Below, piece after piece: positions 1-64,000 of a stretch of DNA of 64,000 nucleotides (position 1 is the stretch's first letter; every line of letters begins with the position of its first letter). Below the pieces are notes generated by a model. That model was given only the letters and a program-made list of their open reading frames with translations, searched no databases and was not told the origin of the DNA. The translations under genes were made by a program, and so were the position numbers. The stretch lies in NCBI RefSeq assembly GCF_020510425.1, contig NZ_JAHBAH010000001.1:310001-374000 (forward strand). The letters run 5' to 3'. This stretch comes from Quatrionicoccus australiensis. GTDB taxonomy: Bacteria > Pseudomonadota > Gammaproteobacteria > Burkholderiales > Rhodocyclaceae.

Positions 1-237
1 CGGATTGGGCGGCTGGCATAGCTGCCCGTACGCAGCCCCCAGGCTGCCCGATTTCCGCCCCTTCTGCAAAGACCCGATGGCGCATCGAAGTCGTTGGCAA
101 TCGCTTCGGCGCAGAGCCGCTGCGCAATTCCTGAGCACGAACGCAGCCACGCAGGAGAAATCAATTCGCGGCGCGCGGAACTCCATGGCGAACCGGCTGC
201 CTTAAGCCCGTCCATTAACGGAAGCAAGTCATCCCCC

Positions 238-630
238 ATGAAAACAGTGATCAGAGCCTTCTTCAAAACCCTGCGGATCGTCATCGGCCCCTTCATGCTG
301 CTCGGCGAGTTCGTCACCCGGCCCAAGGGGCTAGTGCGTCCCGCCGCAAGCCAGGCCGAGGTCGACCAGCAGTGCGCCAGCCTCGTCCTTTACCAGTACA
401 AGACCTGCCCGTTTTGCATCAAGGTACGCCAGGAAATGCGGCGTCTCGCCCTCAAGGTAGAACGGCTAGATGCGCAACACCCCGGAACCCACCGCGAGGC
501 GCTGATCAGCGGCGGCGGCAAGGCCAAGGTGCCCTGCCTGAAAATCACCGACCCGGCCGGCAATACGCAGTGGCTCTACGAATCCGGCGAGATCATCAAG
601 TACCTGCGCAGTCGTTTCGCCAGCGCCTGA
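238..630 (+). CDS. Glutaredoxin-like thiol-disulfide protein, membrane-anchored
   Basis: 130-residue protein with a glutaredoxin fold signature: a CPFC redox motif near residue 58 in the context YKTCPFCIKVR, followed by a VPCL cis-proline segment and a GEIIKYL C-terminal helix typical of the family. The first 35 residues hold a hydrophobic stretch (IVIGPFMLLGEF) that could anchor it to the inner membrane. Glutaredoxins reduce disulfides with glutathione; the substrate here is unknown. An upstream in-frame extension to 94 exists, but the ATG at 238 gives the compact family architecture, so it is preferred. No operon partner is evident. Confidence 0.8.
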   Translation: MKTVIRAFFKTLRIVIGPFMLLGEFVTRPKGLVRPAASQAEVDQQCASLVLYQYKTCPFCIKVRQEMRRLALKVERLDAQHPGTHREALISGGGKAKVPCLKITDPAGNTQWLYESGEIIKYLRSRFASA

Positions 631-693
631 AGCCCCCGGCCGAGAGGGAACGGCCGGCCCTTGGTTTGTGCCGGCAATTTGCACCTTTTTCAC

Positions 694-703
694 CGGTCGA
701 CCG
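694..703. repeat. Intergenic CGGTCGACCG palindrome, copy 1
   Basis: Perfect 10-bp palindrome between the glutaredoxin-like gene and the convergent oxidoreductase gene. Other noncoding copies lie at 11484 and 18146; a further copy at 5516 is coding. Confidence 0.5.
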
Positions 704-801
704 CCTGAGAGCCAGAACGAGCGAGCGAATCTGCCTCGCGGCGGGCGCAGGAAAAGCTGCGTTCAGACCGCCCCGCCGCAGCGCACGAACCCAGGCCCGC
801 G

Positions 802-1395
802 TTACGACCAGCGCGCCAACGCCCTTTCAATCCGCGAGGAAAAGCGCCGAACCTGAGCCGAATCGAGCTTCTCCGCCTGATACAGCGACAGCATCCCGAA
901 GCGGCAAGCCGGCGCGCAAGTGCCCAGCAACGCCGTTTTCAGGATGCGCCTGACCGGCTGCCACAGCAGCAGGCGATCCACCCACCACGGCGACCCGAGC
1001 GAAGTGATCGCCAGCGCGTGCTTCAGATTGAGCAGGCGCGGCCGAATCGGCCCCAGATCGCTGGCATGATCGTAAGCCACCCCAGGCCCCCAGACCCGGT
1101 CAAACCAGCCCTTCAAGATTGCCGGAAAACCGAACCACCAGGTCGGAAAAACCAGCACCAAAGCCTCAGCGGCGAGCAAGCGCTCAACCTGCCCGGCGAT
1201 GGCAGAAGCATCGAAAGGCAAACGGTAATAACTCTGCCGCTCGGCCTCGGTCAGCACCGGAGAAAACCCGGCGTCGTAAAGGTTCTCGACCACGACCTCG
1301 TGACCGGCGGCGGTCAGTGATTTGATGGCGACCTGTGCCAGGGCTTGGGTCAGGCTGTCGGGGAGAGGGTGAGCGATGACGACTAGGGTCTTCAT
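802..1395 (-). CDS. Flavodoxin-fold NAD(P)H oxidoreductase (quinone reductase/KefF-MdaB type)
   Basis: 197 residues. The N-terminus (KTLVVIAHPLPDS) is the phosphate-binding loop of flavodoxin-like NAD(P)H dehydrogenases, and FPTWWFGFPAILKGWFDRV around residue 85 is the conserved flavin-contacting segment of the NQO1/KefF/MdaB family. Such enzymes use FAD or FMN for two-electron reduction of quinones. The protein is cytoplasmic and stands alone on the minus strand, convergent with the glutaredoxin-like gene. The substrate cannot be read from the sequence. Confidence 0.85.
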   Translation of the reverse strand: MKTLVVIAHPLPDSLTQALAQVAIKSLTAAGHEVVVENLYDAGFSPVLTEAERQSYYRLPFDASAIAGQVERLLAAEALVLVFPTWWFGFPAILKGWFDRVWGPGVAYDHASDLGPIRPRLLNLKHALAITSLGSPWWVDRLLLWQPVRRILKTALLGTCAPACRFGMLSLYQAEKLDSAQVRRFSSRIERALARWS

Positions 1396-1485
1396 GGGGA
1401 ATGTCTAAAACCGAGCAACTGTTGAGAAGCAGAATATGCCGCATCGCCGCAAGCATCGCACCAGAAACACGAGCGGCTCCCCCGC

Positions 1486-2007
1486 TTAAAGCCGACAGCT
1501 CAGCACGAGACGCTCGCCCGCCCTGACTTCAACCTCGTCGTTCGTGATGCGGGAGATCTTGCCGGCCGACTCGTAAGTGTCGCCGCACAGTTTCCAGAAT
1601 ATCCGCAGGCCGGGAAGCAGATCGATTTCCCGTTGCAGCACAATACCCAGCGGATCGGCGTCAAACGCGGCAACCCGATAGAGGCGATAGCGAACCACTC
1701 CCGAGTTGGCTTCGTCGAGCATGCCGTCGATGAACGGCGCCGAGAAAGACATCACCAGCCAGCACAACAAGGTGATCGGCAGAACCGGCAAGGCGACAAT
1801 AAAGGCGGCCCGGCGAATGTCACCGCGCGGAGAAGCGAAGCCTGCCCAGACGAGACTGAAGGGAATGGCCAAGGCGAGCGCCAGACCAACCTGCTCATTG
1901 ATACCCCACAAATCGACCTCGAACGGAAAACCGGTCAGGCCGACACCTGAAATTGCAAGTAGGGCAGCGACAAATATCAGGCGGCGATTGACGGATGCGG
2001 GCGCCAT
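1486..2007 (-). CDS. Hypothetical inner-membrane protein
   Basis: 173 residues, not recognised. Three hydrophobic segments are visible (about residues 10-28, 40-58 and 67-88), followed by a soluble C-terminal half of about 80 residues that probably forms a small beta-rich domain. The last part contains a run of charged and glycine residues (AGKISRITNDEVEVRAGERLVLSC). No Shine-Dalgarno is obvious before the ATG. The function is unknown. Confidence 0.6.
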   Translation of the reverse strand: MAPASVNRRLIFVAALLAISGVGLTGFPFEVDLWGINEQVGLALALAIPFSLVWAGFASPRGDIRRAAFIVALPVLPITLLCWLVMSFSAPFIDGMLDEANSGVVRYRLYRVAAFDADPLGIVLQREIDLLPGLRIFWKLCGDTYESAGKISRITNDEVEVRAGERLVLSCRL

Positions 2008-2099
2008 TTTCAGTTATTTACACTCAAATCGAAATAGGCAGAGAAAGTGTTAGTTTTAATTAAAAATTTAATCACTCCAACCTCTATGCATCATTTGCC

Positions 2100-2564
2100 C
2101 TAGGCATTGGGGAATCTGACTGAAACAGGGCCACGTTGTTTGGCTCTGACGACGACGCTATGAGCGAGTTTGTCGTGCCAACTTTGTTTCCTGTTATCAA
2201 AGCCTACCCAGATCAGTCCAAGCCCAAGCGGGATCGCAGATACAAAATATGCCAGGTATCTCCCGATGCTTTGGCCGACAGAGAGCGCAGCGCCAGAGTC
2301 GGCATCTAAAACGCGTAGCGACAATGCCATCTTCCCCGGAGTGGCTTGCTTTCGTGTCCAAAACCAGACCGAGCCAACAGCGGGAAGAACCCAGGAAATA
2401 AGAAAATCAGCAGGGCCGGAAATCACGCTCTCCGAATCAAAATACTTCCAGCCGTAAATTGAAATGAGAAGCGGAAATGTAATTACCATGATCAATATTG
2501 TATCGATGAGGGCAGCCCCCACACGCACCCAGAAGCCTGCATATTCAAAAGATGACTCATCCAT
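2100..2564 (-). CDS. RDD-family membrane protein
   Basis: 154 residues. The segment YAGFWVRVGAALIDTILIM carries the R...D pattern that names the RDD family, followed by several membrane segments and the late conserved NRKQSWHDKLAHSVVV motif. RDD proteins are small multi-pass membrane proteins, some linked to ion transport, usually of unknown substrate. The ATG at 2564 is preceded by GTGGAG at 8-nt spacing, better than the upstream in-frame alternative at 2615. Its codon use is more AT-rich than the host genes and resembles the neighbouring OLD nuclease gene. Confidence 0.85.
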   Translation of the reverse strand: MDESSFEYAGFWVRVGAALIDTILIMVITFPLLISIYGWKYFDSESVISGPADFLISWVLPAVGSVWFWTRKQATPGKMALSLRVLDADSGAALSVGQSIGRYLAYFVSAIPLGLGLIWVGFDNRKQSWHDKLAHSVVVRAKQRGPVSVRFPNA

Positions 2565-2624
2565 AAATACTCCACTTAAAAACTTGACAAACAAAACAAA
2601 CCCACCCCGCCCCATTAAAAAAAT

Positions 2625-2637
2625 GGGGTCTGACCCC
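2625..2637. repeat. GGGGTC-T-GACCCC palindrome
   Basis: Perfect 6-bp inverted repeat with a one-base centre, between the OLD nuclease gene and the RDD gene. It may act as a terminator-like hairpin or be a stray mobile-element end; nothing in the sequence decides. Confidence 0.4.
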
Positions 2638-2665
2638 TATTGTTCTTTGTTTGCTATTTTTTAAC

Positions 2666-4228
2666 CTATTGCTGAGATAGTAATTTTGAAACCAGACTAA
2701 CAAGAGACTCAAACTCACCTGAATGAGCTTGACACACACCTGTTGTAAAAAAATTAAGGCAAACCTTCTGATCTAGGCCAAGATTATTCGAAATTTCAAA
2801 AAATTCGTTATGTTTTCCGGCTTGAAGACCGTACTCAAGTACATCAGACAAAACATCACAATCGCTTGATGTAAGTTTTGATAGCAATTCAAGACAGCTC
2901 GTGCTTTTCTGAACAATCCATGCTTCTGGCCAAGTATCGCCAGGCAAATAGGCAATGCGATTTTTATACCAACCAACAAAATCAATTCCAATATTTTCGG
3001 CCATTTTTTCGGCGTGCTTCATATTATTATTTTCATTGTTTCGCTGATCGCCATCGAATATAGCCAAAGTCTGTCGTTCTTCACCGCGAATGTAAATTGC
3101 AGCTAGTTGCCTAGCAAGGGCTGAGGCAGAACCAATTACTGTTATCTTTACTCGAGAACGAATGTGTGCCGGCAAGCTTGATTGCAATAGCGATTTCGCC
3201 ACCTCATCCTCAACCATAATATCAATTTCATTACCAGGAATAGCCGCCATCTTTGCAAAAGCGAATTCAGACGAAATGGAGTCCGTTAGTTTAGTCTTTC
3301 CATTTATGCACTCAACGAAATATCTAGCATCATATGGCAAACAGTCGAATATTTCCTTGGAGTGAGTAGTGCATATAACTTGCGTGTGTGTTTCCAAACA
3401 CACGTCTTTAAGCCTATCAATAAATTTCCTTTGAGCTTCAGCATGAAGTCCAAGCTCAACCTCATCCATGACAAGCAGAGCCCCTTCTCCACAAGAGTAA
3501 ATGGTCGAAAATATTTCAAACAGTGCATTCTCTCCGGCCCCCATATTAAATCCAGAGTAGACTGAATTATTAATTTTAACGAGCGGGAGGCTATATTTTG
3601 TATGACGAAGGTAGCTAAACTTGTCATAAGATTTATTTAAAATATAGCCAACCGCATCCTTTACCTTATCCTCCCAACCCATAGGCTGAGTATCTTTAAA
3701 AACTCTGGAATAAGAACGTGACTGGCTTCTCTCGCTATGAGGAACAATTCTTTCGATGCCAAGAAACACCACATCCCGCTTAACGCGATCAGCATAGTTA
3801 TTCCACTTCCCCCCTTTGCTTTTCCAGCGGCGTTGATGCCCAACTCCTCTTCCATCAGGAAACGAATCTGTTTTTCTCCACTTGTCATAAGCAATACCGT
3901 AGCGAATATCAATCCCTTGAGGTGGCACTTCTTCTGGATGCTGGACGAAAAAGTCTGAAAATGTAAAGTAAGAAACTTTTCTCTTTGGAAGCTTAAATCC
4001 ATTTCGATTATTGTGAAATGCACAACATGCCAAAGCCAAAATTGTTGACTTTCCCGCACCATTTTTCCCAGCAATTGCTGTAATTGGAAAGTTAAAATTA
4101 ATGTCTAGTGAATTTATCCCTCGCAATTCGCCTTCTTTGAGAAAAATTCTACGCAAGGCAGCGTGAGCATAATCATTTAAGTAACGATTACGGAGCGTTT
4201 TATCTTTCTGACTCTCTCGATATTTCAT
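2666..4228 (-). CDS. OLD-family ATP-dependent endonuclease (ABC-type ATPase plus TOPRIM)
   Basis: 520 residues. Walker A GKNGAGKST lies at about 54-62, an ABC-signature-like FNMGAGENA at 227-235, Walker B LLVMDE at 251-256 and an H-loop CTTHS at 286-290. A C-terminal TOPRIM-like region follows, with VEDE near 339-342 and FDGD at 391-394. This is the layout of OLD/GajA-type nucleases, which couple an ATPase to DNA cleavage and often serve in anti-phage defence. The gene is distinctly AT-rich against its GC-rich surroundings, which suggests horizontal transfer. Its 5' neighbour is the remains of a NERD/UvrD helicase (4273-4600). A stand-alone OLD protein is the alternative to a Gabija-like origin. 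Confidence 0.85.
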   Translation of the reverse strand: MKYRESQKDKTLRNRYLNDYAHAALRRIFLKEGELRGINSLDINFNFPITAIAGKNGAGKSTILALACCAFHNNRNGFKLPKRKVSYFTFSDFFVQHPEEVPPQGIDIRYGIAYDKWRKTDSFPDGRGVGHQRRWKSKGGKWNNYADRVKRDVVFLGIERIVPHSERSQSRSYSRVFKDTQPMGWEDKVKDAVGYILNKSYDKFSYLRHTKYSLPLVKINNSVYSGFNMGAGENALFEIFSTIYSCGEGALLVMDEVELGLHAEAQRKFIDRLKDVCLETHTQVICTTHSKEIFDCLPYDARYFVECINGKTKLTDSISSEFAFAKMAAIPGNEIDIMVEDEVAKSLLQSSLPAHIRSRVKITVIGSASALARQLAAIYIRGEERQTLAIFDGDQRNNENNNMKHAEKMAENIGIDFVGWYKNRIAYLPGDTWPEAWIVQKSTSCLELLSKLTSSDCDVLSDVLEYGLQAGKHNEFFEISNNLGLDQKVCLNFFTTGVCQAHSGEFESLVSLVSKLLSQQ

Positions 4229-4272
4229 TATTTAATTCCGTCAATAATAAAAAACCATGACATGCACGGACA

Positions 4273-4600
4273 TCACGTTTCACTCCCAACTATCACCAAA
4301 TCCCGCATAGCCCGAGTCATCGCCACATACAACAACCGCGCCTCCTCATCATTCCGCTCTTCATCCACCGCCCTACCCGCCCTCCCCCCGGAATCGTAAC
4401 TAGCGGAAACGCCAGTCCCTTTCAGCTACGCATGGTCAAAAACCTCACGGTATCGTCCTGCTAAACGAAGATGATGTCGTCCTGATAAATCATCGGGAAT
4501 GCACGTTACGCGGGCCGAGCGGTACGTCGAACCAGAGCAGCCAGTCGTCTTTGAGCTTCTGCTCGAGGCGGTAGGCGAGACGTTTTTCGCCACCGGTCAT
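4273..4600 (-). pseudogene. Remnant of a NERD-domain/UvrD-type superfamily I helicase
   Basis: Both ends of a helicase gene are readable but the middle is gone. From an ATG at 4600 about 36 codons read MTGGEKRLAYRLEQKL and then WLLWFDVPLGP, matching the start of NERD (nuclease-related) domains, before a stop. Near the other end the reading frame gives DEEARLLYVAMTRAMRDLV and stops at 4273; this is helicase motif VI of UvrD-like enzymes. The two pieces are separated by about 90 frame-broken bases, so a large internal deletion with frameshift is inferred. It lies just 5' of the OLD nuclease on the same strand. Confidence 0.7.
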
Positions 4601-4795
4601 GCGCGAAACACACACGCCGATTGCCGGAATCAAAGACGCCACGACCACCCTTCCGTTTTGTTATGAATTTGTAATGGGAAAATTATGCCATAGGCCATAT
4701 CCCGTTCGGCTGAAAATAGCTTGGACAGCTTTCGCGCTGCCAGCCTCTCCCCGATTCGGCGTTACGATGTCGCCCCCTTCGCCCAGGAAAATCGC

Positions 4796-5443
4796 ATGCA
4801 AAACCTCGTCGACCGTATCGCCGCCCGGATCAAGGCCAAGTTTTTGTCGGAAAGCTCGGGCCATGACTGGCATCACATTCATCGCGTCTGGCAGCTGGCG
4901 CGGCAGATTGCCGAGCGCGAGGGGGCCGACCTGGTGATTGCCGAACTCGGGGCGCTGGTGCATGACATCGCCGACTGGAAGTTCCACGGCGGCGACGACA
5001 GTGTCGGGCCGCGTGAAGCGCGCTTGTTGCTCAGCGAGGAAGGTGCGCCGGCGGCGGTGATCGAGGCGGTGGTCGAGATCGTCGCCAGCATTTCCTACAA
5101 GGGTGCTGGCGTGGCGACGCCGATGCGGTCGCTGGAGGGGCGTTGCGTGCAGGATGCCGACCGCCTGGATGCGATCGGCGCGATCGGCATTGCCCGCTGT
5201 TTTGCTTACGGCGGCCACGCCGGGCGCTTGATGCACGATCCGGACGAGCCGCCGGTGCTGCACCAGACGGCGGCGGCCTACAAGGCGTCGAAGGGCGCCA
5301 GCCTGAATCACTTCTACGAGAAGCTGTTTCTCCTCAAGGACCGCATGAACACGCCGACCGGCCGCGCCCTGGCCGAGCCGCGGCATCAGTTCATGCAGGA
5401 TTTCGTGGCGCAGTTTCTCGCCGAGTGGAACGTGTCGGCTTGA
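4796..5443 (+). CDS. HD-domain phosphohydrolase (YedJ-like)
   Basis: 215 residues. The metal-binding HD signature is spread as HDWHHIHRVW (about 23-32), LVHDIADWK (about 56-64) and a later CVQDADRLDAIG (about 116-127), the pattern of the YedJ branch of the HD superfamily. These are cytosolic metal-dependent phosphohydrolases whose physiological nucleotide substrate is not settled. The ATG at 4796 has AGGAAA just upstream and avoids an in-frame 25-codon extension. It is convergent with the GGDEF/EAL gene, 3 bases away. Confidence 0.85.
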   Translation: MQNLVDRIAARIKAKFLSESSGHDWHHIHRVWQLARQIAEREGADLVIAELGALVHDIADWKFHGGDDSVGPREARLLLSEEGAPAAVIEAVVEIVASISYKGAGVATPMRSLEGRCVQDADRLDAIGAIGIARCFAYGGHAGRLMHDPDEPPVLHQTAAAYKASKGASLNHFYEKLFLLKDRMNTPTGRALAEPRHQFMQDFVAQFLAEWNVSA

Positions 5444-5446
5444 ATT

Positions 5447-7411
5447 TCAGGCGCCGAGTGAGGGGCCGCTGTGCGCGGCGCTCATGAACTGGCGGCGAAA
5501 ATCGGCTTCGCAGACCGGTCGACCGCTGAGAAAACCCTGATGCACGTCGCAGACCAGGTCGCGCAGCATCAGTAGCTGGCCCTCGGTTTCGACACCTTCG
5601 GCGACGACTTCGAGGCCGAGGTTGTGGGCCATGACGATAATCGCCGGCACCAGCGCCGAAGCACCGGTGTAATTGCCTTCTTCGTCGATCAGCGACATGA
5701 CGAAGCTGCGGTCGATCTTGAGGCTGTTGAAGGGCAGCCGGTGCAGGTAGGAAAGCGACGAGTAGCCGGTGCCGAAATCGTCGAGCGCCAGCCGGAAGCC
5801 GTGCCGGCGCATCGCATGCAGGGTGTCGACGTGGTCGCCTTCGGCCTGCAGCAGCATCGACTCGGTGACTTCGAGTTCAATCTGGGCGGGCGCCACGCCA
5901 TGTCGCGCGCAAACCGAGATCACACGCTCCAGCAATTTGCCGTTCCAGAACTGGCGTGGCGAGAGATTGACCGCCATGCGCAGCGGCCGGGCCGAGCAAC
6001 GGTTCCAGCCGGCCAGGCAGGTGATCGCCTGTTCCAGCACCCAGTCGCCGAGCGGCACGATGAGGCCGGTTTCTTCGGCAACCGAGATGAAGCGCTCGGG
6101 CGGAATCCACTGTTCGCCATCCCGCCAGCGCAACAGCGCCTCGGCACCGAGCAGTTCGCCACTGGCGGTATCGAACTGCGGCTGATAGTGCAGCTCGAAC
6201 GCCCGCTGCTCGATGGCCAGACGCAGGCGGGCCTCGATCGAGGCCCGCTGCAGCACGCGTTCCTTCATCAGCGGCGTATGCCGGCAAACCCGGCCACCGC
6301 CCTGCCCCTTGGCCGCGTACATCGCAGTATCGGCATTGCGCAGCAGCTGTTCGGCATCCTCGGCATCGTTCGGATAAATGCTCAGGCCGATGCTGGCGCC
6401 AACATGCAGGTGGTTGCCGTCGGTGACGAAAGGCGCGTTGAGCTGGTCAAGAAAAAGCAGCGCCCGCGCCTCGGCAAGCGCCGGATTGACCAGGCCGGGC
6501 AGGAGGACGATGAACTCGTCGCCGCCCTGGCGCACCAGCGTGTCTTCGTCCCGCGTCACGGTACGCAGGCGGGCCGCGACTTCCTGCAACAAATGGTCGC
6601 CCAGACGATGGCCGAGCGAGTCGTTGATGTCCTTGAAGCGGTCGAGATCGATAAACAACAGCGCACAACCGCCCTCACCGGACATCGCCAAAGCCAGCCG
6701 CTCGGCGAGCATGAAGCGATTGGCTAGGCCGGTCAGCCGGTCGTGCTCGACGAGATAGCGCATTTCATCTTCATGCAGCTTGCGCTCGGTAATATCGGTC
6801 ACCGATCCGGCCATCTGGTAGGCGACACCATGCCGGTCGCGTACCGCGATGCCGCGCGAGGCAATCCAGCGGTATTCGCCATTGCTCGCCCGGACCCGGT
6901 ATTCGCAATAAAAGAACGGCGTGCGTGCTTTCAGGTGATCGGCCACCGTCCGGTTGTAATGCGCCCTGTCCTCTGGATGCACCAGTTCCAGCCAGGCATG
7001 CGTGTCGGGCAGGAAGTTCTCGCTGTAGCCAAGGATTTCGAGCAGGCGGGCGCCCACGTTAAGGCGCTTGCTGACCGGATCCCATTCCCAGAAACCGTCA
7101 TGGGCGGCTTCCATGGCGAGGCGGTAGGCGCGCTGCGTCGTCCATAGACGCCGCAACTGGATAGCGACGAAATAGCTGCCGCAGAGGATGCACAGGGCCA
7201 GGCTGCCGCGCACCAGCGGCGAAGAATGCGCCAGCCAGAGCAACAGGAGCAGCCCGCCCAGCACCAGCAAGGCACCGACCTGCAAGCCGATCATCCGGCT
7301 GACCGGGCGACGCAAGCCCTCCGCAGCCACGTTGCCGGCAGCAATCTGGTGAGGCAGAGTGGAATGGTCGCGAATCGACATTTGTCTGGTGGTTACGAGA
7401 TGGTTGGCCAT
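5447..7411 (-). CDS. PAS-GGDEF-EAL c-di-GMP turnover protein
   Basis: 654 residues. Two membrane segments lie at about 43-85, then a PAS/PAC sensor (about 95-215), a GGDEF domain with intact RQGGDEF near 297, and an EAL domain with AEALLRW near 427 and a DDFGTGYSSL loop. Both catalytic signatures are intact, so the protein could make or break cyclic di-GMP; in many such fusions EAL dominates. Neither in-frame start (7411 or MSIRD at 7381) has a clear Shine-Dalgarno. It is divergent from a solute-binding protein and second cyclase at 7.8-10.2 kb, which may share its regulatory role. Confidence 0.9.
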   Translation of the reverse strand: MANHLVTTRQMSIRDHSTLPHQIAAGNVAAEGLRRPVSRMIGLQVGALLVLGGLLLLLWLAHSSPLVRGSLALCILCGSYFVAIQLRRLWTTQRAYRLAMEAAHDGFWEWDPVSKRLNVGARLLEILGYSENFLPDTHAWLELVHPEDRAHYNRTVADHLKARTPFFYCEYRVRASNGEYRWIASRGIAVRDRHGVAYQMAGSVTDITERKLHEDEMRYLVEHDRLTGLANRFMLAERLALAMSGEGGCALLFIDLDRFKDINDSLGHRLGDHLLQEVAARLRTVTRDEDTLVRQGGDEFIVLLPGLVNPALAEARALLFLDQLNAPFVTDGNHLHVGASIGLSIYPNDAEDAEQLLRNADTAMYAAKGQGGGRVCRHTPLMKERVLQRASIEARLRLAIEQRAFELHYQPQFDTASGELLGAEALLRWRDGEQWIPPERFISVAEETGLIVPLGDWVLEQAITCLAGWNRCSARPLRMAVNLSPRQFWNGKLLERVISVCARHGVAPAQIELEVTESMLLQAEGDHVDTLHAMRRHGFRLALDDFGTGYSSLSYLHRLPFNSLKIDRSFVMSLIDEEGNYTGASALVPAIIVMAHNLGLEVVAEGVETEGQLLMLRDLVCDVHQGFLSGRPVCEADFRRQFMSAAHSGPSLGA

Positions 7412-7787
7412 GCATGGCTACTGCCGGCCACGCAGTATCCCGGCCCTTTCCCTTGCAGGTCAAGACTCCTCTTCGCCGTTGCAGGAATCGCCCGGCAGGA
7501 TTATTCCCGCAGCAAGATTACCGATGGATAAGACCGGCCGGCCAGCGCTTGTCGCGGCGTGCTTTGCGTGAAAAAGCAGCCGGGCACGGATATTCGTCGA
7601 AGATATTTGCATGCCTTGCGCGCAAAACTTCGCCGGCCACGCCGTTTGCCGGCCAATTGCAAAACCGGCTGATGACTGCGCCAAGGCAAGCAGCATCAGG
7701 GTTTTTACTGCTCGCGGTTTCGCAATGTTTCGGTATGATTGAGCAACAATTTGAACAAATAGTCACACCTCCCCCCGGAGACCGACG
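7412..7787. other. Intergenic region without a gene
   Basis: 376 bases between divergent c-di-GMP-related genes. No coding pattern or c-di-GMP riboswitch consensus was recognised. Promoters for both directions are expected here but no clear boxes were identified. Confidence 0.5.
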
Positions 7788-8570
7788 ATGATCGTACGCA
7801 TAGCTTTCGCCTTACTGCTCTCGCTCGGCAGCCTTGCTGGCGTGAACGCAGCAACGCCTGACTGTTCCCGCCCCTACACGCTGGCCCTGCATGATCACGG
7901 CCTGCTCTACTCCGCCGACACCGATACCGGCATCGACAAGGATGTCGCCGAGGAACTGGTCCGGCGCAGCGGCTGCAAAGTCACTGTCAGCCTGATGCCA
8001 CGCGCCCGCATCTGGCAACTGATCGAGTCCGGCGCGCTCGACTTCAGCCTTTCCGGCATTGCCAATGCCGACCGTGAAAAATTCGCCACCTTTGCCTGGT
8101 ATTTCAGCAACCGCTACTACCTGCTGGTGCGCAAGGACATCAACGTCCGCCAGATCAACGATTTCGTGCAAAACAACGCCCTGCAACTGGGCGTCATCCG
8201 CAGCTTCCGCTACAGCGAATCCGCCAACCGGCTGGTCGACCGGCTGCAGGCCGATAACCGCCTGAGCCTGTCGAGCGGGCTGTCGCCGCTTTATCAGGCG
8301 CTGCAACTCAATCGCATCCAGGGCATGATCATCGAACCCTTCGACTACCCGAGCCTGGAAGAAAAGAAGATCCGCGAGTTCACGACGGTCATCGAATTCA
8401 ACGACCCGGCCGTACCGCATGGCCTGATCATGTCGAGAAAAGCCCTGCCGGTCGCCGAACAGGAAAAATGGCGGGCCCTGATCGCCGGCATGCGCAACGA
8501 TGGCGCGATGCGCCGGATTTTCGAGAAGTACTTCAAGCCGGACCAGGCTGCCGCCATGGTCGACTTCTAA
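7788..8570 (+). CDS. Periplasmic solute-binding protein, family 3
   Basis: 260 residues with a signal peptide (MIVRIAFALLLSLGSLAGVNA, cleavage near residue 21-22) and the type-II fold of amino-acid binding proteins: TGIDKDVAEELVRRSG, then RAREKFATFAWYF-like and NRLVDRL segments. The start is supported by GGAGACCGACG before ATG. No ABC permease is adjacent; instead a CHASE-GGDEF cyclase follows 7 bases downstream. It is therefore more likely a sensory binding protein feeding c-di-GMP signalling than a transport component, though that is inference. Confidence 0.85.
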   Translation: MIVRIAFALLLSLGSLAGVNAATPDCSRPYTLALHDHGLLYSADTDTGIDKDVAEELVRRSGCKVTVSLMPRARIWQLIESGALDFSLSGIANADREKFATFAWYFSNRYYLLVRKDINVRQINDFVQNNALQLGVIRSFRYSESANRLVDRLQADNRLSLSSGLSPLYQALQLNRIQGMIIEPFDYPSLEEKKIREFTTVIEFNDPAVPHGLIMSRKALPVAEQEKWRALIAGMRNDGAMRRIFEKYFKPDQAAAMVDF

Positions 8571-8577
8571 ACGGCTC

Positions 8578-10173
8578 ATGCAGGAGCACCCAAGCCGCAC
8601 CGCGGCAATTCTTTCGCTGCTGCCCTGGTTGCCGTGGCTGGCGCTGGTTACCTCGCTCGGCACCACCTGGCTGGTCTGGGATCACGAACGCAACAGCGCA
8701 AACAACGAAATGCGCTCGCAGTTCAATTTTGCCCTGCGCGAAACGGTCAGCCGCATCGAACAGCGGGTTGCCGCCTACGAACAGATGCTGCGCGGCGTCC
8801 AAAGCATGCTGGCGACCACCAGCCTGAAGAACCGCAAGGCTGTTCACGACTACATCGAGTCACTGCAGCTTGATGCCAACTTTTCCGGAGTCCAGGTCAT
8901 AGGCATCGCCGAACTGGTCGCCCCGGAGAACAAAGCGGCCCATGAAGCGGGCATGCGCCAGCTCGGGCTGGCGGATTACCGGATTGAACCAGCCGGCGAA
9001 CGCGAAATCTACGCGCCAGTCATTCAGCGCGAACCGTACTTTGGCCGCAACCGGACCCTCCTCGGCTTTGACGCCTGGTCCGAGCCACAGCGCCGGCAAG
9101 CCATGATCAGGGCCAGGGATTCCGGCATGCCCGCCATTTCCGGCAAGGTGCGCCTCGCGGTGGACGACGCCAGCACGGCAACGCCCGGCTTCATCATGTA
9201 CATCCCGGTCTTCGCCCACGACCGGCCGCATGACAGCATTGCCCAGCGCCGCGCCAATCTGGTCGGCTGGGTATATGCCTCGTTCCACATGAACGACTTC
9301 ATGGCCAGCCTGTACGGCAGACAGCCCTCAGGCCTTGCCTTGAGCATCTATGACGAAGTCGACCCAACCGAGGCGGCACTGATCTACCGCGCGGCGGATG
9401 GCAACGAGACGCTCGGACCGACGGGCAAAAACGCCCTGAGCACCATCGAATACATGGTCGTCGCCGGCCATAACTGGACAATTTCGCTATCCACGCAAAA
9501 GCAATTCGAGAAACTCTACGATCGCGACACAGCCTTCGTCATCGCCGCGGCTGGCACTTGCCTGAGCTTCGCCCTGGCGGCACTGGTCTGGCTACTGCTC
9601 AACGGCCGTAGCCGCGCCTTGCGCCTGGCCGCCCGGATGACTGAAAAGCTGCGCCACATGGCGCAGCACGACCTGCTCACCGGGTTGCCCAACCGGGCCC
9701 TGTTCAGCGACCGCCTGCAGCAGGAACTGGCCCGGGCCAAGCGCCTGAACGGGCAATTTGCACTGATCTTTCTCGATCTCGATCATTTCAAACCGATCAA
9801 CGACAACTTCGGCCACGCCGTCGGTGACCAACTCTTGCAGCAGATGGCGCAACGCCTGCGCACGGCGGTTCGCGCCGCCGATACGGTCGGCCGCATAGGC
9901 GGCGACGAATTCGTCATCCTGATGACTGAATTGACCGAAGCGAGCGATGCGCTCAACCTGGCGGAAAAGATATGCGAGGCAGTCCGCCAGCCAGTAACGG
10001 TCAACGGCCAGGAACATCGGATTTCCTGCAGCCTGGGCATCGCCATTTACCCGACCGACGGCATCGATGAAATCACGCTCACCAAACGCGCCGATGCAGC
10101 CATGTACCGCTCCAAGGAGAACGGGCGCGACGGCGTCGAACTGGCCGGCAGGATGACCAACAGCCGGTTTTGA
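8578..10173 (+). CDS. CHASE-domain diguanylate cyclase
   Basis: 531 residues. An N-terminal membrane helix (about 12-34), a periplasmic CHASE sensor (about 75-285), a second helix (about 318-340) and a C-terminal GGDEF domain with IGGDEFVIL near 441 are seen. The DLLTGLPNRALF and FGHAVGDQLL motifs are intact, so it should synthesise cyclic di-GMP. The ATG at 8578 follows the solute-binding protein stop by 7 bases, and a longer in-frame reading would overlap that gene. The two very likely form an operon in which periplasmic ligand binding controls the cyclase. Confidence 0.9.
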   Translation: MQEHPSRTAAILSLLPWLPWLALVTSLGTTWLVWDHERNSANNEMRSQFNFALRETVSRIEQRVAAYEQMLRGVQSMLATTSLKNRKAVHDYIESLQLDANFSGVQVIGIAELVAPENKAAHEAGMRQLGLADYRIEPAGEREIYAPVIQREPYFGRNRTLLGFDAWSEPQRRQAMIRARDSGMPAISGKVRLAVDDASTATPGFIMYIPVFAHDRPHDSIAQRRANLVGWVYASFHMNDFMASLYGRQPSGLALSIYDEVDPTEAALIYRAADGNETLGPTGKNALSTIEYMVVAGHNWTISLSTQKQFEKLYDRDTAFVIAAAGTCLSFALAALVWLLLNGRSRALRLAARMTEKLRHMAQHDLLTGLPNRALFSDRLQQELARAKRLNGQFALIFLDLDHFKPINDNFGHAVGDQLLQQMAQRLRTAVRAADTVGRIGGDEFVILMTELTEASDALNLAEKICEAVRQPVTVNGQEHRISCSLGIAIYPTDGIDEITLTKRADAAMYRSKENGRDGVELAGRMTNSRF

Positions 10174-10290
10174 ACTGAGCCGCCGGGCAAGGTGTTACCG
10201 CACGTAAATAGGCTCAACTTCTTGTCCACTCCGGACGTTAATACATTCACAGAGGCAGTTTTGCTGAATGATTCACGAAGGAGTGTCACC

Positions 10291-10602
10291 ATGATCGCGC
10301 TCAACCAGATGGATATCGACCGACTTCAGGAAACCGCAACAACGGCGGCAACTTATCTTGATGCCTGCGATGACGGCGCCCGCTTCGTGCGACTCGACCC
10401 GGCCTATTACAAGGCCTGCGGTCACCTGCTCCTGACCATCTTTGCAGTGACCGATGCCGCCCGCGCCTTTCCCTGCCTGCTCGAACATTCGCCGGCCGCG
10501 CGCGAAGCGGCCGAATCAGTCGAAATCGCCCGGCGCATCGGCATCAGCCGGCTCGGCTACTACCCGCAACTGACCGTGGCCATGAACCGCATCACGACCT
10601 AG
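10291..10602 (+). CDS. Conserved hypothetical protein
   Basis: 103 residues, not recognised. Mostly helical, with paired segments around DPAYYKACGHLLLTIF and ARRIGISRLGYYPQL. A strong AAGGAG precedes the ATG at 10291, and a hairpin terminator follows 32 bases after the stop. No membrane segment or catalytic motif is visible. It may belong to the c-di-GMP cluster only by position. Confidence 0.65.
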   Translation: MIALNQMDIDRLQETATTAATYLDACDDGARFVRLDPAYYKACGHLLLTIFAVTDAARAFPCLLEHSPAAREAAESVEIARRIGISRLGYYPQLTVAMNRITT

Positions 10603-10633
10603 GCGGTCAACGCAAAAAATATCGCGAAAATGG

Positions 10634-10657
10634 AAAAGGCCGGAAAACCGGCCTTTT
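10634..10657. terminator. Hairpin terminator after the 10291-10602 gene
   Basis: Symmetric stem AAAAGGCCGG/CCGGCCTTTT with an AAAA loop. The A and T tracts on both sides let it act in either direction. Confidence 0.75.
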
Positions 10658-10774
10658 CATCGTGCAACCCCCGTGGCGAATAAGGGTCGGGCGACCCCCG
10701 AGCACGCACCAGCCCAGAAAAGCAAGGCTTGCCACAATTGCCCCGATCCTGGCTTGGGAAAACCGGCAAACATG

Positions 10775-10801
10775 CTTTTCTCCCGGAAACCGGGAGAAAA
10801 G
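10775..10801. terminator. Perfect 12-bp hairpin, probable terminator
   Basis: CTTTTCTCCCGG, AAA loop, then CCGGGAGAAAAG. It lies downstream of the minus-strand DUF3149 gene and may end its transcript, though the T-run is part of the stem. Confidence 0.5.
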
Positions 10802-10949
10802 ACCGGAAAGCAATTGCTGACAGACAACCAGACAGTCGTGGGAGCGACTGCGGCGTCATCTGCCCCGCTCTTTGTGCAGGAACGCCCCCGGAGATCGCCC
10901 TCCTTCCTGCCGCCCCCGCAACCGGAGGCCGCTTGCCACTAACTGCAAA

Positions 10950-11117
10950 TCAATGGGCGACGCCTGCCGAGCCGCCATTCGCAGCAGCATCCTTGGCGTC
11001 CGACTTCATGTGCTGCATCGCGTAGCGCCCGATATACACCCCCATGACGAGGATGAAAGCGATAGTAAACAGGCTGAGCAGCCCGATATCCGACGTAAAC
11101 AACAGATCCCATGCCAT
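10950..11117 (-). CDS. Small membrane protein, DUF3149-like
   Basis: 55 residues with one membrane helix (SLFTIAFILVMGVYIGRY, about 14-31) and a short basic/alanine tail. The length and the pattern MAWDLLFTSDIGLLSLFTI match DUF3149 proteins of betaproteobacteria, whose role is unknown. AGGGAG before the ATG at 11117 fixes the start; a longer reading to 11195 lacks one. Confidence 0.75.
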   Translation of the reverse strand: MAWDLLFTSDIGLLSLFTIAFILVMGVYIGRYAMQHMKSDAKDAAANGGSAGVAH

Positions 11118-11434
11118 TGATTTTCTCCCTTTATCTCTCGGTTGATGACTGTATTGATCCAGCCATGACAATCCAATCGCAAGATGCATGCCCATGGGCT
11201 GACAATGTCACCAGGGAAAATTCAAGCGCACAAAAACAACTCCGGCGCGCCCCGCAAACCATGCAGCAGAAGGCTTGGCGGGCAGCGGGAGGAAATGGCA
11301 TGCCGAGCATTCGCCACTTGATGCGTCATCGACAAGACTCGAACAAGTTCACAAAGCGCCGAACAGCGCCAATTTTGGCAGCAAATAACAAAAATCACGC
11401 CACAATTGACAATCAACGCCAAAAACGGATAAAC
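11118..11434. other. Intergenic region without a gene
   Basis: 317 bases between the DUF3149 gene and the ppsA terminator. No coding pattern or RNA family was recognised; it presumably carries the DUF3149 promoter. Confidence 0.45.
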
Positions 11435-11464
11435 AAAAAGGCCGGGATCGCTCCCGGCCTTTTT
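11435..11464 (-). terminator. Terminator of ppsA
   Basis: Stem AAAAAGGCCGGGA/TCCCGGCCTTTTT with a four-base loop, 36 bases beyond the ppsA stop. It is symmetric enough to work in both directions. Confidence 0.85.
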
Positions 11465-11483
11465 CATTTCTGCCGTTTCTCAA

Positions 11484-11493
11484 CGGTCGACCG
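11484..11493. repeat. CGGTCGACCG palindrome, copy 2
   Basis: Extends to the 12-bp palindrome ACGGTCGACCGT between the ppsA stop and its terminator. Confidence 0.5.
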
Positions 11494-11499
11494 TAAAAA

Positions 11500-13875
<2,376 letters not shown>

Positions 13876-13900
13876 GCCTGTTCCTTTCCGGGGGGTCAAA

Positions 13901-14686
13901 TCAAGAAGAAGACGAAGGGTTATTGCTGAAATCACTACTCAGGCGGCGCGCTGCCGTTTCCCGCCGGGCGGCGGTACGCAGCGACTGGGCCAAGGTTTCG
14001 CGGACGAAATCGATATGGGTTTCGGCGGCGGCGCGGGCGGCCGCCGGCTTGCGCTCGTGAATGGCGGCGTGGATCGCGGTGTGCTGGTTCTTGAGCAGGT
14101 TACCGGCTGCCGGCACGCCATTCAGCTCGCCCAGGTTGAGACGAATGTTGTCGTGCATCAGGCGCAGCAGGGCCGACGACAGGTGGCCGAGCAAGGCGTT
14201 GTGGGCGGCTTCGCCGATTGCCTGGTGGAAGGCGATGTCGCAGCGCGAACGGTTGTCGAGGTCGTCGACACCAAAAGCGGCGGTCAGCTCCGTAAAAGCC
14301 TGGTCGATGCGCGCCAGGTCGTCGCCGGTGGCGCGCTCGGCTGCCCATTCGGCGGCCTGACCTTCGAGCATGCGGCGGAATTCAAGCATGTCTTCGCGCA
14401 GATTGGGGTGCGCGCCCAGCATGTCGCGCCACGGATCGAAGAAGCTCGATGCCAGACGGTCGGTGATGAAGGTGCCACCGCCCTGCCGGCTTTGCACCAT
14501 GCCCTTCGATGCCAGTTTCTGGATCGCTTCGCGCAGCGACGGGCGCGACACGCCCATCTCGGCCGCGAGCTCGCGCTCCGGCGGCAAGCGGTCGCCCGGC
14601 TTCAGCGAAGCTTCAAGAATGCGGCGCTCGAGTGAAGCGGCGACGGCATCCGAAATACGCGGAACCTGCATTTTGGCTGGTGACAT
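13901..14686 (-). CDS. GntR/FadR-type regulator of lactate utilisation (LldR/LutR-like)
   Basis: 261 residues. A winged helix ([19 protein letters not shown] with REAIQKL, about 25-60) is followed by an all-helical FadR-type ligand domain with D...H...H metal-ligand spacing ([25 protein letters not shown]). The gene is divergent from lutACB, and two TGGT-N3-ACCA sites lie between them, so it probably represses the lut operon and itself until lactate is present. Starts at 14716, 14686 and 14671 are all possible; none has a strong Shine-Dalgarno and 14686 is a compromise. Confidence 0.85.
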
Positions 14687-14718
14687 GGGGCTTTCGCGGT
14701 GCTTTTCAGTGGTCATTG

Positions 14719-14733
14719 ATTGGTAAGACCACG
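14719..14733. promoter_or_regulatory. Operator half-conserved ATTGGT-AAG-ACCACG
   Basis: Matches the ATTGGT-N3-ACCAAT operator known for FadR-family GntR regulators except in the last two bases. It lies directly upstream of the regulator's longer possible start, fitting autoregulation. Confidence 0.65.
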
Positions 14734-14831
14734 CCATTCTAATAAGCAAACAGGTAAACCGCAAGCACCGGAAAAACCCTTATATTATTGACTAAGTAAC
14801 GGTTGTATCGTACATTTTCGCTTCACGAAAT

Positions 14832-14846
14832 ATTGGTTTGACCAAT
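14832..14846. promoter_or_regulatory. Perfect GntR-type operator ATTGGT-TTG-ACCAAT
   Basis: Perfect 15-bp palindrome 17 bases before the lutA start, where bound regulator would block transcription or initiation. The sequence equals the consensus for PdhR/LldR-type regulators. Confidence 0.8.
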
Positions 14847-14863
14847 TTACCAACGGAGAAACC

Positions 14864-15646
14864 ATGCCGAATCATGGAAAACCCGCGAGCCGCCCGCGCG
14901 ACATCTATTTCTTTGCCACCTGCGTCGTCGACCAGTTCTATCCTGGCGCCGGCATGGACGCCATTACCCTGCTCGAACGCCTGGGTATGCGCGTGCATTT
15001 CCCGGAAGAACAGACCTGTTGCGGCCAACCCGCCTACACCAGCGGATTTCCCGACGAAGCGAGAAAAGTTGCCGCGCTGCAACTGACGCTGTTCCCGGAA
15101 GACTGGCCGGTCGTCGTCCCGTCCGGTTCCTGCGCCGGCATGATGAAGCACCATTACCCGACGCTGTTTGCCGCCGACCCGGCCCGCAAGGCACAGGCCG
15201 AAGCGCTGTCGGGACGCATCTACGAGCTGACCGATTTCCTGGTCAATGTGCTCGACTGGCAGCCGCAGGACACCGGCGGCGACTGCACCGTCGTGCTGCA
15301 CACCTCCTGTTCGGCGCGCCGCGAAATGAATGTCCACCTGACCGGCCGGAAGTTGCTCGGCAACCTGGACAAGGTCAAGGTCGCACAACAGGATCACGAA
15401 TCCGAATGCTGCGGCTTCGGCGGCACCTTCTCGCTGAAGCAGCCGGAAATCTCCGGCGCGATGGTCGAAGACAAGGTCAAGGCCCTCAAGGCGACCGGCG
15501 CCGAGCGCGTCGTCAGCGCCGACTGCGGCTGCCTGATGAACATCCTCGGCCACGCCGCCTGGAAGGATCAACAGGAAGGCAAGAGCAAGCCGAGCCTGCC
15601 CGGCGAACACATCGCCAGCTTCCTGCTGCGGAGGACTGCCCAATGA
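14864..15646 (+). CDS. lutA: L-lactate oxidation subunit LutA/LldE (Cys-rich CCG-domain protein)
   Basis: 260 residues with two CCG cysteine-rich domains: TCCGQPAYTSG near 50-60 and ECCGFGGTFSLK near 181-192, plus single cysteines C14 and C99 region that complete metal sites. LutA works with LutB and LutC to oxidise L-lactate to pyruvate and pass electrons to the respiratory chain. CGGAGAAACC precedes the ATG. It is first in lutA-lutC-lutB and overlaps lutC by ATGA, implying translational coupling. Confidence 0.93.
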   Translation: MPNHGKPASRPRDIYFFATCVVDQFYPGAGMDAITLLERLGMRVHFPEEQTCCGQPAYTSGFPDEARKVAALQLTLFPEDWPVVVPSGSCAGMMKHHYPTLFAADPARKAQAEALSGRIYELTDFLVNVLDWQPQDTGGDCTVVLHTSCSARREMNVHLTGRKLLGNLDKVKVAQQDHESECCGFGGTFSLKQPEISGAMVEDKVKALKATGAERVVSADCGCLMNILGHAAWKDQQEGKSKPSLPGEHIASFLLRRTAQ

Positions 15647-16311
15647 GCGCTCGTGACCGCATCCTGAACAAACTGAAGGCCGCCCCGCGCCAGGACAAGG
15701 CCGTACCGGACGTCGCCGCCTGGTACGCCACGCACCGCACGCCGGAAGACAACGCCGGCAAGGTGCAGCGCTTCCGCCAGTGCATCGAACTGGCGCATGC
15801 CGAAGTGCATGCGGTCACGCCGGCCGACTGGCTGAGCACCCTGCGCGAAGTCCTGCGCAGCAAGGGGCTGGACAAGATCCTGGTGAGCGAGGAAACGACG
15901 CACGGCTGCGCGCTGCTCGATGAATTCCCGCGTCAGGGCGTCGACTGCCAGGTCTACGACATGGCGATCGAAGCCTGGAAGACGGAGATGTTCAACGCGA
16001 CGCCGGCCAGCCTGACCGCCGCCCGCGCCGCCATCGCCGAGACCGGCACGCTGATCCTCTGGCCGGATGCCGCCGAGCCGCGGCTGATGTCGCTGGTACC
16101 GCCGGTGCATATCGTGCTGCTCGACGCGAACCGCATCTACAACACCTTTTACGAGGCGATGCACAGCGAAGGCTGGAAGGACGGCCTGCCGACCAACGCC
16201 CTGCTCGTTTCCGGTCCGTCGAAAACCGCCGACATCCAGCAGACGCTGGCCTACGGCGCGCACGGCCCCAAGGAACTGGTCGTCTTGCTGCTGACGGAGG
16301 ACGCACAATGA
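15643..16311 (+). CDS. lutC: L-lactate oxidation subunit LutC/LldG (DUF162)
   Basis: 222 residues. The C-terminal half shows the LutC/DUF162 pattern IAETGTLILWP and LMSLVPPVHIVLLDANRIYNT. It starts in an ATGA overlap with lutA and ends in another with lutB. It is a soluble partner of the L-lactate oxidising complex. The order A-C-B differs from the A-B-C order of Bacillus subtilis. Confidence 0.92.
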   Translation: MSARDRILNKLKAAPRQDKAVPDVAAWYATHRTPEDNAGKVQRFRQCIELAHAEVHAVTPADWLSTLREVLRSKGLDKILVSEETTHGCALLDEFPRQGVDCQVYDMAIEAWKTEMFNATPASLTAARAAIAETGTLILWPDAAEPRLMSLVPPVHIVLLDANRIYNTFYEAMHSEGWKDGLPTNALLVSGPSKTADIQQTLAYGAHGPKELVVLLLTEDAQ

Positions 16312-17738
16312 GCCAGCACACCCTGCATTTCAAGCCCGCCGAAGGCTTCCGCGCCCGCTCCAAGGCGGTCGTCGACAATCCCTTCCTGCGCCAGAGTTTC
16401 CGCGGCGCCATGGACTTCCTGATGAGCAAGCGCGCCGCGCAGTTCCCCGACGCCGGGGAACTGGCCAGCCTGCGCACGCTGGGCGAAAGCATCCGCCAGT
16501 ACAACCTGGCCAAATTGCCGACCCTGCTCGAACAACTCGAAGCCAACCTGACCCGCAACGGCATCCAGGTGCATTGGGCGGAGACGCCGGAAGAAGCCAA
16601 CGCGATCATCCTCGGCATCTGCCAGCGCATTGGCGCCGAGCTGATGGTCAAGGGCAAGTCCATGGTCAGCGAGGAAATCGAGCTAAACCATGCCGCCGAA
16701 GCCGCCGGTGTCGCTGCGCTGGAATCGGATATGGGCGAATACATCGTCCAGCTCGCCGATGAAAAGCCGTCGCACATCATCATGCCGGCCATTCACAAGA
16801 CCAAGGAAGAAATCGCCCGCCTGTTCGCCGACAAGGTCGAAGGCGTCGATTACACCGACAACGTCGATGCGCTGATCCAGATCGGCCGCAACGTGCTGCG
16901 GCAGAAATTCCTGGAAGCCGACATCGGCCTCTCCGGCGTCAATTTCGCCGTCGCCGAAACCGGCACGCTGTGCCTGGTCGAAAACGAAGGCAACGGCCGC
17001 ATGTGCACCACGGCGCCACCGGTGCATATCGCCATCACCGGCATCGAGAAAATCGTCGAAAAGCTCGAACACGTACCGCCGCTGCTCTCGCTACTGACGC
17101 GCTCGGCCACCGGCCAGAACATCTCGACCTACTTCAACATGATCTCCAGCCCGCGCAAACCGGGCGAGAAAGACGGCCCGGCCGAAGTCCACCTGGTCCT
17201 GCTCGACAACGGCCGCAGCCAGGCCTACGCCGACGAACAACTGCGCAAGACCCTGCAATGCATCCGCTGCGGCGCCTGCATGAACCACTGCCCGGTCTAT
17301 ACCCGCATCGGCGGCCATGCCTACGGCACGACCTACCCCGGCCCGATCGGCAAGATCATCTCGCCGCACATGCTCGGTCTGGAGGCGACCTCATCGATGG
17401 CCACCGCCTCCTCGCTGTGCGGGGCGTGCGGCGAGGTTTGTCCGGTGAAGATTCCGATCCCGGAATTGCTGATGCGCCTGCGCGAAGAGGCCTTTACCGC
17501 ACCGCACGCGAATCCTTCGATGCTTGGTCAGGGAGCCGGGTATAGCTGGCTGATGACTTCCGTCTGGAAGGGATGGGCGACGGTGTATCGCTCGCCTTCC
17601 TTGTACGCTGTTGCGACCTGGCTGGGGAGCCGGTTGGCGTGGCTGATGCCTGCGAAGCAAGGGGCCTGGACGACGGTGCGGGTGCCTTTGAAGCCGGCAC
17701 CGAAGCGGTTGCGGGATATGTTGAGGGATCGCGGGTAA
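16308..17738 (+). CDS. lutB: L-lactate oxidation iron-sulfur subunit LutB/LldF
   Basis: 476 residues. An N-terminal LUD domain contains VAETGTLCLVENEGNGR near 213-229. A ferredoxin-like region follows, with CIRCGACMNHCPVY near 317-330 and CGACGEVCPVKIP near 371-383, which would hold two 4Fe-4S clusters. It is the electron-transfer core of the LutABC complex. The last gene of the operon, it is followed by a long inverted repeat rather than directly by dld. Confidence 0.94.
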   Translation: MSQHTLHFKPAEGFRARSKAVVDNPFLRQSFRGAMDFLMSKRAAQFPDAGELASLRTLGESIRQYNLAKLPTLLEQLEANLTRNGIQVHWAETPEEANAIILGICQRIGAELMVKGKSMVSEEIELNHAAEAAGVAALESDMGEYIVQLADEKPSHIIMPAIHKTKEEIARLFADKVEGVDYTDNVDALIQIGRNVLRQKFLEADIGLSGVNFAVAETGTLCLVENEGNGRMCTTAPPVHIAITGIEKIVEKLEHVPPLLSLLTRSATGQNISTYFNMISSPRKPGEKDGPAEVHLVLLDNGRSQAYADEQLRKTLQCIRCGACMNHCPVYTRIGGHAYGTTYPGPIGKIISPHMLGLEATSSMATASSLCGACGEVCPVKIPIPELLMRLREEAFTAPHANPSMLGQGAGYSWLMTSVWKGWATVYRSPSLYAVATWLGSRLAWLMPAKQGAWTTVRVPLKPAPKRLRDMLRDRG

Positions 17739-17862
17739 ATGGGGGTGGGGCTTGCTCAGGGGCTGGATTCGGATGGCTGTTTTCGCCGGATGAATGCGGC
17801 GCTTGTTTGGCGGCTGGGTTCAGTTAGCCTTTCTCGCGAAAATAGTGCAGCACCTTTTTGGC

Positions 17863-18422
17863 GGCCGGGTTCCGCGCTGGCGGCGCGGGCGTACTTTCTT
17901 TTGCTTCGCCAAAAGAAAGTAGCCAAAGAAAAGGCGACCCCAGGCTACGCGGTCGGCTGCGCCGACTTCCCTGCGCTACTCGAAGGACCGGGCGGCTGCG
18001 GAACTCGGCCCTTCGGGCCTCAGACAGTCCTCGCCGAAGGCCCCCGGCCCTTCTCCGTTGCTCGGCGCTCCACATGGGGACCCGGAAAGGCGTCACGGAA
18101 CGACGGCTCTGCCCAGGAAGAAAAAAGGAAAAGCCTTGTTTTTAACGGTCGACCGCTGAAAACAACCCAAAATCATATCTACCGGTTCGGCGGCGACGCC
18201 TTTCGGGTCCCCCTGGGAGGCGCTGAGCAACGCAGGCTGGCCGGGGGTTTCGGCTTGCGTCTGTCTGAGCCGCAGGCGAGTTTAGCAAGCCGCCCGGCTA
18301 GCCGAGTAGCGCAAGGGACCCGCGCAGCGGGCGCCGACCCGGGGGTCGCCTTTTCTTTGGCTACTTTCTTTTGGCGAAGCAAAAGAAAGTACGCCCGCCC
18401 GCAAGGCGGAACCCCAACGTAA
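17863..18422. repeat. Large imperfect inverted repeat, two arms of about 240 bp
   Basis: The left arm starts with GCGTACTTTCTTTTGCTTCG, continues through the AAAGAAAGTAGCCAAAGAAA block and runs to the CGGAAAGGCGTC block near 18095. The right arm (about 18185-18422) is its approximate reverse complement and ends with AGCAAAAGAAAGTACGCCCG. Arms match best at the outer 60 bp and at the inner GGGTCC/CCTTTCGGG segment. The outer ends themselves contain a small hairpin (TTTCTTTTGCTTCGCCAAAAGAAA). Families of this kind recur in proteobacterial genomes and are often misannotated as short proteins. Mobility is unproven. Confidence 0.8.
18146..18155. repeat. CGGTCGACCG palindrome, copy 3
   Basis: Sits in the spacer between the two arms of the large inverted repeat, flanked by TTTTTAA on the left and CTGAAAA on the right. 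Confidence 0.5.
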
Positions 18423-18572
18423 AACAAGCACAACACTCACCGTAGCCGAGACTAAAGCAGGTAAAGGACCACAATCATCCTTTAGCCACCCCGCCGACAC
18501 GGAACCAAAACACCAAACAAGCACCACACCCATCACCACCCACGCCAAAAACAAACACCCGAGACAAACCAA

Positions 18573-21344
18573 ATGAGCGCCCTAATCCAGCACCTCCGCC
18601 AACACCTCCCAGATCACCAGATCATCGTCGACGATCTGCGTCGCCTCGCCTACGGCACCGACGCCAGTTTCTACCGCCTGATCCCGCAGGTGATCACGCT
18701 GATCGAATCGGAAAACGACGTGCGCACGGTGTTGACCGCTGGCCGGCTGCACGCCACGCCGGTGACTTTCCGCGCGGCCGGGACCAGCCTGTCCGGACAG
18801 GCGATCAGCAGCGGCATCCTGGCGCTGATCGGCGAGGGCTTTACCGGTTGCGAGATCAGTGCCGATGCCGGCAAGGTCAAGGTCGGGCCGGGCATTGTCG
18901 GGGGTGAGGTGAATCGGCGCCTGGCGCCGCTCGGCAAGAAGATCGGGCCGGATCCGGCGTCGATCGGGGCGGCCAAGATCGGTGGCATTGCCGCCAACAA
19001 CGCTTCCGGCATGTGCTGCGGCACGGCCCAGAACAGTTACCGGACGCTGGCCGGCCTGCGCGTCGTGCTCGCCGATGGCAGCGTGCTCGACACCGAAGAC
19101 CCGCTCAGCGTCAATGCCTTCTCGCAAAGCCATGCCGTGCTGCTCGGCGAACTCGAGCGACTGGGCAGCGATACGCGCAACAACCCGAAACTCGCCGAGC
19201 GCATCCGCCACAAGTTCAAGATCAAGAACACCACCGGCTACAGCCTCAATGCGCTGGTCGATTATGAAGACCCGATCGACATCCTGAGCCACCTGATGAT
19301 CGGCTCGGAAGGGACGCTCGGCTTCATTTCCAGCATCACCTACCTGACCGTCGTCGAGGACCCGTGCAAAGCTTCCGCGCTGGTTTTCTTCCCCGACATC
19401 CGCACCGCCTGCGAAGCGGTGATCCGCCTCAAGCCGCAGCCGGTCGCCGCGGTCGAACTGCTCGACCGGCCCGCCCTGCATTCGGTCGAGAACAAGCCCG
19501 GCCTGCCGGCGGTGATGCGCGAACTGGGCGAGGATGCGGCCGCATTGCTGATCGAAGTGCGCGCCGCAACGGTCGACGCGCTGCAGGAGAAGATTTCCGC
19601 CGTGCATACCGCCATCGCGGGCGTCGCCACGGTCGAACCGATGGTCTTCTCGACCGATCCGGCGACCTGCGAGATGTACTGGAAAGTGCGCAAGGGCACT
19701 TTCCCCTCGGTCGGCGCCATGCGCCGCACCGGCACCACCGTGCTGATCGAGGACGTCGCCTTCCCGATCGAGTCGCTGGCCGACGCCACGCTCGACCTGC
19801 AAGGCCTGCTGCGCCAGCACGGCTACCACGAGGCGATCATTTTCGGGCACGCGCTGGAGGGCAACCTGCATTTCGTGTTCACGCAGGATTTTGGCGATCC
19901 GGCCGAGGTCGACCGCTACGCCCGCTTCATGGACGACGTCTGCCAGTTGGTGGTCGGCAAGTACGACGGCTCGCTCAAGGCCGAACACGGCACCGGCCGC
20001 AACATGGCACCCTTCGTCGAACTGGAATGGGGCAAGGACGCCGCCGAGCTGATGCGCCGCATCAAGAACCTGTTCGACCCGGAAAACCTGCTCAACCCCG
20101 GCGTCATCATCAATGACGATCCGCAGGCCCACCTCGCCAACCTGAAGCCGATGCCGGCCGCCGAGGACATCGTCGACCGCTGCATCGAATGCGGCTTCTG
20201 CGAACCGCTCTGCCCCTCGCACCGACTGACGCTCAGCCCGCGCCAGCGCATCGTCAGCGTGCGTGAACTGGCCCGCCGCGAAGCCCAGGGCCTGCCCGCC
20301 GGCAGCATCGGCGAGGACTATGCCTACATGGGCCTCGACACCTGCGCCGGTTGCGGCCTGTGCTCGACCGCCTGCCCGGTCGGCATCGACACCGGCGACC
20401 TGACCCGCCGCCTGCGCGGCCGCAAGATGGGCGAAACCGCCCGTACGGTCAACGCCTGGACGGGCGAACATTTCGGCGCGCTCGCCAGCGCCTCGCGCCT
20501 CGGCCTGAAAGTCGGCCATGCCGTTTCCGGCGTGCTCGGCGACAACTTCCTCGCCCGCATCTCCGGTGGCGCCTGGAAGAAGGACATGCCGCACGCCGGC
20601 AAGGCACCGGTTGCACGCCAGACCCAGGGCGACCCGGTAGTCTATTTCCCGACTTGCGGCGGCCGCATCTTCGGGCCGGCCGATAGTGGCGAGAAGCAAC
20701 TCGGCGATGTCATCATCGAACTGCTCGAACGAGCCGGCTACCGCGCTATCCTGCCCGCCGGTTTCGACAATCTGTGCTGCGGCCAGATGCTGGCGAGCAA
20801 GGGCATGGCAGAAGAAGCCGACGCCATGGCGAACCGCCTCGAAGCTGCGCTGATGCAAGCCTCGGAAAACGGCAAGTACCCGGTAATCATGGATGCCAGC
20901 GCCTGCTCCGCCCGCATGTACAAGCATCTGGCCGGCAAGCTCAAGCTCTATGACTTCCATGAGTTCGCCCATGACGCGCTGTTGCCGCGCCTGCTGATCA
21001 CCCGTCAGCCCGGCCCGGTGGCGCTGCACGTCAATTGCAGCGTCAAACGGACCGGTGCCGAGGCCAAGCTGCGCACCCTGCTCAAGGCCTGCGTCGAGGA
21101 AGTCATCGAGCCGGCCGGCGTCACCTGCTGCGGCTTTGGCGGCGACCGCGGCTTCGCCGTGCCGGAACTGAACCAGCACGCCTTGCGCCACATCCATACT
21201 GAACTGCCAGCCAACTGCGCCTGCGGCGTATCGACCAACCGCACCTGCGAAATCGGCCTGACCGCCGAAACCGGCCTGAGCTACCGCTCGGTCGCCTACC
21301 TGCTTGAAGCCTGTTCACGCAAGGAGGGCTCCATGACCTGTTGA
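18573..21344 (+). CDS. dld: FAD/Fe-S D-lactate dehydrogenase (Dld-II/YdiJ-like)
   Basis: 923 residues: an FAD-binding PCMH domain (about 35-265, with TFRAAGTSLSGQAISSG), an FAD-oxidase C-terminal domain (about 270-525, AEHGTGRNMAPFVELEWG), two 4Fe-4S motifs (CIECGFCEPLCP near 537, CAGCGLCSTACPVG near 590) and two CCG domains (NLCCGQML near 730, VTCCGFGGDRG near 850). This matches membrane-associated respiratory D-lactate dehydrogenases that feed quinone. With lutACB and the permease it lets the cell use both lactate isomers; a glycolate or 2-hydroxyglutarate substrate cannot be excluded. A weak hairpin lies 25 bases beyond the stop. Confidence 0.88.
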   Translation: MSALIQHLRQHLPDHQIIVDDLRRLAYGTDASFYRLIPQVITLIESENDVRTVLTAGRLHATPVTFRAAGTSLSGQAISSGILALIGEGFTGCEISADAGKVKVGPGIVGGEVNRRLAPLGKKIGPDPASIGAAKIGGIAANNASGMCCGTAQNSYRTLAGLRVVLADGSVLDTEDPLSVNAFSQSHAVLLGELERLGSDTRNNPKLAERIRHKFKIKNTTGYSLNALVDYEDPIDILSHLMIGSEGTLGFISSITYLTVVEDPCKASALVFFPDIRTACEAVIRLKPQPVAAVELLDRPALHSVENKPGLPAVMRELGEDAAALLIEVRAATVDALQEKISAVHTAIAGVATVEPMVFSTDPATCEMYWKVRKGTFPSVGAMRRTGTTVLIEDVAFPIESLADATLDLQGLLRQHGYHEAIIFGHALEGNLHFVFTQDFGDPAEVDRYARFMDDVCQLVVGKYDGSLKAEHGTGRNMAPFVELEWGKDAAELMRRIKNLFDPENLLNPGVIINDDPQAHLANLKPMPAAEDIVDRCIECGFCEPLCPSHRLTLSPRQRIVSVRELARREAQGLPAGSIGEDYAYMGLDTCAGCGLCSTACPVGIDTGDLTRRLRGRKMGETARTVNAWTGEHFGALASASRLGLKVGHAVSGVLGDNFLARISGGAWKKDMPHAGKAPVARQTQGDPVVYFPTCGGRIFGPADSGEKQLGDVIIELLERAGYRAILPAGFDNLCCGQMLASKGMAEEADAMANRLEAALMQASENGKYPVIMDASACSARMYKHLAGKLKLYDFHEFAHDALLPRLLITRQPGPVALHVNCSVKRTGAEAKLRTLLKACVEEVIEPAGVTCCGFGGDRGFAVPELNQHALRHIHTELPANCACGVSTNRTCEIGLTAETGLSYRSVAYLLEACSRKEGSMTC

Positions 21345-21481
21345 GGAGGGGGAGACAAAAAAAACCGGCCCGGAGGTGCGAACTCCGGCCCGGCACAAGA
21401 AATTTACTACTACGGTAACCGCCGATGATCTGGAAATCGGCCGGCGGCGACCAACTCGTTATAGTTATAAGGACTCATTGT

Positions 21482-23302
21482 ATGACTTGGCAAATGAATG
21501 TCGATCCATTCGACAATATCGCCCTGTCCGCGTTCGTCGCGGCCATCCCCATTCTTTTCCTGTTCTGGGCGCTCGCCATCAAGCACATGAAGGGGCACTT
21601 CGCCGCACTGGGCGGCACCTCGCTCGCGCTGCTGATCGCCATCTTCGTCTATGGCATGCCGGTTGACCTGGCCGCCCTGGCAACGCTCTACGGCGGCGCC
21701 TTCGGCCTCTTCCCGGTGTGCTGGATCGTCATCACCGCGCTGTTCATCTACAACATGTCGGTCAAGACCGGCCAGTTCGAGGTGATCAAGAACTCGCTCG
21801 CCTCGATCTCCGATGACCGCCGCCTGCAGGCCCTGCTGATCGCCTTCTCGTTCGGCGCCTTCATCGAGGGCGCCGCCGGTTTCGGCACGCCGGTCGCGAT
21901 CACCGCGGCAATGCTGGCCGGGTTGGGTTTCAACCCGCTCTACGCGGCCTCGATCTGCCTGCTTGCCAATACCGCTCCGGTTGCCTGGGGCGCCATCGGC
22001 ATCCCCATCGTCGTCGGCGGCCAGGTTGCCGGCATCCCCGACCTCGCGCTGAGCCAGATGGTCGGCCGCACGTTGCCGCTGATCAGCTTCTTCGTACCGC
22101 TCTATCTGGTCGTGCTGATGGCCGGCTGGAAAAAGGGTCTGGAAGTCTGGCCGGCCTGCTTTGTCAGTGGCGGCTCCTTCGCCCTGGCCCAGTTCCTGTC
22201 GTCGAATTCCCCGCTGACCGCACCGCTATTGCCCGACCTGATCGCCTCGATCGCGTCCATCATCTGCACCGTGCTTTTCCTCAAGGTCTGGCACCCGAAG
22301 GAAAGCTGGCACTTCGACCATGAGCCGAAGCGCGAAGGCAAGGCCAAGCTCTTGTACTCCGGCGGCCAGATCTTCCGGGCCTGGGCACCGTTCATCATCC
22401 TGTCGCTGTTCGTCTGCGCCTGGGGCATCAAGCCGGTTAACCAGGCACTCGACCAGATCACCAAACAGGTGTTCGACTTTGCCTTCCCGATTGCCGGCCT
22501 CGACAAGCTGGTCATCGACCAGGCCGGCAAGGCCAAGCCCGCCGTGTTCAAGTTCAATGTCCTGAGCGCTGCCGGCACCGCCATCCTGTTCGCCTGGTTC
22601 TTCTCCATTATCGTCATGGGCGCCTCGCTCAAGACCGCCGGCGGCGTCGCCCGCGACACCTTGAAGACCCTGCAGTGGCCGATCATCACGATCTCGACCA
22701 TTCTCGGCTTCGCCTACATCATGAACTTCTCGGGCATGGCGATCACCCTGGGCTACGCGGTTGCCACGACCGGTGTCGCCTTCCCCTTCTTTGCCGCTTT
22801 GCTGGGCTGGCTGGGCGTATTCATGACCGGCTCCGACACCTCGACCAACGCGCTGTTCGGCAAGCTGCAGGCTGTCACCGCCGAGAAACTCGGCATCGAC
22901 CCGGTCATCGCCATGTCGGCCAATACCTGTGGCGGCGTTTGCGGCAAGATGATCTCGCCGCAATCGATCTCGGTCGCCACCGGCGCGACCGGCATGGTCG
23001 GCCGCGAATCGGAAATCTTCCGCTTCACCTTCAAGCATTCGCTGATCATGGCAATGCTGGTCGGCGTGCTGCACCTGCTGTGGGCCTACGTCTTCCCGGG
23101 CATTGTGCCGAGCTACGTCAAACCGGTTGCCGCGGCTGCCGCTGCGGTCGCCAATGCCGCCCAGGCTGCGATCAACCCGGACGGCCTGATGTGGCTGGGC
23201 ATTTTCGTTGCCATCATCAGCGCAGTGACCTTCGTATCGCGCCGCATCGGTGCCGATCTCGAAGCACCGGTCGAAGGCCGCGACGAGGTTCATTTCCACT
23301 GA
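21482..23302 (+). CDS. lctP: L-lactate permease (LldP/LctP family)
   Basis: 606 residues, about 12-14 membrane helices. Family marks include FSFGAFIEGAAGFGTPVAI near 120-140, VAWGAIGIPIVVGGQ near 165 and TGSDTSTNALFGKLQ near 450-464, followed by GGVCGKMISPQSISVA. LldP transporters take up lactate or glycolate with protons across the inner membrane. The ATG at 21482 follows AAGGACTCATTGT; an in-frame extension of 19 codons lacks membrane character. It is somewhat longer than E. coli LldP, with an extra loop around VIDQAGKAKPAVFKFN. Confidence 0.95.
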   Translation: MTWQMNVDPFDNIALSAFVAAIPILFLFWALAIKHMKGHFAALGGTSLALLIAIFVYGMPVDLAALATLYGGAFGLFPVCWIVITALFIYNMSVKTGQFEVIKNSLASISDDRRLQALLIAFSFGAFIEGAAGFGTPVAITAAMLAGLGFNPLYAASICLLANTAPVAWGAIGIPIVVGGQVAGIPDLALSQMVGRTLPLISFFVPLYLVVLMAGWKKGLEVWPACFVSGGSFALAQFLSSNSPLTAPLLPDLIASIASIICTVLFLKVWHPKESWHFDHEPKREGKAKLLYSGGQIFRAWAPFIILSLFVCAWGIKPVNQALDQITKQVFDFAFPIAGLDKLVIDQAGKAKPAVFKFNVLSAAGTAILFAWFFSIIVMGASLKTAGGVARDTLKTLQWPIITISTILGFAYIMNFSGMAITLGYAVATTGVAFPFFAALLGWLGVFMTGSDTSTNALFGKLQAVTAEKLGIDPVIAMSANTCGGVCGKMISPQSISVATGATGMVGRESEIFRFTFKHSLIMAMLVGVLHLLWAYVFPGIVPSYVKPVAAAAAAVANAAQAAINPDGLMWLGIFVAIISAVTFVSRRIGADLEAPVEGRDEVHFH

Positions 23303-23418
23303 CCCCATCCTGTCGGACCGCCAGGCGGCGGTTCGGCGGATACCACAGGTTTTCCCTAACAGATAAAAGCCGGACGAGTTGCTAAGGTACCGTCATTCAC
23401 GAATTCAAGGAGAACACG

Positions 23419-23865
23419 ATGTACAAGAAAATCATGGTTGCCATCGACGATAGCGAAACTTCCCGCTGTGCACTGGCCGAAGCCCTGCACCTGGCCCGCA
23501 CCAGCGACGCCAAGCTCTACATCACGCACGTCGCCGACGAGACGCTGATGGGCATGCACGGTCGCACCTTCTCGACCTCGCTGAACATCGACAACGCCAT
23601 CAAGGCGATTGCCGATGCCGGCCAGAAGCTGCTCGACGAGGCGATCAAGGATGCCGAAGGCGTCGACGCCGAAACCCTGCTCCTCGAAGCGCGCAACCGT
23701 CGCGTTTCGGAAACCCTGGCCGACAAGGCCAGGGAAGTCGGCGCCGACCTGATCGTGATCGGCCGCCATGGCCAGCGCGGCATCGCCACGCTCATCCTCG
23801 GCTCGGTGGCCGAACAACTGGCCAAGATCGCCGACGCCTCCGTCCTCCTCGTCAGAAAGCACTAA
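23419..23865 (+). CDS. Universal stress protein, UspA family
   Basis: 148 residues. The N-terminus MYKKIMVAIDDSETS and the ATP-binding signature GRHGQRGIATLILGS (G-2-G-9-G-S type, about 114-128) are both present, so an ATP-binding Usp is likely. AAGGAG precedes the ATG. The stop abuts the ppc start with no spacer, so the two genes are probably co-transcribed. Confidence 0.92.
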   Translation: MYKKIMVAIDDSETSRCALAEALHLARTSDAKLYITHVADETLMGMHGRTFSTSLNIDNAIKAIADAGQKLLDEAIKDAEGVDAETLLLEARNRRVSETLADKAREVGADLIVIGRHGQRGIATLILGSVAEQLAKIADASVLLVRKH

Positions 23866-26628
23866 ATGCAAGCCAGCGCACCCGACAGCAACAAGGACGA
23901 ACCCCTGCGTACCGACATTCGCCTGCTTGGCCGCATCCTTGGCGACACGGTGCGCGAGCAGGAAGGCGATGCCGTTTTCGCCACGGTCGAGCAGGTTCGC
24001 CAGACAGCGGTGCGCTTTGCCCGCGACGGCGACCCGGCCGCCCGTGCCGGGCTGGCCACCCTGCTCGACCAACTGCCGCGCGACACGACGCAGGCCGTCG
24101 TCCGCGCCTTTTCCTACTTCCTGCAACTGGCCAATATCGCCGAGGACGAGCACCACATCCGTCGGCGTCGCGCCTACGACCTGGCCGGCTCGCCGCCGCG
24201 CGAAGGCAGCCTGGTTTTTGCCCTTGACGCACTGTCGACCGCCCAGGTATCACCGGAAGCCATCGCCGACTTCTTCGCGCATGCCGTGGTCGCCCCTGTG
24301 CTCACCGCGCATCCGACCGAAGTGCAGCGCCAGAGCCTGATCCGCAATCACCGCGACCTCGCCCGCCTGCTCGACCAGCGCGAACGCCTGCAGATGACGC
24401 CGGAAGAAGAAGCCGAAAACGACCTGGCGCTGGCCAACTCGGTCCTCACCCTGTGGCAGTCACGGATGCTGCGCCCGGTCCGCCTCAAGGTGCTCGACGA
24501 GGTCAAGAACGGCATCACCTACTTCAAGGAAACCTTCTTCACCGAACTGCCGCGCCTCTACATCCAGGCGACGCAGCAACTGCAGAAGCGCTACCCGGAA
24601 AAGAACTGGGCGCTGCCGCCCTTCTTCCGCGTCGGCTCCTGGATCGGCGGCGACCGCGACGGCAATCCCTTCGTCACCGCCGAGATCCTGCGCGAGGCGC
24701 TGCGCCTGCAGTCGGCGGCCGCGCTCAATCATTACCTCGAAGAAATCCACGAGCTGGGCGGCGAACTGCCGCTCTCCGACCTGCTGGTCAAGGTGACGCC
24801 GGAACTGGTGGCGCTCGCCGAGCATTCCACCGATCACTCGCCGCAACGCGCCGACGAACCTTACCGCCGCGCCCTCTCCGGAATTTATGCCCGGCTCGCC
24901 GCCACTGCCCGCGTGCTTGACCAGGTCGAACCGGTCCGCCATGAAATCGGCAACGCCAGCGCCTATGCCACGCCGGAAGCCCTGCGCGCCGATCTCAAGA
25001 TCCTGACCAATTCGCTCAAGCTGAATGGCAGCGCCAGCCTGGCCGGCGGCCGCCTGCGCCGGCTGTTGCGCGCTGTGCAGGTGTTCGGCTTCCACCTGGC
25101 ACCGATCGACCTGCGCCAGAATTCCGAAGTGCACGCGCGCAGCGTCGCCGAACTGCTTGCCGGTGCCGGCCGCTGCCCGGATTACGAGGCGCTGACCGAG
25201 GTCGACCGGATCAAGCTGCTGGTCGAGGAAATCAGCACGCCGCGTCCGCTCTACTCGCCTTACCTGAACTACTCGGAAGAAACGCAGGGCGAGCTGGCGA
25301 TCTTCTTTGCCGCCCGCGAGCTGCGCGAGAAATACGGCGCCGCCACCCTGCCCAATTTCATCATCTCGAAGACCGACGGCGTCTCCGACCTGCTCGAACT
25401 CGCCCTGCTCCTCAAGGAATCCGGCCTGCTGCTGCCCGGCAACACGGCGCGCCTCGACGTCAATATCATCCCGCTCTTCGAAACCATCGAGGACTTGCAG
25501 AAGAGCGCCGCGACCATGGACGGCATCTTCGCCATCCCGGCCTACCGCGCCCTGATCGCCGGCCGCGGCGACGAGCATGAAGTCATGCTCGGCTACTCCG
25601 ACTCTAACAAGGACGGCGGCTTCCTGACTTCGGGCTGGGAGTTGTACAAGGCCGAAATCGAACTGGCCCGCGTCTTCGGCCAGCACGGCGTACGCCTGCG
25701 CCTGTTCCACGGGCGCGGCGGCTCGGTCGGCCGCGGTGGCGGCCCGTCCTACCATGCCATCCTCGCCCAGCCGGCCGGCGCCGTGTCCGGCCAGATCCGC
25801 CTGACCGAACAGGGCGAAGTCATTTCGACCAAGTACGGCAACCCGGACAATGGCCGGCGCAATCTCGAAGTACTGCTCGCCGCAACCCTGGAAGCCAGCC
25901 TGACCGACCACGAAAACCAGGTCGAGCCGGCGCAGCAGTTCCATGCCGTCATGGACGAACTGTCGCGGCGCGCCTTCAACGCCTATCGCGGCCTGGTCTA
26001 TGAAACACCGGGCTTCACGACCTATTTCCGGCAATCGACCGTGGTTTCCGAAATCGCCCTGCTCAATATCGGCAGCCGCCCGGCGTCGCGCAAGGCGTCC
26101 GAGCGTATCGAGGACCTGCGCGCCATTCCCTGGGTGTTCAGCTGGGCGCAATGCCGCCTGATGCTGCCGGGCTGGTACGGCTTCGGCTCAGCGGTCGACG
26201 GCTACCTGGCGGCCAATTCCGACGGCCTGACCACACTGCGCCGCATGCTGAAATCCTGGCCCTTCTTCAAGAGCCTGCTCTCCAACATGGACATGGTGCT
26301 GGCCAAGAGCGATCTCGCGATTGCCTCGCGCTATGCCGAACTGGTCAGCGATGCCGGCTTGCGCGAACGCATCTTCGGCCAGATCTGCCAGGAATGGGAA
26401 CTAACGAAAAAGCACCTGCTGGCCATTCTCGAACAGGACGATTTCCTGGGCGACAACCCGCAACTGAAACGCTCGCTGCAACTGCGCTCGCCCTACATGG
26501 ATCCGCTCAACCACCTCCAGGTCGAACTGCTCAAGCGCCACCGCGCCGGCGAGACGGACGAGCGCGTCGCACGCGGCATCCATCTGTCGATCAACGGCGT
26601 CGCTTCCGGTTTGCGCAACAGCGGGTAA
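23866..26628 (+). CDS. ppc: Phosphoenolpyruvate carboxylase
   Basis: 920 residues, the normal length. Catalytic landmarks are TAHPTEVQRQSL near 146, GYSDSNKDGG near 577, FHGRGGSVGRGGGP near 614 and FRQSTVVSEIALLNIGSRP near 720, ending in the typical GVASGLRNSG tail. It makes oxaloacetate from PEP and bicarbonate, an anaplerotic step needed on lactate. The ATG directly follows the usp stop. It is the last host gene before the prophage. Confidence 0.97.
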   Translation: MQASAPDSNKDEPLRTDIRLLGRILGDTVREQEGDAVFATVEQVRQTAVRFARDGDPAARAGLATLLDQLPRDTTQAVVRAFSYFLQLANIAEDEHHIRRRRAYDLAGSPPREGSLVFALDALSTAQVSPEAIADFFAHAVVAPVLTAHPTEVQRQSLIRNHRDLARLLDQRERLQMTPEEEAENDLALANSVLTLWQSRMLRPVRLKVLDEVKNGITYFKETFFTELPRLYIQATQQLQKRYPEKNWALPPFFRVGSWIGGDRDGNPFVTAEILREALRLQSAAALNHYLEEIHELGGELPLSDLLVKVTPELVALAEHSTDHSPQRADEPYRRALSGIYARLAATARVLDQVEPVRHEIGNASAYATPEALRADLKILTNSLKLNGSASLAGGRLRRLLRAVQVFGFHLAPIDLRQNSEVHARSVAELLAGAGRCPDYEALTEVDRIKLLVEEISTPRPLYSPYLNYSEETQGELAIFFAARELREKYGAATLPNFIISKTDGVSDLLELALLLKESGLLLPGNTARLDVNIIPLFETIEDLQKSAATMDGIFAIPAYRALIAGRGDEHEVMLGYSDSNKDGGFLTSGWELYKAEIELARVFGQHGVRLRLFHGRGGSVGRGGGPSYHAILAQPAGAVSGQIRLTEQGEVISTKYGNPDNGRRNLEVLLAATLEASLTDHENQVEPAQQFHAVMDELSRRAFNAYRGLVYETPGFTTYFRQSTVVSEIALLNIGSRPASRKASERIEDLRAIPWVFSWAQCRLMLPGWYGFGSAVDGYLAANSDGLTTLRRMLKSWPFFKSLLSNMDMVLAKSDLAIASRYAELVSDAGLRERIFGQICQEWELTKKHLLAILEQDDFLGDNPQLKRSLQLRSPYMDPLNHLQVELLKRHRAGETDERVARGIHLSINGVASGLRNSG

Positions 26629-26813
26629 AATCGGGAGATGCCCATCACACTCAAACGCACCGTATGATGCGCTTTTTCGACTGAGAACCTTGCGCTGCAA
26701 TTGTTTTGGCCTAGTTGCAGGCCAATAACTATCTACAAAATATGCAATATCAATGCCCGAAGACCCGCGCAGGAACTATGGCGTTCTGATTTTGTAGATC
26801 AACAGCAAAAGAA
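26629..26813. other. Host-prophage junction region
   Basis: 185 bases between ppc and the tail-fibre gene, in which base composition falls from GC-rich to near-even. It contains a perfect TTGGCCT/AGGCCAA hairpin at 26706-26725. A left attachment site is expected here, but without the right end of the prophage it cannot be placed. No tRNA was found. Confidence 0.5.
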
Positions 26814-27995
26814 TCATTTCCACTTTATTGACACCGTTCCAGCAGAAAATGAACCGCCTCCCGCAAGGCTAACCCTAACTCTTGACAAGATACTTGAAAC
26901 ATCAACGCTGCCAACGCCAACCTGCATCAGCGTGTTCGAAACACCAGTTGACTTCATAATCCATTTGTTAGTTGTTCCGATTTTTGATAGGGTGATGGAA
27001 CCAGTATAGCCAACAGAACTAGCTGCAAACGTAACCGGAAACCCAGTTGTAAGAGAGGAATCGCCGGATGGGCGCTCAAGGCAATATCCAGAATATCCGG
27101 TTGTTATATATGACGCTGATCCAACCTGAACAACAATTCTTCCTGACGACGATGGCGTAACGGATACGCAAAGAATTTCAATTTCTGTTGCCGTTTCAGG
27201 AATTGATGAATTGCCAAACTCAGTCTGAGAGGCAATGCTGCCAACTGACTCCCCTTGTGAGTACCAGATGTGATCAGGGGTAAGCGCCTCGATTGCTTGC
27301 TTTACGCGCAAAGGAGACATGGCACGGTTATCCGTTTCGGTTCCGGCTTCCATCTCTGCTTGAGTTGCCTCGACAGCAAGGTATGCAAGCGAGTTCTCTA
27401 CCTGCGTTGCGTATTGCAGGGTGAGGTTCTTTGATGCAATCGCGGCGGAAGCAGACGACGCAGAAGCGGTCGCGCTGGTTGCCGAGTTGGTTGCACTGGT
27501 TGCCGCAGCGGAAGCGCTTGACGCAGCAGCATTAGCACTAGACAGAGCAGCGGCAGCACTTGCAGCGGCATTTGCAGCAGCGTCAGACACATCCGAACCA
27601 ATCGTGAAACCGAAACGCGACCAATACTGCGGGTCAAACGTTGCTCCGGAGGTGTGCGCCTGAATGCAAACATAGTTGCTGTTTTCATCAGAAGCCAAAT
27701 CCTTGACTTGGTAAGCTGTGCTTGCTGCCCATACTCCATCACCGACAATGCGGAAACCGCCCATCAAATTCAATATTTCCGGAGATAGCGCATTGACACC
27801 AACTGCCAAATCTTTTAGCTTTCCGTCATCACGTTGGATTTTTTGCAGGTTGTCCAACGTCTGATCTAGCGTTGTTTCGATGTTTGCAAACTCAGCATCG
27901 AGCGCAGCGGTATTGACGGTTGATCGGCCAGAAGCGTTATTAGCCTCTTGCTGGCTGAAATCAGTCGTCTGTGTGTATGGCGTAGGTTGTGACAT
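26814..27995 (-). CDS. Phage tail fibre protein
   Basis: 393 residues. The N-terminal 120 residues begin MSQPTPYTQTTDFSQQE and form the virion-attachment part. A long Ala/Ser/Thr repeat (about 130-185, ASSASAAATSATNS-like) should be a coiled or fibrous shaft. It is followed by the classic tail-fibre phrase EATQAEMEAGTETDNRAMSP and a C-terminal beta-rich tip. It is the terminal gene of the late operon and probably decides host adsorption together with the tailspike at 43266. Confidence 0.88.
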   Translation of the reverse strand: MSQPTPYTQTTDFSQQEANNASGRSTVNTAALDAEFANIETTLDQTLDNLQKIQRDDGKLKDLAVGVNALSPEILNLMGGFRIVGDGVWAASTAYQVKDLASDENSNYVCIQAHTSGATFDPQYWSRFGFTIGSDVSDAAANAAASAAAALSSANAAASSASAAATSATNSATSATASASSASAAIASKNLTLQYATQVENSLAYLAVEATQAEMEAGTETDNRAMSPLRVKQAIEALTPDHIWYSQGESVGSIASQTEFGNSSIPETATEIEILCVSVTPSSSGRIVVQVGSASYITTGYSGYCLERPSGDSSLTTGFPVTFAASSVGYTGSITLSKIGTTNKWIMKSTGVSNTLMQVGVGSVDVSSILSRVRVSLAGGGSFSAGTVSIKWK

Positions 27996-28008
27996 TAAGG
28001 AACCTCAC

Positions 28009-28161
28009 TTGAATCTGATGATTGCTGCATTTCTAAAGCCGTTTGTGCTGCTCATATTCGGCGTGCTTGGCGTTCTTCTTGTCTCATTCCTTGAGCGGAA
28101 GATGCCTGAATCAAAACTTAAACGGGTGTTACTGTATCCCGTATGGAAGCGCAAAGGCTGA
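28009..28161 (+). CDS. Putative small membrane protein opposite the late operon
   Basis: 50 residues, not recognised. With a TTG start at 28009 (AAGGA at 7-nt spacing) it reads a short head, one strong membrane helix (FVLLIFGVLGVLLVSFL, about 12-28) and a basic tail rich in Lys and Arg. It lies on the strand opposite to all neighbouring late genes and its last 33 bases overlap the 3' end of the ejection gene. An ATG at 28018 is the alternative start. A moron gene or late holin-like protein is possible; chance cannot be excluded. Confidence 0.45.
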   Translation: MNLMIAAFLKPFVLLIFGVLGVLLVSFLERKMPESKLKRVLLYPVWKRKG

Positions 28162-30042
28162 ACCAAGCACTCCTGGCGAAACGCTCATGCCGTAGTTCAG
28201 CTTATCAACGCCTCCCTTGCCGATTGCGTTCTGCAATGCCTGGCCCAATCTCCCTGGTTTCACAGAGTTTTCCATGACCGTAGCTGCTGCCTGCGGGTCA
28301 AGCAGGATGTCAGCCATTCGGCTTTTCATTGCGTCATCTGAGCCTTGATAAATCTTGTTGGAAATAGCCTTTGCGGCCCCCATCAGCTTTGATCCTGCGC
28401 CAAGCGTCAAGATGTTACCGAGTGCGCCGACAGCAGGCGGCATGCCTGACTGCGCGGCAAGGTTGTCCATTGCGAAGTTCTGGAACGTGTTTGACCCTGC
28501 ACCTCGCCCCATATCAGCAGCAGCGGCAGAGCGCGACAGATCAGCACCGATTCCGTTTAGCGTAGCCATCTGCTCAGGCGCCATGACGTCCTCAAGGTTG
28601 CGCTTTATGCCTCCTGTTGCGTTCTTTACAAGGTTTCCGCGAACGTCGTTTAAGGCATTGGCAAACGAACTTCCAGCCTGTCGGAACTGCGCTCCGCTTG
28701 GGTGATAGCTAACAAGCGCCGGCTCCAATTTGTTGAGCAGTTCTTGCCCGATTTGCATCTGCGAAATTGGCACAGTTCCTTCTGCCCATGATTGGCGAGC
28801 TTGTCCATATTCCGGAATGGCGTTATCTGCCCAATTAACCAAGTCTTGCTTGACGCCAAGCCCTGCGCTCTTTGCATTATTCCCAATCGCAGCAGTTGGA
28901 TTAGTATTCACAACATCGTCAATTGCTTTCTTGATGAGGTCGATTCCACGCCCGGTAAATTGTGCATTCTGTGCAGCAGTTGTCTGCATAACTGGACGGC
29001 CGGTTGCCAGATCAATCCTGCCAGTTGCAACCGAAGATTCAGGAATGTCCGAGCCGAACTTAATAGGCCGGTTCGTCATGCGAGCAATTTCTTGTGCCTG
29101 AGCAATCGTTCCGTTAGGAAGACGAGACATGATTTCACGTAGTTGCTCATCCGACGTTACAACAGCACTGTCAGCAGCCTTATAAAGCGGATCAGTAGCA
29201 GACTTACGCGCAGAAATAGCCGCCTGCATGGCCTGTTCATCGCCAGCAATGCCGCGCAAAGCTTCTACACGGGCCGCGTTGTTGCTCATGCCTCTATGCG
29301 CATATGCGTCAGGATTTGCGGCACTCATGGCGCGTTGTAGCGCTGCGATGCCGCCAGAATCCGCAACCTCGGCAGCAGTCGGCACAGAACCCGGCACTAG
29401 CTCAGTTGCTCCACGGAGTCGCGAAATAACATCATCCGCATTGTTCCCGGCGGCACGTCGAAGAACCTCACCAACAATCTTTTCCTGACCAGATTTAGTC
29501 AAAGGCATAGCCGCTGCGTTTGCAATCCTTCCAGCGCCTGAAATCACCTTCCCTGCGCCAATGCCTGCGCCGCCACCTAGGCCGCTAAATGATGCGGCTT
29601 GCGCACGTTCTCCAAGCGTTCCTGGGGTCAGTGCAGCACCGGCCAAAGCATTAATCAGCGTTGCCCCAGTAACTGTGTTCGCTCCGGGAATTGCGGCGGT
29701 AGGCGCAAGCAATGCGACATTCCCGAAAATATTACCTGCTGTTCCTGCGCCTGTATTCATCAGAGGCGCATCGAGACGGCGAGATTCTTCAATGTCTTTT
29801 TGATCGACAAGGCCAATCATTTGACCAAGACCACGGCCGGCGTCTGTGATTGATTTTCCAGCGCCAGCGGCAAACCTTTCAAACGTGTTCATGTCGCTAG
29901 TCGGATTCATCGCAGGGTCTGCTTTTGCAGCAGGAGCGGCCATTTGCTGGCGAATCTGACGGGCAAATGCTTGCGCAGCGACAATATCGCCCGCACGATC
30001 AGCATTAACCAAGGCGCGTTTAAGTCGTTCAAGGTCGGCCAT
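28129..30042 (-). CDS. Putative virion DNA-ejection protein
   Basis: 637 residues, rich in Ala and Gly, without catalytic motifs. A hydrophobic Gly/Ala region (about 115-170, GGGAGIGAGKVISGAG) could insert into membranes. The position between tail fibre and a chain of smaller helical proteins is that of podovirus internal virion proteins, which leave the head with the DNA. No lytic transglycosylase motif is visible. The function is inferred from place and composition. Confidence 0.6.
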   Translation of the reverse strand: MADLERLKRALVNADRAGDIVAAQAFARQIRQQMAAPAAKADPAMNPTSDMNTFERFAAGAGKSITDAGRGLGQMIGLVDQKDIEESRRLDAPLMNTGAGTAGNIFGNVALLAPTAAIPGANTVTGATLINALAGAALTPGTLGERAQAASFSGLGGGAGIGAGKVISGAGRIANAAAMPLTKSGQEKIVGEVLRRAAGNNADDVISRLRGATELVPGSVPTAAEVADSGGIAALQRAMSAANPDAYAHRGMSNNAARVEALRGIAGDEQAMQAAISARKSATDPLYKAADSAVVTSDEQLREIMSRLPNGTIAQAQEIARMTNRPIKFGSDIPESSVATGRIDLATGRPVMQTTAAQNAQFTGRGIDLIKKAIDDVVNTNPTAAIGNNAKSAGLGVKQDLVNWADNAIPEYGQARQSWAEGTVPISQMQIGQELLNKLEPALVSYHPSGAQFRQAGSSFANALNDVRGNLVKNATGGIKRNLEDVMAPEQMATLNGIGADLSRSAAAADMGRGAGSNTFQNFAMDNLAAQSGMPPAVGALGNILTLGAGSKLMGAAKAISNKIYQGSDDAMKSRMADILLDPQAAATVMENSVKPGRLGQALQNAIGKGGVDKLNYGMSVSPGVLGSAFALPYGIQ

Positions 30043-30052
30043 TTTATTTGCC

Positions 30053-31402
30053 TTATCTAACTATTGGATCGTGTTTGTTCAAAAGTGCATCAATGTTGCT
30101 GCCTGTTTTCGCAGGACTAGGCGCAACGTATCCGGTTACATCAATGTCAGGATTGCCGAAATTTCGGCGGATTTGATTTACATTCATCCGGTGCAACTCG
30201 ACGGCGCGCTCATTGATTCCTTGGATTTCATTGATGCGCTGCTTAACAACGTCTGGATCGTTGATGTTGGTCATCAATTCATTCCATGCGCGCTTAGCGT
30301 CTCCATCAGTCTGTACGCCCTTATTCAGTCGCAAAGAGTCATTGCGGAGCTTTTCAAGCGTTGCTTGGAAGCTTGCAAAATTACGGCTTCCTTCATCACT
30401 TGCGCCGGCAAAGTTCTTCCCCTTGTTAAACATGTTTGCAACAGGCCCAAGACGGAGTTTTCCGGCGTCAATATCATTGGCAAACCGTTGCAGCATCGGA
30501 TTAATGTTCGATGCAATGGACATGTTTTCCAGACCTTCTTGCTGGAGCTTCAACGCACCAACGGGCATGGGTTTTTGAACTGCTGCGGGCGCAGTAACAG
30601 AGCCATCAGGATTAACAGTTTGCTGTCCGATCTTCGAACGCGTTAGATCACGGCTGGCAAGATGTTGAGCAGCAGATGCATTAGCGTTGTTTGCCTGAGC
30701 GCGATTTTCAACAGCGGAAGTTTTTCCGATATCGTTTAGCTCTTGCTGTCCGCTAAATTGATTGAATACTCCAGAAGTGCCCATGTTATTGAATTCACCC
30801 TTGCCGGCAGCAGCAGCAACAGAAGGGCCAAGAGCAGCGCGGAAGCGAGGATCAGCAATAGCCTGATCCAATCGTCCCTGACCAAGCAGCTTTACAAAAG
30901 CATCAGTCATGTGCGCAACTTCTGAATTACCAGTTCCGCCAAGATTAGCTAAATGTACGCCGCGTGCCAAATTGTATTTTCGCTCGACATCCGGCGAATA
31001 CCACGAAGGTGCGGGCTTGTTCATTTCAGGCGCAGCAGGGCCGTCCTGATCTGGCGGCAACATCTCGGCAGGACGAACGCCCCAATTCCCCTGAGACTGA
31101 TACGACGACAGATCGTTGCCTTGTTGGTCGCTCAAACCAGCCAGCGCAGACGCGATCTTTGAGCCAAATTCAGGAGTTTGGAACGAACGGCGCTGCTGCT
31201 CTGCTGCTGCCTTCTCTCGCATAAGCCCTGCCTGCTCGTTAAACAGATTGGCATGCGCTTCCATCTGGCCTTGTTGCGCAAGCGCCTGAGCCATCTTTGT
31301 GCGCCCTGCTTCATAGGAGTTCTGGCCTTGGAAAATCTGACGCCCAGCTTGCGCCCAAGGAGCCGCTAACATTGCTGCGTTTTCGTATGCGTTAGTCGGC
31401 AT
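30053..31402 (-). CDS. Putative internal virion protein
   Basis: 449 residues, helical and Ala/Gln/Asn-rich, with coiled-coil-like stretches near the N-terminus (about 30-75, EAGRTKMAQALAQQG and MREKAAAEQQRR). No enzyme motif is seen. It sits 10 bases from its neighbour in a run of four such proteins. Probably an ejection or head-tail internal protein; assigned by position. Confidence 0.55.
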   Translation of the reverse strand: MPTNAYENAAMLAAPWAQAGRQIFQGQNSYEAGRTKMAQALAQQGQMEAHANLFNEQAGLMREKAAAEQQRRSFQTPEFGSKIASALAGLSDQQGNDLSSYQSQGNWGVRPAEMLPPDQDGPAAPEMNKPAPSWYSPDVERKYNLARGVHLANLGGTGNSEVAHMTDAFVKLLGQGRLDQAIADPRFRAALGPSVAAAAGKGEFNNMGTSGVFNQFSGQQELNDIGKTSAVENRAQANNANASAAQHLASRDLTRSKIGQQTVNPDGSVTAPAAVQKPMPVGALKLQQEGLENMSIASNINPMLQRFANDIDAGKLRLGPVANMFNKGKNFAGASDEGSRNFASFQATLEKLRNDSLRLNKGVQTDGDAKRAWNELMTNINDPDVVKQRINEIQGINERAVELHRMNVNQIRRNFGNPDIDVTGYVAPSPAKTGSNIDALLNKHDPIVR

Positions 31403-31404
31403 GA

Positions 31405-32058
31405 TTACCTCATTAAATTAGTGTTGGATGCAGCGCTACCAAGCGAACCACCAAATCCAGAGCCAAGCCCACTAGAGCCAACAGAAGACATAAACGATCC
31501 GAGAGCGGCTTTGCCTGAGTCAATCTTTCCGGCTGCGATGATTCCTGGCTGCGCTGCATCAAGTGCGCCTTTGGCATTTCGGCCAATAATCCCAAGCTGG
31601 TTTGCATAGTCGGCATTCTTGATGCCCTCTTGACCAAGCATGTCCTGAACGCCTCGCATCTTGCCCATCAGCCGAGCCATATCAACCGAACGCTGGAACT
31701 GGTTAGCCATCTTTCCCTGTTGGTCGGTGATGAATGCATCGGACAGTTTTCCAGTTGCTTGCTCTCCGGCTCCAAGCTGCTCACGCGACTTAACCAGCGA
31801 ATCAACAAGCGAATTACCCGCCTGCTCTCTCGCTGCGTTGAGCCGATCAGTACGATCCGTCATGTCGTATTCTTGAGCGTTTTCCATGGCCTTTGCTTCG
31901 GCCTTCTTCGCCCAATTGTCTTGCTGCTCCATGGCAGAATTCAGCGCAGCAGCTTGACGGTCTGCCGCATCATTTGCAGCTTCTGATTGCATGTAGCTAC
32001 CACCAGCGGCAAGAGCAGCCATTGCGGCGTAGAAGATAGGGCTTACTGCGTCACACAT
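31405..32058 (-). CDS. Putative internal virion protein
   Basis: 217 residues. A short hydrophobic N-terminus (IFYAAMAALAAGGSYM) is followed by charged helices and a Gly/Ser-rich tail. Small internal virion proteins of podoviruses such as T7 gp14 share this plan, but no sequence match can be claimed. It is separated from both neighbours by 2 bases. Confidence 0.55.
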   Translation of the reverse strand: MCDAVSPIFYAAMAALAAGGSYMQSEAANDAADRQAAALNSAMEQQDNWAKKAEAKAMENAQEYDMTDRTDRLNAAREQAGNSLVDSLVKSREQLGAGEQATGKLSDAFITDQQGKMANQFQRSVDMARLMGKMRGVQDMLGQEGIKNADYANQLGIIGRNAKGALDAAQPGIIAAGKIDSGKAALGSFMSSVGSSGLGSGFGGSLGSAASNTNLMR

Positions 32059-32060
32059 GA

Positions 32061-32711
32061 TTAGCTGCTCGATGTATTGCCGCTGTATGCGGAATTGTTA
32101 GCGTAGAAATTCCCGGTTCCTGACCCATACTGCTGCTTCGCCGTATTGGCTCCGGCGTTGTATTGCGCATTGTTGTAAGAGCCGAGCAGATCAGAGAACA
32201 CGTTAGCCATACGCTGAGACTGGTAAGCCTCTTTAGCTGCGTTGGAGTTCGTTTGCATGGTGCTTATTGCGTTCTGCGCAGCGCTTCCTTGATCGAGGCC
32301 AGCGACAACCTTTGCAATCAGGTTAAGTCGTGCGGTTTCGTCGGATGTCTTGAACTGGGTCGCTGTAGAGTCAGCGCGGTTGGCAACATCAATCAACCCA
32401 CGATCCATGCGCTTCTGATATTCAGAATCTAGGTCGTTTGACTGAGAAGAGCCGATAATTCCTTGGCGAGCCTTCTGGAATTCCATGTCGCGCTTTGCTT
32501 TTGCCGAATCTTCGCCAAGCTGTTCTGAGTAGAACTGCCGCGTGTCATTGCGCGTCGTGTCGTACATCGCTTGACGCTTTGCTGCTGCCTCGTCATTTCC
32601 TTGGCCGAAGATGGCATTAACCGCTGCCGTGCCTTCGTCAATTCTTTTCAGGCGAGCCGCTTCGCGATCACTTGCCCCGCCATCTCCACCACCACCGCCG
32701 CCACCGCTCAT
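32061..32711 (-). CDS. Putative internal virion or tail-associated protein
   Basis: 216 residues with a glycine run at the start (SGGGGGGGDGGASD), charged helices in the middle and an Asn/Ser/Tyr-rich tail. Not recognised. It overlaps the next upstream gene by ATGA, consistent with translational coupling in the late operon. Confidence 0.55.
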   Translation of the reverse strand: MSGGGGGGGDGGASDREAARLKRIDEGTAAVNAIFGQGNDEAAAKRQAMYDTTRNDTRQFYSEQLGEDSAKAKRDMEFQKARQGIIGSSQSNDLDSEYQKRMDRGLIDVANRADSTATQFKTSDETARLNLIAKVVAGLDQGSAAQNAISTMQTNSNAAKEAYQSQRMANVFSDLLGSYNNAQYNAGANTAKQQYGSGTGNFYANNSAYSGNTSSS

Positions 32712-33109
32712 ATTTCAGACTCCATTACAATGCACTTCTGGCGCATGCCGGCCATCGAATAGAGCCGCGCCGCAGAAGGTCTTGCAGAGCATTCAATCTT
32801 TGTTGCCCCGCATCGCTTCATCAGTTCTTCAAGCTGGAATCTGGTTTGTTTGCTGACGATCATTCGCCCACCGATGGACGTAATAACCGCAACTCTTGCA
32901 TTTGCCCGGTCAGAGAACTCAATAGAGCAAGCCCCTTTGATTTCTCCACCGTCTTCCGCAATAACCAAATGCCAATATCCTTGACCAAGCAGGGCGCGTG
33001 CTTGATCTATCGTGTAATCCTCACTGAACATCAGGCCGGATGCGATAAACGCTTCCACTTTCGGCCAGTTCTGATGTATCAGGTGAAAAGGAACGGTACG
33101 GATTTCCAC
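32708..33109 (-). CDS. Hypothetical phage protein, GNAT-like fold suspected
   Basis: 133 residues. The order of strands and the motifs HLVIAEDGGEIKGACSIEF and RLYSMAGMRQK (a GNAT-like C-terminal helix with Y-x-x-x-G) resemble small acetyltransferase-fold proteins carried by phages, but the acetyl-CoA loop is not clear. The start appears to be GTG at 33109. A structural rather than enzymatic role is equally possible. Confidence 0.5.
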   Translation of the reverse strand: MEIRTVPFHLIHQNWPKVEAFIASGLMFSEDYTIDQARALLGQGYWHLVIAEDGGEIKGACSIEFSDRANARVAVITSIGGRMIVSKQTRFQLEELMKRCGATKIECSARPSAARLYSMAGMRQKCIVMESEI

Positions 33110-33156
33110 GATTTTCCAGCCCTAAACTATTGGGCCGAATGTATTAAATCGCGGCG

Positions 33157-33168
33157 AAGGTGATAAAT
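33157..33168 (-). promoter_or_regulatory. Third copy of the late-operon motif ATTTATCACCTT
   Basis: Matches the 5' 12 bases of the promoter-like elements at 38466 and 43208 and overlaps the stop of the upstream gene. The TAATAC that follows is 4 bases closer than in the other copies, so activity is doubtful. Confidence 0.35.
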
Positions 33169-33620
33169 TACTTTGTTATGGCGTAGCAGTAGAAGTCTGT
33201 GCCGTCTTTCCCGAATGACTTCATCACGGATTCTTTCTGAAATCCGATTAACTCAAGCCATTTATGTGCCTGCGTGTGAAACGATGCGCTATAGCACTGA
33301 ATGCGATGCACATCATTTTCAAATAGCGTTGCAATTATTCGCTTTGCAGCCTTGGCAACTTCTACGCCAGCTAAGCCGATTTCGTTTGTACCAACAAGCC
33401 AGCCCTGCCCTACCCCCGGCGTTGATGTTGCTACACCAAGAATACAAACAGGGTTATCGTTATGGATAACTGCAAATTTACCGCCCGGAGAGCGATAAAG
33501 ATCAGCAGCCAATTCAAAAGGGTCATTGTTCCATCGAGTTGACATTACCTCGGAGAAATCATCTTCGCGCAAGTTAATGCAGACCTCGATAATGTCCGGG
33601 AAAGAGGCTTTTACGATCAT
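33168..33620 (-). CDS. DUF2833-like phage protein, GNAT fold
   Basis: 150 residues. Two blocks, VCINLREDDFSEV and HTQAHKWLELIGFQKESVM, match the DUF2833 family known from T7-group internal virion protein A and relatives, which has an acetyltransferase-like fold. In T7 that protein is needed for virion assembly. It overlaps the repeat-bearing 771-residue tail protein by ATGA. Confidence 0.65.
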   Translation of the reverse strand: MIVKASFPDIIEVCINLREDDFSEVMSTRWNNDPFELAADLYRSPGGKFAVIHNDNPVCILGVATSTPGVGQGWLVGTNEIGLAGVEVAKAAKRIIATLFENDVHRIQCYSASFHTQAHKWLELIGFQKESVMKSFGKDGTDFYCYAITK

Positions 33621-35932
33621 GAAATAGACGCAAGGTTCTGATAATAGAACGTTAGCGCATGGAGTTCGAAAGGCTGGTCGTTGGTTGCCCTAATCACTGG
33701 CGCAATACCAACAGAAACAACCTCTACGGCTGTCATTTCACCCGGCCTTGTATCTCCAGTCATTCTAATCTCTGGAGTGATTGCAGACGGATTGCGAGAA
33801 TCAAACTTTATCTGCATGTCAGCAGAGCCGATCATCACAGAATCCATGCCGAGAATCTGCTTCATGACACCCGGCGTCTTGAAGTCAAGATATGGGAATT
33901 CGATAGTTACATCGAAATCAACGCCAGCATCAGAATACGCGTTTTCATCCAGCTTATAAACGGTGTTGCCTGCGCGGAAATACAAGTCTCCGTCAAGCTC
34001 CGTAACGTCTGTGATGTTGAACGGAAAAACATACTTTGACCAAGCCGAGATTTTAGACGTTCTGGAGAATGAATAAACGAACGCTACATTTCCGTTCATG
34101 GCCCAATACTGACCGCCACCACGGAAATAGAATGCACGAATATCGTCATTAACACCAAAAGACTGCTTTATCATTGAATCAATCGGCGATCCTGCGTCGA
34201 CGTCAATCATGTTCCCGGTGGTTGATTGCGTCGTGATAGAACGAATTCCGTCATAGCTGGTAAAGAACACATCGCCTGCCATGTTTGACGCACCATGCGG
34301 ATATGGACAGCCTGCGTCAATGCCTTGGATAAACGACATTTTTGCAGGATCAGGATCAACAGACCAAACCTGCGCAGAGTCCCGGAAAAACACAACGAGA
34401 TTACCGGAATATTCGCCTAGCGCGGTTGGGTTGGTTGATCCTGATTGCTGAATGCCAACACCAAGGAAACCAGCATCGCTGGATTCAGTCCAATTGCGCG
34501 GATTCGATGTTTTGCAGAAGCGGACAACTTCATCATCCACAGCAAATATCTTTGACGATTTCTTGATTACTGCTGACGTATGCGGGCAATTTTCGTCGTA
34601 AATCTCTGTACCACGGCAAGTGTATTCAGGGATGGCAACGCAGGTGTATTGCGCCTTTGCTCGGCACGTATAGACGGCAGGCGTTCGGCACGTAAAAACA
34701 ACCGTTCCATTGGTTACGGTTGCGCCTGGCGTAGTCGGCCAAGTTGGCTGAGTTCCTGCGGTTGTTCCTGCGGTCGTTACTTCGTACAGCAGGCCGTTTG
34801 CAATGACCGGGCGACGGAAAGCACCAAGAGTAAGCGCAGTTGTCGCCGCCCATGCGGTAGCAACAGAATCATACTCTGTTACGGTTGATCCTACCGTGGT
34901 AGGCCAAGTTGGCTCAACACCAGAAGTCGCACCAGCAGTGGTTACTTCATACAGGTAATTGGTTGTTGAGCTAGTCTTTCGGATTGATCCTAGCGTGACG
35001 TTTTCCGGAGGAAAAACAGTTGAGTAAGCAACGCAAGTAAATACAACCGTTCCGCTTGTTACCGTGTTTCCAACGATAACGGGCCATGTCGGCTCTACAT
35101 TTCCACAGCGTCCAGCAGTGGTTACTTTGTACAGGTACGTGTTGCTAGTTGTTGGATGACGGATTGCGTCAAGCACCAAATCCTCATACTTCAAAAATCC
35201 AGATTCTGAATATCCAGAGTCATAGACAGTATCGCCAAGCACAGAAGGCCACGTAGGCTCAACTGGCCCGGAGAAACCAGCAATTGAGCACTGATATACA
35301 AAACCAGTACTAGCAGAAGGCTTAAACGCATCTCCAAGCGTCTTTTCAGATAATGAAGACCACGAAGGATACGAAGCCTCAAGTTCTGCAATTGATGCGC
35401 CAATAGTCGTAGGCCAAGCTGGCTCAACGTTCGACGCAACACCAGAAACAGATACCTCATAGCGCAGTCCATTGTTAGTAACTGGCCGGATTACATCGCC
35501 AAGTGTCGTAACTAGGTAAGAATCCCATGGCGTAAGAGATGCCGGATTGTCAATGTAGTGGTGCTTGATTTCACCGTTGTTGTATTCGACGGACACATAC
35601 AGGTAGCCGTTGAATACATCGGCATAGTGGATGTTTTTGACCTCTACGGCTGCATTTGTCGGGTGCGTTATCTTGTTCGCAACAAAGCGCGAGTCTGCAT
35701 GCGTAACTGAACCCGTTGCATAGAACGTGTTTAGCTTTCCGCCAGCAGAGCGCAGCCCTTTTGTACCTGATTCGAGCGTCGTAACCAGAGACAGGCCGGG
35801 GCGCTTTCGGATCGTCTTGCCCGTAGTGACATAACAGTTCGTCATGTCGCGCAGTCGGTTTGCGTCAGATACAGATGCACCCTTGCGAAGATCAAGGCCG
35901 CTTGAGAAATCGCTAAATGTGATTGCGCCCAT
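33617..35932 (-). CDS. Large phage head-tail/tail protein with internal repeats
   Basis: 771 residues. It begins with FSSGLDLRKGASVSDANRLR and a KRPGLSLV segment, the common opening of podovirus stabilisation/tail hub proteins. From about residue 130 to 410 it carries five copies of a 40-60 residue unit with the core V-E-P-T-W-P-x3-G-x-T, each preceded by a YEV-TTAG-type strand. Then come three short YTC-containing repeats (about 415-440). The rest is beta-rich and looks like a propeller or tail hub. The repeats may be surface-binding modules; that is inference. Confidence 0.7.
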   Translation of the reverse strand: MGAITFSDFSSGLDLRKGASVSDANRLRDMTNCYVTTGKTIRKRPGLSLVTTLESGTKGLRSAGGKLNTFYATGSVTHADSRFVANKITHPTNAAVEVKNIHYADVFNGYLYVSVEYNNGEIKHHYIDNPASLTPWDSYLVTTLGDVIRPVTNNGLRYEVSVSGVASNVEPAWPTTIGASIAELEASYPSWSSLSEKTLGDAFKPSASTGFVYQCSIAGFSGPVEPTWPSVLGDTVYDSGYSESGFLKYEDLVLDAIRHPTTSNTYLYKVTTAGRCGNVEPTWPVIVGNTVTSGTVVFTCVAYSTVFPPENVTLGSIRKTSSTTNYLYEVTTAGATSGVEPTWPTTVGSTVTEYDSVATAWAATTALTLGAFRRPVIANGLLYEVTTAGTTAGTQPTWPTTPGATVTNGTVVFTCRTPAVYTCRAKAQYTCVAIPEYTCRGTEIYDENCPHTSAVIKKSSKIFAVDDEVVRFCKTSNPRNWTESSDAGFLGVGIQQSGSTNPTALGEYSGNLVVFFRDSAQVWSVDPDPAKMSFIQGIDAGCPYPHGASNMAGDVFFTSYDGIRSITTQSTTGNMIDVDAGSPIDSMIKQSFGVNDDIRAFYFRGGGQYWAMNGNVAFVYSFSRTSKISAWSKYVFPFNITDVTELDGDLYFRAGNTVYKLDENAYSDAGVDFDVTIEFPYLDFKTPGVMKQILGMDSVMIGSADMQIKFDSRNPSAITPEIRMTGDTRPGEMTAVEVVSVGIAPVIRATNDQPFELHALTFYYQNLASIS

Positions 35933-35937
35933 TGGTA

Positions 35938-36576
35938 TTAAACTTGCCGAGGACGCGGCGGAGTTTCGCTAGACGATCCACGGCGAGACACCACAGATTG
36001 GCCGCGATTCTTTGCCTTCAGCTTATTCAACATTGAATTAAGCTGATTCGCGTATGCCTGCCCATCTTCTTGTCGGTAGTGCAGCTTTGCGTTCGTCAGC
36101 GCATGCAAGAAGATTAGGCCGTCATCAATAGATGCGCGGTCGTTGTCTTGTGTGAATCGCGCCGGCTTGGCAACGTAATAACGACGGATCGTGTATTGCG
36201 AGTCAGGAGCAGGCCATATTTCCATCTGAGCGTAACGCTCGTAACGATTCGGAATCGTCTGCTGATCAAATGAGCGCATATCCCATGAAATACCTTCTTG
36301 CATGGGAACCCACCGAGAGCCATCATAAACAGCTATGTCACGAAGGTGCGTAGGTGCACAATCATTTGCCCAGTCGTAAAGCGTCTGACCTACGTTTGTC
36401 TGCTTCTCGTCATACTTTATTAGGTTTCGCCACTCATAGTCAGCAAACAACTGCTCTTGAGCGTTGAGCAGGAAGCTATCAAGTAGCGTTGAATTGATGC
36501 CTGAAGAACCTTGAGCGCCAAAACCAAGACGGCGCGATAAATCAGACCGAAGTTCGCCCAAGGTTCGATAGGTCAT
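35938..36576 (-). CDS. Phage head-tail adaptor protein
   Basis: 212 residues. The opening MTYRTLGELRSDLSRRLGF and the segment EQLFADYEWRNL resemble adaptor proteins that sit between portal and tail in short-tailed phages. The basic, Arg/Ser-rich tail could contact DNA. Its place, one base from the preceding small gene and 5 bases from the large tail protein, fits. Confidence 0.65.
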   Translation of the reverse strand: MTYRTLGELRSDLSRRLGFGAQGSSGINSTLLDSFLLNAQEQLFADYEWRNLIKYDEKQTNVGQTLYDWANDCAPTHLRDIAVYDGSRWVPMQEGISWDMRSFDQQTIPNRYERYAQMEIWPAPDSQYTIRRYYVAKPARFTQDNDRASIDDGLIFLHALTNAKLHYRQEDGQAYANQLNSMLNKLKAKNRGQSVVSRRGSSSETPPRPRQV

Positions 36577-36878
36577 TATTCAGCCTTTGCCGGACGGCCA
36601 ACCTTTTTAACGCCAAGCGCTTCAAGCTGCTTCGGGCCGCGGCCAATGACACGCTCGACGTAGATTTGACCTTCGTCGTTGCGGCCATAAACATTCACAA
36701 GTCGGTCAAACTCTTCTGCCGGGTCAATTTCAACCGGCTCAAACTCGCCTTCGAGTTCTTCGATATTGGAATCACCATGAACGTCGCGGAGGATGTCGAC
36801 TTCATGAGCAAAGACAGTAGCGCCAATGATTTCTGCCATATCCCGGCGAACCAGTACGCGAACGTGTTTAGCTAACAT
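36576..36878 (-). CDS. Hypothetical phage structural-region protein
   Basis: 100 residues, acidic in the middle (EELEGEFEPVEIDPAEEFD) and basic at the end. Not recognised. AAGGAG precedes the ATG at 36878. It lies between a hairpin terminator and the adaptor gene. Confidence 0.6.
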   Translation of the reverse strand: MLAKHVRVLVRRDMAEIIGATVFAHEVDILRDVHGDSNIEELEGEFEPVEIDPAEEFDRLVNVYGRNDEGQIYVERVIGRGPKQLEALGVKKVGRPAKAE

Positions 36879-36899
36879 TTACACTCCTTGAAATTAAAT

Positions 36900-36926
36900 G
36901 CCCCAATCCATTGTGAGGACTGGGGC
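36900..36926 (-). terminator. Weak terminator-like hairpin
   Basis: GCCCCAGTCC and GGATTGGGGC (minus strand) pair with one mismatch around a seven-base loop, followed by ATTTAATTT. It may reduce read-through from capsid genes. Confidence 0.5.
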
Positions 36927-36933
36927 GAACTAC

Positions 36934-37266
36934 TTAGGCCAGAAGCTGGCCTTCAACCGAACCGCTGGTGAAGGCGGTTACATTCAGGCGCATGCGACGA
37001 TAAGCTGTCACAAGGGCCAACTTGCTGCCAGAGTTGGAAGCTGGGGCAACGAACGTGAGCAGATCAGTCCAGGTTGCCGAAGCGTCAGCAACCGAGTCCA
37101 GATCATTGGTGCCTTGAATCTTCGCAGTGCCAACAAAAGCGCCATTGGTCGGCTGAATAACAGCCAGAACCTTGCCGCCACGTTGAAATTCAACATTGCT
37201 GTCTTCCGGCTTGTAGGCGGTGCCAGTGGTTGCGGAGGTAAGCGTGCCGAGAGATTGGTTTTTCAT
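36934..37266 (-). CDS. Putative head decoration protein
   Basis: 110 residues, beta-rich and without charged clusters, directly after the capsid gene. Small proteins in this place usually stabilise the capsid. Good AAGGAG before the ATG. The role is inferred from position only. Confidence 0.55.
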   Translation of the reverse strand: MKNQSLGTLTSATTGTAYKPEDSNVEFQRGGKVLAVIQPTNGAFVGTAKIQGTNDLDSVADASATWTDLLTFVAPASNSGSKLALVTAYRRMRLNVTAFTSGSVEGQLLA

Positions 37267-37277
37267 GTCATCTCTCC

Positions 37278-38339
37278 TTACGACAAGGCCAGAACTGCAT
37301 GAGCATTAGCGCGGTTGGTGGTCAAAGAACCACGCCACGTCAAAGCCCAGTAGTACACATACTTGTCATAAACACGCGGCGGCTTGCGAGTCACCATGTC
37401 CTGACCATCCATCGGACGCAGGGTAAGATGCTTGGAGTTGATGAAGTAGCAACGCTTCGTCCAGCCGGTGGAAGGAGAAACGAAGCCACCGAAGTTGTCG
37501 TCAAATTCCGGACACCATTGGATTTCAATGCCCTTGAAATAGACGCCACCAACGCCGCCATCCAGCTTGCGAGCTTCTCCACCAGCGTATTGAATCTGCT
37601 GGCCGGAAAGCGTCAGGGATGCGATGTAAGCATCAATGAACGATGCACCAGCGAAGATCAGGTCAGGACGGCCGCCGTTCTTCACGCAAGCACGCCACAT
37701 CGTTTCCATTGCAGCAAGGAAAGTTGCAGCTTGTGAAGCAGTCGTCGGAGCGGTAAGGCTGGTGGATACGTTGTTACGCCAGTACGTCGACGTAGAACGA
37801 TCAATGCCGCCAACGGTGCCAGAGGTCGGGTCAAGCGCAACGATTGCATCCAGACCGGCGACGGCATCAGTAGAACTGGTGCCGTCAAGGTGCAGATACA
37901 TCGAGAACTTTTCCTCGAAACCAAGGCGCAGCGTTTCGGTGGATTCGGTCAGCAGGTTGGTAAGTTGAACTTGCTCGGCCTGAGAAGCGTTGCCGCCCTT
38001 GCCGTTGTCGTCGATGACGATACCGTTTTGGGCAAGACGATCTTCGTCAAGCGAGAAGCCATCGTGGGCAGAGCGCCACGGGAACTGTGCTTGCTCGACG
38101 GTTACGCGCTTGTTGTACGAGACAACAGACGCACCGTTGAACCATTGGAAGTTCGACTGGTAGCGATAACGAAGCTGCTCGACGATGTACTGCTTGCCGC
38201 CGGGGAAAGACTTCTTCTTGCCCATCAGGGATTTCATGAACGGACGTTCGACGGCTACCTGGTCAATCGGAGATTTCTTCATGTGGAAATCAAGTGCGAT
38301 CTTGCCAGCGTCCTGTAGCTCTTGGGCGCTAAATGCCAT
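37278..38339 (-). CDS. Major capsid protein
   Basis: 353 residues. It follows the scaffold gene and precedes the small decoration gene, the standard place of the coat protein. Visible features are an N-terminal helix, KKKSFPGGKQYIVEQLRYRY near 43-62, and a long alpha/beta body ending AVLALS. AAGGAG at 7-nt spacing favours ATG at 38339 over the TTG two codons earlier. The fold is presumably HK97-like; this is inferred from context. Confidence 0.8.
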   Translation of the reverse strand: MAFSAQELQDAGKIALDFHMKKSPIDQVAVERPFMKSLMGKKKSFPGGKQYIVEQLRYRYQSNFQWFNGASVVSYNKRVTVEQAQFPWRSAHDGFSLDEDRLAQNGIVIDDNGKGGNASQAEQVQLTNLLTESTETLRLGFEEKFSMYLHLDGTSSTDAVAGLDAIVALDPTSGTVGGIDRSTSTYWRNNVSTSLTAPTTASQAATFLAAMETMWRACVKNGGRPDLIFAGASFIDAYIASLTLSGQQIQYAGGEARKLDGGVGGVYFKGIEIQWCPEFDDNFGGFVSPSTGWTKRCYFINSKHLTLRPMDGQDMVTRKPPRVYDKYVYYWALTWRGSLTTNRANAHAVLALS

Positions 38340-38440
38340 TTTCAAGCTCCTTGGAAATTAAGGGAAAACACTCTTTCCCGCTGGCGTCGACGGGTAAATT
38401 CAGCCATACACAACATCCGATGACGACTTCGGATACGTCA

Positions 38441-38479
38441 TGCAGGCTTTATAAATTCGACTGTTCCAAGGTGATAAAT
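38441..38479 (-). promoter_or_regulatory. Late-operon promoter-like element, copy A
   Basis: Reads ATTTATCACCTTGGA, 25 bases from the T of TTTATC to TATAAA (38453-38448), then GCCTGCATG. With an 18-nt spacer, TTATCA would be the -35 and TATAAA the -10. Lies before the capsid gene, directly after a terminator. Copy B at 43184-43221 has the same spacing. Confidence 0.6.
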
Positions 38480-38481
38480 AG

Positions 38482-38510
38482 AAAAAGCCCCGAACTAGGT
38501 GAGGCTCTTT
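38482..38510 (-). terminator. Terminator between scaffold and capsid genes
   Basis: Minus strand stem AAAGAGCC/GGCTTTTT around a 13-base loop, with its T-run leading into promoter-like element A. Confidence 0.65.
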
Positions 38511-38580
38511 GTGAAACTCCATCTGCGGGAATAATCGCCTCACGGCGTCACAGGATCACTCTCCTTTCGGAGTTGCGAAC

Positions 38581-39552
38581 TTAGTTACCGTAACCCAGGC
38601 CACTTTGCAGCGCCTCAAGCATATTTGTAGGCTGACGAGCACCGGCAGACTGACCGGAGGCACGGAGCGGAGCCGGCGAAGGCGCAGCAGGCTTATGCAC
38701 TGGCATGGAAGAAATCGCCGAATACATCAGCTTTACTTGCGCGGCCCATTGGCTAGGAGGAAACTGCGCCGCAATCTCTTGCGCACGTTGCGTAATGATG
38801 CCTTCCTTGACTGCGTAATCCGGGTCACTCTTGGCCCACTCTGCGCCGAGTCGGTCAATCTCAGCAATTGCGCTCTGCCGTGCTTGAACAGATTGACGCT
38901 CCTGATTCTGGCGTTCGCTAAACTGCTGCTCGGCTTTGCGTTGAGCGTCAGCATTGGAACGGCTGCGGGCAATCTCTAGCGCGGTCGGTTCGTCCATCTG
39001 GTAAGCATTCACCCGTTCGCGAAGGTCAGGGAATTGCGACAGAGGATCAACCTGCCCAAACGGCTTGCCAGTTGCTACAGACAGTTGGCGAATCTGATCC
39101 TCAAGGATCGAGCGTGCATTGTCGAAATCACCAGAGCGGACGGCTCGGATGTATTCAAAGGTACGGGAGAAGTCTTCCGGCGTCCCGCCAGTGTCTTTCA
39201 TCAGCGTGCGGATACCATCCAGATCAGAGCGGACGGAGGTTAGCTCGGCTTCCTTTTCCTTTACCTTGGAAACGATGTTGCGGAAGCGTTCTTGAGCCTT
39301 TTTGCTGATTCCTTCCGGTGGATCGTCCTCGTTTTCCGGCGCAGCCTCTGCTTCGGCTTCCGGAGCAACTTCCGGTTCTGGTTCTGGCTCAGGCTCCGGT
39401 TCGGCGGCGGCGGCTTCCGGTTCATCCTGCTTCAAACCGTTCTGAATCGCCTCAAGCATTGATTGCGGATCATTGCTTTCTGCGGCTTCAACTTTGTCAG
39501 TTTCTACTGCTTCTTCGGTGACGGCGACCGAATCAATCACGTCGTTTTCCAT
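38581..39552 (-). CDS. Capsid scaffolding protein
   Basis: 323 residues, strongly acidic and helical, with a Glu/Pro/Ala run (about 47-75, EPEPEPEPE) and coiled-coil-like segments (KVKEKEAELTSVRSDLDGI; QFSERQNQERQSVQARQSA). Composition and place before the capsid gene fit a scaffold. A short helix is repeated at the two ends: SMLEAIQNGL near 31-40 and NMLEALQSGL near 310-319. AAGGA precedes the ATG. Confidence 0.75.
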   Translation of the reverse strand: MENDVIDSVAVTEEAVETDKVEAAESNDPQSMLEAIQNGLKQDEPEAAAAEPEPEPEPEPEVAPEAEAEAAPENEDDPPEGISKKAQERFRNIVSKVKEKEAELTSVRSDLDGIRTLMKDTGGTPEDFSRTFEYIRAVRSGDFDNARSILEDQIRQLSVATGKPFGQVDPLSQFPDLRERVNAYQMDEPTALEIARSRSNADAQRKAEQQFSERQNQERQSVQARQSAIAEIDRLGAEWAKSDPDYAVKEGIITQRAQEIAAQFPPSQWAAQVKLMYSAISSMPVHKPAAPSPAPLRASGQSAGARQPTNMLEALQSGLGYGN

Positions 39553-39579
39553 GGTAGTCCTTGGGGTTGGTGAAAATAT

Positions 39580-40008
39580 TTACTTGAGTAGCAAAGCCTC
39601 TGCCTTGCGTCTTGCAATCAGTCCGGGCAGCTTCTTTCCTCCGCCCCATACCCACTTTTGCAGCTCTTCCTGTGCGCCTTCCCAATCGCCAGCATTGACC
39701 TTTCGGCGCAATGTGCTTGCCTTGTATCTAGTGGTTCCAAGGTTGAAACAGAAGTCAGCAATGGCACTGTGCTTGTCACTGTCAAAATAGAGGACAGGCG
39801 AGAGGTTTGCCGAAGCGGTCGCAAATGTTGCCGCGTCCTGCACCATCATTGCCTCTGCAACTGGTTCAGTGATTGGCTTCATCTTTATGCTTACTTCTGG
39901 CCCTGTGTGTCCGTAACCAATCGTCGGAACACCAGCAGGGCATAAGTAAGGCTTGAGCCTCAAACCCTCAAACTTGCGAATCAGATCATTTAGCTTTTCT
40001 AAGATCAT
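39580..40008 (-). CDS. Endolysin, T4-type lysozyme (glycoside hydrolase 24)
   Basis: 142 residues. FEGLRLKPYLCPAGVPTIGYG holds the GH24 catalytic set E14-8aa-C23-5aa-T29, with Cys replacing the usual Asp, a known variant. No signal-anchor is present, so export relies on the holin genes just upstream. It overlaps the preceding 157-residue membrane protein by ATGA. Confidence 0.9.
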   Translation of the reverse strand: MILEKLNDLIRKFEGLRLKPYLCPAGVPTIGYGHTGPEVSIKMKPITEPVAEAMMVQDAATFATASANLSPVLYFDSDKHSAIADFCFNLGTTRYKASTLRRKVNAGDWEGAQEELQKWVWGGGKKLPGLIARRKAEALLLK

Positions 40009-40478
40009 TTACGGCGAAGCGTGCGATCAAGGAACCAATAAGACATCATGCTTGCAACAATCGCCTTTTCCTGCGGTCCAAAAATAGACAGGATTGCAGC
40101 AGTGTTTGTTTGTCCTTGGCTAATAAGCGCCATGTACTGGGCAATTAGTGCGCCGGTATAAAGCGCAATGCACCAGTAAAATGTAAGAATCGGCCTAACC
40201 AGCGAATTAAGCGCATCAACCCATTTAATACCCGTTTGAACTGATTGAGCCTTTGCTCCTTCAATTAGCGCCTGAATCTCAGCAACTCCGATTCCTTTGT
40301 TAGCTTCAATATCAGCCAATTGCTGTGCAGACGAAGCCTTTAATTTGTCGGCGTCAAGTTGCTTGTCAAACATTGATAGCTCATGTTTTCGCTCGTCTTT
40401 CCTATCCATCCATTTAAGGATTTCAGGTGCCATGCGAAACAATCCGCCAAATAAAGTTCCAATCAATGTCTCAATCAT
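40005..40478 (-). CDS. Putative 3TM-type phage holin
   Basis: 157 residues. An amphipathic N-terminus (MIETLIGTLFGGLFRM) is followed by a charged helical region (residues 22-80) and hydrophobic segments near 90-115 and 125-145, the layout of three-helix phage holins related to PF11351. AGGAG precedes the ATG. It lies between a small holin-like protein and the lysozyme. Confidence 0.7.
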   Translation of the reverse strand: MIETLIGTLFGGLFRMAPEILKWMDRKDERKHELSMFDKQLDADKLKASSAQQLADIEANKGIGVAEIQALIEGAKAQSVQTGIKWVDALNSLVRPILTFYWCIALYTGALIAQYMALISQGQTNTAAILSIFGPQEKAIVASMMSYWFLDRTLRRK

Positions 40479-40494
40479 GTTTTGCTCCTAGTCG

Positions 40495-40704
40495 TTAAAT
40501 CTCTTCCGATTGGATGCTAGGAAATGGAATCACGCGAGATTCAATCAGCTTCAAGTGCTGGCGCTTGTAGTACCAATTGACAACAAACGTCGCGACTGCG
40601 CATGCCATACCAACATAGGCAGCAATTTCGTTAGCAGTCAGGCCAAACACTACGGCCCCGGCAGATGCTGCGTAACTCGCAACGGTTGTCTTTGGGTCGC
40701 TCAT
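40495..40704 (-). CDS. Small holin-like membrane protein
   Basis: 69 residues with two hydrophobic helices (about 8-24 and 27-45) separated by a TANE turn and a basic, hydrophilic tail (YYKRQHLKLIESR). This matches small class II holins. Its start overlaps the end of the portal gene by ATGA. No Rz/Rz1 spanin pair was found nearby. Confidence 0.7.
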   Translation of the reverse strand: MSDPKTTVASYAASAGAVVFGLTANEIAAYVGMACAVATFVVNWYYKRQHLKLIESRVIPFPSIQSEEI

Positions 40705-42872
40705 GGCTCAATCACTACACTGGTTGCAGGCTGCGCCATCTGACACATTGCCTGATGCATCGCTTGCACCATCTCTGCAAGCTGAGAAAGGACTGCGTTC
40801 TGTGCCGCGCTTTGCTCATTCAAGCGGTTTTGAGCCTCAATCTTGGCAAGCTCGACGCGCTCATTTGATGCGATCTGTTCGCGCTTAACATCGGCATCAA
40901 TCAGCGCAGCATTCGTCTTGGCCTGTGCGTCAATGTTTGCCTTTGTTTCAGCCGTCTGCATATCAACCATGCCGGATTGCTGCTCTTGCTTGAGTTGTTC
41001 GTTTTCCTGTTGAAGCTGCTGCATCGCTTCTTGCGCCTGCTGCATCTGTTGCTGAATTTCAGGAGGAATCTGCGGCTCTTGCTCGCCTTCTTCCTTCTTC
41101 GGAATGAACGATTCAATATCAATCCGCTCATCGAACCGGCGAAGCGTTTCTTCCATGAGCTTCATCATGGTTTCTGCCATGTCGTTCTCGCCGTTCTTGC
41201 GAAGCTCCATAATCTGCGTGATGGATTGCTGAATCTGCGGAAACATCTGCGCCCACTGTTCGCGCTCTTTTGCCTTGTTCGGACGGCCAGCGGAGCCAGC
41301 ACGAATTTCCACTTGAACAAGGTCAAAAATCTGCTCTTTGCTCAATTGCGGCCAAACAGCATCAGCGCCAGCAATGCGCTGCACCTGCGGCAATGTCATT
41401 TCAAGCAAGCACAGTTCTGCGGCATACTGCGCCATCTCGGCAATCCAGTCCTCGACCACATCTTGACGCTCTGCAACGCGAGATTGCAGGCCTTGAGACA
41501 TGATTTCTGCCTCTGTGGCGGTCTTTGCCTTGTTGATTACACCCTTAGCTGCATCGCCAGCGCCAAGCACCATCTCTGCATCGCGAAGAATAGGCTGAAC
41601 GTCGTATGTATTTGGATCAATCTGCGGGTTTTGCAGGATTCCGATGTCTTTTTCAATCGGCTGCGTCGGGTCGCCTTCAATTCCAACCCATTCATTAGAA
41701 CGTCTATTGGCGAGAGCGTTAATGTCGTTATCTGTTAGGTCGCCACCCTTGCGGTAAAAGCGAACAGGCAAGTTTTCCTTGCGATGCTCTGCAAAATTGG
41801 TGCGAGTCGTGTTGTATTCGTCTTGCAACTCGCGCAACAGTTCTGCATCACTAATCGGCTCAACTCGTCCATCTACTGGATTGAACGCAAGCGCAAAAAA
41901 CGGGAAGAATCGACGGCCAATTGACGCCGGAACATACGGATCACGCGCCCATTCATCAGCACCAGCGCAAAGCGTATATACCGTATTGCTTACACGGTCC
42001 CAAACCTCGAAAACAGCGACCAAATAGGCGCGTTCGTCGTCGTTATCCTTCGACTCTCTTTTGTCGCTTCCGTACTTGAGCGATGATTTAGGAACATCCT
42101 TACCAAAAGTCTGCTCGTACTGTTCTTCGGTCATCCAGACGCGGTGCGCAATGGCCTCCGCTTGGTCGTACTGGTCGAAGTCGTAGATGGTTTCATCGAG
42201 GATAAAAATATCCTCAGTCAAAACGCGGTCAATGACGATTCCTTCAACCGTTGAAACCTCTGCCTGCTGATTCAGCGATTGAAGTTGCAGCTCAAGCTCT
42301 GCCTTTTTAGCCTCAAGCTCACAGCGCGAATCGTCATCTTCCTTGATTTCGTCAATCAGGTACTGGATGCGCTGCAAATTGTCCTGCGTATCGCTCAGTC
42401 TGTTTTCAATCAGCGGGTCGGTGCGAACATCCTTCTGCCAGCTAACCTTGGCCCATCCGATTGAAGTAGTCATCGCCGAACGAATGGCAGACTTTGCACG
42501 CTTTTTAAGCTTCGCGTCTTTGACGAACACGCGAGACAGCACAGATTGCATCGTCTTGCAGAAACCCGGAACCCAAGGAACGACATTTCCAACCGATTCA
42601 GTCGGCGTAACTGCGATTTCAGGATTTTTCGCGTAAATCTGCGGGAGAATTGCAGCGAAATTAGAGTGAATGATGTTCGTTCTGACTAGGCCAGCTTCTC
42701 CGTCGTCGCCAACATCGCCGCGAACGTATGAACGAAGCTCTTTCAGGCGCTTTTCTACGCCATCATCCTTGTGTTGTTTTAGTGCCTTCTCAAGCTTCTT
42801 TCCCCAGCGCTTAGCAAGCGCCTTCTGCTCTGGTGAAAGTTCGCTATCGTTCGCGTCTTCGGTATAGCTCAT
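40701..42872 (-). CDS. Portal protein
   Basis: 723 residues. The sequence LVRTNIIHSNFAAILPQIYAKNPEIAV and later LQDEYNTTRTNFAEHRKEN are typical of P22/podovirus-type portal proteins, which form the dodecameric DNA gate. The C-terminal 130 residues are Gln/Glu-rich coiled coil (MQQAQEAMQQLQQENEQLK), the barrel region. It overlaps its small upstream gene by ATGA. Confidence 0.88.
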   Translation of the reverse strand: MSYTEDANDSELSPEQKALAKRWGKKLEKALKQHKDDGVEKRLKELRSYVRGDVGDDGEAGLVRTNIIHSNFAAILPQIYAKNPEIAVTPTESVGNVVPWVPGFCKTMQSVLSRVFVKDAKLKKRAKSAIRSAMTTSIGWAKVSWQKDVRTDPLIENRLSDTQDNLQRIQYLIDEIKEDDDSRCELEAKKAELELQLQSLNQQAEVSTVEGIVIDRVLTEDIFILDETIYDFDQYDQAEAIAHRVWMTEEQYEQTFGKDVPKSSLKYGSDKRESKDNDDERAYLVAVFEVWDRVSNTVYTLCAGADEWARDPYVPASIGRRFFPFFALAFNPVDGRVEPISDAELLRELQDEYNTTRTNFAEHRKENLPVRFYRKGGDLTDNDINALANRRSNEWVGIEGDPTQPIEKDIGILQNPQIDPNTYDVQPILRDAEMVLGAGDAAKGVINKAKTATEAEIMSQGLQSRVAERQDVVEDWIAEMAQYAAELCLLEMTLPQVQRIAGADAVWPQLSKEQIFDLVQVEIRAGSAGRPNKAKEREQWAQMFPQIQQSITQIMELRKNGENDMAETMMKLMEETLRRFDERIDIESFIPKKEEGEQEPQIPPEIQQQMQQAQEAMQQLQQENEQLKQEQQSGMVDMQTAETKANIDAQAKTNAALIDADVKREQIASNERVELAKIEAQNRLNEQSAAQNAVLSQLAEMVQAMHQAMCQMAQPATSVVIEP

Positions 42873-43183
42873 TCAACGCCCCGCACTTCAACTTCAGATT
42901 GCAGGCCAGTGTTCGCGTCATATCTCCGAGCAGCTTCAATCGTGTCTGATAAACCTTCCTGAGCCATCGCCTCAGCCTGATTCGGCAAAGATGCACGGAC
43001 GACAATTGCATCGCCTTCTAGCGTCTTGCCATTTACCGTATATACCCAGTAATCGCGCCCTTGCTCTGCTACAACATGAGCCTCGAATGTGGCAAAAGGT
43101 GACTCCAGAGCAAGCAATTGCTCTAGATTGATCTGCGGGCGAGTAGCACTCAAGCCCTGACACACGCGCATTAGTTCGTCCAT
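42869..43183 (-). CDS. Hypothetical phage protein upstream of portal
   Basis: 104 residues, not recognised; beta strands around FATFEAHVVAEQGRDYWVYT are suggestive of a small domain. No Shine-Dalgarno is seen. The ATG lies 7 bases after the TATAAC of promoter-like element B, so a leaderless transcript is possible. Confidence 0.6.
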   Translation of the reverse strand: MDELMRVCQGLSATRPQINLEQLLALESPFATFEAHVVAEQGRDYWVYTVNGKTLEGDAIVVRASLPNQAEAMAQEGLSDTIEAARRYDANTGLQSEVEVRGVE

Positions 43184-43221
43184 GCGTGCGTTATATTTCC
43201 AGTCAATCCAAGGTGATAAAT
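43184..43221 (-). promoter_or_regulatory. Late-operon promoter-like element, copy B
   Basis: ATTTATCACCTTGGA, then 25-base spacing from TTTATC to TATAAC (43195-43190) and GCACGCATG. Same spacing and flank as copy A at 38441. It would drive portal, lysis and head genes independently of the terminase transcript. Confidence 0.6.
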
Positions 43222-43246
43222 AAAAAGGCCCACCGAAGTGAGCCTT
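43222..43246 (-). terminator. Terminator after the tailspike gene
   Basis: Minus strand stem AAGGCTCAC/GTGGGCCTT (one G-U pair) with a TTCG loop and T-run, directly followed by promoter-like element B. Confidence 0.75.
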
Positions 43247-43265
43247 GTGCAGAGAGGATGAGAAT

Positions 43266-45092
43266 TTACCAGCCGAGCGCGATCATTCGATCTGCCCAAG
43301 CGTCGGTCATTGCGCGATAGCACGCATCGTTGCCGTGGTACTGGTCAGATTGCAGGCCAGGAACTCCTGACACGGCTGATGTGCTGAGAACACCAACGGC
43401 CTCTCGAAGATCGGCCCCGGCAACGATGCGGGAATCGGCTGCCTCTAAAATTGCATCAGCAATAGCCGGGCGGAGCGTCCCGGTGTAGATCGCATCTCGG
43501 CCACCAACCGATGTGTAAATCGACAAGCCAAGCATGACTTTTTCCGCGCCATGTTCCAGCATGTATTTAGCCAGTTCGATGTGAGCGGTTTTGTAGTTTG
43601 CTCTGGAAACGCCGACGGTCGGCGAGCTATCGGTTTGCCCGAACTGAATCAAACCCCACTTGTGAGCGTAGTTCCATCCCAGCCCGATTGCGAGATGAGC
43701 GCAGTAGCCGAGCGGGTCGAAACGCGGGTGATTGCGTCCGCACACACCGACGACATCTTGTACAGTCGGTGCCCCGAGATAAACCCAAGCGATACCATCA
43801 GCGGTAGTCATGTCTGCCGTTCCGGTAGGCGCAGCAGATGCAAGTGTGCCGGTGCTGAGATTGGCGCGCCACAGCTTTCCGTCCGACAGGGCGTAGCTGC
43901 CGTTCACGTACTCGTCGCCGGATGCCCAGTTTCGAATACGGCCGACCCAGCCATCAACAATGCTGCTACCGCCGTGCGCGTCGTTATAGACGTGCATCCA
44001 GTGACCACGACGGCCCATTGTTTCGATAAGTCGCGGCCACATGCTCCGTTTCCCGGCAGCGCCGCTCGGTGCGACAGCATCGGCCTGCGGTGGGCCAAAT
44101 ACAGCAACTGCGGACGCCTTGACGCCTGAGCCTGACTCGTTGGATTGACCGGCAACAGCAAGCAGACGCAGATCGTCTTCGCGGCGGAAAACGATTTCAT
44201 TGTTGCGCAACGGGTCGAGCGGGCTATCGTGCAAACGTCGCATAATGTGCGCGACATTAAGAGGCAATGCACGCGGGGCGATCAGGTGCAGGCCTTTCAG
44301 CTTGGTTGCATAACCAGAAATCCCGGTATCGACGTTGTTGCACGGACCACCGAGGCCAACCCGATACGCAGAGCTCATCGTCATCGGCTTTGTCGCAATA
44401 CCGTAAGCAACGGTGTCGATCACCCCATCCTTGAAAAGCCACACATTGCCAGTGACTCGGTCAATGACTAGCCCAAGCGTGTGATCCGAAGAGTCGCAGA
44501 ACGTCCCGTTCGTAACCCCGAAGTTTGCAGTCGTGCCATCATCAAAACAAAGCGTCAGCTTAAGCTTACCGGCCGCAGTGGCGCCAAAATAAAAGCCTTT
44601 TGCCGTCGTGTTGCCAAACGTGAAAAGCGAAAATATTTCACTTGCCGGAGCCGCCATGTTGATAACCATCGACAAGATGCAGTTGCGCTTGGTGAAATCA
44701 ATCGACGCGACAGTGCCGGGGATCATCGCGTAAGCGTCAGTGCTTGCCGCAGTCGTCAGATAGCCAGAATTAGCCCATGCACTACCTTCCGCGTAGCTTG
44801 GGCGCAAAAAGCCGTCATTTCCCTGTCCGCTGTAGTCTTTCGGCGTGCCGGATGCTTGATCGAGCCGCAGCAGCGTGCGGTATTCGTCCCATGCGTTTCG
44901 GCCGGCGACATCGAGTTCTCCGCCAGCGCCCGAAAAACTAAGCACCCCGGTGAGTTCATCAACATCCGAAGTAACGGCCGCTTTATCATCAACGTAAAGC
45001 GTAACCAACCCCGTTGAATCATCCTCAACTACCTTGGTTGCAAAGTCCTTCTCGTTCCTCTTGTAAGTCGCATGGCGCAGCATTTTTAACAC
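43266..45092 (-). CDS. Tailspike with LamG-like and SGNH/sialate-esterase-like domains
   Basis: 608 residues. A concanavalin/LamG-type domain (about 45-265; RTLLRLDQASGTPKDYSGQGN) is followed by an esterase with LLAVAGQSNESGSG near 311-324, whose GQSN serine is the block I nucleophile, and SDQYHGND near 583 providing the D-x-x-H dyad. This fits a deacetylating tailspike acting on host surface glycans. The gene lies between terminase and portal, unusual for a receptor-binding protein, and ends in a terminator. Confidence 0.8.
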   Translation of the reverse strand: MLKMLRHATYKRNEKDFATKVVEDDSTGLVTLYVDDKAAVTSDVDELTGVLSFSGAGGELDVAGRNAWDEYRTLLRLDQASGTPKDYSGQGNDGFLRPSYAEGSAWANSGYLTTAASTDAYAMIPGTVASIDFTKRNCILSMVINMAAPASEIFSLFTFGNTTAKGFYFGATAAGKLKLTLCFDDGTTANFGVTNGTFCDSSDHTLGLVIDRVTGNVWLFKDGVIDTVAYGIATKPMTMSSAYRVGLGGPCNNVDTGISGYATKLKGLHLIAPRALPLNVAHIMRRLHDSPLDPLRNNEIVFRREDDLRLLAVAGQSNESGSGVKASAVAVFGPPQADAVAPSGAAGKRSMWPRLIETMGRRGHWMHVYNDAHGGSSIVDGWVGRIRNWASGDEYVNGSYALSDGKLWRANLSTGTLASAAPTGTADMTTADGIAWVYLGAPTVQDVVGVCGRNHPRFDPLGYCAHLAIGLGWNYAHKWGLIQFGQTDSSPTVGVSRANYKTAHIELAKYMLEHGAEKVMLGLSIYTSVGGRDAIYTGTLRPAIADAILEAADSRIVAGADLREAVGVLSTSAVSGVPGLQSDQYHGNDACYRAMTDAWADRMIALGW

Positions 45093-45142
45093 TCCAACAA
45101 TAAGTTTTCACCTATATATGCCGGAGTGCTGAACGTGAGAAA

Positions 45143-46591
45143 TTAGCGCAATGATCGGTACTTGCTAGGCGGCTTCTTCTCGTCGGTTATCTCTAGGAGA
45201 TGGGCGAATGTGCCAACCTTTGGCCGTTTATCAGCCTTCGATCCTTCTCTAATGATTGGCCTTGCCATGCAGCCATAACGCAATGCGTCAGGTCCGTGGT
45301 CTTCCTGATCACTATCAACGTCTTCCGGGTCGTGGTCGTCATGCTGCAATGCCGGAAGCGTCCGGATTAGATGAACGCAGGTTTCAAACACGTACAGCAG
45401 CGGCGTATCGTCATCATCGCCATTCAATCGGATTCTAACCTGCTCCCATCCAGCCTTCCGCTTATTGTCAGCAGAACGCCAGCGGACACCTTCTTTGCGC
45501 ATTGTCTCAGCAATAGATGGACCTCCATCCTCTGCGAATATCGCAGGGTCAGCCACGCCGAAGCCGCCTGATTCCGTGGTTTCCTTACCGTCGCGCTTCT
45601 TGATTTCCTGCGCAACTCTGTCCGATGGGAGTTTCAGCCCTTTGTTCGGCTCGCCATCCTTCATTCCGTAGTATTCGCGATAGACAATCAGCGCACCATG
45701 TTGATATTTCGCGATGCTTCCATCAGATACAGCTATCCAGTAGCAAGCAAACGGCTTTGCACTTCCCCAGTCAAACGCACGGTATCTCGTCCAGTGCATC
45801 GGAATAGTAAATGGCTTTACCACGTGCTTATCACGGCTAAATTCCGTGAAGTATGCGCCGGCTACAATCTCCCAGTCGCCATCAAGCATCGCACGAACAA
45901 GCGCCTCATTGCCAAGGCCAGATAGTTTGTCCGCATATCCTTCGTCCATCGTTGGATTGTCGTCTAAGCGTGCCGGAATGTACTGGCGAACCATGCCGCC
46001 ATCTCGCTTGTCCATCTTGCGCTTAACCAGCGGCACAACGCCATCAATGAATGTTGCCTTGACGAAGTGATGACCAATTCCGCCAGGATTAGCGCCTGCC
46101 ATTATTCTCGGGAATTGTCCTGCCCACTTGTCAGGAATCGACTTAGAGAAAGCGCCAAGACGGCAACGACCGCGCAGGAATCGGTAAATTGTCTCGCTAA
46201 AGTGCGTTAGTTCGTCAATCAAAAGTGCGTGGATTTCAGCCCCCTGATACTTGAACACATCTTTTTCATTCTGGCAGTGGCAAAGGTGAATCTTCGACCC
46301 GTTGCCGAAAATTACCTGACTATCACCAAGGTTCAACTTAACGAACCCGCTTGAAATCCACTCGCCAAGCATCGAAGGAAAGCTGCTCGGACCTTCCATG
46401 TGGTTCTTCCACAAATCAGGATAGGTGCGGCGGAATAGGTATATTTGTATTCCCGGTATATCAACAGCCCATGCAATGGCGCAGCATCGCATCAGGTGCG
46501 ATTTTCCACCTCCAGCAGCACCACCATATAGGATTTCTGTTGCATCGCTTTGGAATGCCAAAGACTGCTTTGGATGAAGCTCTAATCTCAC
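45143..46591 (-). CDS. terL: Terminase large subunit
   Basis: 482 residues. Walker A GGAAGGGKS at 23-31 and Walker B ALLIDELTHF near 125-134 give the packaging ATPase. The C-terminal nuclease part shows FDWGSAKPFACYW near 272 with a candidate metal-binding Asp, and DPAIFAEDGG later. It overlaps terS by ATGA. Confidence 0.93.
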   Translation of the reverse strand: MRLELHPKQSLAFQSDATEILYGGAAGGGKSHLMRCCAIAWAVDIPGIQIYLFRRTYPDLWKNHMEGPSSFPSMLGEWISSGFVKLNLGDSQVIFGNGSKIHLCHCQNEKDVFKYQGAEIHALLIDELTHFSETIYRFLRGRCRLGAFSKSIPDKWAGQFPRIMAGANPGGIGHHFVKATFIDGVVPLVKRKMDKRDGGMVRQYIPARLDDNPTMDEGYADKLSGLGNEALVRAMLDGDWEIVAGAYFTEFSRDKHVVKPFTIPMHWTRYRAFDWGSAKPFACYWIAVSDGSIAKYQHGALIVYREYYGMKDGEPNKGLKLPSDRVAQEIKKRDGKETTESGGFGVADPAIFAEDGGPSIAETMRKEGVRWRSADNKRKAGWEQVRIRLNGDDDDTPLLYVFETCVHLIRTLPALQHDDHDPEDVDSDQEDHGPDALRYGCMARPIIREGSKADKRPKVGTFAHLLEITDEKKPPSKYRSLR

Positions 46592-46992
46592 TTGCTAAGC
46601 ACAATCTCAAGAGTCGGATTGATAACCTCGATTGGCTTACCATCCTTGCCGGTTAGCTCTGTCTTATCGACATATAGTCCAGACGCTTTTCCTCTAGCCA
46701 TTTCAGCCTGAACAGCAGGGCCAAACTTTTCAGATGCCTCGGCAAGATCACGCAATCGCTTTAAGTCGTTCAAATGCTGCTCTAGGGTTATCTGTGCCTT
46801 AACCACAACAGGTTCGCGCAACTCGGCAATCCTTAGCGCGATGTTAGCGTCAGCGAGCAATTTGCTTGCATTCACATTAATTGATGATTCCTTCATGTTC
46901 TCGGCGTTATAAGCGCGACGATAAGCCTCAGATGCATTTCCTGTTTCAATGTAAGCAAGGCAGAAGTTTTCCTGTTTTTGGGTTAGGCTCAT
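46588..46992 (-). CDS. terS: Terminase small subunit
   Basis: 134 residues. MSLTQKQENFCLAYIETGNASEAYRRAY is the DNA-binding helix-turn-helix of the Terminase_2 small-subunit family. The ATG at 46992 with AGGTGA is preferred to an upstream frame start at 47046. The C-terminal EVINPTLEIVLSK likely contacts TerL. Confidence 0.9.
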   Translation of the reverse strand: MSLTQKQENFCLAYIETGNASEAYRRAYNAENMKESSINVNASKLLADANIALRIAELREPVVVKAQITLEQHLNDLKRLRDLAEASEKFGPAVQAEMARGKASGLYVDKTELTGKDGKPIEVINPTLEIVLSK

Positions 46993-46996
46993 TTTG

Positions 46997-47203
46997 TCAC
47001 CTATCCAAAGAAAATGTCTGATTTGGAATAAATGGCTCATCTCCATCTAGCCAAACAAACCTTGATCTATGCTTTTCCTGTGTTTCTTGAGCATCCTTTG
47101 CAAGCTCATTGCTTTTTATAGATGCTTGCATTCCAATGCATGCAGAAAATAATTCATTTCCTGGAATATGTTTTTTCTCAAAGCCGAGTATTGATTTCTT
47201 CAT
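46997..47203 (-). CDS. Hypothetical phage protein
   Basis: 68 residues, Lys/Glu-rich, not recognised. It overlaps the previous gene by ATGA and ends 4 bases before terS. Aromatic residues cluster at the end (FVWLDGDEPF). Confidence 0.6.
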   Translation of the reverse strand: MKKSILGFEKKHIPGNELFSACIGMQASIKSNELAKDAQETQEKHRSRFVWLDGDEPFIPNQTFSLDR

Positions 47204-47472
47204 TTTGTAACCTTCCCATAAAATCCCAATATCAATCCATTCAGCCTAGATTCAACGCCTTCATCGTGAGGAATAACTTTCATAGCTCGGCCTGAATGAC
47301 CTTTGTAGAATCGCTGAATGTGAATCTCTCCTTTTGTTGCTGCTCTGCGCAATACTGCTCTAACCGTGTTTGGCTTTGCTCCGGTTGATTGAACAATATC
47401 AGCGACGGTCGAATTAAACTTTACGCTCTGCATGACTTTGAGTCCTACCGTTTGCTTTCTTCCTCGCTTCAT
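47200..47472 (-). CDS. Small basic HTH-like phage protein
   Basis: 90 residues. The segment STVADIVQSTGAKPNTVRAVLRRAATKGEI reads as a winged-helix DNA-binding unit with a Lys/Arg-rich flank. GGAGGCGACAA precedes ATG at 47472; the longer frame to 47670 overlaps two other genes and is rejected. Just upstream of terminase it could be a late regulator or packaging accessory; inference only. Confidence 0.65.
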   Translation of the reverse strand: MKRGRKQTVGLKVMQSVKFNSTVADIVQSTGAKPNTVRAVLRRAATKGEIHIQRFYKGHSGRAMKVIPHDEGVESRLNGLILGFYGKVTK

Positions 47473-47612
47473 TTGTCGCCTCCATAGACTTGACTCCATG
47501 TGCGCAAAAAGTCGCCAATGAACTCCAGCGAGATAATCAGCGGAGAGATTGCGAGTCGCGTTGCTTGAGCGATGCGGCGTGGAATTTGCATGCTGGTTGC
47601 GGGAGTAATCAT
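47469..47612 (-). CDS. Small phage protein, 47 residues
   Basis: Reads MITPATSMQIPRRIAQATRL to a YGGDK end, with an amphipathic or membrane-associating stretch (LAISPLIISLEFIGDFL). AGGAGGCCGC gives a strong ribosome site, and ATGA overlaps join it to both neighbours, supporting translation. Confidence 0.6.
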   Translation of the reverse strand: MITPATSMQIPRRIAQATRLAISPLIISLEFIGDFLRTWSQVYGGDK

Positions 47613-47947
47613 GCGGCCTCCTGTTGCTGGCGGAGGCGAAGCTCAAGCTCTGCCAGTGCATTCCATGCACGGTGTGCTACGTGGCGCAGACCAGAATCAG
47701 CGTCGAATTCCTCATGGCGCTCCTTGAGTAGATGCCGCCACATTGCATCCCGGTATCGAACATCGCCATTCGGCACAGACTGCCATCCGCCCCGCGTGTA
47801 TTTGTTGGCCCCAAACGTGCCAACCTCGGCAACCGCCATCAGGGCAAGTGCGAAGTCATCAAGGATGCCAGCGTAGATTTTCCCGGCGTCTAGCTTTGCG
47901 CCTGGTTGGTTGGCGCTGCGGCCAGTGGGATCGGATTCTGTGGTCAC
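47609..47947 (-). CDS. dATP/dGTP diphosphohydrolase-like protein (DUF5664)
   Basis: 112 residues. KLDAGKIYAGILDDFALALMAVAEVG, YRDAMWRHLLKE and SGLRHVAHRAWNALAELEL correspond to the phage dATP/dGTP diphosphohydrolase N-terminal family. Some members lower host nucleotide pools; others assist base-modified DNA synthesis. Here no modification gene is present, so its role is open. Confidence 0.75.
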   Translation of the reverse strand: MTTESDPTGRSANQPGAKLDAGKIYAGILDDFALALMAVAEVGTFGANKYTRGGWQSVPNGDVRYRDAMWRHLLKERHEEFDADSGLRHVAHRAWNALAELELRLRQQQEAA

Positions 47948-48528
47948 TTGCGTAGCTCCTTGAGTTTGGCGATATAGGTTGCCTTGATGGCTTTCAGTTC
48001 TTCGATGGTGTATTTGCGTGGTGTCTGATCTGCCTCGATAGACTCAAGACTTTCAATCCCAATTCGCGCAATCAGGCCGACACGGTAATCTGCGGCGTTT
48101 CCTGATAGGTATCGGTTGCATTTTTTGCACTGCCCGTGAGCGTTATGATCATGGAACCTAAGATGGGGTGCGCTACCAACGCTTCTGTAATGACCGCAGT
48201 CAAACGCGCCGCCAACATAGCCTCCATTGAGCGAAGATCCGCAACTAATACAGGGTCGATTGCTGTCGCGCTCACGGACATATTTATTGAATGCAATTTG
48301 GGCCTCATTGGTCCAGTCTCTTGCGGTTTTGAGTTTGTCAAGCTTGATCTTTACCGTCTTGCGATCCTCGGCAGCAGCAATGCGCTCAGCCTTGGCGCGT
48401 TGATTAAGCTTCTGCTCCATAATCTTGTTTGCATGCTTGAACAGGCACTCAACGGAGTTGCAGACGCGACCTGGCTGCATAGTGCGTGCCGGCTTGTAAA
48501 TGTTTGAGCAGTAGCGACAACGCGGCAT
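47944..48528 (-). CDS. ninG: Recombination protein NinG (Rap)
   Basis: 194 residues. Two Cys clusters at the start (CRYCSNIYKPA, CNSVEC), CISCGSSLNG near 92, FDCGHYRS near 109 and CKKCNRYLSGN near 133 match lambda NinG/Rap, a Holliday-junction nuclease. It starts at ATG 48528 in a TGATG overlap with the preceding gene; AGGAAAAAG precedes. Confidence 0.9.
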   Translation of the reverse strand: MPRCRYCSNIYKPARTMQPGRVCNSVECLFKHANKIMEQKLNQRAKAERIAAAEDRKTVKIKLDKLKTARDWTNEAQIAFNKYVRERDSNRPCISCGSSLNGGYVGGAFDCGHYRSVGSAPHLRFHDHNAHGQCKKCNRYLSGNAADYRVGLIARIGIESLESIEADQTPRKYTIEELKAIKATYIAKLKELRK

Positions 48529-48683
48529 CACTTTTTCCTGTTAAATTCGGCGTCTATTTCAGAAAACGCGTCGAGCGCCCTATCTTTCAGCTCAACAATG
48601 CCTTCATATGCGCCATAGACAATCCATAGCGGTATTGCTGACACAGCAACAAGGAAAATGATTGTTTTAGCAATCGCTTTCAT
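48528..48683 (-). CDS. Small single-helix membrane protein
   Basis: 51 residues: MKAIAKTIIFLVAVSAIPLW gives a membrane helix, followed by a charged tail (VELKDRALDAFSEIDAEFNRK). ATG overlaps both neighbouring genes. Possibly a superinfection or host-membrane protein; not recognised. Confidence 0.6.
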   Translation of the reverse strand: MKAIAKTIIFLVAVSAIPLWIVYGAYEGIVELKDRALDAFSEIDAEFNRKK

Positions 48684-48931
48684 ACTTCACCTATCCCAGT
48701 AAGCAATTTCTTCTGCACAGAGCCGGCCATGTAGTAAGCCAACAGTCCGGGCTGCGGTGACTTGCCCATCAGACCAAGCGACATTTCGCTATTCCCGGTG
48801 TCGATTACCCACATAAGATTGAATGCTTCGCCATGATCTCCGCGCTCAATCTGTTCGGCGAGTTCGCGCAGGGCTGACGGGATGTCGATCATTGAAGAGT
48901 TGAGCGGGAAGTCGAGTAGTTGCGCGGTCAT
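48680..48931 (-). CDS. Hypothetical phage protein
   Basis: 83 residues from ATG 48931. It resembles many small phage early proteins with an N-terminal PSALRELAEQIERGDHG helix and a C-terminal LLAYYMAGSVQKKLL helix. No function recognised. It overlaps neighbours by ATGA. Confidence 0.65.
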   Translation of the reverse strand: MTAQLLDFPLNSSMIDIPSALRELAEQIERGDHGEAFNLMWVIDTGNSEMSLGLMGKSPQPGLLAYYMAGSVQKKLLTGIGEV

Positions 48932-49119
48932 AATTCGACGTTCTCCGCAGCTTGATTCACCTTCTTGCGCCAATCATCAAGAGCAGCCTGACCAGCGCCA
49001 ACCGGGCTAGTGCATTCCTTGTGGATCGGGCACTTTCCGCAACCGTTGGTCTTTGGCCGGAAGTCGTTGTAGTGCTCATGGCAGATCAAGAGCGCTTTGT
49101 CTGTTAGGCCGAAGCTCAT
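48928..49119 (-). CDS. Cys-rich small phage protein
   Basis: 63 residues. C13, then CGKCPIHKEC at about 27-36, form a likely zinc or Fe-S site. Not recognised; small Cys-rich proteins are common next to NinB. It overlaps both neighbours by ATGA. Confidence 0.6.
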   Translation of the reverse strand: MSFGLTDKALLICHEHYNDFRPKTNGCGKCPIHKECTSPVGAGQAALDDWRKKVNQAAENVEL

Positions 49120-49577
49120 GCTGCTATCCTTTGCGGTGCTTCATGGAACATCACGCCCATCTGTGCGCCGTCAGCCTCCACTTGTTGCAGGTAGAGTGCG
49201 AATCCGCGCTTGAGAAGCTGCGTTGTCGAGCCAATCAGGACGCGATTGCCGGCAGGATCAAAATCCCACTTGCGATAGCCTTCCTTTGCCAGCAGATGAA
49301 TCTCCGGATCGTTATCTTCCGGAAGGTATTGGCGCTTGAAATGTTCATGCCATACCTCGGCAGAGAATTGCCTGCCATTGACCCATGCTTGTTCTGCAAT
49401 ATCCTTGAGCGGTCCAACCCACATGCGAGCATTGGCATCCATGCCGCGAACCTTCTGCTCCTTCCGGAAGACGCATTCAAGCTCTTGTCCGACCGGAAGG
49501 TTTTCAGCGATCTGCTTCAAGCGATCAACTTGCGGCTTTCCTACCAGCTTGATAACGATTGGTTTGAAGTCGGTCAT
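49116..49577 (-). CDS. ninB: Recombination protein NinB (Orf)
   Basis: 153 residues. RTSSEQNARMW-like NinB core appears here as GMDANARMWVGPLKDIAEQ near 45-63, with VWHEHFKRQYLPE following; this is the Orf/NinB fold that aids RecF-type recombination in lambda. With NinG and Erf it completes a phage recombination kit. Confidence 0.88.
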   Translation of the reverse strand: MTDFKPIVIKLVGKPQVDRLKQIAENLPVGQELECVFRKEQKVRGMDANARMWVGPLKDIAEQAWVNGRQFSAEVWHEHFKRQYLPEDNDPEIHLLAKEGYRKWDFDPAGNRVLIGSTTQLLKRGFALYLQQVEADGAQMGVMFHEAPQRIAA

Positions 49578-49753
49578 GATTCGGCCTCCATTCCATCGGC
49601 CCAGGTGAGCACCACGCCAGACGCGCCGGCAAGCTCTGCGGCATGTTGCGATGCCTCTCCTTCAAAGCCGCCGAAGTAGTCAAGCTTCACGGCGACATCA
49701 AGCATTCGCTCTGATAAGTCGCGCATTTCTGCAATCAATTCTTGCTTCGTCAC
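49574..49753 (-). CDS. Hypothetical phage protein, GTG start
   Basis: 59 residues. GTGA overlap with the upstream 40-residue gene and a GGTGGGTGAAGAA ribosome site favour GTG at 49753 over a TTG at 49774. The sequence MTKQELIAEMRDLSERMLDV is helical. Not recognised. Confidence 0.6.
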   Translation of the reverse strand: MTKQELIAEMRDLSERMLDVAVKLDYFGGFEGEASQHAAELAGASGVVLTWADGMEAES

Positions 49754-49872
49754 TTCTTCACCCACCGCACGCAAGTTTCGCTAGGTTGTTGATACGTGCG
49801 ATCCCATAAGATGCACGCTATTAGGGGATAGGCATTTGTAGGGAGTGAGTTGGCGCAGGTTGAGCAGGTCAT
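49750..49872 (-). CDS. Cys-rich mini-protein, 40 residues
   Basis: Starts MTCSTCANSLPTNAYPLIAC and ends ETCVRWVKK. C3, C6, C20 and C34 are spaced like a small zinc knuckle. It is ATGA-coupled to the preceding gene and GTGA-coupled to the next, which argues that it is translated. Confidence 0.6.
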   Translation of the reverse strand: MTCSTCANSLPTNAYPLIACILWDRTYQQPSETCVRWVKK

Positions 49873-50186
49873 TTAATGCTCCTGAACTCAATATTTATTC
49901 CAGCCTGTTGTGCTGCTTTTATTCCGTACTCCATGCCAGAAGTTATTCCCAGGTCTGTATATACAACGCTTGCATCAGCGACCGACTTCCAAGCCAACCC
50001 AGCATTTATTCCATGCATTCTTTCATCTGGCTTCTCATCGTCCAGAACTCCAGGCTGCGTATAAAGCAAGTGCGATGCAATTGGAGCCTCTCCACGCATC
50101 AAACTATCTCGAAGGCACAGGCGCGCATATTCAATGTTTGATTGAACATCTCCTGCATACGGGCTTTCCAAAATAACAAGCCTCAT
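49869..50186 (-). CDS. DUF7768/deoxyribosyltransferase-like phage protein
   Basis: 105 residues. VILESPYAGDVQSNIEYARLC and DERMHGINAGLAWKSVAD with VVYTDLGITSGMEYGI match the small phage family related to nucleoside 2-deoxyribosyltransferases. It may act in nucleotide metabolism. It overlaps neighbours by ATGA. Confidence 0.75.
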   Translation of the reverse strand: MRLVILESPYAGDVQSNIEYARLCLRDSLMRGEAPIASHLLYTQPGVLDDEKPDERMHGINAGLAWKSVADASVVYTDLGITSGMEYGIKAAQQAGINIEFRSIK

Positions 50187-51874
50187 TTCTGCACCGCCTT
50201 ATCCGCAACCAGGATCACAACCGAAACAGATGTACCGGCGAACTCATTGGCGAACACCTTTGACCACTCGCAGGACATTCCAGGCAATACGTCTTTGCCT
50301 TTGGCAGATGCAGGAAGGATTGCAACAAGTCGCCCGCCATTGGAAAGCATGCTTGCTGCGTGCTCGATATGAGCCTGCCAACGTCCTTCGCTGTACGGAG
50401 GATTCATCACGATGCGCTGATACGGCTTTGTCTGCGGGGCGATTTTCAGGAAGTCGCCATGCACAACGCTATGGCCCTTCGCCTCAAGTACCTTGCAATG
50501 CAGGGCGCTAATCTCGATGCAGGTTGTTTCATCTTTCGGCATTAAGTCGGCAAGGCCACCAATGCCAGCGCTTGGCTCCAGCCAATTCATTCCGGGCGCA
50601 GCGCCTTCCATCGCCAACTCAATCGCCGCCTCGGCAACATTTGCGGGAGTCGGATAGAACTGGTGCGCCTTTTGGTCAGGCAAGCAACCAGAACAGATGA
50701 TTTCTGCAATAACTTCGCGCGGGTTGTAATCGAACTCAAAGTAGAAGCCGCCTCTGTCGTTCTGCTTTTTCACCCCGCCGATATATGCAATAACCTTTTC
50801 TGCCTCGTCGCTAACCCTGTGATCCGCTTGCATAGCATTGGGAATATCAACGCGGCGGTATTTGTTTCGCCAAGCATCAGGACCAGTGTTTTCGACAAGG
50901 TTTTGAGCCTGCTTAAGCCCTTCTAGCTGCTCGATAACTGCAAACGGAAGCGGTCTGCCCATCATTACGAAATCCTTTGGCTGCTTCTTCGGCTTGGCGC
51001 GGAACTCGGCAGGGATAGCCATCGGGTGCATGTGAGCAAGAATGCTATTCAAGCGCCACGCCATATCGGGATGCACTTCAAGGTGAGCGGTTCCGCACTT
51101 GTACGCACGCAGACGAATTGCGCCGCCGTCAAGAGTTACCCATTGGCCGCGCATCTCACGGCGAGCACGGTCAACTACGCTCGAAGTGCTATTCCAGCGC
51201 GGCTCATCGCGCCCCATGAACTTGGCAATCACGCAGCGCAGATCATTGATGTAGCCAACTCGATCATAGTCTAGCGTGCTGTAGTAAGTGATCAGCCTTG
51301 CGATGATCATTCTCTTGCCAAATGCAGCCGGCGAATTGGTTACATGCTCACCGGACAAGGCGCGGAAGATTCCATCAACACGCTCGGCCAGGAACATTGC
51401 ACGGCTAGTCAACAGCCCTTGCAACGTGGCGCGAACGGTTTCTTCCTCGAAATCTGGAAGTGGCGGCGTTTCCCATTCCTTGGCGTCCCGATGCTTCTTG
51501 ACGCCTTTCGGGTTACGGATTTGTGCATTCCACTGGTTGCGGCGATCCTGAGGCATCGCGTCATAAACATCAGTCAGCGCAAGAGCCTTTGACCAGTAAG
51601 CGGAGTTCATCGAAGCAACAGCGCCATCCTCTTGGAACAACTGCGAAGCCGATGTGCTCATGGAAATGCGGCCACGGTCTTCGGTTGCATTGCCTTCGAG
51701 GAAATATCCAAGAACGGCCTTGCACACTTCGCCATCAGAGAATTCAGCAACTTCCTTGATGCGCTTGCGGGCCTGCTTGTATTGACCAACCAGCGTATCA
51801 ACCATATCGCTGGATGCAGGCGCGAAGAACGAGCCGCAGACCTCATCAACAGAAAGAATCTCAATCGCGCCCAT
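50183..51874 (-). CDS. DUF4942 protein fused to an N6-adenine DNA methyltransferase
   Basis: 563 residues. The first 230 residues match the DUF4942 plan (KRMIIARLITYYSTLDYDRV). The C-terminal 170 form a Rossmann methyltransferase with the SAM-binding segment WLEPSAGIGGLADLM near 427 and NPPY near 491. Probably methylates adenine in phage DNA, protecting against restriction. The start is ATG 51874 in a TGATG overlap. Confidence 0.85.
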   Translation of the reverse strand: MGAIEILSVDEVCGSFFAPASSDMVDTLVGQYKQARKRIKEVAEFSDGEVCKAVLGYFLEGNATEDRGRISMSTSASQLFQEDGAVASMNSAYWSKALALTDVYDAMPQDRRNQWNAQIRNPKGVKKHRDAKEWETPPLPDFEEETVRATLQGLLTSRAMFLAERVDGIFRALSGEHVTNSPAAFGKRMIIARLITYYSTLDYDRVGYINDLRCVIAKFMGRDEPRWNSTSSVVDRARREMRGQWVTLDGGAIRLRAYKCGTAHLEVHPDMAWRLNSILAHMHPMAIPAEFRAKPKKQPKDFVMMGRPLPFAVIEQLEGLKQAQNLVENTGPDAWRNKYRRVDIPNAMQADHRVSDEAEKVIAYIGGVKKQNDRGGFYFEFDYNPREVIAEIICSGCLPDQKAHQFYPTPANVAEAAIELAMEGAAPGMNWLEPSAGIGGLADLMPKDETTCIEISALHCKVLEAKGHSVVHGDFLKIAPQTKPYQRIVMNPPYSEGRWQAHIEHAASMLSNGGRLVAILPASAKGKDVLPGMSCEWSKVFANEFAGTSVSVVILVADKAVQK

Positions 51875-52059
51875 CACTTCATCTCCTTCTTATCCGCATC
51901 TACCTTGGCGCGAATCTCTGCGTATGCGCCCTGCTCTGCTTCGTCGCGTGATTGGTTTCCGTCAAACTGGCGAATGGCTGCGCTCTCTTGGAATAGCTCA
52001 CGATCCTTTGCGCGCCATCCTGCGATTAGCTCGTCTATGTGCTTGCTGATGTGGTTCAT
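51874..52059 (-). CDS. Hypothetical phage protein
   Basis: 61 residues, highly charged, helical (AIRQFDGNQSRDEAEQGAYA). Not recognised. It overlaps both neighbours by 1-4 bases. Confidence 0.6.
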   Translation of the reverse strand: MNHISKHIDELIAGWRAKDRELFQESAAIRQFDGNQSRDEAEQGAYAEIRAKVDADKKEMK

Positions 52060-52361
52060 GCGGCCACCTTCAAATTAAGCTTGCGGACGTTGCGCAGGTT
52101 GTTTGCAGCGGCAGCGAAGAACGATGACCAGACCTTGATGCGATCCTCGTAGTTATCAATCGCAGCAGGAACAGTTACACCAGCCGCAGTGATTGCCTTG
52201 TAGCCTTCGCGGAGTTGATCAGAACCCGGCTTAAAGTCATTGCGAAGCATCTCTTTGAACTCGGACATGTCTTCTTTGGTGAATTCTCCGCACTCAAGAG
52301 CATTAGCTGCCCACAGGTCGAAATCTTCTTTGAATTGCTTGGTAACGGTTACGGTTGCCAT
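52056..52361 (-). CDS. Hypothetical phage protein
   Basis: 101 residues, mainly helical, no motif recognised. It follows the helicase gene by one base and may be a replication accessory by position. Confidence 0.6.
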   Translation of the reverse strand: MATVTVTKQFKEDFDLWAANALECGEFTKEDMSEFKEMLRNDFKPGSDQLREGYKAITAAGVTVPAAIDNYEDRIKVWSSFFAAAANNLRNVRKLNLKVAA

Positions 52362-52362
52362 G

Positions 52363-53304
52363 TCAAAACTCCACTACTTCAACGGATGCGCCGGCAGGCT
52401 CATAGCAGCGGGCGTGATCGTTGATTGATTCAAGGTATTGGCCGGATTTCGGATCGAACCAAAATTGCAGCGATCCATTCCATCCGGAGCCGTTGCGCTG
52501 CGACTCGCAAATCAACAGAGCATCAGGTTCGTTGTATTTCGATTGGTCGCCAGTGCTCATAGCCTTGTGCTTCGGCTTGTTGCGCCACACAGAGAAAACG
52601 TTTTCGGCCATGTCTCCGATTTCGCTAGTTCCCTTTACGTCGTGCAGTCCGGCAGGCTGATCGTCAGACGATCCCTTGCGGGCGTGCGCAACAAGGTGAA
52701 TGTGCGGGCCGGATTGGTGGGCGACGTTCTGCAACTTATCCACGAAATGTTTTTGCTTCGTGTAGTCGTCAGCGCCTACGCCAATGCCGCACTTCATCAA
52801 GCTATCAATGACAATGTGGTTGATTTCCAGCGTTGCGGCGGCATACCGGCACAGCGCAACCACGTTTTCAGACTGCAATGCGCCCTGATGGTCGAACAGC
52901 CAAAGACGAGACTTTGCGTACTCAAACCACGAATCAACGAAGCCAACCGGAGGGCTGCTAGATCCAGATTCTTGACGGCACTTGCGGGCCAGAACCTCTT
53001 CCGGCTTGAACTCGGGAGAGACAATCAAGACGCGCTGATTCTTGCGCATGCAGCCAAGCATGATCTGCGACAAGAATTGACTTTTTCCGTGGCCTTTGTA
53101 GCCAGTCCAGATTGAAAGTTCACCGGGTCGAAGCTCGATGATGTCGCTTGTCTTTGCCCAAGGAAGCGGAGTGCCAACGGCTTGGTTTTTGTGCGTCAGG
53201 ATGTCGAGCGTGCGCTTCTTGAAGCGATCAGCAGAGCGAACGCGATTGACGTTTTCCGGCTCAGTGAATTGCGACAGGTCGATGTTAGGGTCGATAAGGT
53301 TCAT
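52363..53304 (-). CDS. DnaB-type replicative helicase (RecA-like core)
   Basis: 313 residues. Walker A GYKGHGKSQF near 67-76, Walker B HIVIDSL near 163-169, and LVAHARKG near 203-210 make up a RecA/DnaB C-terminal core without an N-terminal primase. It should unwind the phage origin after loading by the O-like protein, taking the place of lambda P. AGGGG before ATG 53304, in ATGA overlap with its upstream gene, fixes the start. Confidence 0.88.
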   Translation of the reverse strand: MNLIDPNIDLSQFTEPENVNRVRSADRFKKRTLDILTHKNQAVGTPLPWAKTSDIIELRPGELSIWTGYKGHGKSQFLSQIMLGCMRKNQRVLIVSPEFKPEEVLARKCRQESGSSSPPVGFVDSWFEYAKSRLWLFDHQGALQSENVVALCRYAAATLEINHIVIDSLMKCGIGVGADDYTKQKHFVDKLQNVAHQSGPHIHLVAHARKGSSDDQPAGLHDVKGTSEIGDMAENVFSVWRNKPKHKAMSTGDQSKYNEPDALLICESQRNGSGWNGSLQFWFDPKSGQYLESINDHARCYEPAGASVEVVEF

Positions 53305-53621
53305 TTCCAACCCCTATGCGGCGCCCATGACAGCAGCTTGTCGGTAGCACACACGACCAGATGCTTAGGCCGGCAGGCGGCAATTGCTTTTGTCAGTTCG
53401 CGTGTCTTGTCGTCAAGGCGGTCGGTAACAATTGATACGTCAAAGCCTTCCAGCAGAGAAAACTTCTCAGCGTGGATTTCCTCGTCCTCGTCAAGCGTCA
53501 GATTGCAGAAGCTCAGAGCATGCGGGCGATAAACGTTCGGATGAGTTCCACCGAAAAATATGCGGACCGGGAGGTCGACGCCGCGTTTGTAGAGCGCTGA
53601 GAAGAAATCGCCGCCAGTCAT
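53301..53621 (-). CDS. Hypothetical replication-region protein
   Basis: 106 residues, beta/alpha with FFGGTHPNVYRPHALSF and EGFDVSIVTDRLDDKT. Not recognised. Placed between the O-like protein and helicase and coupled by ATGA to both, it may assist helicase loading; inference. Confidence 0.55.
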   Translation of the reverse strand: MTGGDFFSALYKRGVDLPVRIFFGGTHPNVYRPHALSFCNLTLDEDEEIHAEKFSLLEGFDVSIVTDRLDDKTRELTKAIAACRPKHLVVCATDKLLSWAPHRGWK

Positions 53622-54469
53622 AGCGCACCTCGCATGAATTCTGGAAGTGAAGGCTGTCCAGATTCAGAAGCAGCAGGAGCCTTTCCGGCGCGTCCAAATT
53701 CGACGGCCTTATCGCACCATGTCCTCCAGCAAGCCTGCCAGTCTTTGAACGTTCCACCTTTTGCAAGATGCCAGTTGCGGAAAGACTCAAGTTCAACCGC
53801 AAGGATTACGCGCTTCTCTTCGGCATACGCGACACCGTTTTCGTTTGGATAGAAGTCGGCAGGGATAGGAGTTGATTTCTTCCGAGTCGGCTTGTCCGAA
53901 TCTTGGTTTACTTCTTCTCTTCTCTTCTCTTCTCTGCGGTTACGCGTTACTTCACTCGTTACGTCACTTGTTTTAACAACGTTTTGCACGGCGGATTCTG
54001 ACTTCTTGCGATCCCTGTATTCCTTCTGTCTTTGCGCGGCTGTCTTGGCTTCTGCGCTGCGCTCATGGCCTGAGGTGTTGTATTCGCTGAAGTTTGGAAT
54101 ACGCAGACCACGCAACTCTTCGTCGTATTCTGCCCACTCAACAGACTCTAGTGCACGACCAAATCCAGGCACTCCGACTATTTCGTCAACGTCAGAAATG
54201 CGCAGAGATTTGATGAAATCATCTTTAGCGTGTTCGTTTGCGTAACCCCAAAAACGTAACAGCGCAGTAACGACAACGTAACGCGTTACGCGTAACGCTT
54301 GCATAACCCCATCGTCAAAGTCTTGCTTTGTTCCTCCAATCGATGGAATAAAGCCATGCATACCAGACCAGTCCTGATATTCGCCTGAGTAACTTATTTG
54401 CTCAGATAGGGCGATTACTTTTGGGTTCGTGACTAAATTCACGCGCATCTTTATCCAGTCACCGGCCAT
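53618..54469 (-). CDS. O-like phage replication initiation protein
   Basis: 283 residues. An N-terminal domain begins MAGDWIKMRVNLVTNPKV, has ALLRFWGYANEHAKDD near 90 and a winged-helix-like body; the linker is Glu/Arg-rich (RNRREEKRREEVNQ) and the C-terminus is DnaT/O-like (FRNWHLAKGGTFKDWQACWR). This is the common plan of phage replication initiators. Several GTTAC/GTAAC motifs within the gene form a candidate origin (53939-54296). Confidence 0.75.
   Translation of the reverse strand: MAGDWIKMRVNLVTNPKVIALSEQISYSGEYQDWSGMHGFIPSIGGTKQDFDDGVMQALRVTRYVVVTALLRFWGYANEHAKDDFIKSLRISDVDEIVGVPGFGRALESVEWAEYDEELRGLRIPNFSEYNTSGHERSAEAKTAAQRQKEYRDRKKSESAVQNVVKTSDVTSEVTRNRREEKRREEVNQDSDKPTRKKSTPIPADFYPNENGVAYAEEKRVILAVELESFRNWHLAKGGTFKDWQACWRTWCDKAVEFGRAGKAPAASESGQPSLPEFMRGAL
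53939..54296. other. Candidate phage replication origin with GTTAC/GTAAC iterons
   Basis: Two clusters inside the O-like gene. Cluster 1 (54242-54296) has five GTAAC at 54242, 54256, 54267, 54278 and 54292 and one GTTAC at 54285. Cluster 2 (53939-53962) has GTTAC at 53939, 53946 and 53958, beside a pyrimidine tract (CTTCTC repeats, 53911-53936). Lambda keeps its iterons inside gene O too. Function is inferred. Confidence 0.5.
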
Positions 54470-54471
54470 GA

Positions 54472-54500
54472 TTGACCTCGACTAATTTTTGTTGCATAAT
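54472..54500 (+). promoter_or_regulatory. Promoter for the oop-like RNA
   Basis: TTGACC (54472-54477) and CATAAT (54495-54500) are both one base from consensus, with a 17-nt spacer. It points away from the lytic arm, just outside the start of the O-like gene. Confidence 0.65.
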
Positions 54501-54506
54501 TTGCTC

Positions 54507-54559
54507 CAGGTAGTTACTGCCCACGGACCCTGCAAGGTCGCCAACGTGGGCATTTTTTT
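54507..54559 (+). ncRNA. Oop-like short antisense RNA
   Basis: About 53 bases from the predicted start of the promoter at 54472 to the T-run of a nested hairpin at 54519-54559 (GCCCACG/CGTGGGC outside, GACC/GGTC inside, then seven T). It is antisense to the leader of the O-like gene, the location and direction of lambda oop RNA. No expression evidence. Confidence 0.55.
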
Positions 54560-54581
54560 GTCCTTGGCTAGACAGATTCAT

Positions 54582-54782
54582 TTACTTAGCCTTCTTCGGC
54601 TTGCAGCAATCGCCCAGGAACAGGCCAGATGCGTATTGCTTGCCAGTGACAGCCGTGCGCATCTTTCCGCATCCACCGCAGCGCAAACGTGCGGGGATGA
54701 ACTGAATGCCGATCATCTTGGAATGGCTCTCGGCAGTAGCGATGCGCTTCAATTCTTGAACGTGGGCAGTGGCTGCGAACAT
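54582..54782 (-). CDS. Cys-rich small phage protein
   Basis: 66 residues. CGGCGKMRTAV near 35-40 and a late DCC before a Lys-rich tail suggest a zinc-ribbon-like site. The start is ATG 54782 in a TGATG overlap with a 29-residue gene. Not recognised. Confidence 0.55.
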   Translation of the reverse strand: MFAATAHVQELKRIATAESHSKMIGIQFIPARLRCGGCGKMRTAVTGKQYASGLFLGDCCKPKKAK

Positions 54783-54871
54783 CACTCGTCATCCTCTTGA
54801 TCTGATACAAGCTCGACTGCGATAAGAGTTGCAGCAATGACGACGCATGCGGAAATAAGTAGGTAGCTCAT
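54782..54871 (-). CDS. 29-residue membrane peptide
   Basis: MSYLLISACVVIAATLIAVE and an acidic end (SDQEDDE). One membrane helix. Overlaps both neighbours (ATGA and TGATG), which is the main reason to call it. Confidence 0.5.
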   Translation of the reverse strand: MSYLLISACVVIAATLIAVELVSDQEDDE

Positions 54872-55263
54872 GCTGCCCTCCGAATATTTGCGGTACGTGC
54901 TTGCAGATGTTCAAGCTGGCGCATTGCCTTCTGCATGACTGCTGCAGCGGAGTTCATAGCTTCAACGATCTTCACTTCTTCGTCTTCCGGCGCTTTGCGA
55001 TCCGGGCGTCCGTGCATCGTTTCATCGCATGCGTATGCAAGCGGGTCGTAGCACTCGCAGAAGTTCATTGCCGCGATGATCTGGCCGAAAGTAAGACGCT
55101 CGTCCTTTTCAGGGTTAAGGCATGACTTCAAACGGGCATATGCAGAATCCATCTTCAAATGCGGAAACAGATAGACAGCAAGTTCCTTTGCGGACTTCTG
55201 CGAGTTGCTGACCATAAGGTTTAGCGCCTCGTATTCGTCGTCGTAAAACAGCTTTGCTTGCAT
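54868..55263 (-). CDS. CII-like phage regulatory protein
   Basis: 131 residues. MQAKLFYDDEYEALNLMVSN, KSAKELAVYLFPHLKMDSAY and RLKSCLNPEKDERLTF match phage regulatory CII-like proteins. It may control lysogenic transcription as in lambda. GGAG at 6 nt before ATG 55263 sets the start. It is the second gene of the leftward lytic arm. Confidence 0.8.
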   Translation of the reverse strand: MQAKLFYDDEYEALNLMVSNSQKSAKELAVYLFPHLKMDSAYARLKSCLNPEKDERLTFGQIIAAMNFCECYDPLAYACDETMHGRPDRKAPEDEEVKIVEAMNSAAAVMQKAMRQLEHLQARTANIRRAA

Positions 55264-55355
55264 CGTTATCTCCATCCCCTAATGACTAGGGGCGGTTAGG
55301 GGTGCGTTAAAAGGTCAAAAAAAAGAAGATGCTTGCCATGAAAACGAAAAACACA

Positions 55356-55553
55356 TCAGGCTTGCTTCTTCTTTGCGCCGACAAAATAGTCGTAAAGCTT
55401 TTGAACGTTATGGACGCTCGGATTCTCAATTTCCTTGCGCGCAATCTTCTCTACCGTGCGCTTGGACATGCCGGCGGAAATGGCAATAGAAGGCCAGCTA
55501 CCACGGCTTACATGGAGCTTGTCGATAACGAAGTCGTACATGGAAATTTTCAT
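55356..55553 (-). CDS. Cro-like helix-turn-helix protein
   Basis: 65 residues with SWPSIAISAGMSKRTVEKIA as a helix-turn-helix. It is first in the lytic arm, divergent from the repressor gene. The ATG at 55553 lies about 7 bases after the predicted -10, so its mRNA is likely leaderless; no Shine-Dalgarno is present. Probably binds ACCC-N6-GGGT operators. Confidence 0.75.
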   Translation of the reverse strand: MKISMYDFVIDKLHVSRGSWPSIAISAGMSKRTVEKIARKEIENPSVHNVQKLYDYFVGAKKKQA

Positions 55554-55560
55554 AAGACAT

Positions 55561-55589
55561 ATTCTAGACCCTTTTTTGGGTCTATGCAA
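55561..55589 (-). promoter_or_regulatory. PR-like promoter of the lytic arm
   Basis: Minus strand TTGCAT (55589-55584), 17 bases, TAGAAT (55566-55561). Operator 1 fills the spacer. The ATG of the Cro-like gene falls at the expected transcription start. Confidence 0.65.
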
Positions 55590-55602
55590 CCCGAAAAAGG
55601 GT
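55565..55602. promoter_or_regulatory. OR-like operator pair ACCC-N6-GGGT
   Basis: Operator 1, 55565-55584, is the 20-bp palindrome TAGACCC-TTTTTT-GGGTCTA. Operator 2, 55589-55602, is ACCC-GAAAAA-GGGT. The centres are about 21 bp apart, two helical turns, as needed for cooperative dimer binding. Confidence 0.75.
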
Positions 55603-55642
55603 CTAACTTTTGCCTAGTATCTCCATGAAGAATGGAGAAAGA

Positions 55643-56002
55643 ATGACTAGGACAAAGCCAACTCTGTCAAAGGGTGACTACAAGAAAATCTTTGCTGAAT
55701 CCGTCAAATCGATGATGGAAATCAAGTATGAGAGCAGCTCAAACAAGCCGAAGGCGCTCGCTAAAGATGCAGGGATTAGCCTGTCATCGGTGCAAAGAGC
55801 AATCAGCGGAGAAACCGCACCTAACCTGGATACAGTGGAGGCAATCGTCAATGCTCTTGGCTCAACTCCGGCAACGATGCTGCAACAGGGATTCAGCTTG
55901 CAGGCTCTAGAGGCTCACCAATCAACATCTGCGGTCAAGACAATGAGCATCGGAAAGATAGTCGTTCCAAGCCAGAACAGAAGAGCAAACGACAAAAAGT
56001 AA
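55643..56002 (+). CDS. Short HTH repressor, candidate prophage immunity protein
   Basis: 119 residues. SNKPKALAKDAGISLSSVQRA with ISGETAPNLDTVEAI is an XRE-type helix-turn-helix (about 36-65). It has no LexA/S24 peptidase domain, so induction would not be by RecA-driven self-cleavage of this protein. GGAGAAAGA precedes ATG 55643. Divergent from the Cro-like gene across the operator pair, it is the best CI candidate. Confidence 0.7.
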   Translation: MTRTKPTLSKGDYKKIFAESVKSMMEIKYESSSNKPKALAKDAGISLSSVQRAISGETAPNLDTVEAIVNALGSTPATMLQQGFSLQALEAHQSTSAVKTMSIGKIVVPSQNRRANDKK

Positions 56003-56077
56003 CAAATTTGTTAAATATCCTCTTTTCATTGTTGTGTTGTGAGATATTTGCAACGTGATACACAACAACTGGAAAGC

Positions 56078-56314
56078 ATGGCATCTAACGTAAAGCTTTA
56101 TGACCTGTCTAGATCGAATCACGAAGCGGCCAAAGAGGCGCTGACTAATGCCTTGAGCGTTTGCAGAGAAAGGGATATAGATGGAGCGATCATCATCCTA
56201 TCGCGCAGGGATGGCGGAAACTCGACCGTTATCTCTGGCGGCGCTCTGTCAAAGCATGACAAAGCCAACCTTGAGCTGTTCAAGGTTAAGCTGCACATGG
56301 CGATAGAAACATAG
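56078..56314 (+). CDS. Hypothetical protein downstream of the repressor
   Basis: 78 residues: MASNVKLYDLSRSNHEAAKE, then VCRERDIDGAIIILSRRDGG. Not recognised. It shares a transcript direction with the repressor and ends at a terminator, so may be a lysogenic conversion gene. A start further upstream (56039) is possible. Confidence 0.55.
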   Translation: MASNVKLYDLSRSNHEAAKEALTNALSVCRERDIDGAIIILSRRDGGNSTVISGGALSKHDKANLELFKVKLHMAIET

Positions 56315-56400
56315 GGGATATTCCGGCGAGCAAAGAACAGCTGGCCCCGAGTGCGGAGCAACGCACTCAGGAATGCATGACGGTGCGTTCCCCTCTCCAG

Positions 56401-56421
56401 CCCCGTTTCGACGGGGTTTTT
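56401..56421 (+). terminator. Terminator of the repressor transcript
   Basis: Perfect CCCCGT-TTCG-ACGGGG stem with TTTTTA. A further perfect stem GAGTGCG/CGCACTC lies just upstream (56350-56369). Confidence 0.88.
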
Positions 56422-56532
56422 ATTGTACTTTTTTTGCCATGACAATCAATTAGACTAAGGTAATACAACACAAACAATTGTTAAAACGCAAACGCAGTGT
56501 CATGATGACGTTTCACTAACAAGGAGGTGTTT

Positions 56533-56658
56533 ATGAAGACTGCGATTGCTTTCATTGTTGCCGTGCTGGTAGCAGCCCCTGTTCTTGCCCACTCGGGCGG
56601 GACTGATAGCAAGGGGTGCCACTACGATCACAGGACTGGCGTATATCACTGCCATTAA
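56533..56658 (+). CDS. Secreted YHYH-type mini-protein
   Basis: 41 residues: a signal peptide (MKTAIAFIVAVLVAAPVLA) then HSGGTDSKGCHYDHRTGVYH and a final CH. The mature 22 residues carry four His and two Cys, a likely metal-binding YHYH-like motif. The ribosome site AAGGAGGTG is ideal and a strong terminator follows, so it forms its own short unit inside the immunity region. Probably a moron altering the lysogen. Confidence 0.75.
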   Translation: MKTAIAFIVAVLVAAPVLAHSGGTDSKGCHYDHRTGVYHCH

Positions 56659-56677
56659 ATAGCAAGCAACACAGACG

Positions 56678-56703
56678 ATCCCGCCGAGTGCGGGATTTTT
56701 TTT
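56678..56703 (+). terminator. Terminator after the YHYH mini-protein
   Basis: ATCCCGC/GCGGGAT stem, CGAGT loop and a seven-T run. It insulates the early promoter that starts 30 bases later. Confidence 0.9.
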
Positions 56704-56718
56704 GCCTATCGAACATCA

Positions 56719-56761
56719 AAACCCAAAAAAGGGTTTGACAAGACCCTAATTCGGGTTTAAT
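56719..56761 (+). promoter_or_regulatory. PL-like early promoter with OL-like operator pair
   Basis: Operator 3 (56719-56736, AAACCC-AAAAAA-GGGTTT) overlaps the -35 TTGACA (56735-56740). Operator 4 (56743-56756, ACCC-TAATTC-GGGT) lies between it and the -10 TTTAAT (56756-56761; 15-nt spacer, or TAATCT at 17). Same operator as at 55565. Confidence 0.75.
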
Positions 56762-56928
56762 CTACACCCATCGCAGCAAACAACGCACCGCAGGAAAAAC
56801 CCGCGAGTCGGGAATCAAGTTAGGCAAGACGGCAGTGTCCTTAACCGGCGCGGCATGAGTCGAAACAAGAAATACCTGGCGTTGAGCAGCGCAGAAGCAC
56901 AAGCCGATTAACTAGATGGGAGAACGAG

Positions 56929-57135
56929 ATGGCAAGCGACAGAACAATGTACAGACTGCACTCGCCGTATGAGTGGTCGTGCATCCAAGCTGAGCGCAAA
57001 GCAAACAAGGAGCGCGAAGAGTTTGCAATCTTGGCGGAGTTGGTTATTGGGCATGTCCATCCGTCAAACATTGGCCCCCTTCCTCCGAGTCCCGATGTAT
57101 TGCGCAGAAAAGCGCGTCAGATTGGATTGATTTGA
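56929..57135 (+). CDS. Hypothetical early phage protein
   Basis: 68 residues: SPYEWSCIQAERKANKEREE, then LPPSPDVLRRKARQIGLI. Not recognised. First gene after the PL-like promoter; GGGAGAACGAG before the ATG. The 165-base leader may hold antitermination signals. Confidence 0.6.
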   Translation: MASDRTMYRLHSPYEWSCIQAERKANKEREEFAILAELVIGHVHPSNIGPLPPSPDVLRRKARQIGLI

Positions 57136-57456
57136 GTCTCTACCACCAAGGCCAAGCGCCTTGCTAGTGAAGATTTAAGCAGCACCGCTCTTTAGGCCAC
57201 CAACACGGCCCGCCATCCTCAGACCAACGAGGACCGCGACAATTAGACAGTAATGAAACCGGCAAGCTCCCTGCCCCACGTAACGCACTCAAGCCAATGA
57301 GTACGGGTTCCTAGTGGATTTAAGCGGATGACGAGCATAGCGAGCCGGGTAGCAAATCTAAGTGACCGTGTATCAGGCGGTGGCGGACAGTTAATCACTG
57401 GTTGGACTGGCGATCCATTTGCTCAACAAGTTAGCCATACACAAACGTGAATTACC
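57136..57456 (+). other. Gene-free, hairpin-rich stretch of the early operon
   Basis: 321 bases with no coding pattern but several short perfect stems: CAAGGC/GCCTTG near 57145-57161, TCCTC/GAGGA near 57214-57231, ACTCA/TGAGT near 57288-57303. It also has two copies of GATTTAAGC (57172 and 57319 regions). Possible structured RNA. Confidence 0.5.
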
Positions 57457-57554
57457 GCCGATTCCTTCGGGAGTCGGCACATTGAAGGCGAAATATGCGC
57501 ATACGGATGCCAAGCCGTGATTATCTGGATTTCGATGCCAGACGCCTTCAATGT
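57457..57554 (+). ncRNA. Structured intercistronic RNA element A
   Basis: A TTCG-capped 9-bp hairpin (57457-57478) abuts without a gap a 12-bp closing stem, ACATTGAAGGCG (57479-57490) with CGCCTTCAATGT (57543-57554). The 52-base interior can form further arms (ACGG/CCGT, TCTGG/CCAGA). It ends 22 bases before the next start codon and could control its translation. Confidence 0.5.
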
Positions 57555-57576
57555 GAATAACCAACTGGAGGACGAT

Positions 57577-57759
57577 ATGACGCAGTACGAACGCGAAGAA
57601 GAGCAGATAGAGCGCGACTTGCGCGAAGGCTTGCTTTCTCAAGGCGAGTACAGCCGAGCGCTTCAATGCATGCAACGCGACTACAGAGATGAAATGCGCG
57701 GCCTTGCGGAAGATGCGGCGGAACGAGCATACAACGATTTCATGGATGGTCGTTGGTAA
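57577..57759 (+). CDS. Hypothetical early phage protein
   Basis: 60 residues, highly charged and helical (YEREEEQIERDLREGLLSQG). GGAGG before ATG 57577, so a longer frame from 57517, which would run through element A, is rejected. Not recognised. Confidence 0.6.
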   Translation: MTQYEREEEQIERDLREGLLSQGEYSRALQCMQRDYRDEMRGLAEDAAERAYNDFMDGRW

Positions 57760-57765
57760 CACCAA

Positions 57766-57857
57766 GCCGCTTCACTGAGGCGGCAAATCGGATGGCCTGC
57801 ACTCTCAAAAGGAGAAACTGCTACGGTCGACAAACCAACCTGCGGGCCATCCGATTT
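57766..57857 (+). ncRNA. Structured intercistronic RNA element B
   Basis: A 5-bp hairpin GCCGC/GCGGC (57766-57784) directly abuts a perfect 13-bp stem, AAATCGGATGGCC (57785-57797) with GGCCATCCGATTT (57845-57857). The 47-base interior can form TCTC/GAGA. Same plan and place as element A, 24 bases before a start codon, but different sequence. Confidence 0.5.
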
Positions 57858-57881
57858 GACTGATAGGAGATAGAGATAGAG

Positions 57882-58127
57882 ATGGAGAACGACGGTCGGT
57901 ATCCATACACATATGCAGCAGATTACGTTCGCGGACTTGCTGGATACACAGAAGGTGGAACAAAACTTTCTCGCTCTGATGCAAGTCAGGTTAGACAGGG
58001 TATCGCCAAGGCAATCGGGGTTGATGACAAAGAGCTTGCTGAGAAGCTTGCTAGATACTACCTGAATAACCAAGATGTTTTGGGCGATGAAAGTGCAAAG
58101 CAGTTAGCAAAGGTTTTTGGTTACTAA
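57882..58127 (+). CDS. Hypothetical early phage protein
   Basis: 81 residues. KAIGVDDKELAEKLARYYLN and SAKQLAKVFGY look like short helices of a small helical domain. TAGGAG lies upstream of the ATG at longish spacing. Not recognised. Confidence 0.6.
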   Translation: MENDGRYPYTYAADYVRGLAGYTEGGTKLSRSDASQVRQGIAKAIGVDDKELAEKLARYYLNNQDVLGDESAKQLAKVFGY

Positions 58128-58137
58128 CCGAGCATCA

Positions 58138-58196
58138 CCCGCAAGTATCCGCATAGGACGGGGTATTCACTCCAAGACTAGCCCAGGGCTTGCGGG
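58138..58196 (+). ncRNA. Structured intercistronic element C
   Basis: 8-bp stem CCCGCAAG (58138-58145) with CTTGCGGG (58189-58196) enclosing 43 bases. The following 90 bases to the next gene add ACGCT/AGCGT and TCGAG/CTCGA stems. Weaker relative of elements A and B. Confidence 0.4.
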
Positions 58197-58288
58197 AAAC
58201 ACGCTCAAAGCGTTCATGACGCAGAGAGTCGAGGGCGCGTATCTCGATGGCAGCCGGGAAATAGCGGCACTAATAACTGGAGAATGAT

Positions 58289-58546
58289 ATGGAAAATGAA
58301 AAAATTAAGGCGTGGGTAACTAAATATTCGCTTACAGAAGGAATAAAAGAGGTTGAAGGCGAGGTTTGCCACAAAATTAGCAGCGAAATGCTGGCGTACG
58401 ACAAACACAAATATGCCCATGGTAAAGACTGGCACAGAACACAGGATGCGGCAATTGCTCGGGCAGAAGAAATGCGAAAGAAAAAAATCGAGTCGCTTAA
58501 GAAAAGCATCAAAAAGATGGAGTCTCTAGAATTTTTAATTAAATAA
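58289..58546 (+). CDS. Hypothetical early phage protein
   Basis: 85 residues, Lys-rich with a C-terminal coiled-coil (EEMRKKKIESLKKSIKKMES). TGGAGAATGAT precedes the ATG. Not recognised. Confidence 0.6.
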   Translation: MENEKIKAWVTKYSLTEGIKEVEGEVCHKISSEMLAYDKHKYAHGKDWHRTQDAAIARAEEMRKKKIESLKKSIKKMESLEFLIK

Positions 58547-58570
58547 ATAGACAAGCATCCGGAGCTAGAC

Positions 58571-58726
58571 ATGAAACCACGCACCCGCTACGGAATACTA
58601 GACGACTTCGGCGAAGTAATCCGCTGGGTGTGGGATAAGCCGTCTAGCAACTACAAGTACATCACGGAGCGTATTAAATCTGCGCCTGCGGTGGATTGGA
58701 ATAGCTTTGAGCCTGCGTTGTTTTGA
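58571..58726 (+). CDS. Small conserved-looking phage protein
   Basis: 51 residues: MKPRTRYGILDDFGEVIRWV, then PSSNYKYITERI. CCGGAGC before ATG. Its ordered aromatic and charged pattern and 25-base distance from the previous gene support translation. Not recognised. Confidence 0.6.
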   Translation: MKPRTRYGILDDFGEVIRWVWDKPSSNYKYITERIKSAPAVDWNSFEPALF

Positions 58727-58821
58727 TGGTGGCGTGGTATGAAAATATAGAGAAGATAATTGAATCTAAATGCCAATAGTGGAGCTATCGCACTGCGGTC
58801 AACATGTGGAATGGGTAAAAA

Positions 58822-59097
58822 ATGATTAAGTACAGAACGCGATTTGACAAAATTGAGGCGATTGAAGTTGAGCGTGAAACAGAAAAGCAAGTTTTTCTGC
58901 CGGCCAAGCATGGAAATCGATCCATCCGCGAGAACAAGGTTTCTGAATGGAGCAACTGGCACGATTCGTGGGAACTGGCGCATAACTTTCTTGTTGCGAA
59001 AGCTGAGCGAGATGTTGAATCGTTGCGCATGCGACTTAAGCAAGCAAAAGGCAGGGTCGGGCAGATCAGGGGAATGAAGCCTCCTGAACAAAATTAA
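58822..59097 (+). CDS. Hypothetical early phage protein
   Basis: 91 residues. Strands at KYRTRFDKIEAIEVERETEK, a NWHDSWELAHNFL segment and a C-terminal helix (LRMRLKQAKGRVGQI). Not recognised. Confidence 0.6.
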   Translation: MIKYRTRFDKIEAIEVERETEKQVFLPAKHGNRSIRENKVSEWSNWHDSWELAHNFLVAKAERDVESLRMRLKQAKGRVGQIRGMKPPEQN

Positions 59098-59455
59098 CAA
59101 CGCAAACCTAAACCGCCTCCGGGTAAGAGAGGCGGACTAATTCAGACCCCGCATACGCAGCAAGCGCAAGCTGGACTACACGGGCAAATGTAGTCATCCC
59201 TTCCCTTGTAGCTGAACACGGAAGCGCATTCAGCAATAGCCAGCCAAGCCAGAACATCGGGAGAGCATCCACATTGGATGACGGACTATTGGAGCAGCCC
59301 CACCGAGGCCGGGAGTATCGGAACAGCGCAGCGGTGACGCCATGGAAATATTTCAACCGCACCAAATTCAATCTCCCTCTGCATCGCTCTTATATCGGGA
59401 AGCGATGTTTCCGCGCCGCTATCACAGGGCGCGTCTTTTATTCCAAGGAGTCGAC
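59098..59455 (+). ncRNA. 358-base hairpin-rich region, candidate structured RNA
   Basis: No coding pattern. Perfect short stems occur about every 50 bases: CCGCCTC/GAGGCGG, GACTACA/TGTAGTC, GCTGAA/TTCAGC, CATCC/GGATG, CATCGCT/AGCGATG and GCGCC/GGCGC, the last followed by GTCTTTTAT. The next gene's AAGGAG follows at once. Whether it is one RNA or several cis elements is unknown. Confidence 0.4.
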
Positions 59456-59992
59456 ATGAGCGACAAAGACTATTCACTGCTGCGTCCGTTTGATCTGGAG
59501 GCGGCGAAGCGTGGCGAGGCTATTTGCAGAAAAGATGGTCAATCAATGGAATTCGTTGCAGGACCGGACTCCGTTGATGACATCGTTTATCTGACCAAGG
59601 GCGGGGGTGGTGAGTTTGGATTCAGGTGCGTTAATAATATCCGAATGGAGCCTTTGTGTTGGGTTGAAGGGAAGCCGGTTTATAAGGGGGATGTGCTGTA
59701 CCACCCGCTCAAAGGGAAGTGCGTAATCGACATCGTTTTGAGTATCACCGACCACGTCGCGGCGATTCACGACAGCGGGGCTTTTTCTGTGCTGCACTCG
59801 CCCTCTGCTGATGACCTCACCTGGACGCCGCCAAAGGTGAAGCGCGAGGGCTGGGTGAATGTGTATCCGACCTCAACAGGCTCTTTCATGGCAAGAACTT
59901 CAGACGCTTATGAGTCGGAAAATAATGCCAACGATTTTGCACAACCAAGTCGCATCGCCTGCGTCCGCATCGAATGGGAAGAACAGCCATGA
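59456..59992 (+). CDS. Hypothetical early phage protein
   Basis: 178 residues. The opening SLLRPFDLEAAKRGEAICRK and VNVYPTSTGSFMARTSD with a VRIEWEE end belong to a type of early phage protein made of small repeated beta units. AAGGAG before ATG 59456. Function unknown. Confidence 0.7.
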   Translation: MSDKDYSLLRPFDLEAAKRGEAICRKDGQSMEFVAGPDSVDDIVYLTKGGGGEFGFRCVNNIRMEPLCWVEGKPVYKGDVLYHPLKGKCVIDIVLSITDHVAAIHDSGAFSVLHSPSADDLTWTPPKVKREGWVNVYPTSTGSFMARTSDAYESENNANDFAQPSRIACVRIEWEEQP

Positions 59993-60135
59993 AAACACTC
60001 AAGCGCTGGCTTCTCTACTTCCAGATGAGAAGTCTAGAAATCTGCATCGACGGTCAATCTGAATGCCTTATGTGCGTCAGTGATCCTTATCTAACCAATC
60101 GAATCATCGTTGCTCAACTGAATGCTCGAAAATAG
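59989..60135 (+). CDS. Small phage protein, 48 residues
   Basis: MKTLKRWLLYFQMRSLEICI, then QSECLMCVSDPYLTNRIIVA. ATGA overlap with the preceding gene. Not recognised. Confidence 0.55.
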   Translation: MKTLKRWLLYFQMRSLEICIDGQSECLMCVSDPYLTNRIIVAQLNARK

Positions 60136-60203
60136 CTTCGCCGGGTTCGCCGTGAGTACATGGCGCTGCGCAATGTGAGCGAACGCAATAACTGGAGGCT
60201 TGC

Positions 60204-60443
60204 ATGATGGTTGGCTCGTTAAACCTACACGGAATTGTCGGCGTGCATCTGGATTCAATTGACCACGGAACGACGGATTACGGCGATCACTACTCACGAT
60301 CAATCGTGTTTGAGGCGATCAATGCAGCGGGAAGCAAGCAGGAATTCCGCGTCAATCTGTTCTCTGACAACGGACATAACCTGCTTGTCTCCGATGCAGA
60401 GCTTGATGCAATTCTACTTGAGCCAGTACGGGAGGCAGCATGA
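60204..60443 (+). CDS. Hypothetical early phage protein
   Basis: 79 residues with beta strands (SRSIVFEAINAAGSKQEFRV) and a LVSDAELDAILLEPV helix. GGAGG before the ATG and ATGA overlap with the next gene. Not recognised. Confidence 0.6.
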   Translation: MMVGSLNLHGIVGVHLDSIDHGTTDYGDHYSRSIVFEAINAAGSKQEFRVNLFSDNGHNLLVSDAELDAILLEPVREAA

Positions 60444-60622
60444 GCGAAAAAGAAAAGATTATGTGCTCGACACGTGGTCTTCTTAAAGGCGGTCGTGCGG
60501 CATGCGGCTACGTCATTGTTGGCAACAAATCGTGCAGCCTTAAGCCCGGAGAATGCGCGCTTCAAGTTGGTTCTGACCCGAAAGAATCGACGCCAATCCA
60601 AGTTGTCAGTGATTCGCCATGA
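60440..60622 (+). CDS. Cys-containing small phage protein
   Basis: 60 residues. C9, C22, C32 and C39 could form a small metal site (CSTRGLLKGGRAACGYVIV). Overlaps both neighbours by ATGA. Not recognised. Confidence 0.6.
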   Translation: MSEKEKIMCSTRGLLKGGRAACGYVIVGNKSCSLKPGECALQVGSDPKESTPIQVVSDSP

Positions 60623-60789
60623 CCACTCCCCAAGCCCGCGCCGCAGTACGCGCATACAAGCACATCACCCAATGGGGCCAACATGCCGCTCTTCGTTATG
60701 TAGAGCGACACGATGCAATCAAGCACTTTGCAGAGATAGTCATGTTCGAGTTTCGGCGAAAGTCTAGGAGTAGTGGACATGGACGATGA
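60619..60789 (+). CDS. Small basic phage protein
   Basis: 56 residues: MTTPQARAAVRAYKHITQWG, HDAIKHFAEIVMFEF and an Arg-rich end. ATGA-coupled. Not recognised. Confidence 0.55.
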   Translation: MTTPQARAAVRAYKHITQWGQHAALRYVERHDAIKHFAEIVMFEFRRKSRSSGHGR

Positions 60790-60964
60790 CGATGGCGGCC
60801 TAATGTTCTGGCAACAATTTCAACAACAGTTTGCGGAGGTTTTCGAGAATGAAACAGATCACATCAGCCTTTGTGAAGGCAAAGCGGGAGTTTGGCCCTG
60901 CTCTCAAGTGCAAGACAAACCCGGCGTTCAAGTCGAAGTACGCCGACTTGGCCGCATGTCTTGA
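60779..60964 (+). CDS. Small acidic ORF overlapping erf
   Basis: 61 residues starting MDDDDGGLMFWQQFQQQFAE. AGGAG at 8-nt spacing supports the start, but 116 bases overlap erf in another frame, and only the first part looks protein-like. Either a real overlapping gene or the front of one whose end drifted. Confidence 0.4.
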   Translation: MDDDDGGLMFWQQFQQQFAEVFENETDHISLCEGKAGVWPCSQVQDKPGVQVEVRRLGRMS

Positions 60965-61397
60965 AGCGGTAGATGAAGCGCTGCTGAATAATGGCATTGC
61001 GCTGATTCAAGAAACGTTCGACGACAACACCGGGGTTACGGTCGAGACTGTATTCCGGCATGAGTCAGGCGAGGAAATGCGCTGCGGAAAGTTGCACGTT
61101 CCGGCCAGCAAGCAAGACCCGCAGGGCTACGGTAGCGCGCTCAGTTACGCCCGCCGCTACTCGCTGATGGCTGCGTGTGGCATCGCAGCAGAAGACGACG
61201 ACGGCAACGCAGCAAGCAAGCCTTCGCCGCCGAAGCAAGTAGAGCCGCTGGATGTTGAAAAGGCTATCCAGGCAATCACTGCTGCACCGACAAAGGCAAA
61301 GGCGCAGCAATACGCAAACGCAGCACTTGAGCGCGCCAAGAAGGAAGACACGGCACGCATCACCGCAGCACTCAACAACTACAAGGAAGCAGCATGA
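60849..61397 (+). CDS. erf: Erf-family single-strand annealing protein
   Basis: 182 residues. FGPALKCKTNPAFKSKYADL near 15-34, IALIQETFDDNTGVTVETVF and the core YGSALSYARRYSLMAACGIA near 98-117 are Erf hallmarks. Erf rings anneal complementary strands in phage recombination and genome circularisation. GGAGG precedes ATG 60849; ATGA overlap with ssb. Confidence 0.9.
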   Translation: MKQITSAFVKAKREFGPALKCKTNPAFKSKYADLAACLEAVDEALLNNGIALIQETFDDNTGVTVETVFRHESGEEMRCGKLHVPASKQDPQGYGSALSYARRYSLMAACGIAAEDDDGNAASKPSPPKQVEPLDVEKAIQAITAAPTKAKAQQYANAALERAKKEDTARITAALNNYKEAA

Positions 61398-61774
61398 ACG
61401 TTTTTACCTGCACAACACGCATCTATAAGGATGCAGAGCAACGATTCACCCAAGGCGGAGACTCAATCGTTTCATTCAAAGGCCCGGTTGAGTCTGGATT
61501 CGGAAACAGCAAGGTAACTAGCTGGATGAAGTTCAATCTTTGGGGAAAGCGCGGCGAGTCTTTGTTTCCGTATCTCAAGGACAAGACTCAGGTTGCCATT
61601 AGTGGCGAGATTGCGAATCGCGAATACACCGACAAGGACGGCCAGAAGCGCTACTCGCTTGAGGTTCGTGTCAATGACCTGACTCTTGTTGGCGGCAAGC
61701 AACCAGACGCTTCACAAGACGCTGGCAGCAAGAAGCCAGCAGCGGAGGATTTTGAAGACACAATTCCCTTCTGA
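61394..61774 (+). CDS. ssb: Single-stranded DNA-binding protein
   Basis: 126 residues. OB-fold with SWMKFNLWGKRGESLFPYLK and ISGEIANREYTDKDGQKRYS, then a short linker and the FEDTIPF tip that SSBs use to recruit partners. Works with Erf and the exonuclease on either side. Confidence 0.93.
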   Translation: MNVFTCTTRIYKDAEQRFTQGGDSIVSFKGPVESGFGNSKVTSWMKFNLWGKRGESLFPYLKDKTQVAISGEIANREYTDKDGQKRYSLEVRVNDLTLVGGKQPDASQDAGSKKPAAEDFEDTIPF

Positions 61775-61795
61775 TCCCTGCCAACACCAACCAAC

Positions 61796-61821
61796 AACGC
61801 CAGCCAATCCGCTGGCGTTTT
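61796..61821 (+). terminator. Intra-operon terminator after ssb
   Basis: AACGCCAGC/GCTGGCGTT stem with a six-base loop and TTTTTC. The GCGTTTTTCATGGAGT that follows supplies the next gene's ribosome site and recurs after the exonuclease gene. Confidence 0.75.
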
Positions 61822-61835
61822 TCATGGAGTAAGCC

Positions 61836-62576
61836 ATGCATGTAATTTTCGATATTGAGACTCTGCCTTGCAACGATCCGCAGGTAATCGCTGACTTCCG
61901 CAATGATGCAGAGGCAGAGAAAGCAGCGGTCAAGGCTCCATCCAACTACAAGGACGAAGCAAAGATTGCAGAGTTTATCGCAGCCAAGCATGCAGAGATT
62001 GATGCTGGTATCGAGGAACGGATTGCAAAGACTTCGTTCAGTGGATTGGAAGGCCGGATTGCTTGTATCAGTTGGAAGATTGATGACGGCGAACCGTTCG
62101 CTACTTCTGCCGAATTCACCGAGCGCCAAGTGATTCAGCAGTTCTACGCAAGCGTAGAGGCGCTTTCGCTTCGCCCACGGCACGAAGGAACGTATCAGAT
62201 TGAAACCTCGTTTGTTGGTCACAACATCGCCGGTTTTGACCTTCCGTTCCTCAAGCATCGCAGCATCATCCTTGGCGTTACGCCACCGCAGATTTTCCGT
62301 AAGGCGTTCGCTGCCAAGCCATGGGATTCGATCATCCAAGACACGATGTTGCTGTGGTCTAGCGACCCACATAAGCGCGGCAGCATGGATCGTCTGTGCC
62401 GAGCATTCGGCATTCCTGGCAAGGGCGATTTCGACGGGTCAATGGTTGCAGCAACTTGGCCGACTGATCCGCAGAAAGTCATTGACTACTGCAAAGACGA
62501 CGTTCGTCGTACGTGGGAAATGTACAAGCGCATCACATTCCAGTTTGACGACAAGCAGGAATTGAAAGCTGCCTAG
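61836..62576 (+). CDS. DnaQ-like 3'-5' exonuclease (PolB-exo2 type)
   Basis: 246 residues. Exo I VIFDIETLP (about 3-11), Exo II VGHNIAGFDLPFLK near 127-140 and Exo III VIDYCKDDVRRTWEMY near 213-228 are complete, so the protein should be catalytic. Such phage exonucleases process ends for Erf-type annealing or proofread. GGAG before ATG. Confidence 0.87.
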   Translation: MHVIFDIETLPCNDPQVIADFRNDAEAEKAAVKAPSNYKDEAKIAEFIAAKHAEIDAGIEERIAKTSFSGLEGRIACISWKIDDGEPFATSAEFTERQVIQQFYASVEALSLRPRHEGTYQIETSFVGHNIAGFDLPFLKHRSIILGVTPPQIFRKAFAAKPWDSIIQDTMLLWSSDPHKRGSMDRLCRAFGIPGKGDFDGSMVAATWPTDPQKVIDYCKDDVRRTWEMYKRITFQFDDKQELKAA

Positions 62577-62597
62577 CCTACGCATCAAGTAACCAAG

Positions 62598-62623
62598 CGC
62601 CCGACTAAACACCGGGCGTTTTT
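62598..62623 (+). terminator. Intra-operon terminator after the exonuclease
   Basis: CGCCCG/CGGGCG stem, nine-base loop, TTTTTC; same trailing GCGTTTTTCATGGAGT as at 61814. Confidence 0.7.
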
Positions 62624-62636
62624 CATGGAGTGACAA

Positions 62637-62939
62637 ATGCTTAAACCGTACTTTGTTGAATTAAAGATTTCCGCTGTAGTTATGGCAGAAAGCAATATTG
62701 ATGCGATGGCTGTTGCTGAAAACGGGCAATTTGATATTAGCTATGACTGCGAATTTACAGCAGATGAAGCCATTGAAATTAAAAGTATTGAGCACCTAAA
62801 GCGGCTCGATGGATTGTGGGATGGAATGTGTTTGCCATACAACGGAGATGGGAACACTCGCCTAAAAGACTTACTTCCTGAAAGCGATCCATTTAAGGAC
62901 ACAAATACACAGGACATGTTTGAGGCCTGCCGAGCCTGA
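62637..62939 (+). CDS. Hypothetical early phage protein
   Basis: 100 residues, strands in the first 40 and acidic after (YDCEFTADEAIEIKSIEHLK). GGAG before ATG. Not recognised. Confidence 0.6.
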   Translation: MLKPYFVELKISAVVMAESNIDAMAVAENGQFDISYDCEFTADEAIEIKSIEHLKRLDGLWDGMCLPYNGDGNTRLKDLLPESDPFKDTNTQDMFEACRA

Positions 62940-62972
62940 CACACAAATCGGCTGCACCTTGGAAACAGGGTG

Positions 62973-63005
62973 CATTAGAGATGGCATCCAGTGTCATCCC
63001 TAATG
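62973..63005 (+). promoter_or_regulatory. Hairpin before the 63024 gene
   Basis: CATTAG-a-GATG and CATC-c-CTAATG pair over an 11-base loop. The stem ends 9 bases before the GGAG of the next gene, so it may affect translation. Confidence 0.5.
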
Positions 63006-63023
63006 ATTAACGTGGAGATTGAT

Positions 63024-63344
63024 ATGAGCCTAGACGTAACTTTGATTGTTGATGGCGATGAGGTTTATTCGAGAAACATCACGCACAACCTGAACAAAAT
63101 GGCAGAAGCGGCAGGAATCTATATGCACCTGTGGCGACCAGATGAAATTGGCATTAACAGCGCAAGCGAGTTAATCGCACCGCTTCTTGCTGGTTATTCG
63201 TTGCTGATTTCAGAGCGCGAGAAGATGGAGAAATTTAACTCCCCTAATGGATGGGGAATGTACGAACACTTCTTGCCATTTGTCAGCGCATATATCGAAG
63301 CCTGCGCAATGAATCCGACTGCAACTGTTAAGGTTTCAAGATGA
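63024..63344 (+). CDS. Hypothetical phage protein
   Basis: 106 residues. DGDEVYSRNITHNLNKMAEA and AGIYMHLWRPDEIGI, with PFVSAYIEAC, match a recurrent phage protein of unknown role. GTGGAG before ATG 63024 is preferred to starts at 62991 or 63003. Confidence 0.65.
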   Translation: MSLDVTLIVDGDEVYSRNITHNLNKMAEAAGIYMHLWRPDEIGINSASELIAPLLAGYSLLISEREKMEKFNSPNGWGMYEHFLPFVSAYIEACAMNPTATVKVSR

Positions 63345-63490
63345 CTCCCGGCTACCAATTCCGCCTAGAAGGCGAACTATACGCAATCGACCTTATCGGC
63401 CCTGTAACCACTCTGCTGCTACGTGCTGACGGCGTTTATGTCCATGCCAAAACTTGGCAGCTTCGTGCTTATCTGGAGAACAATAAATGA
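63341..63490 (+). CDS. Small phage protein, 49 residues
   Basis: MTPGYQFRLEGELYAIDLIG, LLLRADGVYVHAKTW. A small beta barrel is likely. ATGA overlaps both neighbours. Not recognised. Confidence 0.6.
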   Translation: MTPGYQFRLEGELYAIDLIGPVTTLLLRADGVYVHAKTWQLRAYLENNK

Positions 63491-64000
63491 GCGTACTAGC
63501 TCTGCTAATCAATGGTGGATATACGCCACCGCCAGGAATCGTATCAATCCGACACAAGGCAATCGGCGACGACGTTCCTATTCAGCACAAAGGAACGCAT
63601 GCCAATAAGATCAAGCGCATCGAAAGTATTTACTCTGCGATTGACGAAGGCATTAACACGGTGATTACGATTGCGAAGGAGATTGAATGCTCAATCTCCA
63701 CAACTCGCGAGGCTATTGCTGTTCTTGTGTCGCAGGATCGGATTGAACTGATCGAAGAATACAACCCGATCAAGCGTTATTACTACGTGACAAAAGGGAT
63801 GAAAGACTGCATTCCTAAATACGAATTATCGGGCAATAGCAAGAAGCAGCATGAAGCTACGCAAAAGTATCGCAACGCCATGCAGGAACCCGTAAGCGCA
63901 AGAGAAATTGCGGAAGCCGTAGGAGTTTCAATTGACGCCGTGCATGCATGCCTTCCGAATCTTGAAGGGAAACGCATGGTTAAGAAATGCGGCAAGCGTC
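63487..64000 (+). CDS. Double winged-helix DNA-binding protein (cut by window end)
   Basis: 171 residues seen. Two helix-turn-helix units: NTVITIAKEIECSISTTREA near 53-72 and VSAREIAEAVGVSIDAVHAC near 138-157, each followed by a wing-like strand. It could be a transcription regulator or an excisionase-like/replication factor. It continues past 64000. Confidence 0.65.
   Translation, partial: MSVLALLINGGYTPPPGIVSIRHKAIGDDVPIQHKGTHANKIKRIESIYSAIDEGINTVITIAKEIECSISTTREAIAVLVSQDRIELIEEYNPIKRYYYVTKGMKDCIPKYELSGNSKKQHEATQKYRNAMQEPVSAREIAEAVGVSIDAVHACLPNLEGKRMVKKCGKR

Follow-up and report, generated by a model that had tools for sequence, protein, structure and literature searches.

Phages of the T7 type carry RNase III processing sites between their early genes, formed by long helices under little sequence constraint, and RNase III sites consist of a duplex of about two helical turns. 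GOLLD and ROOL are structured RNAs of phage genomes, and skipping-rope, a phage motif in Rfam, has a stem over a large variable loop. To our knowledge, how the early leaders of proteobacterial phages exert control at the RNA level has been little studied outside the classical models. In the part of the published account on which we draw, the put RNA of HK022 (putL and putR) consists of two stem-loops over ~70 nt, with one copy on each of two divergent early transcripts and putR ~270 nt behind PR, and it binds the zinc-binding domain of the RNA polymerase beta' subunit and suppresses termination (PMC9378689).

Here we analysed two elements, A and B, from the rightward early region of a Quatrionicoccus australiensis prophage, within a stretch of 64,000 nt called the window below. 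In each of them a hairpin (H1) adjoins a stem (H2) that encloses a variable interior. Like put, as far as that part of the account goes, this is an early-transcript RNA with two adjacent stem-loops and two related copies per phage; unlike put, both copies lie on one strand, the lengths range from 53 to 260 nt and the free H2 interior from 3 to 215 nt, and the two are set apart by this description, not by sequence. The long helices before successive early genes resemble the RNase III sites of T7-type phages, but here the long stem adjoins a separate H1 and encloses a variable interior. The element shares with skipping-rope a stem enclosing a large variable loop, and with GOLLD and ROOL that it is a structured RNA of phage genomes. 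A search of Rfam 15 at gathering score gave no match in the window and only three tRNAs in 11 loci, all of them in L134, and relaxed scans picked up other families only as weak matches. Among sub-threshold matches, positions 814-875 of L134 (- strand) resemble the Burkholderia anti-hemB RNA (26.7 bits, gathering 49.5, E 0.0023), and positions 3405-3497 of L140 match Twister-sister weakly (18.5 bits, gathering 34). No description of the element was recognised among open-access papers. The RNA family appears to be new, while its kind, a structured element of phage early leaders, is already known.

Element A spans 57457-57555 (99 nt) and element B 57766-57858 (93 nt), both on the + strand, and in both of them H1 is followed by the H2 arm without any unpaired base between (Table 1). 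H2 of A is a perfect 13-bp stem (12 bp if the shared C at 57478 is assigned to H1), and H2 of B has 18 pairs, including one G-U. The small hairpin adjoining a closing stem, as given in a preliminary description of this DNA, is present in both elements beyond what shuffled sequences give; the stem of B is longer than the 12-13 perfect pairs described, and the bases under the stem, described there as about 50, number 52 in A and 39 in B. The distance from the stem end to the start codon, given there as 22-24 bases, is 21 nt in A and 23 nt in B. Unconstrained folding recovers A at -48.0 kcal/mol (z -5.28) and B at -48.1 kcal/mol (z -7.54), each equalled by 0 of 200 shuffles, and the + strand folds are more stable than those of the - strand (-38.2 for A and -44.6 for B). 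A scan of 51-64 kb places A and B in strongly structured + strand windows; other early segments are likewise structured, some more strongly, and further structured intergenic early segments on the + strand lie at 57130-57260 (z -4.0), 58115-58240 (z -3.2) and 56300-56440 (z -4.8).

Table 1. Features of elements A and B and of their surroundings in the window
Feature	Position	Strand	Basis
A, hairpin H1, 9 bp, loop UUCG	57457..57478	+	folding; covered by the R2 match, 41.7 bits
A, H2 5' arm, first base common to H1	57478..57490	+	perfect inverted repeat; R2 match
A, variable interior, 52 nt	57491..57542	+	between arms; does not align to most members
A, H2 3' arm	57543..57555	+	inverted repeat; R2 match
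B, hairpin H1, 8 bp, loop ACU	57766..57784	+	folding, A/B alignment; basis of the 18.3-bit R2 match
B, H2 5' arm, first base common to H1	57784..57801	+	inverted repeat, one G-U
B, variable interior, 39 nt	57802..57840	+	between arms
B, H2 3' arm	57841..57858	+	inverted repeat, one G-U
Shine-Dalgarno-like GGAGG behind A	57567..57571	+	sequence; unpaired in centroid fold
Small early gene behind A, 60 aa	57577..57759	+	ORF; 28 relatives (protein search)
Shine-Dalgarno-like AGGAG behind B	57865..57869	+	sequence; unpaired
Small early gene behind B, 81 aa	57882..58127	+	ORF; 165 relatives (protein search)
TTGACA, possible -35 of a rightward early promoter, inside an inverted repeat	56735..56740	+	sequence reading; lead only

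We scanned the window for an H1 of at least 7 bp adjoining an H2 of at least 12 pairs without mismatch. With G-U pairs unrestricted, three + strand matches were obtained (A, B and 35555-35667), and the same criteria gave four matches in 20 shuffled windows, of which one strand was scanned. When H2 was limited to at most one G-U, A and B were the sole matches on both strands of the window. The stricter scan also gave five matches elsewhere (in L012, L020, L037 and twice in L060), and its reversed-sequence control, which probes helix order only, gave three. A scan for long stems gave 40 matches in the real and 40 in the reversed sequences, and it is uninformative because reversal preserves inverted repeats.

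The preliminary description regarded A and B as unrelated in sequence and took the same shape to argue for selected structure. A MAFFT alignment in register contradicts the former: 13 of the 20 pairs are identical, both bases differ in the other seven, and all 20 still pair. H1 reads GCCG[A/C]UUC ... GAG[U/G]CGGC, with the same U-G pair in both elements. An end-to-end alignment of H1 and the first H2 arm is equalled by 10 and by 55 of 50000 pair-shuffled elements under two nulls, H1 alone by 255 and the H2 arm alone by 2183 of 50000, while a simple local alignment stands out less (112 of 5000 and 224 of 20000 shuffles). Kinship is therefore decided by the family found elsewhere. A and B represent diverged copies of one conserved RNA structure, and the argument from same shape and unrelated sequence was wrong for that reason.

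The search pattern for further members consisted of H1 of A and B plus four bases, in which 'ANAT' is the sole part of H2. It matched 18 loci in IMG/VR, and nine of them carry a perfect H2 of 9-13 bp whose partner lies at most 280 bases downstream of H1. When the downstream sequence was shuffled, a stem as good was found in 0 of 200 shuffles for eight of these loci and in 1 of 200 for L126. The stem of L138 has one mismatch and fails the perfect-stem test (4 bp, reached in 200 of 200 shuffles), but this locus was retained because the mismatch is single and the covariance model R2 scores it at 48.5 bits. H2 is absent in the remaining eight pattern loci (L127, L128, L132, L133, L135, L137, L142 and L143), which were dropped. 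A structure scan revealed a second copy in L140, and a second pattern, with 22 loci (six known members, one new and 15 without the element), added L145, which has the same IMG source number as L141. One bacterial genome of the order, G542, gave a covariance match of 49.9 bits (E 1.1e-9; L183). In total, 13 elements besides A and B were found, in 11 IMG/VR viral records and this one bacterial genome. Since the pattern fixes most of H1, it accounts in part for the invariance of H1 and for its U-G pair.

The main type has the consensus GCCGCTTC-nnnn-GAGGCGGC, ACATTGAAGCGG ... CCGCTTCAATGTG; A carries ACATTGAAGGCG ... CGCCTTCAATGTG, and B has diverged from the main type. Members share blocks of 20-50 nt at the two arms, and the interiors are mostly unalignable, from 3 nt in L138 to 215 nt in the second L140 copy. 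The long members (135-260 nt) fold into further hairpins and are multibranched. H1 and H2 are recovered in 13 of 13 unconstrained folds, and the sense strand is the more stable in 12 of the 13. The window and L134 also have similar leaders, with 75% identity over 79 nt between 56793-56871 of the window and 2180-2249 of L134 (- strand). In the upstream part of this leader block, 56769-56785 of the window is identical over 17 nt to 7300-7316 of L060.

Covariation was evaluated on a core alignment of 11 distinct sequences with eight H1 pairs and nine outer H2 pairs, which was trimmed by hand in structural register and thereby favours the structure. In this alignment 99.5% of the cells are paired, and both-sided changes occur in 9 of 17 pairs (18 cells), compared with shuffled means of 2.4 pairs and 3.3 cells; 0 of 500 shuffles reach any of the measures, and slid partners give at most two both-sided pairs. 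The nine outside sequences taken alone contain four pairs with both-sided changes (0 of 500 shuffles). The preliminary description had named a lack of compensatory changes in homologous regions as its refutation, and such changes are present both between A and B and across the family. They bear out a selected structure on stronger evidence than the same-shape argument. The element is almost certainly an RNA structure under selection, and this structure, H1 adjoining H2 with a variable interior, recurs with compensatory changes in other proviruses.

A covariance search was run with R2, which was built from nine outside elements and excludes A, B and L139. MAFFT misplaced H1 of A in alignment A5 and H2 of L139 in alignment A6, so A and B were left out from A6 on and L139 in A7. 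R2 retrieves A from the window at 41.7 bits (E 2.4e-9), in a match that spans the interior and includes the true H2. B is retrieved weakly, with 18.3 bits (E 0.004), by way of H1, and its own H2 is missed; the next-best match in the window scores 9.5 bits. The held-out L139 scores 18.1 bits. Because L137, L127 and L128, which have no H2, reach 25-28 bits from H1 alone, 18 bits for B or L139 is indecisive by itself, and B is counted as a member chiefly for its abutting H2, for lying next to A and for the comparison of A with B. Among 394 genomes of the order, R2 gave E <= 0.05 in 36, with about 20 expected by chance, and E < 1e-4 in the prophage's own genome and G542 only; five weaker genome matches (L185-L189) were inspected and are not convincing. 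Across 926 kb in 100 loci retrieved through gene homology, the top R2 match reached only 13.1 bits (E 1.4).

The exact 16-base pattern occurs in one of 399 genomes of the order, its own. Against 297 genomes of the family, the DNA of A and B gave, besides its own genome, three matches of 25-35 nt, all within the gene behind A, and the model R1 gave its own genome and one match at 23.6 bits (E 0.1) that has no such structure on inspection; R1 found nothing at E 10 over 100 phage loci. Neither the window region nor the L131 element matched phages or plasmids. The L140 region matched 76 phage records, with each of the best 25 of the 76 falling within the gene that follows the second element, and the L136 region gave one plasmid match, inside a gene. 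Relatives of the genes behind A and B lack the element in the 32 upstream regions folded (L011-L042, including some duplicate places), and R2 gave no match above 10.6 bits in L004, L005 and L012-L042. In L011 (1440-1840), L012 (4960-5340) and L004 (2600-3300), genes related to the one behind B lie between GCATAAC ... GTTATGC repeats, which we take to be attC-like, as if these were integron-type cassettes in a prophage region. An integron attC site is an imperfect stem with RYYYAAC ... GTTRRRY end boxes. No RYYYAAC/GTTRRRY boxes are visible by eye at the stems of A and B, which are perfect or nearly so, and an attC identity was rejected.

Several look-alikes were observed in the course of these searches. 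L060 carries a hairpin beside a long stem at 1348-1445 (+) and at 5968-6029 (-), with a different H1. The former contains TGCGCATCAGCCTGCGCA, the reverse complement of TGCGCAGGCTGATGCGCA, a word that is found again, bar its final base, within the interiors of L136 and the first L140 element. Stems of 17-18 bp over 54-57 nt occur at L017 5733-5822, L046 2373-2462 and L061 7076-7166, and T-rich tails follow those of L017 and L061. L134 has, on its - strand downstream of 1924, a further long stem (ACATCGAAGCCCTGTG ... CACAGGGCTTCGATGTG) with a different hairpin before it and three tRNA genes after it.

The rightward early region has a repressor-like HTH gene at 55610 and, from 60831 on, genes for an Erf-type annealing protein, an SSB and a 3'-5' exonuclease. 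The TTGACA listed in Table 1 lacks a good -10, and promoter scans do not list this site. In the predicted folds of both A and B, hardly any pairing involves the ribosome site or the start codon. In eight of 14 cases an ORF of at least 45 aa that has a ribosome-site-like sequence begins 13-35 nt behind the element; the other six elements have no such ORF within 50 nt (at 53-587 nt in L130, L131, L139, L141 and L183, and none in L134). The window and L140 each hold two copies before successive genes. A 21-codon ORF (57495-57560) starts inside the interior of A, with a possible ribosome site GAAGG within the H2 arm; a leader peptide was rejected, as this ORF has no ATG-started counterpart in B. 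A DNA operator was also considered and dropped.

From their position and strand we infer that the elements act in cis on the early transcript. The most likely role, which we put forward tentatively, is a processing and 5'-protecting element of the early mRNA. H1 could stack on H2 to form a nearly continuous helix, and while H2 alone has 9-18 bp, the helix with this assumed stacking would have 17-26 bp depending on the member (21-22 in A, 25-26 in B). Such a long helix might be cut in the manner of RNase III or might block exonucleases, and the early genes downstream would gain a stable structured 5' end beside a free ribosome-binding site. We prefer processing and 5' protection because it explains the copies before successive genes, the free interior with kept pairing and the open ribosome site. 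It is weakened by the six of 14 elements without an ORF within 50 nt, by a conservation of H1 (partly built in by the pattern) and outer H2 that seems to exceed what a plain duplex needs, and by L126, whose helix would reach only ~17 bp.

A nascent-RNA antiterminator resembling put, whose stem-loops bind polymerase or shield the leader from Rho and so allow read-through of the early operon, is a somewhat unlikely alternative that would account for the two adjacent stem-loops and for the six elements without a gene right behind. Of 11 leaders, five have promoter-like sequences (9-10 of 12 matches, counted without a shuffle control) at 224-414 nt upstream, comparable to the distance of putR from PR in the part of the account used here, but A lies ~690 nt behind a possible -10 in the window. 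An H2 interior of 3-215 nt also contrasts with the compact put fold of ~70 nt as described there, both copies in the window are on one strand with none on the - strand, and only one weak terminator-like site was found on the + strand between 57900 and 64000. A and B themselves are not among the terminator-like sites and no T run follows either stem, and they were rejected as intrinsic terminators. We consider it unlikely that the family represents a second natural kind of nascent-RNA antitermination, in which a conserved two-helix early-leader RNA, with a conserved H1/H2 junction and an H2 that accepts inserts, unrelated to put in sequence and copied before successive early genes of proteobacterial prophages, would by itself confer resistance to termination and decay on the host polymerase or the transcript. 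The placement of 8 of 14 elements near start codons, and a conserved H1/H2 junction beside a variable interior, would suit an element bound by a translational regulator of the downstream gene, either a phage or host protein or a ligand that the interior senses. Such regulation is decidedly unlikely, given the free ribosome site in A and B, the difference of the downstream genes between elements, and the absence of an H1/H2 switch pairing in A, B, L126, L134 and L139. An alternative pairing of H1 with H2 is long (7-8 bp) in some members only, and a switch of this type was rejected. Of the three functions suggested in the preliminary description (translational switch, processing site or stable small RNA), the translational switch is the least supported, with a free ribosome site and no switch pairing in A and B.

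The blocks of 20-50 nt shared at the arms by otherwise different sequences, together with the Erf-type annealing protein and SSB encoded in the window, would suit recombination, whereby short conserved blocks would serve annealing-type swaps of early genes or interiors and the RNA fold would be secondary. A recombination boundary does not need compensatory changes, and those at 9 of 17 pairs preserve pairing yet reduce identity, making this explanation quite improbable. It is highly improbable that the element is a stable small RNA, or that it belongs to a larger ornate RNA of prophages, with short forms of it in the window. The multibranch folds of the 135-260 nt members, T-loop-like words in the L140 region and the three tRNA genes that follow in L134 would fit an ornate RNA, whereas GOLLD, ROOL and similar Rfam families gave no match and A and B are short and directly followed by genes. 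The T-loop-like word GGTGCAAATCC occurs twice in untranslated stretches of L140, at 3439-3449 and 4116-4126.

The results show that look-alike hairpins in one window, assumed to be convergent, can turn out to be diverged copies. A covarying structure before early genes of several proviruses, with no Rfam match, is a concrete target for separating processing, stability, translation and antitermination.
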